A DNA stretch of 46,161 bases. Origin: Eubacterium sp. An11. Lineage in GTDB: Bacteria; Bacillota; Clostridia; Lachnospirales; Lachnospiraceae. The notes beneath the pieces are model-generated. The model worked only from the letters and a program-made list of their open reading frames with translations. It did no database searches and had not been told where the DNA came from. Numbering within the stretch: the first letter of the stretch is position 1; each line of letters starts with the position of its first letter. The stretch lies in contig NZ_NFLV01000027.1 of NCBI RefSeq assembly GCF_002161065.1, positions 1 to 46,161 on the forward strand, written 5' to 3'. Below, piece after piece: positions 1 to 46,161 of this stretch. The translations under genes and the position numbers were made by a program.

Positions 1-10
1 ATTTCTATAA

Positions 11-32
11 CAGTACTAAAAGTTGAGTACTG
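11..32. repeat. Short inverted repeat at the window start
   Basis: CAGTACT (11-17) and AGTACTG (26-32) form a perfect 7-bp inverted repeat with an 8-nt loop. No T-tract follows on either strand, so it is not a convincing terminator. It could be a protein-binding palindrome belonging to the element. Function is unknown. Confidence 0.3.
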
Positions 33-113
33 AACTATTAGCACGGATTGATAAGAATCGAGTCTATTGTCTCACATATGACTATGATTTTCGAGGTACG
101 GAGTATTTACCGT

Positions 114-791
114 TTACGTTGTTCCGGCAGTTCCAATAGTACTTGACACGATTGCTGTGAGAGTAGCTTTTTCTAACTGAAGACCAAAACATGCAGTGAT
201 ACCTGCTAACATTGCAACTTGCTCTAGTATAAGAACAGTAGCATCAGAAAACGGGATTGGCACGACTCCTGTTGCCGCTGCGGCTGAGGCTGCCGCAACT
301 ACTACGGCATATGCTTTTTCAATTTTTAATTCCAAATTTACAGACTGAATTGCAACAAATGTTTTTTTTACTGCATCTGGAATGACACTATTCATCATTG
401 AAGCAAGAGTATCCAACCCAAAAGATTTAGCAGTATATTCATTATTCATTTCATAATCTTCAGCTAGTACCGGTACTATTCCGACAATTGGAAGATTCTC
501 TTTTTCTATTTCCCATTTCATCTGCCTGGCAGCCTTTACAGAAAAAGATTGTGTCAATACAATAATTATGGGAACATTGTAAATGGATGTTTTATTAAGA
601 AAATTTTTTTAAAAATCAATTTCGGTTTGTTTAAATCGGTTGGAATGAGTATTAATACAGTACCAAATACAATGATTGGCCTCGCCTACATCACCATTGC
701 TAAATCCTTTTCTTATTATATCAATGACCTGATTCAATAAATTCTCAATATCATTTTCGCCTCCGTTCCAAATGTATATTTCCATTATCAA
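114..791 (-). pseudogene. Remnant of a Ras/Era-like GTPase with DUF697-type C-terminus
   Basis: Two open stretches (791-609 and 557-114) lie in the same frame and are joined by one in-frame TAA at about 609-611, where a Leu TTA to TAA change would explain the break. Read through, the protein has the C-terminal half of a GTPase domain (HCIWYCI strand, then VPIIIVLTQS, the usual G4-like region, and later VPVLAEDYE). It continues into an Ala-rich helix pair with the PIPFSDA motif typical of DUF697/YcjF-like GTPases. The P-loop and switch regions are missing at the 5' end, because the first residues directly follow a terminator hairpin. The DUF697 region stops early at IGTAGTT. It is therefore cut at both ends and interrupted once. 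Such GTPases often sit in mobile or defence-like islands; what this one did is unknown. Confidence 0.7.
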
Positions 792-813
792 AATTACTAA
801 TAATTTACTAAAA

Positions 814-835
814 CCGGAGATAATTACATCTCCGG
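814..835 (-). terminator. Rho-independent terminator, minus strand
   Basis: CCGGAGAT (814-821) pairs perfectly with ATCTCCGG (828-835) around a 6-nt loop, and on the minus strand the hairpin is followed by TTTT. It would end transcription of the small gene at 850-1057, just before the GTPase remnant. Confidence 0.6.
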
Positions 836-849
836 CTCAAAAAACTATT

Positions 850-1057
850 TTATAATTTGCATTCAAAGTGGGAACAAAAACTATGTGAATTAACTGTGTA
901 ATTTTTTAATCTGCACAATTTCTTTTCTCCAATAGTATATCGCCAGCATCTCGGGTTATTTTTTACTGGTTTAATAGCTGAATTCGTTGGATCGTACCAA
1001 ATTTGCAGAAAGCACATTTTTTTATCCAATATTTCCTTCTTTGGCTATTCCCTGCAT
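850..1057 (-). pseudogene. Small Cys-containing ORF, apparently frameshifted
   Basis: A good ribosome-binding site (AAGGAG, 7 nt upstream) precedes an ATG at 1057, but that frame ends after 11 codons at a run of seven A. A one-base shift there enters a 55-codon frame (ATG at 1017, stop at 850). It encodes a small basic protein with Cys at the start, in the middle and in a final FCSHFEC cluster. The pattern fits a recent frameshift at the homopolymer. Alternatively the gene simply starts at 1017 without a good ribosome-binding site. I do not recognise the family. It lies between two other broken genes on the same strand, so decay of the whole cassette is likely. Confidence 0.4.
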
Positions 1058-1126
1058 AACGTTCTCCTTAAAAAAATAATAAATAATTTTCTTCACGAGC
1101 ATTTATTTTCATTATTCCACCCAAAA

Positions 1127-1459
1127 CTAAATTATAAATAATAATACAATAGTTGCTATCAAAATAAGTACCCAAAAAATCATATATCTTTTTTTCATTT
1201 TTTCTGCTTTAGAATCCCAAACAGCGCATTTTCGTTTTTCTTCATCCCATTCTCTACTCCAACTCCAGGTCAGAGGATTTGTCCCAAATTATTTTAAGAC
1301 TTTCCTGTAATTATTCTCGTTCTCCATGCACAATTGCGACATATCTATATCCGAATCGACATGATTATCCTCTACCATAGAGCACCATTTTGACAATCCC
1401 AGTGCCATATACAGAGCGGTACATTTTGAGCATCTGCTTATAAATGATACACGGTTCAT
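1127..1459 (-). pseudogene. Small C-terminal-anchored membrane protein with in-frame stop
   Basis: A frame opening with ATG at 1459 runs 56 codons to a TAA at 1289-1291. The same frame then continues without interruption to a TAG at 1127. The second half has a Trp-rich stretch (LTWSWSREWDEEK) and ends in one hydrophobic helix (IFWVLILIATIVLLFII), so the original product was probably a protein of about 110 aa with a C-terminal membrane anchor. There is no strong ribosome-binding site before 1459, so the true start is uncertain. I do not recognise the family. The single in-frame TAA resembles the defect in the neighbouring GTPase remnant. Confidence 0.45.
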
Positions 1460-1501
1460 TATATGTGCATATTAGAATACTCTTTATTAAAAAAATGCAA
1501 C

Positions 1502-1525
1502 AAATAGGTTGAATTTCTCCTATTT
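1502..1525. promoter_or_regulatory. Candidate antitoxin operator
   Basis: AAATAGG (1502-1508) and CCTATTT (1519-1525) are perfect 7-bp inverted half-sites 10 nt apart, and the spacer contains the -35 box of the phd/doc promoter. Phd/YefM antitoxins bind such palindromes to repress their own operon, so this is the likely operator. Binding is inferred. Confidence 0.5.
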
Positions 1526-1536
1526 TTGGATATAAT
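1509..1536 (+). promoter_or_regulatory. Promoter of the phd/doc operon
   Basis: TTGAAT (1509-1514) and a perfect TATAAT (1531-1536) are separated by 16 bp. They lie about 30 bp upstream of the antitoxin start, whose ribosome-binding site AGGAGG is at 1554-1559. Confidence 0.7.
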
Positions 1537-1567
1537 AAAAATAATAAAAGCGAAGGAGGTTTTCTCT

Positions 1568-1810
1568 ATGAAAATTAATACAAACAATCTGATCTCTATT
1601 ACTGAAGCAAATCAGAACTTCTCCAAAGTTGCTCGCCTTGTAGATGAGAGCGGCTCAGTAGTTATCTTAAAAAACAATGTTCCTCGCTATCTTGTTATGG
1701 AATTTTCATCTGCTGAACAGGAACAGTTGGCTAATGATGAGGATGTCATGTCCATTTCCAAGCGCTTAATTGAAAAGAATCGTCAGGCTTATGAGGTACT
1801 TGCCAAATGA
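1568..1810 (+). CDS. phd: Type II antitoxin, Phd/YefM family
   Basis: The 80-aa protein begins MKINTNNLISITEAN, which fits the N-terminal DNA-binding fold of prevent-host-death/YefM antitoxins (a short strand followed by ITEANQNFSKVARLVDE). The segment VVILKNNVPRYLVM is the usual strand pair, and a charged C-terminal helix would wrap the toxin. The ATG at 1568 is chosen because AGGAGG (1554-1559) lies 8 nt upstream. An in-frame TTG at 1526 lies inside the promoter and is unlikely. The stop overlaps the toxin start by 4 nt, the classic coupled arrangement. The antitoxin should neutralise the Doc-like toxin and repress the operon through the palindrome around its promoter. Confidence 0.9.
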   Translation: MKINTNNLISITEANQNFSKVARLVDESGSVVILKNNVPRYLVMEFSSAEQEQLANDEDVMSISKRLIEKNRQAYEVLAK

Positions 1811-2184
1811 TCATATTATCCAAATCTCAGGTATTGCTTATTCACGATCAGCTCATTACCGAGACCGGTGGTTCATACGGATTACGAGATGAAGGTATGC
1901 TGGATTCCGCATTGAATGCTCCGTTTCAAACTTTTGGTGGAGAGGATGTGTATCCGTCTCTTCAGCAAAAGGCAGCCAGACTTTGTTTTGGCCTTGTGAA
2001 AAACCATCCCTTTATAGACGGAAATAAGAGGATTGGTGCACATGCCATGCTGGTATTTCTTGCACTCAACGGTATAGAATTACAACATTCACAGACAGAG
2101 CTTTCCGATATAATCCTTCAGCTTGCTGCCGGAGAAATTGGTGCCGAAGATTTGCTGTACTGGATTCTTTCACATGAGATTTAA
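1807..2184 (+). CDS. doc: Fic/Doc-family toxin
   Basis: The 125-aa protein is the length of Doc toxins. The Fic core motif reads HPFIDGNKR at residues 67-75. The Lys in place of the second Gly of the Fic signature HPFxxGNGR is the mark of Doc-type enzymes, which phosphorylate EF-Tu rather than AMPylate targets. The N-terminal region (LIHDQLITETGGSYGLRDEG) is also typical of Doc. It overlaps the antitoxin by 4 nt and has no separate promoter, so it is translated from the same mRNA. The position 200 nt from an attachment scar fits a stabilising role for the integrated element. No truncation or damage is visible. Confidence 0.9.
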   Translation: MIILSKSQVLLIHDQLITETGGSYGLRDEGMLDSALNAPFQTFGGEDVYPSLQQKAARLCFGLVKNHPFIDGNKRIGAHAMLVFLALNGIELQHSQTELSDIILQLAAGEIGAEDLLYWILSHEI

Positions 2185-2230
2185 TTCTTTCCGCAAATCA
2201 GAAGAAAACGCATACCCTTCATTTTTGATT

Positions 2231-2252
2231 TTGCACTAACATTGCACTAACA
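2231..2252. repeat. Tandem 11-bp repeat TTGCACTAACA x2
   Basis: Two perfect, directly adjacent copies (2231-2241 and 2242-2252) occur between the toxin gene and the tRNA scar. The 11-bp period puts both on one face of the helix. Arm-type recombinase or excisionase binding sites near att sites often look like this; that role is inferred. Confidence 0.5.
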
Positions 2253-2335
2253 AATGTGCATCTGAATTGTAGTTTTTGTTCATGTGGTTTTTTCAGACGG
2301 ATGTCCGTTATACGGCTTCAATAAAGGCTCTGGGT

Positions 2336-2364
2336 AATCTCAGACACTTTCAGAGAATCTCAGA
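2336..2364. repeat. Direct repeat AATCTCAGA x2, 20-bp period
   Basis: Identical 9-mers at 2336-2344 and 2356-2364 lie two helical turns apart, just left of the tRNA-Pro scar. A further palindrome (ACGGA-TG-TCCGT) is at 2297-2308. Together with the tandem 11-mers these may be recombination-protein sites. Confidence 0.4.
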
Positions 2365-2383
2365 TAAATCTTTCATGACAAGG

Positions 2384-2425
2384 TTCGGGACGCAGAGGCC
2401 GTGGGTTCGAGTCCCGTCGCCTCGA
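2384..2425 (+). other. 3' half of tRNA-Pro(CGG): attachment-site scar
   Basis: The sequence reads as the second half of a tRNA: anticodon loop TTCGGGA (anticodon CGG), 3' anticodon strand CGCAG, variable loop AGGCC, T arm GTGGG-TTCGAGT-CCCGT, acceptor strand CGCCTCG and discriminator A. G72 and A73 fit proline tRNAs. The bases left of the loop (CAAGG at 2379-2383) cannot pair with CGCAG, and no D arm or 5' acceptor strand is present, so this is not a working tRNA gene. The break at the anticodon loop is a common crossover point for integrases that target tRNA genes. The tRNA's own terminator follows at 2435. An intact copy should exist at the far end of the element. Confidence 0.75.
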
Positions 2426-2434
2426 TTATATTTT

Positions 2435-2476
2435 AAAAAGCCGGATAACCGCATTTAAGCAGTTGTCCGGCTTTTT
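2435..2476. terminator. Bidirectional rho-independent terminator
   Basis: AAAAAGCCGGA (2435-2445) pairs perfectly with TCCGGCTTTTT (2466-2476), giving T-runs on both strands. It would terminate the former tRNA-Pro transcript from the left and the giant surface-protein transcript from the right. Confidence 0.85.
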
Positions 2477-2482
2477 CTTGTG

Positions 2483-2517
2483 CAGACAGAAAAGCGGCTC
2501 TGTTGCTTTCCTGCCTG
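2483..2517 (-). terminator. Additional hairpin before the terminator
   Basis: CAGACAGAAAAGC (2483-2495) pairs with GCTTTCCTGCCTG (2505-2517) over 13 positions, two of them G-U pairs in the minus-strand RNA. It sits between the stop codon of the surface-protein gene and the T-rich terminator and may act with it or stabilise the mRNA 3' end. Confidence 0.4.
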
Positions 2518-2556
2518 TCGTATTAAGAGGTTATCTCATGTCATCAACCAAAAGTC

Positions 2557-5500
2557 TCATCTGTCATGTTTTTGTCTGCGCTGTATCACAAGAATAGCTG
2601 CAGCTATGGTAAGGCTTAAAATTCCTATGAAAATCAGCGGGTAAATCGGAGTCGTATCTCCAGTCTTTGGCACACTGTCTGAGACTGACGATGAGGGTTG
2701 TTTTTCGGCAGCGATTTGTATCGCATCGCTGTCCTTCGTATACTCTGTCTCAGCTACCGAAGTTCCGTCATATTTTTTACCGGTGACTTTCACAGTGTTC
2801 TTCAGAGTATCTTTCGAGACCTGCTTCGCTGTCACCACAGCTTCAAATGTAACCGTCACGCTGTCGTTTGGCTTCAGCGTATCCAGAATCAACGTATTGT
2901 CTGTCTTATTCTTTACCCGGATTAAATTACCTTTGGCTGTTTCCAGTACTTCCCCGACAGATGCAGTGAAGCCTTCCGGTTCCAGAGCTTTTTTCCACGC
3001 TGCGGATGGAATTTCTTTTATCTTAATCTGGTTTACTGTTGCTGTTCCATAGTTGGAAACTGTGATCTTATAGGTAACACGGTCTCCTTCATAATAAGTG
3101 CCCGGTTTTCTCTTTCCCTGATAGCGGCCTTTTTTCAAAGTAATTCCTTTTGTTTTATCTGCTTTTTTTGCCACACGCAGATCAGGCTCACCCGGAATGT
3201 TGACATGATCCTGATCCTTCATCAATTCTGTCACAGGAATTGGCGTATACGGACTTTCTGACAGTTCATCTCCATCGTAGGAAGGGCTATCCCCATCAAA
3301 ACTGCTCTTTGGCAGTTCTTCCCAGACAGCATAAAAGACGGTATCGCTGTCAGACACAGTATATGCACATCCCGGATAGATAATATCCGCCTGTTCCATG
3401 GCTTGTTCCCAAGTCATTTTTTCTTCATTTGATGACTGCTTCTGTTGCTCTGCTTTCAATGGTGCCAGCTTTTCTGTGCTCCAGCCGAGGAAACGGAAAC
3501 CTTCTCTCACAAAAGATGACGGATTAATCCGAATACCTGTGTTGGACACGCACGGAGTCTCTTCATCAAGGAGCCTTCCATCTGCTTCCGCTTCAGACGA
3601 GGTACTTGTTCCCCCGTTTCCATCGTAATATACTTTATGGCTTCCGGCTTCTTCCCATACTGCATAAAGAACAGTATTTCTGGCCGGCTGTTCAAAACGC
3701 TGACCTGGCTTCAGAAGATTCTCCGAGTCCGCTGTAGCCTTCTCGTCTGAACTCCAACCCACGAAAGCCGCCTCTTTATTTGAAAACGGATTTGCTATGA
3801 TCGTCTGAGGTGTACCTGCCGGCGATGGAGAATCCGGAGCCGCTTCCCAGACTGCCCCTTCTGTATTGGAGGAGTACATCAGAGTATATTCTTCACAATC
3901 GTCTGTCCAGATGGCGTAAAGCACGGTGTTAGTACTAATGGTATATTGCACTTCCGGCGTGATCAGCTCAGAACTGCCATCCGGTGTCAGACTCCAGCCA
4001 AGAAAACGATGACCATCGCACTGAAAACTACAGCCATCAATCCGGATAACCGTCTGTTCCGGACACGGAGTCTCACTGTCGATTCTTTCTTCGTGGGGTT
4101 CTCCCTCTTTTCTATTCGGATAATTTGAGACATACGTAAGCGTATGTTTTTCTGTTTTCTTCCACTGAGCATATAAATGCACATTCCGGTCCGGCATCAC
4201 GAAGGTATCACTGATATTCCATGATGTTCCGGTGCCATCAGCTTTCGTATTCCATTCAGTGAAAACATACCCGTCATATACAAACAGATTATTTGAAAGA
4301 ACCACAGCAGTTCCTGCGGAACACGGAGTTCCAAAATCCACAAAAGAATCATTGGTTTCGTTGTTTCCATGATACGTCAGCCGATACCTGAACTCTTCCT
4401 CTCCATCCTTCTCCTTTTCCCAAACAGCATACAAATCTGTATCTCTCTCCAAAAGGATCGTGTCCTGTGGATAAAACTCTGCTTTCGATGCTTCCTGCTC
4501 CCGGCTCCATCCAACAAAAACAGAATCCTCTCTCTCAAATTCACACTGTTTCACCGTGATCTCTGTTCCTTTTGCACACGGAGTCTGAAAATCTGTTTTT
4601 GTCTGCTCCTGTTCCGGAATGCCGGAGTGATAAGTCAGACTGACCTTGGCATCTTTTTCCCACTGTGCATACAAATGCAGATCTTTTTTCGGCATACGGC
4701 AGGAATCTCCCGGCTGCAGCAGTTCTTCCCTGTCATCAGGCGTCATGCTCCATCCCACAAAGTGATATCCATCATAAACAAACGAATTCTCATCAAGAAG
4801 CACCGCAGTCCCTGCAAAACATCTGGTCTCACTGTCCGGACGGGATTGAGACAGCGGATTATTGGAATGATAGATCAGCGCATAGGTATAGTTTTTCTTT
4901 AATATACTGCCCTTGCTTCCCCATCTGGCATACAAATGTACATCCTGCGCAGGCATTGTATATTCTGCTCCCGGAGCATAATCCTGACCAGTTCCATCTG
5001 CCTTGGTATTCCAGCCTAAAAATTCATAGTTCTCTTTTGTAAAAGGATTGCCATTAATATGTACAGCCTCCCCTTCATGGGCTGGTGTCTCACTGTCCGG
5101 AGTTTTTTCGTCAGTTCCGTTGTTGGCATGATATTCCAGCACATAGGAATGTCCTGCAGCTTCCGCTTCCTTTTCGTACTCCTGCTGATACTGTTCATTG
5201 CCTTTTCGGTAATGTCCTGTTACATATACCTTATTTTCCAGATTAAATAAGTCTCCCGCCTGCTGACTGACTGTCGCCCTTAACAACAGATTCACACTGT
5301 CGCCGGCCTTCAGATGATCCATCAGCAAAATGTTCTCATTCTTAGCTGTAGTCTCGATGCTATCACCTTTCATCGTGGTATACCTGCCATCCTGAAAACG
5401 AATGCTATCTTTATCCAGGGCGGACAACAGCTTTTCTTCCATCACATCACGGACTTTCAGATCATATAAATCCGCGGTACCAGAATTGGTAACAGTAATG

Positions 5501-8500
5501 GTGTAGACAATTTCATTGCCATTATCATAGCTGCCTGTTATCTTTTCATTCTGATATCTTCCATCAATAAGAACAGCTCCCGTAGTCCGGTCCGCCAGCT
5601 TTGCGATTTTTGCTTCCGGCACGCCCGGCAGCTCAATCAGATCAGTGTCTGACTTTTCCGGAACAGGCATATCTTCTTCTCCTGTAAAATAAGAAGCATT
5701 TACGATGACCTTGTTCATAAGATCATAAAAATTCGCAGCATCTTTTTTTACTTCCGCATAAAAATGCAGTACAATGGTATCTCCCGGCCGCAGACTGCCC
5801 TTCCCCGTCACGTCATCTACATTTTCACAGAGAATTATCCGGGCAGCATCAATCTGGCGGGCAGACACATATTCCCCTTGTCCTGTCAGAAGGGTAACTT
5901 CTGAATCATTCTTATCTTCTTTTTTACCCTTGTCCTCCGACGGCCGTTCATCTTTAGCCGGCTCATTCTCCGTCAGTTCCGCTGCCCGTTTGTCTTCTGT
6001 CGGATCATTTTCTGCCGGTTTGTTCTCTGTCGATTCATTCTTTGATGGTTCATTTTCCGTTGATTCATTCTTCGATGATTCATTTTCCGTTGATTCATTC
6101 TTCGATGGTTCGTCCTCCGTTGATTCATCTTCCGCTGGCCTGGCCTCGCTATCCAGACGGAACCCGGCCGTATTCTCCCGGATCACCTGTTTCAGGTCCT
6201 CAGACATCACATCGGTGACAAGGATATTTTTGAGGTTTGCTGTTCCGGTATTTTTGATATGAATATCAAAACGTACTGTATCCCCATCATAATAGAGACC
6301 CGGCACTTTGGTTCCATTCAGCTCACCATCGGTGACGAGAGCGCCGGTGGTTCTGTCCGCAATTTTTACCACAGACGTGTCCGGGGTTCCCGGAATATGA
6401 ATCTGATCTTCATCTTCCGTCAGAGGATTACCTTCTTCATCCACCAGATCTTCTGTGTTTACAGGGATCAAATGCTGTCCCGGCCGCTCCTCATTATTAT
6501 CATAACTTGCCGTCACCTTTACTTTATTGATAAGCTGATATACATTGGCTGCACTGTCCAGAACAGGCACTTCAAAATAAAGCTCCACGCTGTCTCCCAC
6601 GGGCAGTCTGCTCAGGAGCACCATCCGTCTATCTTCTTCTGATACAGACACTGTGATTTTGCTGCCCTTTTTCGTCTCATAGCTTCCGGCAGCAGGAACG
6701 ACGAAGGACGCCCGGTCTTTGTCCACATAATCGGACAGTTTCTGACCTGCCGCATTGGGTTCGTCCATGCTGTCATAAACACGGACATGGTACAGATCTG
6801 TATTGCCTGTGTTGGTAACGGTGATCCGATACCGTATGGTTTCCTTACCACGATAGATTCCCGGTACCTTTTCCTGGGTATATCTTCCGGTACCGGTGTC
6901 AAATTCCACTTCTCCGCCTTCCGGATTCCGGGTGCGTTCCGCCAGCTTCGCCACAGCCAGAGAAGGACGCATGATGACATTTCCTGCCTGTACTGTCTCT
7001 TCCACCACCGGGACATCATCCTTCTCCGGATATGCAAATGTGACCTCATACACTTCTCCGGACGGAACATGATCCGGTGCACCGCCGGTTTCCGTTATGT
7101 GATACCGACCGATGTAAAGTGGATTTGATACTGCGCTTCCGTTTTCATCTGTCGTCAGATACCCGCAAACCATCCCTTTTGGTACCAACGGCTCCTGGTT
7201 CGGGTCTGCAGTTCCATCTTCCTTATACTGCCACGGGGCATAAATATCTTCTGCTGCCTTAATTTCAAACAGCGCTCCTTTGACAAGAGCTCCTTCATCG
7301 TCTGTTTTGACAATTTTGAGAATTCCCTTCTGAAGATTATTATGATAAATCAGCTCCCCTTTCTGCGTTCTTTCCCGGCCATTTTCTGACGTATAGAGAA
7401 ATTCTATGTTCTTTTCATCCTGAACATAGGCATCTGTGGTCACAAACGTCCAGCTCATCCCGGCATTATAACAGCCATAGGGCGCCTGCTCTTCTTTCAC
7501 CATAAATCGGCCCAGATTATCTTCTGTGGCTGTGATATCTTCCGGATTGCGATAATACATCTGCCCTTCTTCATCTGTCGCTTCCTCAAGATCACAAACC
7601 TTCATATAACTTTTTCCCGCTGCAGACCACTGGTACAGAGCGAAAACAGCACCTTTCAAAAAATCACTGGTTTCTTTGTTCTTTTTTCTCACCCGGACGG
7701 TATATTTTTTGAGAATCTTCGCCACATCCTCCAGAGTGGACACACGTTTATCTCTCTCTTCTCCGTAGATAACCGGGTTACCTTTGTCGCTGGAAAAAGT
7801 ATACTTCCATGTTTCGTCCAGCAGATATACATTCTCGAACTCTCCTCTGGATATTTCACGGACATAATATGGCCCGGCTTTTCCAGACAAGTCGAAAAAT
7901 GACGCGGCCTTAAAATGTGCCACTCCGTCATCTCCCGTTACCGCCGTCATCAGCGGTTTCTCTTTATGGATATCCGCATCCGGACGGACAAAAATCCCAA
8001 AGGTGACTCCCTTCACCGGTTTCCCTTCTTTATTGACTTTTCTTACTTTAATCTGCTGCGGAATCACAGTCTCCACCTTGTTGGATGTATAATTCGTTCC
8101 TGTAGACAGCACAGCATGATTGTCAATGACATATCTGCCGGCCCTGGCTCCGCTGTTCACGTACCGTCCGGCAAAATCGAGTCCCAGGCTGTCCAGCTGC
8201 GCCTGAGTCTTAACCCGTACTGTGATATACAGATCATACCAGTTCTTCTCATAGAAGGACTGGGCTGCCGGATCAGAAGCCGTTGCTGTCACCACAGTGG
8301 AACCATCTCCCTGTACCTGCGTCTGTATTTTAAAATCTGAAGCCTGGCTGCCAGTGCCATCATAAATCACCGCCTGCTCCACCTTGAGATACGGGCTCAC
8401 CTGATCCGTGACAACCCAGGAAGCATAGTGATGCTCCGAAGCATCTTCATATGGGCACACTGTCCGTACCTTATATGTAAATACATCGTTTACACTGGAC

Positions 8501-10494
8501 AGCTCATTGGAAACTGCTGTGTGCGGTGTGCGAACTTCCGACTGTATATCACTGCCGTTAAACACAGACTTTTGAATCTCCGGCTGCGCCAGATAAGGCT
8601 GTCTCGCATCAAAGCGAATGTACCCACTGGATGAACTGGTAGAATAATCTTTCACATCCGAATTGTCAAACGGAACCTTATATTTTGTTAGATCACTGCC
8701 ATTCTGCGGGCCTCCGTCATCCTGTCTGCTGCATTTGGCAAATGTATAGCGCAATGTCATCTGGGAACCTGAAAACAGGGTATAAAAAGAACTTCCTGCA
8801 TTGCCTGAAACGGCTGCAGAGCTTAAAGAATAAATATACGCCTTGTTACCCTGTTGATACACCCCTTTGCTGTATCCCAGATATTGATTGGCTGCGTTGA
8901 TCGCATAAAAATAGTCTGCTTCTTTTGAAAACTCAATTCCCTGCTGTGCATCCACATCTCGGAATCTGGTAAATCCCTTGACCTGAATCGGTGTCTGCGT
9001 ACCATGAATATAAAAAGAATACCGGAGAGTCACTGCATCGCAGAAACTGGTCAGAACCCCGATGGAGCCGACAGACTTTCCACCGATAAAACAGAACAGC
9101 GGGCCTCCGGTATCATCCAACGCACCATCCGCAATGGCATTCCTGACATCTTCTGTTCCTTTTGGCTTCTTAGTAAAATCCGTGACTACCGCTTTCATAT
9201 CAATCGCGTACGATCTGCCAGAACTTCTGTCATAGTATCTTCCCACATTGTAGTAGGTACAGCTTAAATTATTCTTCATGGAAGCCGTCAGCTTATACAC
9301 CCGGCCGCCTACAATATTCGGAGTCATGGTTGCCAGACCGATGCCTCCCACATGCTGAGCCTTTTTGGGATCATTGACATAATAACTGGCATTTCTGGAA
9401 CCATTCTGCGTGGATAAAGAAGCCGTGGTATCGGAACCCCAGTGAGGAGTAAAAGATACGTACTCGTTGTGCTTCTCTGTGATATCATTCTGAATGGCCT
9501 TTCTGGATGCGAGCATCGTCACCTTGCCGCTGTTCCCGATCTTCTGCCCTTTTCCATTCTTTCCCTGCAGAATGAATGTCTCATACGTCGCCTTCGGCAT
9601 ATTAAAATCATTCTGCGCCCGGGCGGCTGCACGCAGAAGGTTCCGGTTTAAAAGCTGATCAAACACCGTATTCTCTTCCCCGGAATCCGGCTGAGATTCC
9701 ATCTCATGATTCTTCCCGCCGGCCGTTCCGTCAGAAACTCCGGAGTCTTCCGCTGCAGTTTCTGGATCTTTTCCGGAGTCCGAGGCAGCTCCTTTTTCAC
9801 CAGACGCTTCCTCTGAAGAGTCCTGCCGACTGTTCCCGGAAGCCTCTTCCTCATCCTTCTTATCTCCTCCCGGCATCTCTGACTGATCCCCGGAAGAGGA
9901 AGTGCCCGGTCGATTCTCTTCCTTGTTCCCGCCAGGATTCTTACCTTCCGAACTCTCTCCATTCTGACCTTCCGGATCCTCCTTTCCGGAACTTGCCTCC
10001 GGATTCTTATCTCCTGCACCGCCTCCCGGGTTCTCCCCGCCGGAACTTCCATCCGGGTTCCTGTCTTCCGGGTTCCCATCTGAAGGCGTCATTCCTGTGC
10101 CGCTTTCTCCGGAATCTTCCTCTTCTGAATCATCCGCACTTTCATCTGAATCGTTCTCTCCTGTGCCGCTTTTACTTCCATCCGAATAACCTTCCCTGCC
10201 GGCGGCACCGCTGCCCGCGCTTTTATCTTCCGCCTTCTTTTCCGAGACTGCAATCCGGTTTCTTCCGAAAGGCATCTGCACGTTTCCTTTTTGTCCCGTT
10301 CCTGCCGTTTGTACCGTATCATTGTTCCTCCTGATCTTCTGTGTTGTCTCATCGGCTGTTCCCGCTTTCTCCTTCGCATCAGTAAAGACCGCTGTCATTC
10401 CTGCCGCGCCGACGTACAGAGGCGCCGGGACCTGCTGAAAAACCAGACACATGGTCAGCAGCAAAAGCAGCCATCTTTTCAGATGATTCTTCAT
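2557..10494 (-). CDS. Giant sortase-anchored surface protein, isopeptide/Cna-B/InlB repeats
   Basis: 2645 aa. A Sec signal (KR, then LLLLLTMCLVF, cut near VGAAG) is followed by a Gly/Ser/Glu/Asp-rich disordered zone (about 60-285) and a fimbrial-adhesin-like head (about 300-810). Three SpaA/Cna-B domains follow (about 813-1165, first motif VRKVNKEGKPVKGVTFGIF), with three DUF11-like 'NTG' isopeptide modules (near 1175, 1368 and 1626). Seven Listeria-Bacteroides (InlB B-type) repeats with FLGW and LYAxW motifs cover about 1785-2395, a fourth DUF11-like module starts near 2438, and the C-terminus has VPKTGD, one hydrophobic helix and a basic tail. The sorting motif is a VPxTG variant of LPxTG. 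An acidic 10-residue repeat (encoded at 6001-6120) lies inside the second DUF11-like module. The ATG is supported by AAAGGAGAA. No sortase gene is in the window. Adhesion to host or dietary ligands is the likely role; the ligand is unknown. Confidence 0.9.
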   Translation of the reverse strand: MKNHLKRWLLLLLTMCLVFQQVPAPLYVGAAGMTAVFTDAKEKAGTADETTQKIRRNNDTVQTAGTGQKGNVQMPFGRNRIAVSEKKAEDKSAGSGAAGREGYSDGSKSGTGENDSDESADDSEEEDSGESGTGMTPSDGNPEDRNPDGSSGGENPGGGAGDKNPEASSGKEDPEGQNGESSEGKNPGGNKEENRPGTSSSGDQSEMPGGDKKDEEEASGNSRQDSSEEASGEKGAASDSGKDPETAAEDSGVSDGTAGGKNHEMESQPDSGEENTVFDQLLNRNLLRAAARAQNDFNMPKATYETFILQGKNGKGQKIGNSGKVTMLASRKAIQNDITEKHNEYVSFTPHWGSDTTASLSTQNGSRNASYYVNDPKKAQHVGGIGLATMTPNIVGGRVYKLTASMKNNLSCTYYNVGRYYDRSSGRSYAIDMKAVVTDFTKKPKGTEDVRNAIADGALDDTGGPLFCFIGGKSVGSIGVLTSFCDAVTLRYSFYIHGTQTPIQVKGFTRFRDVDAQQGIEFSKEADYFYAINAANQYLGYSKGVYQQGNKAYIYSLSSAAVSGNAGSSFYTLFSGSQMTLRYTFAKCSRQDDGGPQNGSDLTKYKVPFDNSDVKDYSTSSSSGYIRFDARQPYLAQPEIQKSVFNGSDIQSEVRTPHTAVSNELSSVNDVFTYKVRTVCPYEDASEHHYASWVVTDQVSPYLKVEQAVIYDGTGSQASDFKIQTQVQGDGSTVVTATASDPAAQSFYEKNWYDLYITVRVKTQAQLDSLGLDFAGRYVNSGARAGRYVIDNHAVLSTGTNYTSNKVETVIPQQIKVRKVNKEGKPVKGVTFGIFVRPDADIHKEKPLMTAVTGDDGVAHFKAASFFDLSGKAGPYYVREISRGEFENVYLLDETWKYTFSSDKGNPVIYGEERDKRVSTLEDVAKILKKYTVRVRKKNKETSDFLKGAVFALYQWSAAGKSYMKVCDLEEATDEEGQMYYRNPEDITATEDNLGRFMVKEEQAPYGCYNAGMSWTFVTTDAYVQDEKNIEFLYTSENGRERTQKGELIYHNNLQKGILKIVKTDDEGALVKGALFEIKAAEDIYAPWQYKEDGTADPNQEPLVPKGMVCGYLTTDENGSAVSNPLYIGRYHITETGGAPDHVPSGEVYEVTFAYPEKDDVPVVEETVQAGNVIMRPSLAVAKLAERTRNPEGGEVEFDTGTGRYTQEKVPGIYRGKETIRYRITVTNTGNTDLYHVRVYDSMDEPNAAGQKLSDYVDKDRASFVVPAAGSYETKKGSKITVSVSEEDRRMVLLSRLPVGDSVELYFEVPVLDSAANVYQLINKVKVTASYDNNEERPGQHLIPVNTEDLVDEEGNPLTEDEDQIHIPGTPDTSVVKIADRTTGALVTDGELNGTKVPGLYYDGDTVRFDIHIKNTGTANLKNILVTDVMSEDLKQVIRENTAGFRLDSEARPAEDESTEDEPSKNESTENESSKNESTENEPSKNESTENKPAENDPTEDKRAAELTENEPAKDERPSEDKGKKEDKNDSEVTLLTGQGEYVSARQIDAARIILCENVDDVTGKGSLRPGDTIVLHFYAEVKKDAANFYDLMNKVIVNASYFTGEEDMPVPEKSDTDLIELPGVPEAKIAKLADRTTGAVLIDGRYQNEKITGSYDNGNEIVYTITVTNSGTADLYDLKVRDVMEEKLLSALDKDSIRFQDGRYTTMKGDSIETTAKNENILLMDHLKAGDSVNLLLRATVSQQAGDLFNLENKVYVTGHYRKGNEQYQQEYEKEAEAAGHSYVLEYHANNGTDEKTPDSETPAHEGEAVHINGNPFTKENYEFLGWNTKADGTGQDYAPGAEYTMPAQDVHLYARWGSKGSILKKNYTYALIYHSNNPLSQSRPDSETRCFAGTAVLLDENSFVYDGYHFVGWSMTPDDREELLQPGDSCRMPKKDLHLYAQWEKDAKVSLTYHSGIPEQEQTKTDFQTPCAKGTEITVKQCEFEREDSVFVGWSREQEASKAEFYPQDTILLERDTDLYAVWEKEKDGEEEFRYRLTYHGNNETNDSFVDFGTPCSAGTAVVLSNNLFVYDGYVFTEWNTKADGTGTSWNISDTFVMPDRNVHLYAQWKKTEKHTLTYVSNYPNRKEGEPHEERIDSETPCPEQTVIRIDGCSFQCDGHRFLGWSLTPDGSSELITPEVQYTISTNTVLYAIWTDDCEEYTLMYSSNTEGAVWEAAPDSPSPAGTPQTIIANPFSNKEAAFVGWSSDEKATADSENLLKPGQRFEQPARNTVLYAVWEEAGSHKVYYDGNGGTSTSSEAEADGRLLDEETPCVSNTGIRINPSSFVREGFRFLGWSTEKLAPLKAEQQKQSSNEEKMTWEQAMEQADIIYPGCAYTVSDSDTVFYAVWEELPKSSFDGDSPSYDGDELSESPYTPIPVTELMKDQDHVNIPGEPDLRVAKKADKTKGITLKKGRYQGKRKPGTYYEGDRVTYKITVSNYGTATVNQIKIKEIPSAAWKKALEPEGFTASVGEVLETAKGNLIRVKNKTDNTLILDTLKPNDSVTVTFEAVVTAKQVSKDTLKNTVKVTGKKYDGTSVAETEYTKDSDAIQIAAEKQPSSSVSDSVPKTGDTTPIYPLIFIGILSLTIAAAILVIQRRQKHDR
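6001..6120. repeat. In-frame 30-bp minisatellite in the surface-protein gene
   Basis: Three clear 30-bp copies (6031-6060, 6061-6090, 6091-6120) and one diverged copy (6001-6030) encode repeated SKNESTENEP-like decapeptides. Because the unit is a multiple of three, copy-number slippage would change the length of an acidic linker without breaking the frame. Confidence 0.75.
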
Positions 10495-10512
10495 AATTTC
10501 TCCTTTCTTTAT

Positions 10513-10536
10513 TGGAAATATCTGGAACAGTTTCCA
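10513..10536. promoter_or_regulatory. Inverted repeat in the surface-protein 5' UTR
   Basis: TGGAAA (10513-10518) and TTTCCA (10531-10536) flank a second TGGAA at 10523-10527, so two overlapping palindromic arrangements are possible. The site is just downstream of the -10 box on the minus strand. It may be an operator or an mRNA hairpin; neither is proven. Confidence 0.35.
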
Positions 10537-10541
10537 TATTT

Positions 10542-10570
10542 ATAGTACCATTACATTTGCGCAAAGTCAA
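10542..10570 (-). promoter_or_regulatory. Promoter of the giant surface-protein gene
   Basis: On the minus strand TTGACT (10570-10565) and TACTAT (10547-10542) are spaced by exactly 17 bp, about 45 bp upstream of the start codon. Confidence 0.7.
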
Positions 10571-10616
10571 TCTTTAAAATTATTTATATTTTAAAAATAT
10601 ATTTTCATCAAACAAA

Positions 10617-10668
10617 AAGACCCTTTCCCCCGGAGCATCTATATTGCTTCTCTGGGGAAAAGAGTCTT
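10617..10668 (-). terminator. Terminator of ilvBN
   Basis: AAGACCCTTTCCCC (10617-10630) pairs with GGGGAAAAGAGTCTT (10654-10668) with minor imperfections. On the minus strand the stem is followed by a CTTTTTGTTTG tract. Between it and ilvN (10670-10773) lie only imperfect TTATCTGGC-GTTA repeats and no gene. Confidence 0.75.
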
Positions 10669-10773
10669 ATCCTGTCTTTATTCTATGGTGTATGCCGCCA
10701 TATTATCTGGCTGTTACGTGTTATCTGGCCGTTATGGCCTGCCTTCCCGTTATGCCGATCTGTTCACTATATT

Positions 10774-11292
10774 TTATCTGTCCGTCATGCTTATGGATTC
10801 GATGGCAACGATACCACCGCGGACAATCTCCACCTGATCAAACTTACGGTTCAGCAGATTGATCAGATCATTGTTCCGGCCTTCTGTGGCCACACACTCC
10901 AGGAGCACGCTGTTGATACCGTAGTCAATGGCCTTTGCTCCGAATACCTGGGCGATACGGAAAATTTCTCCCTTCTCAAACTCGGAACATTCATGGATCT
11001 TAATAAAAAGAATCTCTTTCATGTGTGTCGGCGCATCGGTGATATCATTAAGCTTGATGACTTCCACACAGCGGTTCAACTGCTTTTTGATCTGTTCAAA
11101 TGTGGCGTCATCAGAACTTAAACCGATGGTCATCCTTGAAACCGTAGGGTCCTCCGTCACACCGACGGTGATACTGTCAATATTATAGGATTTGCCGGAC
11201 ATCATGCCAGAAATCCTTGCCAAAACGCCAATACGGTTCTCCACATACATGGACACCCATCTTTTTCTTTTGGTATGATTCACTTCTCTCAT
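10774..11292 (-). CDS. ilvN: Acetolactate synthase small (regulatory) subunit
   Basis: The 172-aa protein has the N-terminal ACT domain of AHAS regulatory subunits (VENRIGVLARISGMMSGKSYNIDSI, residues about 17-41) followed by the usual C-terminal dimerisation half (FGAKAIDYG, ECVATEGRNNDLINLL). It binds branched-chain amino acids, mainly valine, and activates and feedback-regulates the IlvB catalytic subunit in the first common step of valine, leucine and isoleucine synthesis. AGGAGG precedes the ATG at the right distance. It begins 12 nt after the ilvB stop, so both are one operon, closed by the hairpin at 10617-10668. Length and motifs are normal. Confidence 0.95.
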   Translation of the reverse strand: MREVNHTKRKRWVSMYVENRIGVLARISGMMSGKSYNIDSITVGVTEDPTVSRMTIGLSSDDATFEQIKKQLNRCVEVIKLNDITDAPTHMKEILFIKIHECSEFEKGEIFRIAQVFGAKAIDYGINSVLLECVATEGRNNDLINLLNRKFDQVEIVRGGIVAIESISMTDR

Positions 11293-11304
11293 GCTTCCGA
11301 CCTC

Positions 11305-13038
11305 CTAATATATAATCTCTTCAAAGCTTGCCCCGCCGCGGATCATCGGCAGTACCAGCTCCTCCGGTGAAACCGCACACTCGATGATAACCGGCTTGTT
11401 ATGCTCTTCTGCGTAATCTCTTGCCTCAATGATTGTCTTTTCCAGCTGAGAATCTTCTGTTACCAGATATCCCTTTGAGCTATAGGCTTCGGCGATCTTT
11501 ACAAAGTTCGGGGAATACTCCGGACAGGTCCAGCCTGGCTTGCCGCATTTGCCTTTGCAGGACTTATGATAACGCAGGCAGGTAATGGTATAGCGCTTGT
11601 TATGGAAAAGATCCTGCATCTGACGAACCATTCCCAGATAGTTATTGTTCAGCACAATATTAACCAGCGGCAGTTCCTGATTGATAGCCGTCGCCATCTC
11701 CTGAATGTTCATCTGGAAGCCGCCGTCGCCGCTGATGGATACCACTGCTTTGCCCGGACATCCAATCTGGGCACCCACTGCGGACGGAAGCCCGAATCCC
11801 ATAGTTCCAAGACCTCCGCTCTGCACCAGCCGGTGGGTGGCATCCAGTTTCAGATACTGGCAGGCCCACATCTGATGCTGCCCTACGTCGGAAGTGTAAA
11901 TGGTGTCTCTGTCCGCATATACTTTATTCAACGTCTCCATGATACACTGAGGATTCACCCCTGCTTTTACCTGGATACCCAGAGGATGCTCCTTATCCCA
12001 GCTCTTCACTTCCTCAATCCATTCTGTGTGCTTCATCGGTTCTGTGTGATCAAGAATCTTCCGAATCGCCATCTTGGCATCCGCCACAATCGGAATATCC
12101 ACCGTGACATTTCTGGAAATGGCCGCCGCCTCAATATCGATGTGGATGATCTTCGCATTAGGCGCGAACTTCGCCACATTTCCCGTCACCCTGTCGTTAA
12201 ACCGGCATCCGATGGAAAACATCAGATCACATTCATCCGCTGTTTTGTTGGCGGCATAGGAACCATGCATACCGATGTTTCCTATGTACAGCGGATGGTC
12301 CGTAGGAATCGCTCCCCGTCCCATTACTGTGGTAACCACCGGTATATCAAGCTTCTCGCAGAGTTCTGTCATCTCCTCCTGGGCATGCGCCAGATTGACA
12401 CCGCCGCCAATCAAAAACATAGGCTTCTTCGCTTCTTCTACCAGGGCAATGGCTTTTTTCAGCTGTCCCACATGAACGCCCTTATTCGGCTTATAACCGC
12501 GGATATTCACCTCAGTCGGATAAGATGTGGAACCAAGTTCCGCCATCACATCCGTGGGCAGATCCACAAGTACCGGTCCCGGTTTACCGGAACGGGCAAT
12601 ATAAAAAGCTTCTTTGATCCGCTGCGCCAGCATCTCTCTGTCTCTGACCATAATAACGAACTTGGCCACATTCCGGGTGATACCTACGATATCCACCTCC
12701 TGGAACGCATCATTGCCAATGAGATCTTCCGCCACCTGTCCGGTGAAACAGACCAGCGGAATACTGTCATAATTGGCTGTGGCGATTCCGGTTACCAGAT
12801 TTGTTGCTCCCGGACCGCTGGTGACGAGGCAGACGCCGACCTTTCCTGTCGCTCTCGCATAACCGTCTGCCGCATGAATCAGCCCCTGCTCATGTCTTGG
12901 AAGCACCAAATCAATACTATGACAATCATGGAGTGCATCTAAAAGATTGACGACCATACCGCCCGGATATGCAAAAATAGTATCCACGCCTTCTTTTTTC
13001 ATTGCCGTTACGAAAAGGTCATTTCCTGAAATCTTCAT
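11305..13038 (-). CDS. ilvB: Acetolactate synthase large (catalytic) subunit
   Basis: A 577-aa thiamine-diphosphate enzyme that joins two pyruvates to acetolactate, or pyruvate and 2-oxobutyrate to acetohydroxybutyrate. Visible are the N-terminal FAYPGG segment, RHEQG with the cofactor-activating Glu, and the ThDP/Mg motif GDGGFQMN followed by LNNNYLGMVRQMQ. The ATG at 13038 is chosen because AAAGGAG lies 8 nt upstream; a longer frame adds 11 unlikely residues. Residues 487-505 form an unusual insertion with four cysteines spaced C-X6-C-X3-C-X6-C, just after the substrate-loop region, where E. coli-type enzymes have a short Cys-free turn. The gene forms an operon with ilvN and has its own promoter. 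No T-box or leader-peptide attenuator is evident in the short leader. Confidence 0.95.
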   Translation of the reverse strand: MKISGNDLFVTAMKKEGVDTIFAYPGGMVVNLLDALHDCHSIDLVLPRHEQGLIHAADGYARATGKVGVCLVTSGPGATNLVTGIATANYDSIPLVCFTGQVAEDLIGNDAFQEVDIVGITRNVAKFVIMVRDREMLAQRIKEAFYIARSGKPGPVLVDLPTDVMAELGSTSYPTEVNIRGYKPNKGVHVGQLKKAIALVEEAKKPMFLIGGGVNLAHAQEEMTELCEKLDIPVVTTVMGRGAIPTDHPLYIGNIGMHGSYAANKTADECDLMFSIGCRFNDRVTGNVAKFAPNAKIIHIDIEAAAISRNVTVDIPIVADAKMAIRKILDHTEPMKHTEWIEEVKSWDKEHPLGIQVKAGVNPQCIMETLNKVYADRDTIYTSDVGQHQMWACQYLKLDATHRLVQSGGLGTMGFGLPSAVGAQIGCPGKAVVSISGDGGFQMNIQEMATAINQELPLVNIVLNNNYLGMVRQMQDLFHNKRYTITCLRYHKSCKGKCGKPGWTCPEYSPNFVKIAEAYSSKGYLVTEDSQLEKTIIEARDYAEEHNKPVIIECAVSPEELVLPMIRGGASFEEIIY

Positions 13039-13113
13039 GGTTCCCACTCCTTTATATTGATAATTTTGCAAAACCGCTCTTTTTTCCCTTCAAAAAAGAT
13101 GCGTAATGAGTTA

Positions 13114-13143
13114 ATGATATAACATTATTTGCCGGATTGTCAA
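13114..13143 (-). promoter_or_regulatory. Promoter of ilvBN
   Basis: On the minus strand a perfect TTGACA (13143-13138) is followed after 18 bp by TATCAT (13119-13114), or after 16 bp by TATATC. The leader from there to ilvB is about 75 nt. Confidence 0.65.
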
Positions 13144-13170
13144 CTATTGTTTGCAGATTCGTACAAAAGA

Positions 13171-13216
13171 AGACAGCACGGAAACTCCCGTCTTTCACAG
13201 GACATCCGTGCTGTCT
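13171..13216 (-). terminator. Terminator of the hydratase gene
   Basis: AGACAGCACGGA (13171-13182) and TCCGTGCTGTCT (13205-13216) form a perfect 12-bp stem followed on the minus strand by TCTTTTGT. It lies between the hydratase stop and the ilvB promoter. Confidence 0.8.
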
Positions 13217-13251
13217 CTAAATTAAACATCCGATTATCTTTAAAAATCCGA

Positions 13252-15540
13252 TTATCTCCGGTTATAGTTGATCAGACATCCTTTCAGGATGATCTCTCTC
13301 TCATCATCGGTAAGCTCACCCATATGTAAGGTAAACTCATGAAGAGCGCCGTCTTTTACCTGGTAAACGGTAAACTCTGTGGCTTTGTCTTCCACCGCTT
13401 TGCGGACATCCGGTACGAAGAGGTAATCGCCGTTGGCAAACGGAAGATCTTCTCCGTCAATCAGGAATGGAAGCATACCCCAGTTGATCAGGTTGGAGCG
13501 GTACCGTTTTGTGGCATACTCGTTGGCGATATTGGCCCAGCCGCCCAACACTTTCTGGCAGGAAGCCGCCTGTTCTCTGGCGGAACCATCGCCTGGTTTT
13601 ACAGCAAAAATAGTGCTGCCGACTCCCATGTTACCTGCATTGACTTCCGGATACTTCGTATGAATGGCATCCATGACCTCCTGCAGTTCTCCCAGCGCCT
13701 CCGTCGGGTTTTCTCCCGCTTCAATGGCTTTCTGCGCTTTCTGCACTTCTTTCGCTCTTCCCACATAGGCCGGATCCTTTCTGGAGAGAGTAAACTCTGC
13801 CAATCCGAGAGGATTAGAACGGTAAGAAGAAGTCTCGCCGGACGGAATCAGCTCATCGGTGGTGGTTACCGGATCATGAATCTCAGATACCACCTTGAGG
13901 ATCAGGTTTTCCGGCAGCGGACTCATGGCCGGCCAGTCCTTGATGTTCGGTCCCATTTTGATTTCCACCGTAGGATCTGCCACGCCTTTGCTATCAAAGA
14001 CACGGTTTGCATAAATGCTGCTGTCAAAGAAATATTTTCTTCCCTTGATCTCCACATCAAGATCGGTAGCCGGGGTCAGGAAGCCCTTGTTGGCTGCTGT
14101 CGCCGCGATAGAACGGGCATCCATCAGCGCTACGGAAGCAATCTGTCCGTTCTGGAGTTTGGAACCTTCTCTGTTCGGGAAGTTTCTGGTGGAGTGACGG
14201 ATACTCAGGCTATTGTTGGAAGGTGTATCTCCTGCACCAAAGCACGGGCCGCAGAAGGCTGTCTTAACAATGGCTCCGGCTTCCATGAGGTCTGCCACCG
14301 CGCCGTTTTTCACCAGTTCCATGAAGATTGGCGTACTTGCCGGATATACGCTCAGGGAGAACTCATCCGGTCCGATGGAACGTCCCTTTAAAATATCCGC
14401 TGCCGCGCAGAGATTCTCAAAACCGCCGCCGGCGCATCCGGCGATGATTCCCTGTTCCACATACAGTTTTCCGTCATGCACTTTATCTTTTAAGGTAAAG
14501 TCTACCTGGCCGTCCAGGCTGACAAGGGCCTTTTTCTCACAATCTTCCAGCACATCCATCAGATTGGCATTCATCTCTTCAATGGTGTAGGTGTTGCTTG
14601 GATGGAACGGCATAGCGATCATCGGACGGATGGTGCTAAGATCAATCTTGATCATTCCGTCATAATATGCCACGTCAGCCGGATTCAGCTCTTCATAATC
14701 CTGTTCTCTTCCATGAATCTCATAGAATTCGCGGATGGTCTCGTCCGTTCTCCAGATGGAGGAAAGGCAGGTGGTCTCTGTGGTCATAACATCCACACCG
14801 ATACGGAAGTCAGCGCTCAAAGATGCCACGCCAGGACCCACGAATTCCATCACTTTATTATTCACATAACCGTTTTTAAATACTTCACCGATGATGGCCA
14901 GGGCCACGTCCTGCGGTCCCACGCCCGGAATCGGCGCTCCGGTCATATACACGCCGACCACGCCTGGCATGTTGATATCATATGTCTGATTTAAAAGCTG
15001 TTTTACCAGCTCCGGTCCGCCTTCACCCATGGCCATGGTTCCCAGCGCTCCGTAACGGGTGTGGGAATCGGAACCAAGGATCATAGCGCCGCCGCAGGCC
15101 AGCATTTCTCTGGCAAACTGGTGGATGACCGCCTGATGAGGCGGAACATAGATGCCGCCGTAACGTTTTGCGCAGGTCAGCCCGAACATATGGTCATCTT
15201 CATTGATAGTTCCTCCTACCGCGCAGAGACTGTTATGACAGTTAGTAAGCACATACGGCATCGGGAACTTCTCCAAACCTGATGCTCTGGCCGTCTGAAT
15301 GATACCCACATAAGTGATATCATGGGACGTCAGTTTATCAAAACGAATCTTCAGCTTGTCCATGTTATCGGACGTGTTGTGGGCTTTCAGAATTCCGTAA
15401 GCGATGGTTCCCTGCGCTGCCTCTTCTTTGGAAGGAGCAGTACCCAGCATGTTCTGAAGCTGTTTTTCCGCTTCCGGTGTATCTTCCACGATCTCACTGC
15501 CGTGAACCAGATACGCACCGTGTTGTAATAATTCAATCAT
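13252..15540 (-). CDS. Aconitase-superfamily hydratase
   Basis: 762 aa. The protein belongs to the long aconitase/YbhJ-like branch. It has [11 protein letters not shown] (compare aconitase DSHT), AGCAGGG and GPCFGAG, the three cysteine-containing or substrate motifs expected to hold the [4Fe-4S] cluster. A swivel-domain segment follows near the C-terminus ([13 protein letters not shown], matching the usual SRNLxxxGxxP region). The probable reaction is citrate-isocitrate isomerisation through aconitate for the partial TCA route to glutamate, but substrate cannot be fixed from sequence, and YbhJ-like hydratases are poorly characterised. ATG 15540 is preceded by AGGAGG; a 17-residue upstream extension is rejected. 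It has its own promoter and terminator, so the nearness to ilvBN is probably not an operon link. Confidence 0.85.
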
Positions 15541-15665
15541 GTTTCTGTCCTCCTGTGTGTCTGTGATGTTTTGCAATGAAAAATACTGCAAAATCTATAT
15601 TTCAAGGCAAAATTACTGCCCTATTTCACTCAGTTTTTCCGCCTTCACAACAAAATATCGCTCTT

Positions 15666-15694
15666 ATTTTATCATTATCCCTGAAAGTTGACAA
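15666..15694 (-). promoter_or_regulatory. Promoter of the hydratase gene
   Basis: On the minus strand TTGTCA (15694-15689) and TAAAAT (15671-15666) are separated by 17 bp, about 125 bp upstream of the start codon. Confidence 0.6.
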
Positions 15695-15771
15695 GAATGT
15701 TCCTGCAGAAATGCAAATTTGTCGTTTTAATCCACAGGCATTGAAATTATCCAGGTGCGAATGAAGCAGAC

Positions 15772-15948
15772 GGGATTTGCGGCTTTGTATATATCATAGA
15801 AAAACGCAGTCAGGGAAGTCTCCTCCTCCACTTCGGCAGGCTCATAATAAGCCCTCTTTTTACGACTACGGCCACGCCTGCGCTCACAGTCGTCGTCGAT
15901 CTTCCCCGATCCGTTTTTCTATCATCATCAAACCATGCCGCAAATCCC
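15772..15948 (+). repeat. Nested-palindrome repeat, copy A
   Basis: Outer arms GGGATTTGCGGC (15772-15783) and GCCGCAAATCCC (15937-15948) are perfect complements. Middle arms ATAGAAAAACG (15796-15806) and CGTTTTTCTAT (15912-15922) are also perfect, and an inner arm GGGAAGTC pairs with GATCTTCCC with one bulge. They enclose a 77-nt core (15821-15897) whose two ends, 21 and 22 nt long, are identical to those of copy B. The core has its own GCAGGC/GCCTGC pair (15836-15841 with 15876-15881). No protein is encoded. It may be a MITE-like element or a structured RNA gene; no match to a known RNA family comes to mind. Confidence 0.8.
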
Positions 15949-16120
15949 TGTTATCTGCATCACCCGGATTATAGCAAAGTCACCGGATTCAAACTGATCG
16001 CAAAGCTACCCGGATGGCTTTCTCACCAGGTTGTCACTACCCCGCACAGACATTGCTTTAGATTTTAAAATCAAAGTATTTGTATGTTTCCATAGCCAAC
16101 TGCTTTGCCAACGTAGCACA

Positions 16121-16330
16121 GGATTTTTGTAAATCTCTATACACGCAGACTGCATTTGGAGAAGACAAGTCATTGATGGGGTTTGACGACGACTGTGAGC
16201 GCAGGCGCCGCTGGCAGATATAAAAAGGTGCCGGTTATCCGCCTGCCGAAGTGGAGGAGGAAAACTTTTATCAATGACTTGTCTTCGGTAAAACCGTTTT
16301 CTGTGAGTTGCAAGGAGATTTACAAATCCC
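16121..16330 (-). repeat. Nested-palindrome repeat, copy B (inverted)
   Basis: Read on the minus strand it begins GGGATTTGTAAATCTC (16330-16315) and ends GAGATTTACAAAAATCC (16137-16121). It has a perfect 17-bp middle stem starting GAAGACAAGTC (16286-16270 with 16177-16161), a GTTT/AAAC pair next to the core, and a 77-nt core (16261-16185). The core ends are identical to copy A and the 34-nt centre is diverged but equal in length. Middle stems of A and B share no sequence yet both are self-complementary, so structure rather than sequence appears conserved. The outer end supplies the stop codon of the neighbouring ATPase-like gene. Between the copies (15949-16120) I see only three imperfect CCCGGAT...GCAAAG repeats. 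Confidence 0.8.
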
Positions 16331-17798
16331 TTTTTCTCCGCAGCCACTGCCACCAGAGTTCTTTCCACAGGGCAACGCCGCCGCACACCAGGGAGGAAAT
16401 CAAAAACATCCAGTGGAAAGTGTCCCGGGCTCCTTCAAAGATACCTGCCAGGAGCATGACTCCGTTAAAAATGCAGAGAGCCGCCAGAACTTTTTCCTGT
16501 ATTTTTTCTGTTCCTGTCACAAAAGCATTCCACAAATATTCTCCCTGAAGCAGCTGAAAGAGACCTTCACTCCAGTGTTTCCGGAAATAGAACTCCCGGT
16601 CCAGGGCTCTTCCATCCAGAAAACCCAGCCAGGAAATCTTTTTCTCTTCTTCCTGCCATTCTTCCGGCAGTCTCCAGCTCCGGTCCGGAAAAATGTACAG
16701 CCACTGGCAGCCGTCCCTCCATGCTTCCATGACTTTTCTTTTTGACTGCCTGTCCAGTCCCGCGTAGGCCCGGATGGTATTCATCTGGCGTTCATAGCCT
16801 TTTCCAAGACGACGGTTTTCTTCCAGATAACAGGAAAATTGTTCCGCATCAATGATATCTCTTTTATTATCTGTGACATGAAGCTGATTTAAGATATCAA
16901 ATGCTGTCTCACGGTTTTGGTCTGTAAAAAAGATCAGACGGATGTCGTTTTGATTCAGAAATTGAATCAGTTTTTGAAATGCGTGCGGTCTTAAAACCGA
17001 CGGAAAACATTCCGTATCCAGGATGACCGCCTTCTTTTTCCGGCTGTCCGGAAGGCAGGCGCCGTCCATCACCGTCACGCCCCTCTGAAACAGCATCTCC
17101 TGTGCCCGTAAAGGAAAGGATGCCGATCCAGAAAGAATCCGGGGCAGGATTCCCTGTTTTTTAAGAACCGTTGACCCCGGCGGGCCGGCGGCCACTGCTC
17201 TGCCGGATTCTTCCGGAAATTTCTCGCCCTTTTCATAAATGACACCGGACTTTGTGAGACTGTGTACTGTCACCGGCACTTTTGCCCCCTTTTTCAGACG
17301 AAGAATATCTCCGGACACAATCTCTCTCACATCAATATACTGGTAGGTTCCGTCCCGAAAGACCTGCGCTTTCGGCAAAAACATCGTTTTCCGCTCCTCA
17401 AGAAACCGATGATTTCTCATCACCTGCCTCATCTTCAGAATAGACACCAGCACCGGCGCCGGGAGCGCAGTCAGCCATTCTTTTTCCCCAACCAGAAACA
17501 AAAAGGCACAGAGAAAAATGAGAAAAAAGAAAAGCGGATCAAGACATTCCTGCTCTGCGCTTCGAATCCATGACCGCTTTTTCTCTTTTGCCAGATATTC
17601 CCATCGGTTTTCAGAAAGCCTCCGGTTGACCTCTCCGGCTGTCAGGCCGGTCTTCAGGCTGGTCTCATAATCCTGCTCCAGCTCTGCCGCCGGATCGGCC
17701 GCATATTCTTCTGCCGGAATCCCTTTCGCGCGGGCCGGGAACCCGGGATTTCGCGAAGGGATTTTCTCCTGATGGGGTTGGGATAATATTCTTTTCAT
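16320..17798 (-). CDS. Degenerate P-type ATPase homologue (pseudoenzyme)
   Basis: 492 aa, against about 850-900 for P2-type cation ATPases. The N-terminus has the cation-ATPase N domain (GLTAGEVNRRLSENRWEYL), then two membrane helices (DPLFFFLIFLCAFLFLV...LPAPVLVSI). An actuator-like strand set (VFRDGTYQYIDVREIVSGDILRLKKGAKVPV) and a P-domain-like Rossmann unit (KAVILDTECF; RLIFFTDQNRETAFDILNQL) follow, with two C-terminal helices at the end. The hallmark motifs are gone: no TGES, DTECF where DKTGT should be, and no GDGVND. It should not pump by the normal cycle. The frame is open over 1.4 kb and has a good AGGAGG start, so it may be a retained pseudoenzyme, although its last codons (RDL-stop) come from the end of repeat copy B and it may be truncated by that repeat. 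Function is unknown. Confidence 0.7.
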   Translation of the reverse strand: MKRILSQPHQEKIPSRNPGFPARAKGIPAEEYAADPAAELEQDYETSLKTGLTAGEVNRRLSENRWEYLAKEKKRSWIRSAEQECLDPLFFFLIFLCAFLFLVGEKEWLTALPAPVLVSILKMRQVMRNHRFLEERKTMFLPKAQVFRDGTYQYIDVREIVSGDILRLKKGAKVPVTVHSLTKSGVIYEKGEKFPEESGRAVAAGPPGSTVLKKQGILPRILSGSASFPLRAQEMLFQRGVTVMDGACLPDSRKKKAVILDTECFPSVLRPHAFQKLIQFLNQNDIRLIFFTDQNRETAFDILNQLHVTDNKRDIIDAEQFSCYLEENRRLGKGYERQMNTIRAYAGLDRQSKRKVMEAWRDGCQWLYIFPDRSWRLPEEWQEEEKKISWLGFLDGRALDREFYFRKHWSEGLFQLLQGEYLWNAFVTGTEKIQEKVLAALCIFNGVMLLAGIFEGARDTFHWMFLISSLVCGGVALWKELWWQWLRRKRDL

Positions 17799-17929
17799 AG
17801 AGACATCCTCCTTTTGCCATAGTGCCTGTCCCTATAAAAATATGCTGCATTTTCCCGTTCTATACCTGAGTTTTTTATTATGTATCTGGATTTTCCAGTT
17901 TTATGCCGGATAGATCCTGTGCCGGAACA

Positions 17930-19891
17930 TCAGACCTGCTCCAGTATCAGGCCGGTCCGGTAAGCATGGAGAAGTTCTTCCAGATCTTTGATCTTCTCCT
18001 TGATCTTTTTGCCGTCTTCCGTATCTCTCACGCGCTCCCGGTGGCTGGAAAGCTCCGTGATAACAGTATCGGAATGAACATCAATCTCATTTTCTATGAC
18101 ATCTTCCGTGGAAGTAAATGTATTGTGAGAGACAAGGCGGAGGCCATAGGAATTATAAATCAGCGTATATCCGGCAATTCCTGTGGTCCGGCGATAGGCT
18201 CTGGAAAATCCGCCGTCAATGATCATAACCTTGCCGCCGCATTTCACCGGAGATTCTCCCTGTACCGTTTTTACCGGCATATGTCCGTTGATAATATGAG
18301 AATGTTCTGTATCCATGCCGAATTCTTCCAGAATCCGGTTAGCCACCTCTTCCTTTTCTATGAGCTTATAGTAATAATCTTTCTTTTCCTCCTGGATAGC
18401 CTTATCATCAATAAAATACCGCTCAAAAGTAGCCATCTTCTCCTTGCCGTACACAGGAGAATTCTCATTGGACCAGATATACCACATGATATCCTTCCCG
18501 TATTCGTGTTCTTCCTCGTTATCCTGCTCGTAATAACCTTTTCTGGCGTAATACTCCAGAACATCGTAAAGCTCCCTGCCGGAATATTCCTTACTGCCAA
18601 GCTTTACCTTGCGGAAATAGCCGTTTTCATCCAGAGGCACGCAGCCATGGTAGAGCAGATTGGAATTATACCGCAGATACATGCTTCCTTTATTAAAAAG
18701 AAAACGTACATGCTCCTGCAGTTTGTCACAATTCCGGAAATTCATCCGGAGACGCTTCATCACATTTTCTTCTTCTTCGGAAAGCCGGTACGGATCTGCC
18801 GGGTCGATGGTCGGAAAGGACTTATCCAAAAGCTCGTAGGTCTTTCCATCAATGGTGATGGTTCCCTTTTCATAGTCGATCTTATCCAGGAGCATCCGGT
18901 TATCCATGTTAAACTCCGGCCGTCTTCTGATCACCTGACCTTCCAGTTTAAACTGGATCACAGCAATGGCCTTGTGCATTTTTTTATTGAGCGCAATCTC
19001 TCTGGGATCATGGTGATCTTCCCCGTGGACGCCAAAGCAGTCGCACGGGTCATCGGCATAGGTTTCAATGGCAAAACTTGCCAGAGGGATCAGATTGATA
19101 CCGTACCCGTCTTCCAGCACATCCAGATTGTTGTAACGGGCAGACAGCCGGATTACATTGGCAATGCAGGCCTCATGTCCGGAAGCGGCGCCCATCCACA
19201 CCATGTCGTGGTTTCCCCACTGGAAATCCACATTTTCCAGCTTCATCAGATGATCCATGATGATATGCGGACCCGGTCCACGGTCAAAAATATCCCCGAT
19301 CACATGGAGTCTGGTGACGACCAGACGCTGAATGGTCTGTGAAATGGCCACGATAAATTCCTTCGCCCGGTTAATGCGGATGATGGTATCAAAGATCTCA
19401 TTGTAATACTGTTCCTTCTGCACCACCCGGTTATTCTCGCTGAGCAGTTCTTCCAAAATGTAGGAAAAATCCGGCGGAAAACTTTTACGAAGTTTGGAGC
19501 GGGTATATTTGGCGGAGCTTTCTTTGCAGACCGCGATCAGCCGGTTTAAGGAGACCTTATACCAGTCCAGCAGATCTTCATTGGACAGCTCCATCTTCAT
19601 CCGTTCTACCTTCTGTTCCGGATAGTAGATAAGCGCCGCCAGGCTTTTTTTATCTCTGGCACACAGCGTGTTGCCAAAAACATCTTCGATCTTATTGCGA
19701 ATGGCACCGGAGCCATTTCTCAAAATATGTAAAAACTGTTCGTATTCCCCATGGATATCCGACACAAAATGTTCGGTCTCCTTGGGCAGATTCAAAATCG
19801 CCTGAAGATTGATGATCTCCGTGGATGCTCTGGCAATATTCGGGTACTGGGTTGCCAGGCTTTCCAGATATTTAAAATTCAAATGCTGCAT
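17930..19891 (-). CDS. fbp: Fructose-1,6-bisphosphatase, class III
   Basis: The 653-aa protein matches the Firmicutes-type FBPase III, a metallophosphatase unrelated to the E. coli enzyme. Metal-binding motifs SDIHGEY, GDIFDRGPGP and WGNHD are present in order, with a later INGHMPV and IIDGGFS. It hydrolyses fructose-1,6-bisphosphate to fructose-6-phosphate for gluconeogenesis in the cytoplasm. The start at 19891 is preferred because AAGGGGG lies 11 nt upstream. An ATG at 19912 would place that ribosome-binding site inside the coding sequence. It is preceded closely by the clpX-like gene (about 48 nt), so co-transcription with it is possible. The gap to the ATPase-like gene (17799-17929) holds no clear terminator. 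Confidence 0.95.
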   Translation of the reverse strand: MQHLNFKYLESLATQYPNIARASTEIINLQAILNLPKETEHFVSDIHGEYEQFLHILRNGSGAIRNKIEDVFGNTLCARDKKSLAALIYYPEQKVERMKMELSNEDLLDWYKVSLNRLIAVCKESSAKYTRSKLRKSFPPDFSYILEELLSENNRVVQKEQYYNEIFDTIIRINRAKEFIVAISQTIQRLVVTRLHVIGDIFDRGPGPHIIMDHLMKLENVDFQWGNHDMVWMGAASGHEACIANVIRLSARYNNLDVLEDGYGINLIPLASFAIETYADDPCDCFGVHGEDHHDPREIALNKKMHKAIAVIQFKLEGQVIRRRPEFNMDNRMLLDKIDYEKGTITIDGKTYELLDKSFPTIDPADPYRLSEEEENVMKRLRMNFRNCDKLQEHVRFLFNKGSMYLRYNSNLLYHGCVPLDENGYFRKVKLGSKEYSGRELYDVLEYYARKGYYEQDNEEEHEYGKDIMWYIWSNENSPVYGKEKMATFERYFIDDKAIQEEKKDYYYKLIEKEEVANRILEEFGMDTEHSHIINGHMPVKTVQGESPVKCGGKVMIIDGGFSRAYRRTTGIAGYTLIYNSYGLRLVSHNTFTSTEDVIENEIDVHSDTVITELSSHRERVRDTEDGKKIKEKIKDLEELLHAYRTGLILEQV

Positions 19892-19939
19892 AGAAAATTT
19901 AACCCCCTTCATTCATTATCTTACAGCCGCCTTCTCTGT

Positions 19940-21508
19940 CTATCCCTGCTGTTGATAATCGTCTTTCTGCTGCAGCTGCAGGTACTGCCGCATCTCAATG
20001 ATAGGCAGACCGTTGTTGCGGATATAGTCTTCCGTGATGATCACTCTTCCGATGTTATCATCCTTCGGAATCTCATACATGATATCCAGCATAAACTTCT
20101 CTATAATGGCCCGAAGCGCTCTCGCCCCTGTATCCTTCTCCAATGCCTTCTCCGCAATGGCGTAAAGCGCGCCGTCCTCAAATTCCAGATCCACTTCATC
20201 CAGTGCCAGAAGCTTCTGATACTGTTTTAAAATAGCGTTCTTTGGTTCTTTCAGAATAGCAACCAGCATCTCTTTTGTCAATGGCTTCAAGGTGAAGACC
20301 ACCGGAAGACGGCCGATAAACTCCGGTATCATACCGAACTTTCTAAGATCTTCCATGGTCACATACTGAAGAATATCTTCTTCTTTGTCATATTTATCCT
20401 TGAGTTCCGCTGCAAAACCGATGGAGGATTGTTTGTTCAGCCTCTCTTTTATGATCACATCCAGATCCGGGAATGCACCGCCGCAGATGAAGAGAATATT
20501 TCTCGTGTTCATCATGACCGTAGGCACCATGGCATTTTTTGAGCTGGCTCCTACCGGCACTTCCACCTCGCTGCCTTCCAGCAGTTTCAGAAGGGACTGC
20601 TGCACCGATTCACCGCTCACATCCCGGCTGGTGGTATTTTTCTTCTTAGCGATCTTATCAATCTCGTCGATAAAAATAATACCGGTCTCCGCCTTCTCCA
20701 CATCGTTATCAGCGTTGGCAAGAAGTTTGGACAGCACGCTCTCCACATCATCGCCAATGTATCCGGCTTCCGTCAGAGAGGTGGCATCGCAAATGGCCAG
20801 CGGCACATTTAAAAGTCTTGCCAGAGTTCTCACCAGATAGGTCTTTCCGGAACCCGTCGGCCCGATCATCAGCATATTGGACTTATCGATCTCAATCTCA
20901 TCCATAGTGTTGGTGATCACTCTCTTATAATGGTTATACACAGCCACGGACATCACCTTTTTGGCGTAATCCTGTCCGATCACGTATTCATCCAGCTTCT
21001 CCTTGATCTGATGAGGCGCCGGAATATTTTTAATGGAAAGCTTCTCCTTCGGTGCTTTATCTTTTTTCTTTTTCTTCTTAGCTTTCTTCGGCTTTACCTT
21101 CTGGGCAGTCATATTGCCGGCCAGAAGATCTCCCAGATTCATATTTCTCAGACTGTTCATGTCCATGTTAGACAAATCCACAAACTGAATGCCGCTGTTG
21201 CTGCCGAAGCCGGAGCTAAAAGTGTCAAAGGACTTCTGCATACAGTCCGTACAGATACTCATATTATTCGGCATCCGCAGCAGCTTCGCTCCCTGACTCT
21301 CTGTCCGGTGACACATACAGCAGTATTCCGTATCTTTTTTCGGATCATCATCATCGTCATCCTCTTCCGCGGCCGCAAGTTCTGCAGAATCCTCTTCCCC
21401 GCCGGACTCCTCTTCGGTTCCGTCGCAGGTTTCATCCGATTCGTCGTATTCTTCGATGAGTTCGTCATTCAGTCCCTCTGTCATGTATTCCAGTTCATCT
21501 TTCTTCAT
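19940..21508 (-). CDS. clpX: ClpX-type AAA+ unfoldase with acidic N-terminal extension
   Basis: 522 aa, about 100 longer than typical ClpX. An extension rich in Glu and Asp (residues 1-60) precedes a C4 zinc-binding domain (C63xxC66, C86xxC89), a Lys-rich linker and the AAA+ module. That module has Walker A GPTGSGKT, pore loop GYIGDD, Walker B IIFIDEID, the IGF loop (SSIGFAAE) that docks on ClpP, arginine-finger region IPEFIGRLP and sensor-2 GARALRAIIE. It should unfold tagged proteins for ClpP. No clpP or tig is next to it, unlike the usual clpX locus, so it may be a second, specialised ClpX; a search of the rest of the genome would decide. The ATG at 21508 has GGAG 8 nt upstream. Confidence 0.85.
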   Translation of the reverse strand: MKKDELEYMTEGLNDELIEEYDESDETCDGTEEESGGEEDSAELAAAEEDDDDDDPKKDTEYCCMCHRTESQGAKLLRMPNNMSICTDCMQKSFDTFSSGFGSNSGIQFVDLSNMDMNSLRNMNLGDLLAGNMTAQKVKPKKAKKKKKKDKAPKEKLSIKNIPAPHQIKEKLDEYVIGQDYAKKVMSVAVYNHYKRVITNTMDEIEIDKSNMLMIGPTGSGKTYLVRTLARLLNVPLAICDATSLTEAGYIGDDVESVLSKLLANADNDVEKAETGIIFIDEIDKIAKKKNTTSRDVSGESVQQSLLKLLEGSEVEVPVGASSKNAMVPTVMMNTRNILFICGGAFPDLDVIIKERLNKQSSIGFAAELKDKYDKEEDILQYVTMEDLRKFGMIPEFIGRLPVVFTLKPLTKEMLVAILKEPKNAILKQYQKLLALDEVDLEFEDGALYAIAEKALEKDTGARALRAIIEKFMLDIMYEIPKDDNIGRVIITEDYIRNNGLPIIEMRQYLQLQQKDDYQQQG

Positions 21509-21533
21509 TCTCACCGCTCCTGTTTCTTCTCTT

Positions 21534-22250
21534 TTATGGTTTTTGAGCTTTGTTCATGTTCTTTAAAATAGCTTCTCCCAGTATAAAATCACCGGGAGTG
21601 GTCAGTTTAATGTTTTCATAGCTTCCCATGGTCATCTTCACCCGGCGGCTGCCGTATTTCTCCATGACCATGGCGTCATCAGTCATGGTATTGTCGCCGC
21701 TTTCCAGCATCCTGCGATAGGCTTCTCTGATTTCCGGCAGACGGAAACACTGAGGCGTCTGCATCTGCCACATCACCTTTCGGTCCGGCGTGGAAACGGA
21801 GTACTGCTCCTCATCCACAATTTTGATGGTATCCTTCACCGGCACCGCCATGACGCAGGCGTCATAAGCGATCACATCCCGAATGCACTGGGCGATCAGT
21901 TCCGGCGTGATAAAGGCTCTGGCACCATCATGAATGAGAGCATAGGTACTGTCTTTGGCTGCGCAGAGTCCCTTATACACAGATTCATATCGTTCTTTGC
22001 CGCCAGTGACAATCTGAGAAACTTTTGTGTAGCCAAAATGATCGACGATCTGCTTCCTGGCGAAGGGAATCTCCCCTTCTCCCACCACGAGAATAATATC
22101 ATCCACCTGGCTGGCCTCAAAGGCATCCAGGGTATAGGCAATGACCGGTTTCCCCAGTATAGTGGCATACTGTTTCTGTATATCCATGTGCATCCGGCTT
22201 CCTTTTCCTGCCGCCAGCACAATGGCTGCTGTTGTTGCTTTGGTTTTCAT
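21534..22250 (-). CDS. ispD: 2-C-methyl-D-erythritol 4-phosphate cytidylyltransferase
   Basis: A 238-aa nucleotidyltransferase of the MEP isoprenoid pathway that couples CTP with methylerythritol phosphate. The N-terminal AAIVLAAGKGSRM loop, the IHDGARAF motif with the catalytic-region Asp, VPVKDTIK, and QTPQCFRLPEI are all typical of IspD. It lies 27 nt downstream of tsaD and 25 nt upstream of the clpX-like gene, suggesting one transcript. The upstream GGGGGA is very near the ATG, so initiation may be modest or translationally coupled. Length and key motifs are normal. Confidence 0.95.
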   Translation of the reverse strand: MKTKATTAAIVLAAGKGSRMHMDIQKQYATILGKPVIAYTLDAFEASQVDDIILVVGEGEIPFARKQIVDHFGYTKVSQIVTGGKERYESVYKGLCAAKDSTYALIHDGARAFITPELIAQCIRDVIAYDACVMAVPVKDTIKIVDEEQYSVSTPDRKVMWQMQTPQCFRLPEIREAYRRMLESGDNTMTDDAMVMEKYGSRRVKMTMGSYENIKLTTPGDFILGEAILKNMNKAQKP

Positions 22251-22277
22251 TTCCCCCGCTGTATCCTTCCCATATCT

Positions 22278-23312
22278 TTATTTTCTCTCGCCGATTTTTA
22301 AATTCGGCACGGCATTCAAATCCCAGCCGTCCCGAACGCCTTTTTTGTACTCATAATAACCAGCCACACCGATCATAGCCGCGTTATCGGTACAGTAGAT
22401 CGGGGACGGATGATAAAATGTCAGATGATTTTTTCTGCACATTTCTTCCATCTGTGTCCGGAGAGAGCTGTTGGAAGCCACGCCCCCGGCGATGGCAACT
22501 TTATCGATCCCCAGACGTTTCGCCGCGCCGACGGTATGCTCTGTGAGCACATCGATGACGGACTGCTGAAACGAGGCGGCCACATCGGCCTTATTGACCT
22601 CGATCCCCTTCATCTCACATTGATTAAGATAATTGAGTACTGCGGATTTCAGACCGCTGAAACTGAAATCGTCCGGTGCGTCGGCAATCTTTGCCCGCGG
22701 AAAAGAAATGGCATTTTTGTTTCCCTCCCGGGCCAGTTTATCAATCTTCGGACCGCCGGGATAGCCAAGGCCGATGGCTCTCGCCACCTTATCAAAGGCT
22801 TCTCCCGCCGCGTCATCTCTGGTTCTTCCCACAATCTCATAGACTCCATAGTCTTTCACCAGAACCAGATGGGAATGACCGCCGGATGCCACCAGACATA
22901 AAAATGGCGGTTCCAGTTCTTTGTGCTCAATATAATTGGCGCTGATATGCCCTTCGATATGATGGACACCGATTAACGGTTTGCCGGCGGCATAGGCGAT
23001 CGCTTTTGCCTCCGCCACTCCTACCAGCAGCGCTCCCACCAGACCCGGGCCGTAAGTAACCGCCACCGCATCGATGTCAGCCAGAGTGACGCCGGCCTCC
23101 TTCAATGCCGCCTCAATGACAGGATTGATCTTTTCTATATGCTTTCTGGAAGCAATTTCCGGCACCACTCCGCCGAAAACGGTATGCAGTTTTATCTGTG
23201 TGTAAATAATATTGGACAGAATCTCTCTTCCGTTTTTTACTACCGCTGCCGCGGTCTCATCACAGGAAGTCTCAATTGCGAGAATCCGCACATCCTTTTC
23301 TGTCTGCTCCAT
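22278..23312 (-). CDS. tsaD: tRNA N6-threonylcarbamoyladenosine transferase TsaD
   Basis: A 344-aa member of the Kae1/TsaD (ASKHA) family. [13 protein letters not shown] forms the first phosphate loop, HHIEGH supplies the metal ligands and [11 protein letters not shown] follows. It transfers the threonylcarbamoyl group to A37 of ANN-decoding tRNAs and works with TsaB and TsaE, both encoded about 2.5 kb upstream on the same strand. The start at 23312 (MEQTEKDV) is preceded by GAGGGAAG; eight more residues are possible from a TTG. The IspD gene follows closely. Confidence 0.97.
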
Positions 23313-23359
23313 GTTTTCACTTCCCTCTATTTTCAAATATCAACTATAAATGTAACTTG

Positions 23360-24274
23360 TTATTTTTCTTCTTCAAACATCAATGTGACGCTTCTGCCGT
23401 CTTTTCCCGCGCTGACCGCCGGAAAAATCTCCTTTGCTTTCGGGATAAACTCTTCCGGGTATACCAGGGAAGGACTATAATGGGTCAGCCATAGCTCCTT
23501 CACCTGAGCATCTTTTGCCAGCTGCGCCGCCTCATAAAATGTCATGTGTTTATATTCCACTGCTTTTGCCTGTTTATCCGGCTCGCCGTACATACCTTCA
23601 CAGATAAATAAATCCGAATGCATGGCATGGGCCGTAATGGATGCGGTCGGACGGGTGTCCGTGGTGTAGGTACACTTGATGCCCTTTCTGGCCGGCCCCA
23701 TGACCAGATCTCCGGTGAGCGTCCGGTCCGGGAGCTCGATGGTCTCTCCCTTCTGCAGACGGTTCCAGTATTTCATCTCCACCTGATTGGCCTTCGCCCG
23801 CTCCACATCAAACTTTCCTGCCCGGTCAATCTCGATGGTATATCCATAACAGATCACATTGTGATTGACCCGGAACGCCCGGAGACGGTAACCGTCCATC
23901 TCGATGGTCTCTGATTTCTCTCTCAGCTCCCGAAATTCAATGGGAAAGGGAAGATCCGGCGCAATGACCCGAAGAGCGTTGACCACTCTCTCCAGTCCTT
24001 TCGGCCCCACCATCAAAAGAGGCTCTGTCCGCTGGGCGTTTCCCAGCGTCAGAAGAAGCCCCGGAAGACCACTGATATGATCTGCGTGATAATGAGTAAA
24101 ACAGATCACATCGATGGGCTTAAAGCTCCATCCCTTTTCCTTGATTCCCACCTGCGTACCTTCGCCGCAGTCGATCAATATACTTTTTCCGTTATATCTT
24201 GCCATTAACGAAGTCAGTCTGCGGTGCGGCAGGGGCATCATGCCCCCGCATCCCAGCAAACATAGTTCCAGCAT
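23360..24274 (-). CDS. rnz: Ribonuclease Z
   Basis: A 304-aa metallo-beta-lactamase-fold endonuclease that trims the 3' trailers of tRNA precursors. The zinc motif HYHADH is at residues 61-66, and further ligands are suggested in FRVNHN, the TTDTRP segment and LTHYSPS near the C-terminus. Length matches bacterial RNase Z. It sits between tsaD and a small zinc-ribbon gene, in a cluster devoted to tRNA and protein modification. The start MLELCLLGCGGMMP is the usual N-terminus of the family. Confidence 0.95.
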   Translation of the reverse strand: MLELCLLGCGGMMPLPHRRLTSLMARYNGKSILIDCGEGTQVGIKEKGWSFKPIDVICFTHYHADHISGLPGLLLTLGNAQRTEPLLMVGPKGLERVVNALRVIAPDLPFPIEFRELREKSETIEMDGYRLRAFRVNHNVICYGYTIEIDRAGKFDVERAKANQVEMKYWNRLQKGETIELPDRTLTGDLVMGPARKGIKCTYTTDTRPTASITAHAMHSDLFICEGMYGEPDKQAKAVEYKHMTFYEAAQLAKDAQVKELWLTHYSPSLVYPEEFIPKAKEIFPAVSAGKDGRSVTLMFEEEK

Positions 24275-24301
24275 AATTTTCCTCTCTTTTCTAAGCTCTG
24301 C

Positions 24302-24529
24302 TTACAACAGCTCGGTCTGCATCTTTTTGTCCACCGGGATGCAAAAATGTTCCGTCAGCCTGTCATAACAGGATTCACATAGAATGAAATGATGAATCTC
24401 CCCGTCTTTCCGTGAGAAATATCCCCATTCTTTCTCCACTTCCAGGTATTCCTCCCGGTCTGCCATCGGTTCTACATGAATCTCTTTTCCACAGCAGTTG
24501 CAAATCTTTCTCTGTTCTTTGTTTTCCAT
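24302..24529 (-). CDS. Small zinc-ribbon protein of unknown function
   Basis: The 75-aa protein has two Cys pairs (ICNCC near the N-terminus and CESC near residue 50), which should hold one zinc ion. The body is rich in Glu and aromatics (EYLEVEKEWGYFSRKDGEIHHF). ATG 24529 is chosen because GGAGG lies 6 nt upstream; an in-frame extension to 24604 has no such site. It lies 27 nt from rnz, probably in the same transcript. I know similar unnamed proteins in Lachnospiraceae but no function. The 125-nt gap upstream (24530-24654) contains no gene. Confidence 0.75.
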   Translation of the reverse strand: MENKEQRKICNCCGKEIHVEPMADREEYLEVEKEWGYFSRKDGEIHHFILCESCYDRLTEHFCIPVDKKMQTELL

Positions 24530-24654
24530 ATTGTACCTCCAGTCGTCAGTGACTTTTTCAAACGGTGTCTTTCCTGTGCGGCAGGTCATGCCTCTCGCAC
24601 TCATTATAAAAGATACTGTCGAAAAAAGCGTTAGTAACTATTGGAAGAACATTT

Positions 24655-25104
24655 TCATAATTTATCCCATACCATGATGCATGCGTCTTCTTTTGGTTTT
24701 TCGTAATAGTTCTTTCTTTTATCTATGATCTGAAAACCTGCCTGACTGTAAAGGGCGAGCGCCGCCTCATTGGAGACCCGCACCTCCAGAAAAATCCGCT
24801 TTACATTCCTGCCGGCCGCTTTCCCGAGGAGGTCTGTCAGAAGCATCTGACCGATTCCCCTGCGACGCCACTGAGGATGCACCGCCACGTTTGTGATATC
24901 CGCCTCGTCAAGGACTGCCTTGATGCCGATATAACCGACGATGCTGTCGTCTGTCCGGGCAGTCAGACTCAGATATCCTTCCGTGGTAAACATCTCCCGG
25001 ATACTTTCCATAGACCACGGCGTGGAAAAACATGTTTTTTGTAATTCCCAGACCGCCGCACAGTCTTCTTCAGTCATTTCCGTGATCATTATTTCTGTAT
25101 TCAT
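24655..25104 (-). CDS. rimI: Ribosomal protein S18 N-alpha-acetyltransferase RimI
   Basis: A 149-aa GNAT enzyme. ITNVAVHPQWRRRGIGQMLL is the acetyl-CoA-binding motif A (Q/RxxGxG/A form), followed by FLEVRVSNEAALALYSQAGF, which is diagnostic for RimI. It acetylates the N-terminus of S18 and perhaps other proteins. It lies 23 nt after tsaB, the usual Firmicutes order tsaE-tsaB-rimI-tsaD, here with rnz and a zinc-ribbon gene inserted before tsaD. Confidence 0.93.
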   Translation of the reverse strand: MNTEIMITEMTEEDCAAVWELQKTCFSTPWSMESIREMFTTEGYLSLTARTDDSIVGYIGIKAVLDEADITNVAVHPQWRRRGIGQMLLTDLLGKAAGRNVKRIFLEVRVSNEAALALYSQAGFQIIDKRKNYYEKPKEDACIMVWDKL

Positions 25105-25127
25105 CCGCCACTCAGCCTCCGGCGCTT

Positions 25128-25838
25128 TTATTCCAGTGTTTTGCCTTTTGCCAGAAGTTCTCTCTCTGCCTGGGACTTTCTAAGATACACCGGCGCATGT
25201 TCCGCCGCTGTCTCCGTTTTATTCTCACGGATATAATCAAAGGCACGCATACCCACGGCGCCGGCTCTCTGACGGCTCATATGAGCCGGAGCAAAGGCAT
25301 AAGGTACCCTCACCGTTTCCTCAATGATGGAACGGCAGACCGGCACGCCGTCTCCCAGGAAGACCACTTTCCGGCCCCGGGCGTTGCATTCTTCCAGAAT
25401 CTCTTCCACCGGACAAGCCGTCTGCTCTTTGAGAACCTGCATCTTTCCATCAACGAAAGTATATAATCCCGTATATACCTGCTTTCTTCTGGCATCCATC
25501 ATCGGACAGATGACATCCGGGCATCCGCAGAGATTAAATGCCAGCCCCTCCAGTGTCGGCACCGGCACCAGCGGCTTATCCAGAGCCAGCCCCAGTCCCT
25601 TGGCGGTGGCGGAGCCGATACGCAGTCCCGTAAAGGAACCCGGACCGGCCGCCACGGCAATGGCGTCAATCTCATGTAAATCAAGTTCGGTCATTTTTAC
25701 CACTTCATCCAGCATGGGAAGCAGCGTCTGGGAATGCGTTTTCTTATAATTGACCGTGTACTCCGCGATCATCCGCTCCTCCTCAAGGACTGCCACAGAC
25801 GCTACCAGTCCTGAGCTGTCAAAGGCCAATATCTTCAT
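25128..25838 (-). CDS. tsaB: tRNA threonylcarbamoyladenosine biosynthesis protein TsaB
   Basis: A 236-aa ASKHA-fold partner of TsaD. MKILAFDSSG at the N-terminus, HSQTLLPMLDE and AAGPGSFTGLRIG are typical TsaB signatures. TsaB dimerises with TsaD and has no catalytic activity of its own. Its start overlaps the end of tsaE by 20 nt, so the two are translationally coupled. GGGGAG lies upstream of the ATG. Confidence 0.95.
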   Translation of the reverse strand: MKILAFDSSGLVASVAVLEEERMIAEYTVNYKKTHSQTLLPMLDEVVKMTELDLHEIDAIAVAAGPGSFTGLRIGSATAKGLGLALDKPLVPVPTLEGLAFNLCGCPDVICPMMDARRKQVYTGLYTFVDGKMQVLKEQTACPVEEILEECNARGRKVVFLGDGVPVCRSIIEETVRVPYAFAPAHMSRQRAGAVGMRAFDYIRENKTETAAEHAPVYLRKSQAERELLAKGKTLE

Positions 25839-26280
25839 GGGTATTCTCCCCTTCCTTTTTTTCTGTTCTCGTGATCAGGCGGTAGTCAAATCCTTTGGAC
25901 AGATCTTTTTCTATGGTGATCTCCACCCTCTCTTCCGGCAGAATCTCGTCAATGAGTCCTGCCCACTCGATAAAACAGACGCCTCCGCTCTCCAGATACT
26001 CATCAAATCCCACTTCGAACATTTCCTCCGGATCGCTGATGCGGTACACATCAAAATGATAAAACGGAAGCCGTCCTTCTTCGTATTCCTGCACGATGGT
26101 GAATGTCGGACTGGTCACCGGCTCTTCAATTCCCAGCCCTCTGGCAAACCCCTGGGTAAAAACGGTCTTTCCCACACCCAGATCTCCGTAAAGGCAGAAC
26201 ACCTGTCCCGCTTTCGCCTCCCGGCCGCATTTTTCACCGTAGGCGAAGGTCTCCTCCGCGCTGTAACTTTCTATTTTCAT
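25819..26280 (-). CDS. tsaE: tRNA threonylcarbamoyladenosine biosynthesis ATPase TsaE
   Basis: A 153-aa P-loop ATPase. Walker A GDLGVGKT is at residues 32-39, TSPTFTIVQEY is the conserved switch-like segment, and FYHFDVYR and FIEWAGLI are family signatures. It drives turnover of the TsaB-TsaD complex in t6A synthesis. It is the first tsa gene of the cluster and overlaps tsaB by 20 nt. AAAGG upstream of the ATG supports the start. Confidence 0.95.
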   Translation of the reverse strand: MKIESYSAEETFAYGEKCGREAKAGQVFCLYGDLGVGKTVFTQGFARGLGIEEPVTSPTFTIVQEYEEGRLPFYHFDVYRISDPEEMFEVGFDEYLESGGVCFIEWAGLIDEILPEERVEITIEKDLSKGFDYRLITRTEKKEGENTHEDIGL

Positions 26281-26304
26281 GTTTCACAACCTTTTTCTGT
26301 TCTA

Positions 26305-27051
26305 TTATTTCTTTTTCATTTTCTTAATAAATGCATTGATCTCCGCCGTCCGCTCGCCCATGGCTGATGTCGGAATCAGAAAAGCGTTGACCTTTCCCGT
26401 ATAAACGGCGGTGACAGATTTTAAAAACATGCATTTATACACTTTACTCCATTCCAGATCGAGGCACTCATCTCCCAGTTCCAGATGCAGTCCCCATTCA
26501 TCCACCATATAGTGGAAGGTCTGCTTATAGGACGGATTGCTCCTGGCAGCTTTCTTTCCTCTGCTCCATGTGGAAAGAGGAAGGGCCAGAAGGACAATGG
26601 CCGCCAGCGCAATGGCCAGCATCATATTGTTATCATGTCTTACGATGATCATAACCGGCCAGATGATTGCGACAGCCAGGGCCACGAGTATCAGCGGCTG
26701 CCGGTAATTATGGCCGAACAAAAATGCCAGCAGCTCTTTTTCTGTAATTTTGGCATCCATGTAATAATGCTCTCCCACCGGCTGACGCATATGCTTCTTT
26801 GCCTTCGCAGTGGTCTGTGTTCCGGCAGTGCCGGCTGCATCGGTTCCCTCCACATCAGCAACTGTGACTTTCTCCGCGCCGTCTTCTCCATCAGCCGCAT
26901 CCGCTGTCTGTCCGGCACTATCCGGCGCTTCCTGTCCGGATACCGCAGCATCTCCGTCCGGATTTCTGTCTTCATCATCCGGATGGTTTACATTATCCGG
27001 CCTGTCCAGATCAGCCAGATTCATTTTGCTGATTTTCTCAAAACTCTGCAT
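26305..27051 (-). CDS. YcxB-like membrane protein with acidic N-terminal tail
   Basis: 248 aa. Residues about 1-85 are disordered and rich in Asp, Ala, Gly and Thr. Two membrane helices follow (LILVALAVAIIWPVMII and MLAIALAAIVLLALPL). The C-terminal part (FHYMVDEWGLHLELGDECLDLEWSKVYKCM, then a strand pair ending in a Lys-rich tail) resembles the YcxB-like C-terminal domain. Function of the family is unknown. It starts the minus-strand group leading into tsaE, 24 nt apart. The long acidic tail is not usual for YcxB and may be a lineage-specific addition. Confidence 0.65.
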   Translation of the reverse strand: MQSFEKISKMNLADLDRPDNVNHPDDEDRNPDGDAAVSGQEAPDSAGQTADAADGEDGAEKVTVADVEGTDAAGTAGTQTTAKAKKHMRQPVGEHYYMDAKITEKELLAFLFGHNYRQPLILVALAVAIIWPVMIIVRHDNNMMLAIALAAIVLLALPLSTWSRGKKAARSNPSYKQTFHYMVDEWGLHLELGDECLDLEWSKVYKCMFLKSVTAVYTGKVNAFLIPTSAMGERTAEINAFIKKMKKK

Positions 27052-27134
27052 CTCTTCTTCCTTTCTTTTCTGATGGGAAACACGCGCTTCCCTGTCTCCG
27101 ATTTGCTCTATTGACTTACCCTGTATGGATACAT

Positions 27135-29279
27135 TTATTTTACCTTCATGGTCAGCTGGATTCGTTTCTTCTTTACATCCACGCTCATGACCTGTACATC
27201 AATGACATCGCCGACACTGACAACCTCCAGCGGATGTTTGATATATTTATCTGACATCTGAGAAATGTGCACCAGACCGTCCTGATGAACGCCGATATCC
27301 ACAAAGGCGCCGAAATCAATCACATTTCTCACAGTGCCTTTCAATACCATTCCTTCTTTTAAATCCTTCATCTCCAGGACGTCTGTCCGGAGAATCGGTT
27401 TTGGCATGTCATTTCTCGGGTCGCGCCCCGGCTTTTCCAGCTCATCCACAATATCCTGCAGAGTCAGGACACCGATATCCAGCTCTCTGGCCAGCGCATT
27501 GATATCTTTTATCTGTTTTTTCAGATGACAGCCGCCCTCCGCGCCGATCTGCTCTTTCTGATATCCCATGCGGGAAAGCAGTTTGTCCGCCGCTCCATAG
27601 GACTCCGGATGGACCCCCGTATTATCCAGAGGATTCTCTCCACCCGAAATACGAAGGAAACCGGCGCACTGCAGAAAAGCTTTCGGTCCCAGTTTCGGCA
27701 CGTTCTTCAGTTCCTCTCTGGAATGGAAACTTCCATTGGCCTCCCGGTAAGCCACGATGTTTTTGGCCACCGTTTTGCTGATACCGGAAATGTACGACAA
27801 CAGGGAGAAGGATGCGGTATTCAGATCCACTCCCACTTTATTCACGCAGTCTTCCACCACGCCGTGGAGCGTCTCCTCCAGCTTCTTCTGATTCATATCA
27901 TGCTGGTACTGTCCCACGCCGATGGCCTTCGGCTCAATCTTTACCAGTTCCGCCAGAGGATCCTGCAGTCTTCTCGCGATGGAAGCGGCGCTTCTTTGTC
28001 CCACATCAAATTCCGGAAACTCCTCCGTGGCCAGCTTGCTGGCGGAATACACGGAGGCGCCGGCCTCATTGACGATCACATAGGACACCTTTTCCGGTAT
28101 CTCTTTTAAAAGCTCCGTGATCACCTGCTCCGATTCCCGGGAAGCGGTTCCGTTTCCCACACTGATCAGTGTGATATGATATTTTTTAATCAGATCATGG
28201 ACGGTTTTCTTGGCTTCCTCCACCTTAAACTGCGGTGCAGTCGGATAAACCACTACGGTATCCAGCACTTTTCCGGTGGCGTCCACCACCGCCAGCTTAC
28301 ATCCGGTCCGAAAGGCCGGGTCCCAGCCCAGTACCGTCTGCCCTTTGATCGGCGGCTGCATCAAAAGCTGTTTTAAATTCTTTCCAAATACAGTGATAGC
28401 TCCGCTCTGTGCCTTTTCTGTCAGTTCATTCCGGATATCTCTCTCGATGGCCGGCGCGATCAGCCGATGATAGCCGTCCACAATGGCATTTTTCAGCACT
28501 GCCGCCATCGGACCTTCCTCATCCCGGATCATTGTCCGGCACAGTGCCTGAAGGATCTGCGGCTCCGGCGCTTCTACCTTGACATTGAGATACTTTTCCT
28601 TTTCTCCCCGGTTGACGGCAAGCACGCGGTATCCGGTCATCCTGGAAAGCGGCTCTCTGAAATCATAATACATCTCATACACGGATTCAGCCTTTTCATC
28701 CTTTGCCTTCACAGAAAGCCAGCCTTCTTTCATCGTCCAGTCACGGATACTTTTGCGGTAATCGGAACGGTCAGCCACCTGCTCCGCTATGATATCGCTG
28801 GCACCGGCAATGGCATCCCGAACGGTTTCCACTCCCTTATCCGCATCCACATAAGGAACTGCTTCTTCCTCTATGCTTCTTTTGGTTTTCTGCAGCAGTA
28901 TAAGATCTGCCAGAGGTTCCAGCCCTTTTTCTTTCGCGATCATAGCACGGGTCCGTTTTTTTGGCCGGAACGGCCGGTACAAGTCATCCACGGCCACCAG
29001 CGTCACCGCCTCGGTAATCTTCTTCCGAAGCTCCGGCGTTAATTTTCCCTGCTCCTCTATGGTCTGGATCACCTGTTCCTTTTTTTCTTCCAGGTTCCGC
29101 AAATATTGAAGTCTCTCATGAAGATTTCTCAGCACTTCATCGCTGAGGGCTCCCGTAGCCTCCTTCCGGTATCTGGCAATAAAAGGAATGGTATTTCCCT
29201 CGTCAATGAGCTGTACGGCGGCTTTCGCCTGTTCTTTTCTGATCTGCAGCTCATTTGCGAGCTGGTTAATAATATCCAT
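27135..29279 (-). CDS. tex: Tex-family RNA-binding transcription accessory protein
   Basis: 714 aa, normal length for Tex. The N-terminal Tex domain (LQIRKEQAKAAVQLIDEGNTIPFIARYRKE) is followed by the YqgF-like RNase-H-fold domain (VLGWDPAFRTGCKLAVVD), helix-hairpin-helix units (VNTASF-type region LNTASFSLLSYISGIS and FLRISGGENPLDNTGVHPE), and a C-terminal S1 domain (GMVLKGTVRNVIDFGAFVDIGVHQDGLVHIS). It binds nucleic acids and influences transcription and stress responses in several bacteria. It begins about 18 nt after prfB, so co-transcription is likely. Confidence 0.95.
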   Translation of the reverse strand: MDIINQLANELQIRKEQAKAAVQLIDEGNTIPFIARYRKEATGALSDEVLRNLHERLQYLRNLEEKKEQVIQTIEEQGKLTPELRKKITEAVTLVAVDDLYRPFRPKKRTRAMIAKEKGLEPLADLILLQKTKRSIEEEAVPYVDADKGVETVRDAIAGASDIIAEQVADRSDYRKSIRDWTMKEGWLSVKAKDEKAESVYEMYYDFREPLSRMTGYRVLAVNRGEKEKYLNVKVEAPEPQILQALCRTMIRDEEGPMAAVLKNAIVDGYHRLIAPAIERDIRNELTEKAQSGAITVFGKNLKQLLMQPPIKGQTVLGWDPAFRTGCKLAVVDATGKVLDTVVVYPTAPQFKVEEAKKTVHDLIKKYHITLISVGNGTASRESEQVITELLKEIPEKVSYVIVNEAGASVYSASKLATEEFPEFDVGQRSAASIARRLQDPLAELVKIEPKAIGVGQYQHDMNQKKLEETLHGVVEDCVNKVGVDLNTASFSLLSYISGISKTVAKNIVAYREANGSFHSREELKNVPKLGPKAFLQCAGFLRISGGENPLDNTGVHPESYGAADKLLSRMGYQKEQIGAEGGCHLKKQIKDINALARELDIGVLTLQDIVDELEKPGRDPRNDMPKPILRTDVLEMKDLKEGMVLKGTVRNVIDFGAFVDIGVHQDGLVHISQMSDKYIKHPLEVVSVGDVIDVQVMSVDVKKKRIQLTMKVK

Positions 29280-29297
29280 AAAAATTATCCTTGCTTT

Positions 29298-30425
29298 CTA
29301 TTTTTGTTCCGTCTGCTGTCCAGCGCTGTTAATATACCGGAGATACGCGTTCATAAACTGGTCCAGATTGCCGTCCAGCACACTCTGCACGTTTCCGCTC
29401 TCCTCACCGGTCCTGTGGTCTTTGACCATGGTGTACGGCTGCAATACATAAGAGCGGATCTGGTTGCCCCAGCCGTTATCGGACACCTCACCCCGGATGT
29501 CGGAAAGTTTTTCTCTGTTTTCCTGCTCCTTGATGAGATACAGTTTCGCTTTCAGCATCTGCATCGCTTTCTCTTTATTTTTGTGCTGAGACCGCTCGTT
29601 CTGGCACTGTACCACCACTCCCGTTGGAATATGAGTAATACGGATGGCGGAATCAGTCTTGTTGATATGCTGTCCGCCGGCGCCGCTGGAACGATAGGTA
29701 TCAATCCGGATATCTTCATCAGCGATCTCCACAGACAGATCCTCTTCGATATCCGGCATCACATCGCAGGAAGCAAAGGAGGTCTGCCGCTTGCCCGCCG
29801 CATTGAACGGGGAAATACGCACCAGACGATGCACTCCTTTTTCGGATTTCAGATATCCGTAGGCATTCTCCCCTTTCACTTCGAAAGTAATGGATTTGAT
29901 GCCCGCTTCCTCTCCGTCCAGGTAATCAAGCACTTCGGTCTTATAGCCGTGACTTTCCGCCCATTTGGTGTACATACGATAAAGCATGCCCGCCCAGTCG
30001 CAGGACTCCGTGCCGCCCGCTCCGGCGTGGAGGGTGACAATCGCATTATTACTGTCGTACTCGCCGGAAAGCAGTGTCTTGATCCGCATTTGCTCGAACG
30101 TCTCCCTGAACTCGCGAATCATCTCCTCAATCTCCGGAATAAGACTGGCATCATTCTCCTCATATCCCATCTCAATCATGGTATACGCATCATCCATGGT
30201 GCTTTCCAGTCCGGCAAAAGCCTCCACTGTATCCTTCATGCCTTTAAGCTCTCTGGTAATGTCCTGGGCCTTCTCCGGATCGGACCAGAAATCCGGTTCT
30301 TCCATCTTGGCTTCCAGTTCCTCCATCCTGGCCTTTTTGCGGTCCAGTTCCAGAGAAGCCTTTAACTCCTCCATGGGCTCTTTGTATTGATTAAGTGTAA
30401 ATTTAAACTGATCTAATTCTACCAA
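29298..30425 (-). CDS. prfB: Peptide chain release factor 2
   Basis: A 375-aa RF2: the SPF stop-recognition tripeptide (VRISPFNAAGKRQTSF) and the GGQ peptidyl-hydrolase motif (SSGAGGQHINKTDSAIR) identify it. It reads UGA and UAA and releases the finished chain. The open frame is unbroken from the start to DFWSDPE, so the autoregulatory programmed +1 frameshift used by most prfB genes is absent. The best start is a TTG at 30425 with AAAGG 9 nt upstream; the upstream GTG frame has no good ribosome-binding site. The secA terminator lies upstream. I saw no clear promoter for it in the 165-nt gap. Confidence 0.93.
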   Translation of the reverse strand: MVELDQFKFTLNQYKEPMEELKASLELDRKKARMEELEAKMEEPDFWSDPEKAQDITRELKGMKDTVEAFAGLESTMDDAYTMIEMGYEENDASLIPEIEEMIREFRETFEQMRIKTLLSGEYDSNNAIVTLHAGAGGTESCDWAGMLYRMYTKWAESHGYKTEVLDYLDGEEAGIKSITFEVKGENAYGYLKSEKGVHRLVRISPFNAAGKRQTSFASCDVMPDIEEDLSVEIADEDIRIDTYRSSGAGGQHINKTDSAIRITHIPTGVVVQCQNERSQHKNKEKAMQMLKAKLYLIKEQENREKLSDIRGEVSDNGWGNQIRSYVLQPYTMVKDHRTGEESGNVQSVLDGNLDQFMNAYLRYINSAGQQTEQK

Positions 30426-30504
30426 TTGCAGGTTCCTTTCTGATTCAATCTTTTCATATTTTCTCACTGGCGGCACCCGGGCAGCTGCCGCGTGATGCCA
30501 AAAG

Positions 30505-30533
30505 GGGGATGCCGCGAGAAAAGCGGCAGCCCC
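30505..30533 (-). terminator. Terminator after secA
   Basis: GGGGATGCCGC (30505-30515) pairs with GCGGCAGCCCC (30523-30533) with one mismatch around a 7-nt loop. On the minus strand a short CTTTT follows. It lies between the secA stop and the prfB start and may only partly terminate. Confidence 0.65.
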
Positions 30534-30589
30534 TTATCATTTTGTCTGCGTGTTTACTGTATCTGTTTTTATATATTCTGTCTGGCAGC

Positions 30590-33229
30590 TTACTCTGCGA
30601 ATCTTCCGCAGCACTGTTTATATTTCTTTCCGCTGCCGCACGGACAAGGATCATTTCTGCCAATCTTAGCTTCTTTTCTCTTGTATGGTCCCTGAGCCAC
30701 ACTATCATCCTTGTTGGTGCCTGTTGCCTTGGCAACCTGCTCTCTTTCCACCTTCTGCTGGATACGCACGTGCATCAATGCGCTGACCGTATCATGGCGG
30801 ATATTCTTTGTCATCTCCTCAAACATATCGTAACCCAGGAACTTGTACTGTACAACCGGGTCCTTCTGTCCATACGCCTGCAGACCGATGCTCTGACGAA
30901 GCTGATCCATATCATCGATGTGGTTCATCCACTTGCTGTCGATAACTTTCAGGAGAATGACTCTCTCCACCTCCCGGATGCCTTCTTTGTAGGCGGCGGC
31001 GTTATCATCGGCCAGCAGTGTCTCTTCCGGCAGATCCGCCTGACTTCTGGCGAAATCTTCGAATTCTTTTTCTTTGGCGTGATAAAGCTCCATGGCCTCA
31101 TCCTGCAGCCGCTCAATGATCGCATCTTTATCTTTAGATGCTTTCTCCTCCTCTGTCAGCACGATCGGCTGCAGCGGAATCTCCCTGCGGAGAGTTTCAT
31201 TAAGCTCTACCATATTCCATTCGTCCGGATTGGTCTCGCCGCCGATCATCTCCACGTCGTCCTTAACGGTGTCTTTGATCATGCGGTAAATAACATCCTG
31301 CATGCTCTCGCCGTCCAGAACCCGGCGTCTCTCGGCGTAGATAACCTCCCGCTGATCGTTGTTAACCTGGTCGTAATCCAGCAGGTTTTTACGAATACCG
31401 AAGTTGTTATTCTCAATCTTTTTCTGTGCCTTCTCGATCTGCTTGGTGATAGTTTTATGATGGATTTCTTCCCCTTCCGGAATACCCAGGGCTTTGTAAA
31501 CATTCATCATACGCTCAGAACCAAACAGACGCATCAGATCATCTTCCAGGGACAGGAAGAACTTGGACTCTCCCGGGTCTCCCTGACGTCCGGCACGTCC
31601 ACGGAGCTGGTTGTCGATACGACGGCTCTCATGACGCTCTGTACCGATGATCTTCAGTCCTCCCAGTTCTGCCACACCGTCTTCCAGCTTGATATCGGTA
31701 CCACGGCCGGCCATGTTGGTGGCGATGGTAACGGCGCCCCGCTCGCCGGCGTGGGAGATAATCTCCGCCTCCAGCTCATGGAACTTGGCGTTCAGCACGT
31801 TGTGCTTGATACCTCTCTTGGTGAGCATGCGGCTGACTTCCTCAGATGCGTCAATGTTGATGGTACCCACCAGCACCGGCTGGCCTTTCTCATGGGCCTC
31901 CACGATCTCATTGATGACCGCGTTGAGCTTCTCCTTCTTGGTCATGTAAATGGAATCATCTTTATCCACACGGATCATCGGCTTGTTGGTCGGGATCTCC
32001 ACAACGTCCATGCCGTAAATATCCATAAACTCTTTATCTTCTGTCATGGCGGTACCGGTCATACCAGCCTTTTTCTTATATTTGTTGAAGAAGTTCTGGA
32101 AAGTGATGGTTGCCAGAGTCTTGGACTCTCTGTTTACCTTCACATGTTCCTTCGCCTCGATGGCCTGATGAAGTCCGTCGGAATAACGACGTCCCGGCAT
32201 GATACGTCCGGTGAACTCATCGACGATGAGCACCTCGTTATCTTTTACCACGTAATCCTGATCGCGGAACATCAGGTTGTGGGCACGGAGAGCCAGGATA
32301 ATATTGTGCTGAATCTCCAGATTCTCCGGATCAGCCAGGTTATCAATGTGGAAGAACTGCTCTACCTTCTTCACACCTTCCTGGGTCAGCATTACATGCT
32401 TCTCTTTTTCATTTACAAGGAAATCTCCGTCTTCCTCAATGTCAATACCCATGATGGCATCCATCTTGGACAGTTCACCATCGGAAGTACCTCTCTGCAT
32501 CTGTCTGGCCAGCACGTCGCAGGCCTTATAGAGGTCTGTGGATTTACCACTCTGTCCGGAAATGATAAGAGGAGTTCTTGCCTCATCGATCAATACGGAG
32601 TCGACCTCATCGACGATAGCGTAGTTCAGATCTCTCTGTACTAAATCTTCTTTATATATAACCATGTTGTCACGAAGATAGTCAAATCCCAGCTCATTAT
32701 TTGTAACATAAGTAATATCACAATTATAAGCGGCCTGACGCTCTTTATTATTGTAGCTGTTCAGGATCACGCCGACGGTAAGTCCCAGGAACTCATGTAC
32801 CTTGCCCATCCACTCCGCGTCACGCTTTGCCAGGTAGTCATTGACTGTCACGATATGCACGCCTTTGCCTTCCAGGGCATTCAGGTAAGCCGGCAGAGTT
32901 GCCACCAGAGTCTTACCTTCACCAGTCTTCATCTCTGCGATACGTCCCTGATGAAGGATGATGCCGCCCATGAGCTGTACTCTGTAGTGTTTCAGATGAA
33001 TGGTTCTGTCCGCTGCCTCTCTGACGACCGCAAAGGCTTCCACCAGCAGATCATCCAGTGTCTCTCCATTGGCCAGACGTTCTTTGAACTCTGTGGTCTT
33101 CGCACGCAGTTCTTCGTCGGAGAGCGCCTGCATCTGTTCATCCAGAGCTTCTATCTGATCGACTGTCTTTGAAATTCTTTTTATTTCTTTTTCGCTTTTA
33201 TTTCCAAAAAATATATCTGCGATTCCCAT
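30590..33229 (-). CDS. secA: Preprotein translocase ATPase SecA
   Basis: 879 aa. The DEAD-type motor is complete ([59 protein letters not shown]). The preprotein cross-linking and scaffold domains follow, and the C-terminal zinc tail reads [19 protein letters not shown], which binds SecB or phospholipid. It drives Sec-dependent export, including of the two giant surface proteins here. The ATG at 33229 has a perfect AGGAGG; a 25-residue upstream extension runs into the promoter and is rejected. The promoter at 33276-33304 and the terminator at 30505-30533 make it a single-gene unit. Confidence 0.97.
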
Positions 33230-33275
33230 ATATACCTCCTGTAGGTCACTATTAAAATCTAAACATACGAAGTAT

Positions 33276-33304
33276 ATTGTAACATTGATAAACGTCCATT
33301 TCAA
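33276..33304 (-). promoter_or_regulatory. Promoter of secA
   Basis: On the minus strand TTGAAA (33304-33299) and TACAAT (33281-33276) are spaced by 17 bp, about 45 bp upstream of the secA start. Confidence 0.75.
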
Positions 33305-33369
33305 GCCGGGAAATCTTTAAATATTCTTACTATTACAGGGATTTTTCTATATACAGATTTTACAAAAGA

Positions 33370-33396
33370 AGCGGGAACGCTTCCTGCGTCCCCGCT
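33370..33396 (-). terminator. Terminator of hpf
   Basis: AGCGGGAACGC (33370-33380) pairs with GCGTCCCCGCT (33386-33396) with one mismatch around a 5-nt loop. On the minus strand TTCTTTTGT follows. Confidence 0.75.
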
Positions 33397-33449
33397 CTGT
33401 ATTAGTTTTTATGGTTATACACCACGCATCTCGATTCGCTTCGCTTCTT

Positions 33450-33977
33450 CTAGAATTCCGGCTCGATCAGTCCGTATGTCTTATCTTTCCGCTTATAGAC
33501 TACATTCACCTCAAAAGTCTCGGCGTTGCGGAACACATAGAAATTGTGTCCGAGAAGTTCCATCTGTATACATGCTTCCTCCGCATCCATCGGCTTGATG
33601 GCAAACCGTTTACTCCGGGTGATGCTGATTGTCTCATGATTATCCACATCTTCCTCAAGGAATTCATCGGTAAAGGTTCCGATGCCCTTTCCATGGCTGG
33701 AGATCTTTGTCTTATATTTGCGGATCATCCGCTCCAGAACATCTACCGCCATATCTATAGAAACGTACATATCCGTGCTTGTCTGCTCTGCCCGCAGGAT
33801 TGTTCCTTTCATCGGAATTGTTGCTTCCACTGTCTGATTTTCTCTCTGCACACTTAATGTGATCTGTACTTCGGTATCCGGTGTAAAAAACTTATCCAGC
33901 TTGCTGAACTTATCATTAATCGCCTGCTTTAAGCCTTCCGATACCTCTAAGTTCTTTCCATAAATGATGTAACGCAT
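33450..33977 (-). CDS. hpf: Ribosome hibernation promoting factor, long form
   Basis: The 175-aa protein has an N-terminal HPF/RaiA domain (MRYIIYGKNLEVSEGLKQAI, LDKFF) and a C-terminal dimerisation domain (IVRSKRFAIKPM-type stretch ITRSKRFAIKPMDAEEAC, ending VVYKRKDKTYGLIEP). Long HPF pairs 70S ribosomes into inactive 100S dimers in stationary phase. AAGGAG upstream of the ATG and a consensus promoter support the start. It is a single-gene unit between its promoter and the terminator at 33370-33396. Confidence 0.95.
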   Translation of the reverse strand: MRYIIYGKNLEVSEGLKQAINDKFSKLDKFFTPDTEVQITLSVQRENQTVEATIPMKGTILRAEQTSTDMYVSIDMAVDVLERMIRKYKTKISSHGKGIGTFTDEFLEEDVDNHETISITRSKRFAIKPMDAEEACIQMELLGHNFYVFRNAETFEVNVVYKRKDKTYGLIEPEF

Positions 33978-34011
33978 AGGATCACACTCCTTCTTTTTTT
34001 TCTACGGTTTC

Positions 34012-34040
34012 ATTATACCAACTTTTTACAAGAGTTGCAA
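34012..34040 (-). promoter_or_regulatory. Promoter of hpf
   Basis: On the minus strand TTGCAA (34040-34035) and a perfect TATAAT (34017-34012) are separated by 17 bp, 35-40 bp upstream of the hpf start. Confidence 0.75.
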
Positions 34041-34180
34041 TCAAATAGTACAATTTTCAGAATTTTTTACTTATTATTTTTAATTTACTCATATCAAATT
34101 CTTTTCTCTGAAAATAAATTATGGGATATTTTGGTAATTTTTAAGAATTACACAAAACGCATGTTTTATCTTGACGAATC

Positions 34181-34288
34181 TTTCCACAATTTCTGCACAC
34201 ACATAAAATTGTGGATAATGTGGATAACTTGCATTTATCCCGATTTTTTCCTTTTTTTTCGGTGGACAACTTTATCAACTTATCCACA
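34181..34288. other. Cluster of DnaA boxes in an AT-rich intergenic region
   Basis: Three perfect copies of the DnaA box TTATCCACA occur: two directly adjacent on the minus strand (34210-34218 and 34219-34227, seen as TGTGGATAA) and one on the plus strand (34280-34288). Two-mismatch versions lie at 34180-34188 (CTTTCCACA) and 34261-34269 (GGTGGACAA). The surrounding 34021-34400 is very AT-rich and encodes no gene. It could be an origin, a DnaA-titrating site or a DnaA-regulated region. The dnaA and dnaN genes, which usually flank the origin in Firmicutes, are not here. Confidence 0.65.
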
Positions 34289-34410
34289 AACAAATTTTTC
34301 CAACTCTTTATTCTTCAAAAATCGACATTTTTCTTAGATATTTTGCACAAACTTTACAATACTCTTCCAAAATAAGCTCTTTTTACATTTTCAGAAATCG
34401 TTCCGGAAAA

Positions 34411-34875
34411 TCAGTTCTTTATTCTGAATTTTTGGCAGACAAAAAGGAGTAGTCCGCCAATGAAAATACAAAAGTCACTGATGTTAAAAACCAGCTTACG
34501 GAGATAGGACACCGGACATTTTGTAAAACGGATGTAATCTGTCACCGTTCCCTTTTTCACCCGGTCCACAAAGTTACAGAGACCTCCTCCCAGTATCAGA
34601 GCCAATCCTACTCCCGCCGCGGAAACCGGTTGTTTTTTTCTTTCTTTTAACAGCAAAAGGCCACCGACCGACAGAATGGCCCCGCTGCATATTTTCAGTT
34701 CTTTTTTATGATTGGATAAAATTCCCGTGGCCGCTCCGCCGTTTTCCAGCCGGCGGATCACAATACCTCCCGGCAGTTTCCACTCTTTCTTTCCTTCTTT
34801 TTCTTTGTCCGCAATGTACTGTTTAATAAAAGTCTCTCCGGCCATGATCGCCGCTATGATTTTTAAATATGCCAT
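34411..34875 (-). CDS. Signal peptidase II (LspA)-like membrane protein
   Basis: 154 aa with four predicted membrane helices. Conserved LspA motifs are recognisable: NGGAATG (NxGAAF-like), GGGLCNFVDRVKKGTVTDYI with the first catalytic Asp, and FNISDF with the second. LspA cleaves lipoprotein signal peptides. The sequence is divergent, with a charged first loop (KEKEGKKEW), so it may be a specialised second LspA or act on another substrate. The second ATG (34875) is preferred because AAGGAG is 11 nt upstream; the first ATG at 34884 is too close to it. It is flanked by the DnaA-box region and the divergent ABC operon. Confidence 0.7.
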   Translation of the reverse strand: MAYLKIIAAIMAGETFIKQYIADKEKEGKKEWKLPGGIVIRRLENGGAATGILSNHKKELKICSGAILSVGGLLLLKERKKQPVSAAGVGLALILGGGLCNFVDRVKKGTVTDYIRFTKCPVSYLRKLVFNISDFCIFIGGLLLFVCQKFRIKN

Positions 34876-35052
34876 ACTTCCCATTTCTCCTTTTTATTTA
34901 TTTCTGCAGGATATCCGGCTGTCTGTCCGTGGATTGCCGGATCAGCCGCTGCCTTTTGCACCCATCAGTCATCCGGCTCTCCTTCATGTTCAACATATAA
35001 TCATCCACTGCATATTTTAAATTATAACACTTTATGAAAGGATTGAGACATT

Positions 35053-35832
35053 TTGCTGCCTGAAAAAGTTTTTTTATCTGTCAGAAATCTCTCCCATACC
35101 TATCACACAAAAAATGGCGAGACCAAAGCTCTGACAGACATCAACTTCGATCTTTTTTCCGGCGAATTTGCGGCCATTGTCGGTCCCTCCGGCTGCGGCA
35201 AATCCACACTGCTGGATCTGGTCGCCGGCTTTATTTCCGTACAGACCGGCAACATTCTCTACCCTTCCAGCACCAGCCCGCCTGCTGTGGGATATATGCT
35301 GCAAAAAGACCATTTATTAGAATATAGAACCATTTATAAAAATATCATTCTGGGTCTGGAAATCCAGCACCAGCTCACCGAAGAGAATTTAAGCTATGTC
35401 CGTTCTCTTATGGAACAGTACGATATCGCTGATTTTGCCGACGCTCATCCCCACGAACTTTCTGGAGGCATGCGCCAGCGGGCGGCTCTGATCCGCACCC
35501 TCGCCGGTCATCCTTCTTTTCTGCTGCTGGATGAACCTTTCAGCGCTCTGGACTATCAGACCCGGCTGGACGTCTCCAGCGACATTGTAAACATCATCCG
35601 GGAACAGAAGGTTACCGCGCTTTTGGTCACCCACGACCTCTCGGAAGCCATCAGCATTGCCGACCGTATTCTCATCCTCGGAAAGCGTCCAGGCTCTATC
35701 CGCTCCATCGTCACCATCGACTTTGAGACCGAACACCGTCTTTCTCCCCAGAAAGCAAGGCTTCACCCGAAATTCCAGAAATATTTTGATCAGATATGGA
35801 AGGAGCTGAAATCAGATGAGAGCATTTCATAA
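35053..35832 (+). CDS. ABC transporter ATP-binding protein, NitT/TauT (SsuB/TauB) type
   Basis: 259 aa. Walker A GPSGCGKST, Q-loop YMLQKDHLL, signature LSGGMRQRAALIRTLAG, Walker B FLLLDEPFSALD and switch His VTHDLSEAI are all present, so it should hydrolyse ATP. The C-terminal segment GKRPGSIRSIV is typical of the nitrate/sulfonate/taurine/thiamine-precursor importers. The start is a TTG with AAAGG upstream. It overlaps the permease start by 17 nt. The substrate cannot be named, as no binding protein is present. Confidence 0.88.
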   Translation: MLPEKVFLSVRNLSHTYHTKNGETKALTDINFDLFSGEFAAIVGPSGCGKSTLLDLVAGFISVQTGNILYPSSTSPPAVGYMLQKDHLLEYRTIYKNIILGLEIQHQLTEENLSYVRSLMEQYDIADFADAHPHELSGGMRQRAALIRTLAGHPSFLLLDEPFSALDYQTRLDVSSDIVNIIREQKVTALLVTHDLSEAISIADRILILGKRPGSIRSIVTIDFETEHRLSPQKARLHPKFQKYFDQIWKELKSDESIS

Positions 35833-36664
35833 ATTGTCACAGGGTCTCCGGGAGGAGCGGGAAAAGGCGGCTGCGACACAATTTCGGGATCCATCCGGTC
35901 TGCAGGCCGCATCCGCTGAAAAGTCCGGTCCGGACAGTGCTTTGCTGCCGGATTCCCCTTCTCTGAGCCCGGCACAGGCTCTTTATGTGAAAAAAATAAA
36001 ACAGCACCACCGGCTGGTACTGTTTATCCAGATCTTTCTTCTTATATTTATTATTGCTGCCTGGGAGATCTGCTCCGACATCGGCTGGCTGAATTCTTTT
36101 ATTTTCAGCAGTCCGTCCCGCATGATCAAAAGCGCCGCAGAGCTCTACGCAGACGGCAATCTGCTGGGACACATCGGCATCACCCTGGCAGAAACCTTCG
36201 GAAGTTTTCTTCTGGTAGCGATTTTCACCATCCTGATCGCCGTCCTTCTCTGGTGGAATCAAACTTTCAGTGAAATCCTGGAGCCTTATTTCGTCATCTT
36301 AAACAGCCTGCCTAAATCCGCCATGGCCCCCATCTTCATCGTATGGCTGGGCAACAACATGAAGACTATCATTATCACAGCCATCTCCCTGGCGGTCTTC
36401 GGCAGCATCCTGAACCTGTATACGAGTTTCATGTCCACGGACCCGGACAAAATCAAACTCATCAAGACTCTTCACGGCAGCCGCATCGACTGTCTCACCA
36501 AAGTGATCCTGCCGCTGAACCTGCCTGCCATCCTGAGTATTCTCAAGGTGGACATCGGTCTTTGTCTGATCGGCGTGGTCATCGGAGAATTTCTGGCTGC
36601 GAAACAGGGATTGGGGTATCTGATTATTTATGGCTCACAGGTGTTGCAGTGGGATAACTTTTAG
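35816..36664 (+). CDS. ABC transporter permease, NitT/TauT type, C-terminally truncated
   Basis: 282 aa. A cytoplasmic N-terminal tail (about 65 residues, unusually long) precedes membrane helices. The coupling loop reads TLHGSRIDCLTKVILPLNLPAILSILKVDIGLCLIGVVIGEFLAAKQGLGYLI, matching the EAA loop and following helix of this family. The frame stops at QWDNF, where relatives continue with one more helix (about 30 residues). Other frames downstream show no such helix, so this is a deletion rather than a simple frameshift. No substrate-binding protein is nearby. The transporter is probably inactive or a remnant. Confidence 0.75.
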   Translation: MRAFHKLSQGLREEREKAAATQFRDPSGLQAASAEKSGPDSALLPDSPSLSPAQALYVKKIKQHHRLVLFIQIFLLIFIIAAWEICSDIGWLNSFIFSSPSRMIKSAAELYADGNLLGHIGITLAETFGSFLLVAIFTILIAVLLWWNQTFSEILEPYFVILNSLPKSAMAPIFIVWLGNNMKTIIITAISLAVFGSILNLYTSFMSTDPDKIKLIKTLHGSRIDCLTKVILPLNLPAILSILKVDIGLCLIGVVIGEFLAAKQGLGYLIIYGSQVLQWDNF

Positions 36665-36707
36665 GCCGAAAATGATAAAATGGGCAGCGTGACCGGAAAC
36701 AAAAATT

Positions 36708-36735
36708 CAACGGCAGAAATATTATCCTGCCGTTG
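36708..36735 (-). terminator. Terminator of the AAA/PD-(D/E)XK gene
   Basis: CAACGGCAG (36708-36716) and CTGCCGTTG (36727-36735) form a perfect 9-bp stem around a 10-nt loop, followed on the minus strand by AATTTTTG. It may also stop the convergent ABC transcript. Confidence 0.7.
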
Positions 36736-36758
36736 CCAGTGGGACGAACTTCATCCTT

Positions 36759-38432
36759 TTATGATATTTTCTTCACCAGACATTCCTTCTTATAAAATGC
36801 AATCCCATAACAAAGGACACTGCGGTACCCCTCCCGCTCCAGTCCTTTGTCGTACTGTTTTTTCTTGATCTGTGCCAAAGCGCTGTCACAGTCTTTTTCC
36901 AGCATAGCTTCATCGGCAGCGTGTTTGGCTTCGAACAGGATTGCCCGGCGGTGTTTTCTATCTTTGATCACCACATCGGAACGCCCCAGTCCATGTTCAT
37001 AATTGGATTCCACAATGTAGCCTGCACCAGAAAACAGACCGGCCAGAAAAGCGTGATAAAAACTTTCCTGATAGTCATGGTAACTGATCGTATCAAACAA
37101 AATGTCTGACAACATTTCAGTCAGCACTCCAGCTTCCCCGTTCCATGCCGCATCAAAAAGTTCTTTCCGGTCGTTTCGCAGAGATTGCTCCTGAAACCAT
37201 TCCAGGGCCATCCTGCGGAAAATGAGCATGATTTCTTCATTGGGAATGCGCAGTGCCGTTCTTTCGTCGCCTCCCTGTTCTGCTTCAGGATATGCTGTTG
37301 TTAAATATCCTGTCAGATACAAAAGACTCCATAAATTCTCTTCGGAGGAATGCAGGGTATCATAAGTAAGATTTTCCACCAGTTCTGTTTTCACACAGTC
37401 CCCTGCCAGAAGTTTCTCAAATTTATCCTGCACTCCAAGATCCGTCCGTTCCATAAAAGAACGAATGATACTGTTATCACTGGTATTCTCCCAGAAACTC
37501 TCCGGCTTGGCCTTCTTATCCTCAGATAATTTCGATACATAGTTCAGTACGTCCCACGGGCAGTAAATCTCCACATTTCCGAACCGATATCCATCATACC
37601 ACCGGCGCATCTGCCTGAGTCCACCCGACAGCCCGGTATCAGCAAGAAGCTTCTCTACTTCCTCCTCTGTAAACCCAAAATACTCTGCAAAACGATGATC
37701 GGATATGGTATCCGAGACAAAATTATTGGTTCCCGTAAAAATACTTTCCTTCGCAATCCGAAGGCAACCCGTCACCACTGCAAATCGCAGAGCCGGATTG
37801 TCTTTCAGCGCCTGCCCTAAAAATCCCCGTATCATATCCAGCATCTGCTCATAATATTGACGTTCGCTGGCCTTTGCCAGAGGCACATCATACTCATCAA
37901 TCAGAAGAATCACAGGTTTTCCATAATATTCTCTCAACATGAACATCAGTGCCAGAAGGCTGTTCTTTAACTCTGTATCCGAAATTTCTCCTTTGGCGGC
38001 ACGGATAAATTTTTCCTTGTCAAGATCATTGACTTTCTCGCTGTCCAGCAAATAATAATGCTCTTTATAAAGCCTGACAACCGCTTCCATCAGCATACCG
38101 CGGGCAGATGCAAAATCCAGTCCCTCGACATTTTTAAATGTAAAATACACTATCGGGTACTGATTCATCCATGTATCACAGAGCATCTTATCCTTTGCCA
38201 CTTCCAGCCCGGCAAACAGCGCCGCACTGTCTTTCCGTATATCAAAAAACTCTGCCAGCATGTTCATATTCAGAGTTTTGCCGAAACGGCGGGGACGGGT
38301 AATAAGTGTCACCTCATCGGGATTACTCCTTAATAATTTCCGAATTAAACCTGTTTTATCTATATAATAATAGTTATTCTCTCTGATTTTAGCAAAACTG
38401 GCAATGCCAACCGGCAAAGATATTTGACCCAT
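36759..38432 (-). CDS. AAA-ATPase/PD-(D/E)XK nuclease-like protein
   Basis: 557 aa. The N-terminal part (YYIDKTGLIRKLL, then a P-loop TRPRRFGKT and Walker B ILLIDEYD) is the predicted AAA-ATPase domain. The C-terminal part ends with GRSDVVIKD...AILFEAKHA, the D and ExK residues of a PD-(D/E)XK nuclease fold. This fused family is very common in anaerobes such as Bacteroides and Clostridia and often occurs in many copies. Its role is unsettled, with defence or mobile-element functions suggested. ATG 38432 has GGGAGGT upstream; a 15-residue extension is rejected. It has its own promoter and terminator. Confidence 0.88.
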   Translation of the reverse strand: MGQISLPVGIASFAKIRENNYYYIDKTGLIRKLLRSNPDEVTLITRPRRFGKTLNMNMLAEFFDIRKDSAALFAGLEVAKDKMLCDTWMNQYPIVYFTFKNVEGLDFASARGMLMEAVVRLYKEHYYLLDSEKVNDLDKEKFIRAAKGEISDTELKNSLLALMFMLREYYGKPVILLIDEYDVPLAKASERQYYEQMLDMIRGFLGQALKDNPALRFAVVTGCLRIAKESIFTGTNNFVSDTISDHRFAEYFGFTEEEVEKLLADTGLSGGLRQMRRWYDGYRFGNVEIYCPWDVLNYVSKLSEDKKAKPESFWENTSDNSIIRSFMERTDLGVQDKFEKLLAGDCVKTELVENLTYDTLHSSEENLWSLLYLTGYLTTAYPEAEQGGDERTALRIPNEEIMLIFRRMALEWFQEQSLRNDRKELFDAAWNGEAGVLTEMLSDILFDTISYHDYQESFYHAFLAGLFSGAGYIVESNYEHGLGRSDVVIKDRKHRRAILFEAKHAADEAMLEKDCDSALAQIKKKQYDKGLEREGYRSVLCYGIAFYKKECLVKKIS

Positions 38433-38500
38433 GATATACCTCCCTTCCTGCTTTTTATAAACCAATACAATTTTCATTACACAAAACTTTTATTAATATG

Positions 38501-38529
38501 ATTATAGTCTTCCATTGATAATAATACAA
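38501..38529 (-). promoter_or_regulatory. Promoter of the AAA/PD-(D/E)XK gene
   Basis: On the minus strand TTGTAT (38529-38524) and a perfect TATAAT (38506-38501) are spaced by 17 bp, about 70 bp upstream of the start codon. Confidence 0.7.
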
Positions 38530-38706
38530 CCAGATTTTTCTATTCCATTAAAAAAATCATCAGGACGCAAAGACCAGAACTGTCCGACTTACCATTTACG
38601 CTTCCAATAAAATTTTTTAAAATGTCTTCTCAGCTTGCAATTTCCTCAATTCCCTAAATCCTTCTAAATCGTTTTCCGGTTTTTATCGTAAAACAATAAA
38701 TAATTA

Positions 38707-38735
38707 TTGATTTACAGATATTTCTGTGTTATACT
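38707..38735 (+). promoter_or_regulatory. Promoter of the DUF2975/XRE operon with internal palindrome
   Basis: TTGATT (38707-38712) and TATACT (38730-38735) are 17 bp apart. The spacer contains ACAGA-TATT-TCTGT (38714-38727), a 5-bp inverted repeat well placed to bind a repressor. The Cro/XRE-type regulator encoded in the operon is the obvious candidate. Confidence 0.65.
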
Positions 38736-38742
38736 CAGCCTA

Positions 38743-38795
38743 TCAAAGGCCCAGTCCGTCAATGGCGAGCTTGTCAAAGGCAGCCAGTCTGTCAA
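38743..38795. repeat. Imperfect direct repeat in the DUF2975 operon leader
   Basis: TCAAAGGC-CCAGTCCGTCAA (38743-38762) recurs as TCAAAGGC-AGCCAGTCTGTCAA (38774-38795). It lies between promoter and ribosome-binding site, so it is in the transcribed leader. The role is unknown. Confidence 0.45.
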
Positions 38796-38819
38796 ATACA
38801 TAACAGGAGGATTCAACAT

Positions 38820-39299
38820 ATGAAACAAAAAAATCTTTCAAGATGGTTAAAATGTATTCTTTTGGGTGTTGGCATTTGTGGTCTGATCATCTACGGTGTC
38901 ATCCTGCCCCTGTACGGTGATTCTTTGGCGGCATCGTATCCGGAATTTGCCAACCGCTTCTGGCCCTGGATGGGGTTTCTCTGGGTAACGGCGGTTCCCT
39001 GTTTTGCCGTCCTTGTCCTGGCCTGGCGTATTGCCACCAACATTGGCCGGGACCGGTCTTTTTCCAATGAGAACGCCAGTCTGCTGAAATGGATTTCTGT
39101 TCTGGCCGCCGCAGATGCCACTTTTTTCTTCCTGGGAAACGTGGTAATGCTCTTACTGGATATGAGCCATCCCAGCGTGGTACTGGCTTCTTTTATCATC
39201 GTATTCGCGGGTATCGCCGTTGCGGTCATATCCGCTGTATTATCCCATTTAGTAAAAAAAGCCGCCGTTCTGCAGGAAGAAAGCGACTTGACCATATAG
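38820..39299 (+). CDS. DUF2975-family membrane protein
   Basis: A 159-aa protein with four hydrophobic helices (near residues 11-31, 49-69, 90-112 and 120-143) and the arrangement of DUF2975 proteins (YoaS-like). Such proteins are nearly always next to a small XRE regulator, as here, where the next gene starts 9 nt later. The function is not known; a regulator-linked membrane sensor or bacteriocin-immunity-type role has been considered for similar pairs. AGGAGG precedes the ATG. Confidence 0.8.
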   Translation: MKQKNLSRWLKCILLGVGICGLIIYGVILPLYGDSLAASYPEFANRFWPWMGFLWVTAVPCFAVLVLAWRIATNIGRDRSFSNENASLLKWISVLAAADATFFFLGNVVMLLLDMSHPSVVLASFIIVFAGIAVAVISAVLSHLVKKAAVLQEESDLTI

Positions 39300-39308
39300 G
39301 AGGCTGTT

Positions 39309-39542
39309 ATGGAAGGAGAAATCATTTTCAATATTGATGTGATGCTGGCAAAACGAAAGATGAGCGTCACAGAGCTGGCCGAGCGCGTCGGAATCACTAT
39401 CGCCAATATGTCCATTTTAAAAAATGGCAAAGCTAAAGCTCTGAAAATCTCGACACTTATCAAACTATGCGAAGCGCTGGACTGCCAGCCGGGCGACCTT
39501 TTAGAGTACAGGAGGAAGGAAGATCATGAAGAGAAAGCATAA
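39309..39542 (+). CDS. Small XRE/Cro-type transcriptional regulator (YozG-like)
   Basis: The 77-aa protein is almost only a helix-turn-helix domain: MLAKRKMSVTELAERVGITIANMSILKNGKAKALKISTLIKLCEALDCQPGDLLEY, the typical YozG/Cro-like pattern. It should bind DNA as a dimer, probably the palindrome in its own operon promoter at 38714-38727. AGGAGG precedes the ATG. Its stop lies 17 nt inside the next gene, so the three genes are one operon. Confidence 0.88.
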   Translation: MEGEIIFNIDVMLAKRKMSVTELAERVGITIANMSILKNGKAKALKISTLIKLCEALDCQPGDLLEYRRKEDHEEKA

Positions 39543-40065
39543 ACAACTTGCTATAGTATTACCGGGCGTTTTGCTTCTGGTCATCGCCGTTATTGGAGCT
39601 TTTTTATACTTTGGACAAAGTACGGATTATTCGTCCACACTAAAAGCCAACTGGGGATTCTCTCTGCCCGCTGACTCTCACTGCCAGGAAATCTACAGCA
39701 CAGATTCCGGCGACAGCTTTCTTGGCGACGGCATCCGCTATCATGTTTTTACATACAAAGAAAACGCCCCGGTAAAAGCAATGTTTGACTGGCAGACCGA
39801 TGAAAACGAGACCAGCAATAACGGCGCCAATGGCAGCGGCAATATTGATGACGGCAACAACAACAATCATAATGACAGTAATTACGGCGGCCGCTGCTCT
39901 GCCAAAGTGGAGGGCTGGCTTGATGACATCCATGTCCCGTCCGGGGAACGTCCCGACTATGCGTCCTGCGTATACTGGTATCAATCCCAGGACGACGGCA
40001 GTGAACTCATCGTTTTATGGGATGAGAGCCGGAAGAAATTATATACTGCGGAATCATTTCTTTAA
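39526..40065 (+). CDS. Secreted or membrane-anchored protein of unknown function
   Basis: The 179-aa protein begins MKRKHKQLAIVLPGVLLLVIAVIGAFLYF, a single uncleaved-looking signal anchor with no lipobox. The body resembles a small extracellular domain (LKANWGFSLPADSHCQEIYSTDSG; SCVYWYQSQDDGSELIVLWDE). An Asn/Asp/Gly/His-rich insert between residues about 105 and 125 (repeated Asn and NDSN) splits it. Two or three Cys could form disulfides. I do not recognise a named family. It overlaps the regulator gene by 17 nt and ends at a strong terminator, so it belongs to the DUF2975/XRE operon. Confidence 0.7.
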   Translation: MKRKHKQLAIVLPGVLLLVIAVIGAFLYFGQSTDYSSTLKANWGFSLPADSHCQEIYSTDSGDSFLGDGIRYHVFTYKENAPVKAMFDWQTDENETSNNGANGSGNIDDGNNNNHNDSNYGGRCSAKVEGWLDDIHVPSGERPDYASCVYWYQSQDDGSELIVLWDESRKKLYTAESFL

Positions 40066-40074
40066 TCCCAGGAA

Positions 40075-40117
40075 CCAGGAGCTATCAGATCAGCTCCTGG
40101 TCTTTTCTATTTTTTTA
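40075..40117 (+). terminator. Terminator of the DUF2975/XRE operon
   Basis: CCAGGAGCT (40075-40083) and AGCTCCTGG (40092-40100) form a perfect 9-bp stem with an 8-nt loop, followed by TCTTTTCTATTTTTTT. The 3' arm and T-tract lie inside the last codons of the convergent GNAT gene. Confidence 0.85.
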
Positions 40118-40524
40118 CACATCCGGATATGCGGGCAGTGTTCTTCTAAAAAATCCTCTCCGTCCGCCGAATATCCTGCTTTCTCATAAAATCCTTTTGC
40201 CTGCACCTGGGCCGCCAGCCGGATTTCTTTTGCTCCCAGAGCTCTTATCTGTCTCTCTGCTTCCTGCAGGATGATCCCGCCATAATGTTTTTTGCGATAC
40301 TCTTTTAACACGGCGATCCGTCCAACAGTATAGACATTTTCACCACTCTTAAAAAAACGCCCCGTTCCCATTAGCGTGCCATCATCACCATACAGGACAA
40401 GATGCGTCGCAGCTGCGTCCTGATCATCAAATTCATCTTCAAATCCTTGTTCTTTCACAAAGACCATCTCGCGGATCAATCTTGCGTCATCCGGCAGAGT
40501 GTTATCGGTCTTAAAATAGTACAT
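40090..40524 (-). CDS. GNAT-family N-acetyltransferase
   Basis: A 144-aa protein of the ElaA/YjcF-like GNAT branch. FVKEQGF near residue 27, the strand HLVLYGDDGTLMGTGRFF, and VGRIAVLKEYRKKHYGGIIL (acetyl-CoA-binding motif A, with H in the RxxGxG position) are followed by AAQVQAKGFYEKAGY. It transfers acetyl groups to an unknown amine. It is 41 nt downstream of the flavin-reductase-like gene on the same strand, so both may be co-transcribed. Its last codons overlap the terminator of the opposite operon. Confidence 0.85.
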   Translation of the reverse strand: MYYFKTDNTLPDDARLIREMVFVKEQGFEDEFDDQDAAATHLVLYGDDGTLMGTGRFFKSGENVYTVGRIAVLKEYRKKHYGGIILQEAERQIRALGAKEIRLAAQVQAKGFYEKAGYSADGEDFLEEHCPHIRMCKKIEKTRS

Positions 40525-40565
40525 AAATTTATCTCCTCACAAAAAATACGGAAAACTCATTTTGA

Positions 40566-41147
40566 TCATTCGTATATCGTCTTGCCAAACTTGTAGGCTT
40601 TTTCCAGATAATCGGTCTTATCAATCTGCGGCTTTCCGTTTGTATCTCCGCATCCGCCAGCAAGCAGCATGCCTCTGTCATGAAAACCGATATAATTTAC
40701 CAGAGCAAAATTATAATACGAAACTGCCTGCTCAAATGTCCAGAAATAATCATCCGCCGATGTCATCAATAAGGCACAATCCCTGACCGGATATTTTTCA
40801 TAACGGCCCAGCGGCGGCGCGTCGTCCTCTTCTGCAATACAGTAAAAACGCTCAATAAAAGCCTTGATCTTTGAGGATAAGGTCCAAAAATATAGCGGAG
40901 ATGCAAATACGATCAAATCCGCATTTTTAATTGCCGGAATCAGAGAATTAAAATCGTCTTTCTGTACACAAGGTTTTCCGAAACGGCAGGCGTTACATCC
41001 AATGCAGCCGTTTACCTGCTTTTCATTCAATGAAACTACTTCCGTCTGATGTCCGGCGTCCACAGCCCCTTTTACAAAAGCATCCACCAACTGCCTTGTA
41101 TTTCCTCTGGGACGGCCTCCGCCTAAAATTACTAAAATATTTTTCAT
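40566..41147 (-). CDS. NAD(P)H-dependent FMN reductase / iron-sulfur flavoprotein-like
   Basis: 193 aa with a flavodoxin-like fold: GGGRPRGNTRQLVDAF is the FMN phosphate loop and ASPLYFWTLSSKIKAFIER the second FMN contact. The insert GCIGCNACRFGKPC (near residues 47-60) has four Cys in the compact C-X2-C-X2-C-X5-C pattern seen in iron-sulfur flavoproteins, so a [4Fe-4S] cluster is possible. Roles include quinone or flavin reduction and oxygen defence in anaerobes. AAGGTTGATGATTC lies upstream of the ATG. Confidence 0.87.
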   Translation of the reverse strand: MKNILVILGGGRPRGNTRQLVDAFVKGAVDAGHQTEVVSLNEKQVNGCIGCNACRFGKPCVQKDDFNSLIPAIKNADLIVFASPLYFWTLSSKIKAFIERFYCIAEEDDAPPLGRYEKYPVRDCALLMTSADDYFWTFEQAVSYYNFALVNYIGFHDRGMLLAGGCGDTNGKPQIDKTDYLEKAYKFGKTIYE

Positions 41148-41192
41148 GAATCATCAACCTTTCCTTATATATTATAAAAAATCGGAAGAGCA

Positions 41193-41218
41193 ACGCCTGA
41201 CACCGGCGCATCAGGCGT
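41193..41218 (-). terminator. Likely terminator of the LRR-protein gene
   Basis: ACGCCTGA (41193-41200) and TCAGGCGT (41211-41218) form a perfect 8-bp stem with a 10-nt GC-rich loop. On the minus strand a T-run appears about 10 nt after the stem, a little far for a canonical terminator. Confidence 0.5.
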
Positions 41219-41257
41219 CATTCCATTTTTATGACTTCATACAGTTTTTCCTATCGG

Positions 41258-44200
41258 TCATTTTAATTTAATGGTCACTGTCATTTTCTTGTTGCTTCCA
41301 TCTGTCGCCATGGCCGTGATCTTCACTTTTTTGCCTTTCCCAGGCTTCTTTGTCTTCACCTTGCCGGACGCGGATACGGTGGCATATTTCGTATTACTGC
41401 TGGTCCAGATCAGCTTCTTGTTGGCGCCTTTGGCAGCCGTCACTTTCGCTTTCAGCTTCAGTTTTTGTCCTGCTTTCACCGTCCGCTTCTTAGCTCCCGC
41501 TATGGTCACCTTCTTTACCACACCTTTCATAGATTTGATGCGGAAAGTGGCTGCAGCCCCGCTGCCATCAGCAGCTCTCGCCGTAATAATGACAGATTTG
41601 CCGCCAGTCTTTTTCTTCACAGTCACCACGCCGGACTGACTGACGGTTGCCACCTTCGGATTGCTTGTTGACCAGATGAGCCGCTGGTCAGAGGCATTGA
41701 CCGGGGAGATATCAGCTGTCAGTTTGACACGTTTGCCCGCGGCGATTTTGTTGGAGATGGCAGAAAGACGCATGGCATTAATCTTTATTGGTCTTTGCAT
41801 GTTGTCAGTGTGCACAGTATTTTGTCCAGCATTTTGTCCCGAAGAGGCTCCCGGAATGGTCTGATTATTTCCCTTATCTGGTTCTGTCTGATGCCCGCCT
41901 CCCGGAGTGTCTGGTTCTTCCGGCTTATCCTCGGAAACATTCCTGACAGTAATCGGCATATTTACCTTTCTTGTCCGGTAAACCTCCTCGTAAGTGATGA
42001 CCAGCTCCTTTTCTCCCGGAACTTTCATATCGATATCCGATACATTTGTGGTGTAATCAGTAACGATCGCTTCGCTTCCATCTGTATACACGGCTCTGAT
42101 TTGCAGATCATTCAGATTCAAAACCTCACCTTTTTTATATTCTGCTTTCATCTTCGAAGCCACCAGATGATCCAGCGTTTTCAAAGTGTCTTCTCCCACA
42201 TAAATGGAAGCGGTATTGTTAAATGGAAGCAAATCCTGTTTTCCATTCGTAACCTCAATCTCAAGAGTATCACTGCCCAAAGCTGCCAGGTTTTCTCTTG
42301 TAAAGCTCCGGGTGAACTGCTCACCAGCGGCGATATTTCCCAACTCTTCCGTTCCGAGAGTCTCACCTGTTTCATTTTTTATGAATAAGGAAGCTGTGGT
42401 ATCATAACCGCTCGTATTAGAAACAATCACAGAAAATGTATCCATGTCCGGCTGTTCTACAGTCAGATTCATTTCCGCACCTCCCGCGGTGATCTGCTGT
42501 GTATCATCGCTTCCACCTGCCTCAGAAATAGTCTGCACCGTTAACTCTGCATTTTCCGGTAAATTCTCAGGCATATCAGCAGTAATTTCTACCTGTTCCG
42601 TCTGTCCCGGTTCCATTTTCTGACTCAATACAGCTTCTCTGATCACTTCTGTTCCACATACAATCTGCACTTTGTCATTTGTACCTGTGCTTTCCAAACC
42701 ATCATTGGTCACCGGAACCGTCAGCACTGCAGTATCTCCCGGCATCATATCTTCCTCGGTATATTCTATCGCTCCCATCTCCAGTTTACTCTGAGGGAGG
42801 ACAGAAGAAATGCACAGATCTGTCGTTGTCTCCATGCCCAGTTCACCGTTGAAGGCAGCATCTGTCCTGGTAAATAAAAATTCAAAATCTGTTTCATTCC
42901 AGATGCCCGACGGATTCGCCGCATAGCCGTTCACATCTGTCAAAGTTACCGGCTCACTGATCTGACCTTTTCTCATCACATAGGCATAAAGGTTACTTCC
43001 ATCCGTATCTTCTTCAGGTTTATTGGATGCGCATACAACCAGCTCACAATCATTTCCCTCTATCACGTTATAATCGGAAGTAATCACTGCATCTTCCAAA
43101 TATGTATGAATCTCCCCACCGGGAACGTCCGCATATTGTAAAGAAGCTGCGCCATCGGCATCTTCGGCATACCAAAGAAGAACATTTTGTTCATTGATCC
43201 GGGCAAACGATGGCTTTTGATTCTGCGAACGACTGGCCACTTCCGTCACCGTTCCCTGCATATCCATCACCGAGATGGTAGTCTCCAAATTTTCTTCTGT
43301 TCCGGAAGAACATTCCCACGCGGCCATTATATCATTCCCCATGGACCCTATTGCCACTGACTGTACAGGAGCATTCACCTCATAAGATGGCCGCGGTACA
43401 AAAGCATTTTCCTCCAAAGCAGCCACATGGACAATGTTCGTGCCTGTTCCTTCCAAAATATCATTGTTTTGGTTCTCATACCATGCAATATATGGGACAT
43501 GGTTATTTACCGTAACAGCCGGTTTCAAATCTGCGTAGTCATTATTCGTTAACTGATAAATGGCCACCTTTTCTCCCGCGGTTCCCTCCAGGTTCAATCT
43601 TGCCACAGTAATCTCGCAGGCACTTGCCATTTCTTTCATAGAATTCTCAGTTTGTGGCTCATCTTCCGTCTCTGTAAAGGTTCTCTTTGCGTCAGACCAG
43701 GCAATATAAACATTTTCGCCGTTCACAGCCGCCACTGCATCAAAATCAGCGGTTTCATCATCGTCCACCTGTACCGGATCAGACCAAGTTGCAGTATTCT
43801 CATCATATACGGAATAGACCACTGCCGTATGATTCCCTGTGGTTCTGCCTGAAAGATCCGCCGTATAAATCAATACCTTTTTCCCACTGTCTGTCTGCAA
43901 TAGTGTCGGTTTCGCACTGGCATATATATCCGATTGCAGGACCTGCACCGCTGATTCTTTCGTTGCTTCCACACCGTCAGTGTTTGCCGCTTTCGCCCTG
44001 CTTTTCTTCTGAGAAGACATCTTTCCGTTCCAGGCCGAACTGTCTGTCCGCTTTATCTCCCACTGGCCTTCATCAGGCAAGCTATATGGGGCACTTTTTG
44101 ATCTGGCTTTTGCATTCTCTGATGAATAATATTCCCAATCACCCTCCAGCAACGCTTTCTCATAGGAAAAGCACAATGCAGTGGCGCTGACACCAAGTTC

Positions 44201-45847
44201 TCCTGACAGCGTACCGGTGAATTTTCCCTTCGGAGCGCCATTTCCCGGCGCTTCCATCTCGGCTGTCAAAACATTTTTTCCGGAACCATATACGGACACA
44301 TCCGCAATATAGGCAACACCGACGCCGCCGGACAATTTCAGCTTTGGCAGCGTCAATTCTACTTCTCCTGAACTATATACACTGCTGTTGGCCAAATCCA
44401 GTCCAAGAGAAGTTGTCACCGCCACGCCGGCTTCTCCCGAGAACTTCACCACAACCGGAACGACAACAACCACTGTCTGCCATTTCTGCTCCGCTTTCGC
44501 TTTAATCTCTATGAAAGACTTTCCGCCAAAAGACTGGATTCCATCTTCTGTGATCGTGCCTTCCGCATAAGCAAAGAAGCTGATATCCGGCTTCACCTTC
44601 ATTCCCATGGAAGCCGTTCCGTGTTTGCTGGACAAAAGTGCCTTGCATCCTTTTCTATAAGATTCTTTCTGCGTCTCTATGAACTTTTTAAAGGTTGCCC
44701 ATCCATTTTCATCCAAATCCTCTAAACTATCGACTCCCACGCCGAGCCGGAACTCATTTCCTTCCCGTTCAAACTGCACCGGGATTTCTCCAAAATCCAG
44801 CGAGACCTCTCCGCCGCCGATCAGAGGAATATTATCGGGAACCTCAAACTCCACATCGCCGCCGACCGTCAACTCCATGTCATTTTCTTCGGTATCATCT
44901 CCGGTTACGGTAGTATTACCGGATGGCAGCGGTGGCAGCGGAACATCATCCGGACAAGTACTGCTGTAATGAATGGCAGCAGTTTCTAAAGCGACATTAT
45001 AGTCTTTGATCGTAATGTTTTGCCACGCTTCTTTATTGCCGCCATAATAGACATCTGTCAAACTGTCACACATATGAAATGCATATTCATCTATCCCCGT
45101 CACACTTTCCGGAATTCCTATGCCTCTCAAACTGATACAATTGCAAAATGCAGTATCTTCTATCTTTGTTACGCCCTCCGGAATCTCATACACGGTCTGC
45201 TTTTTCCCAATGGGATAACAAAGTAACGTGGTTTTTTCTTTATCAAATAACACGCCATCTTCTGAGGAATACGCCGTATTATTTTTATCTACCTTTATGC
45301 TGCGCAGACCGCTGCAATATCCAAACGCACTATTTCCAATGCTTGTCACGCTTGCCGGAATCTCTATATTGTCCAAACCAACACAATTTTGAAATGCCTC
45401 TTCCCCTATTTTTCTTGTTTTGTCCGGAATCTCTATGCTGCTCAGATTGCCACAGCCCCAAAATGCCCAGCTCTCTATTTTTTCCAAATTTTTCGGCATC
45501 TTCACACTATTCAAACTGCCGCAATTGTCAAATGCAAAAGCTTCTATCACTGTCACGCTATCCGGCAGCTCTACACTGCTCAAATTGATACAACTTCCAA
45601 ATGCTCTGATTCCCACTTCCTCCACTAAAACTCCTCCAATGGTATCCGGAATAACTGCCTCCGTGACACTCTCATCACAGTCCGTAATGGTTCCCGTGGA
45701 CATATCAAACGTTATATTTCCTCCTGTAACCGCATAAGTAATTTCCGTATCCGCTGCTTCTATCTTCAGTCCAGGCACAGAAAGAACCATAGTGAGCACG
45801 ACTATCATTGCCATCATACAGGAAATCAATCTTTTTTCCCACATCAT
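41258..45847 (-). CDS. Secreted BspA-type LRR protein with CARDB-like and Big domains
   Basis: 1529 aa. A signal peptide (MMWEKRLISCMMAMIVVLTMVLSVPG, then EAADT) is followed by about six BspA-type leucine-rich repeats (near residues 50-290, with FGSCINLSSVELPDSVT, IGEEAFQNCVGLDNIEIPASV). A long middle region of unknown fold comes next, then CARDB-like Ig modules (about 1020-1228), a Big_3 domain (about 1228-1300) and a Pro/Gly/Asn linker. Two Big_2 domains (about 1360-1530; ISPVNASDQRLIWSTSNPKVATV) end in VTIKLK. There is no sortase motif or membrane tail, so it is probably released or bound through its Ig-like modules. The start at 45847 fits GAGGG 9 nt upstream; ATG 45856 is the alternative. 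It has a separate promoter and terminator. Confidence 0.88.
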   Translation of the reverse strand: MMWEKRLISCMMAMIVVLTMVLSVPGLKIEAADTEITYAVTGGNITFDMSTGTITDCDESVTEAVIPDTIGGVLVEEVGIRAFGSCINLSSVELPDSVTVIEAFAFDNCGSLNSVKMPKNLEKIESWAFWGCGNLSSIEIPDKTRKIGEEAFQNCVGLDNIEIPASVTSIGNSAFGYCSGLRSIKVDKNNTAYSSEDGVLFDKEKTTLLCYPIGKKQTVYEIPEGVTKIEDTAFCNCISLRGIGIPESVTGIDEYAFHMCDSLTDVYYGGNKEAWQNITIKDYNVALETAAIHYSSTCPDDVPLPPLPSGNTTVTGDDTEENDMELTVGGDVEFEVPDNIPLIGGGEVSLDFGEIPVQFEREGNEFRLGVGVDSLEDLDENGWATFKKFIETQKESYRKGCKALLSSKHGTASMGMKVKPDISFFAYAEGTITEDGIQSFGGKSFIEIKAKAEQKWQTVVVVVPVVVKFSGEAGVAVTTSLGLDLANSSVYSSGEVELTLPKLKLSGGVGVAYIADVSVYGSGKNVLTAEMEAPGNGAPKGKFTGTLSGELGVSATALCFSYEKALLEGDWEYYSSENAKARSKSAPYSLPDEGQWEIKRTDSSAWNGKMSSQKKSRAKAANTDGVEATKESAVQVLQSDIYASAKPTLLQTDSGKKVLIYTADLSGRTTGNHTAVVYSVYDENTATWSDPVQVDDDETADFDAVAAVNGENVYIAWSDAKRTFTETEDEPQTENSMKEMASACEITVARLNLEGTAGEKVAIYQLTNNDYADLKPAVTVNNHVPYIAWYENQNNDILEGTGTNIVHVAALEENAFVPRPSYEVNAPVQSVAIGSMGNDIMAAWECSSGTEENLETTISVMDMQGTVTEVASRSQNQKPSFARINEQNVLLWYAEDADGAASLQYADVPGGEIHTYLEDAVITSDYNVIEGNDCELVVCASNKPEEDTDGSNLYAYVMRKGQISEPVTLTDVNGYAANPSGIWNETDFEFLFTRTDAAFNGELGMETTTDLCISSVLPQSKLEMGAIEYTEEDMMPGDTAVLTVPVTNDGLESTGTNDKVQIVCGTEVIREAVLSQKMEPGQTEQVEITADMPENLPENAELTVQTISEAGGSDDTQQITAGGAEMNLTVEQPDMDTFSVIVSNTSGYDTTASLFIKNETGETLGTEELGNIAAGEQFTRSFTRENLAALGSDTLEIEVTNGKQDLLPFNNTASIYVGEDTLKTLDHLVASKMKAEYKKGEVLNLNDLQIRAVYTDGSEAIVTDYTTNVSDIDMKVPGEKELVITYEEVYRTRKVNMPITVRNVSEDKPEEPDTPGGGHQTEPDKGNNQTIPGASSGQNAGQNTVHTDNMQRPIKINAMRLSAISNKIAAGKRVKLTADISPVNASDQRLIWSTSNPKVATVSQSGVVTVKKKTGGKSVIITARAADGSGAAATFRIKSMKGVVKKVTIAGAKKRTVKAGQKLKLKAKVTAAKGANKKLIWTSSNTKYATVSASGKVKTKKPGKGKKVKITAMATDGSNKKMTVTIKLK

Positions 45848-45952
45848 TTCATCCATCCCTCTTTTCTCTGCAAGATTAATTCTTTTATCGTTTCTTCGCT
45901 GAAATATCTTTTCTTCCTCGCCACCTCGCTTTTGAACACAAAATGTAATAAA

Positions 45953-45961
45953 ATTATATCA
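45953..45961 (-). promoter_or_regulatory. Extended -10 promoter of the LRR-protein gene
   Basis: On the minus strand TGATATAAT (45961-45953) is a TG-extended TATAAT box. No convincing -35 hexamer lies 17 bp upstream, as expected for extended -10 promoters. The leader to the start codon is about 105 nt. The rest of 45857-46040 shows no gene. Confidence 0.5.
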
Positions 45962-46050
45962 TAACTTTGGAATTATTGGCCTATTACTTTATAAGCAGTA
46001 TCTCTCAATCATTTTATCATTAAAAAAAGGATACGGCGCATAATGATATG

Positions 46051-46102
46051 CTCCCCTTTAGGTAGACAGTTGAAATAATAAAACTGTTTATCTGGAGGGG
46101 AG
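46051..46102 (+). promoter_or_regulatory. Hairpin enclosing the transposase ribosome-binding site
   Basis: AGGTAGACAGTT (46060-46071) pairs with AACTGTTTATCT (46082-46093) over 12 positions including two G-U pairs. Outside a 3x3 internal loop, CTCCCC (46051-46056) pairs with GGGGAG (46097-46102). The GGAGGGGAG ribosome-binding site is therefore in the 3' arm. RNA read in from outside the element would fold and hide it, whereas a transcript starting inside would lack the 5' arm. Translation control is inferred. Confidence 0.6.
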
Positions 46103-46109
46103 TTTTATT

Positions 46110-46161
46110 ATGCCTAGAGGAATATTACCAGAAGTGAAGCTACGGGCCGTAAAAGATTACA
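46110..46161 (+). CDS. Transposase N-terminus (IS3-type OrfA), cut by the window end
   Basis: Only 17 codons are visible: MPRGILPEVKLRAVKDY. The pattern E-V-K-x-x-A-V-x-x-Y is the beginning of the helix-turn-helix of IS3-type OrfA transposases. GGAGGGGAG lies 7 nt upstream, inside the hairpin. The remaining gene is beyond position 46161. Confidence 0.55.
   Translation, partial: MPRGILPEVKLRAVKDY

Follow-up and report, generated by a model that had tools for sequence, protein, structure and literature searches.

The BIME mosaics of E. coli consist of pairs of different palindrome types set in opposite orientation together with linkers. REP and REPIN sequences are described as multi-copy extragenic palindromes, with a foldable inverted doublet as the proposed mobile unit (PMC3116915), and REPs are placed between codirectional and convergent genes, near 3' ends, where the ends of the repeat often supply the stop codon of the neighbouring gene (PMC3733652). 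The units described in these papers measure 20-40 bp, carry GTAG or CGTC tags and are tied to RAYT transposases (PMC3116915; PMC3733652), and REP-like repeats are presented as known mainly from Proteobacteria, in the form of very short hairpins (PMC3733652). The element analyzed here is a ~600-base non-coding repeat of Eubacterium sp. An11, and its nearest known kind is the REP/REPIN/BIME repeats, which it resembles in layout and location and from which it departs in unit size, in tags and in the absence of a linked transposase. The modules are about 200-290 nt long and contain a long conserved G.A-rich core without a linked Y1 gene; the antisense core does hold CGTCGTCG, but within the long core rather than as an end tag.

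In the window, the whole stretch of 46,161 nucleotides that was analyzed, the element and its neighbours comprise the following features:

15711..16330, no strand assigned: whole A-B-type element, 620 bp, with two oppositely oriented end modules
15711..16000 (limits approximate), plus strand: module A, a nested imperfect hairpin whose core is pyrimidine-rich on the plus strand
15772..15948, plus strand: inner hairpin of A, the copy A of an earlier note on this DNA
15821..15897, plus strand: 77-nt core of A
16001..16119 (limits approximate), no strand assigned: linker separating modules A and B
16120..16330, minus strand: module B, a nested hairpin with the purine-rich form of the core on the plus strand
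16185..16261, plus strand: 77-nt core of B, reading GACGACGACTGTGAGCGCAGGCG ... CGCCTGCCGAAGTGGAGGAGGA on the plus strand
16320..16322, minus strand: TAA within the GGGATTTGTAA end of the element, closing the adjoining reading frame 16320-17798
16320..17798, minus strand: P-type-ATPase-like neighbour gene, with Cation_ATPase_N above cut-off
13252..15591, minus strand: aconitase family gene, the next neighbour

The bounds are set by the flank alignment with a related species (G022), which reaches 15710 and picks up again 8 nt past 16330, and the A-B layout has paralogues at six other loci of the host genome. The outer arms of module A were read off the sequence and the own-genome alignments, and the E1-E2_ATPase match of the gene at 16320..17798 scores 28.0 bits, just below its cut-off of 28.1. 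Between the cores, 15875-15897 and 16185-16207 complement each other at all 23 nt (100%), and the opposite core ends of A and B have TCCTCCTCCACTTCGGCAGGC in common. Module B is closed by a perfect 17-bp stem (16161-16177 with 16270-16286), and the stems of A pair 15772-15788 with 15932-15948 (88%) and 15793-15806 with 15912-15925 (93%). Predicted folding of a 641-nt stretch is 9.9 SD better than that of shuffled sequence (z -9.9, with 0 of 20 shuffles as good); an L-B and an L-A element give z values of -8.8 and -8.1.

The stems, cores and coordinates of the earlier note are all present in the sequence; comparison confirms that the two 77-nt cores are inverted copies and, as the note had claimed, that A and B have stems of different sequence. 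What it took for two copies of a repeat are genuine inverted repeats, but they form two different ends of one 620-bp element. Its copy A is a sound inner hairpin of a module that actually reaches outward to about 15711 and 16000; the shared start GGGATTTG is found at 15772 but lies inside A, the element's own end being a degenerate copy near 15713; and the middle of the core, diverged as described, is now recognized as an apical loop, different in nearly every copy. Beyond that note, there is a third module class, L.

Successive searches of the host genome with the A, B and then L module yield about 45 loci, counted by grouping all module hits. Complete elements measure 430 to 732 bp, most of them 613-647 bp, and each combines two hairpin modules from different classes (L, A, B) in opposite orientation. 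As in the inverted doublet of REPINs, at least two modules are present at 36 of the 45 loci (11 L-A, 16 L-B, 7 A-B, one L with a B/A hybrid and one L-B-L composite), with no A-A or B-B pairing among the 45. A possible reason for unlike ends is that two identical ones would turn the element into a single giant perfect palindrome. This mosaic pairing of opposed unlike modules is reminiscent of BIMEs as generally described, from which the element would differ in module size and sequence. Of the nine single-module loci, most lie at contig ends or have a core-deleted partner; at two the partner hairpin lacks its core, and at one a B is cut by the contig end. In L018 and L020 (C1:1201-1716 and C24:8258-8741 of the host genome) the centre of one hairpin is lost, as expected for a deletion across a palindrome. 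The hybrid module (L016, C34:25205-25759 of the host genome) joins the left arm of B to the right arm of A at a junction within the shared core and shows exchange inside the core.

The limits of the element are short inverted ends, GGGATTTGT and ACAAATCCC, often lengthened by AAAT[T/G], so that the full motif is written AAAT[T/G]GGGATTTGT. The end motif has 61 hits with at most one mismatch (24 exact), whereas its reversed control has 0. From either end inward, the alignments show first a pyrimidine-rich module and then a purine-rich one.

All three classes carry paired changes in their stems, as the earlier note had proposed from two copies and as the alignments of L and A modules now bear out. 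In the 37-pair model of L (41 modules, three species) 98.4% of cells are paired, compared with 33-41% when the structures are slid by 1-3 columns, and 13 of the 37 pairs have both-sided changes, in 72 cells against a shuffle mean of 15.0. The 45-pair model of A (22 modules) is likewise paired in 98.4% of cells, with both-sided changes in 7 pairs and 27 cells versus 7.8 in shuffles; these L and A figures are favoured by the prediction of the structures from the same alignments used for counting, from which a member in the species G002 was left out. B has 7 compensated pairs of 49, a count made without a shuffle control. Further pair types are not above shuffles (191 of 500 for the L set, 394 of 500 for the A set). 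The stems covary while the core strands remain fixed. In the A/B core model single pairs recur at every third position (A4 columns 62-136, 65-133, 68-130, 71-127 and 74-124), and the steps between them set GA opposite GA with one exception, a UG/GU step. On this model single Watson-Crick pairs in the core can take turns with tandem G.A steps, in which the G.A pairing would be of the sheared kind. On the purine strand G.U outnumbers A.C in L (84 v 40) and A (49 v 14), and B has no such excess (21 v 18).

The elements lie at gene ends. For 26 of the 39 gene ends facing an element the stop codon falls within -11 to +5 nt of the element edge, and in 8 of those, as in the window, the element's own TAA in GGGATTTGTAA supplies the stop, a placement like that described for REPs. 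The stricter version of a simple ORF caller assigns 32 elements to 18 codirectional, 10 convergent and 3 divergent contexts with 1 undetermined, and cruder calling of the same contexts gives 16, 13 and 2 with 1 open; the convergent over divergent excess is not significant (10 v 3, p=0.09). Single hairpins found with the A/B model (R2, below) also occur between SpaA-type pilin and sortase genes, twice on contig C14 and once on C31 of the host genome and once on C19 of the related species G020:

C14:34376-34771, host genome: pilin-sortase hairpins (L248)
C31:31473-31606, host genome: pilin-sortase hairpin (L249)
C19:32632-32766, G020: pilin-sortase hairpin (L252)

These hairpins have the same core strands and other stems, and all four show the purine form on the sense strand; the upstream pilin genes on C31 and C19 were recognized solely by a matching C-terminal anchor.

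No Rfam family reaches its gathering score in the window (0 matches) or on the element at a further 9, 14 and 7 loci, where an FMN riboswitch (99.4 bits; L011 1200-1350, minus strand) is a neighbour of the element at C94:91k of the host genome. The earlier note had likewise matched its repeat to no known family and had named a match of the core to Rfam as one result that would speak against it; none attains gathering score. Clostridiales-1 RNA (RF01699) scores 31.5-35.8 bits on an optional 148-nt apical domain at four L-class loci of G022, and 20.1 in L098:

L150 2439-2546, minus strand: RF01699-like apical domain
L151 1818-1924, minus strand: RF01699-like apical domain
L134 7652-7759, plus strand: RF01699-like apical domain
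L154 278-385, minus strand: RF01699-like apical domain

All these matches lie below the gathering score of 48 and are confined to the apical domain of some G022 modules, whereas L, A and B proper do not match; L011 of the host genome, which has a 148-nt loop, gives no RF01699 match up to E=5. In the genus as a whole Clostridiales-1 RNA has multiple copies of its own: 21 of the 24 genomes have matches, for example 28 in G005 and 22 in G006. Literature searches by genus with repeat or RNA, and with four core strings, returned nothing relevant as judged at search-result level.

The scan of the genus covered 24 genomes and used one model for L (R1) and one for A/B (R2). R1 matches the host genome, G022 and G020, with one weak copy each in G013 and G002, and R2 has strong matches in the host genome (47 rows), G022 (11), G020 (9) and G013 (7); weak R2 rows in G002, G003, G009, G014, G017 and G019 (E 2e-4 to 0.06) were not accepted. 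The family thus ranges over four related species of one genus, which form a clade in a tree of one gene, the aconitase gene (support 99/98), plus one weak copy in a fifth. That copy (L198 1540-1656, minus strand, in G002) is a lone diverged L-class hairpin right after an ORF, in a species outside the four-species clade. In G013, B-like and L-like modules are oppositely oriented at 4 of 6 loci examined and their stems are unlike those of the other species; judged from these loci, G013 appears to keep the layout with wholly different stems. An element-bearing region of G013 (L247, on C50) also contains ~50-nt repeats (GATTATACGGTGATATTTGGATTATCGCG...). The search for further copies that the earlier note had set beforehand as its test therefore found many in the host genome and more in three related species, and its reading as an undescribed structured RNA or a mobile palindromic element family, either of the two, is supported and stands.

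Beyond these species, BLAST with one L-B element hit 3 of 145 relatives, the host included. Across 397 family genomes R1 gave two hits, the host and G037 (E 0.006 per genome, taken as chance), and R2 one, the host, in scans that scored just 7-8 candidates per genome and can miss weak relatives; at this limited sensitivity no other sampled genus yields anything convincing. An exact-pattern search of genome contigs returned 42 stretches, of which 31 are in Candidatus Anaerobutyricum avicola and 5 in Eubacteriaceae bacterium CHKCI004, the other 6, in unrelated genomes, being taken as chance, and viral contigs gave 0.

The flanks of 32 own elements were compared with element-bearing loci of G022 and G020. 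Collinear alignments were obtained for 12, and at 10 of these the partner also carries an element, a lower bound since just element-bearing loci were compared; junctions match within ~10 nt on both sides in 7 of the 10 and are looser at C13, C23 and C10_55k. Site C10_5.8k is occupied in all four species, by B-A in the host genome, L-L' in G022, B-L in G020 and L*-B* in G013, and site C46 in the host genome, G020 and G013 (one flank aligned, 83-88%). At the window site G022 has an element, G020 a 59-nt gap, and G013 and G008 no element there. Module type and order thus differ between species at shared sites. Identity between same-site modules is 73.5% and 75.5% for L between host and G020, 73.0% for L between G022 and G020 and 71.9% for A between host and G020, compared with cross-species means of 73.9%, 74.3% and 75.0%, own-genome means of 83.7% (L), 85.2% (A) and 86.6% (B), and 78-89% for the own flanks at the four sites compared. 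Because same-site modules at these four sites are no closer than random cross-species pairs, copies appear to have been homogenized or replaced within genomes. By these identities homogenization seems clear for the host genome and weaker in G022, where the mean L identity of 76.9% hardly exceeds the 74.8% between species.

We favour, at a probability of roughly 0.55, the reading that the repeat is a dispersed, non-autonomous palindromic element acting in the manner of a REPIN or BIME of unusual size; as unit size, tag and RAYT link do not fit, we do not call it one. Folded hairpins, as single-stranded DNA or RNA, would be recognized in trans by some factor through the G.A-rich core, copies would spread or overwrite each other within a genome, and insertions behind stop codons would be tolerated. 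No transposition event, function or autonomous partner was seen. A Y1/RAYT partner was rejected for lack of linkage to the elements: 0 of 12 Y1 loci carry the core or end (12 of 41 Y1 places examined), and PF01797 occurs in 16 of the 24 genus genomes unrelated to element presence, with no match in element-bearing G013. A decayed MITE family, derived from a DDE transposon whose transposase was lost or escaped notice, would share the terminal inverted repeats, non-coding interior and multiple copies. It is nevertheless improbable, given that direct repeats of 3-8 nt, as left by target duplication, are not above re-paired flanks in 22 elements, that the stems are maintained and covary, and that no ORF-bearing larger version with the same ends was found in the loci examined or in 8 stretches around unassigned end-like hits. 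To our knowledge, large end hairpins are not typical of MITE ends. Whether sites were inherited and overwritten, or filled independently in each species by a site-specific element inserting at the same gene ends, bears on the differing module types and order at sites such as C10_5.8k, which independent insertion would explain. We consider independent insertion unlikely, as target sites share just an A/T-rich edge, perhaps part of the ends themselves, and inheritance is simpler given that the four species belong to a single clade.

A 3'-UTR RNA in the service of the host, working in both directions to terminate, protect or process mRNA, would account for the position behind stop codons, the strong covariation, the G.U excess on the purine strand of L and A and the sense purine form of the pilin-sortase hairpins, and since the distal module is purine-rich from either side, transcripts entering from one gene or the other would each have a single functional hairpin close to the 3' end. 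Such a role is somewhat doubtful as the main explanation: B is without the G.U excess, a native terminator-like hairpin (read by eye) is present past the element at C19_20.5k in both species, sites of relatives are empty without obvious replacement, and such a role calls for neither inverted ends nor module pairing. The folded form may act as DNA in spreading or as RNA behind genes, and both may hold. A tentative extension of the REPIN-like reading is that a folded nucleic acid propagates itself in place, new hairpin variants replacing resident copies at fixed, inherited gene-end sites, so that stems would change genome-wide and the G.A-stepped core, as recognition site, would stay constant. 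If true, G013 would be the end state of in-place overwriting, unchanged in sites and layout and with all of its stems new.

The family represents a tenfold larger, two-ended REP-like version from gut Lachnospiraceae in which stems covary, the core is fixed and dispersed sites change in concert. It is a clear system in which to study how repeats of bacteria spread and remain alike, and lets one ask whether hairpins after genes serve the repeat or the host.
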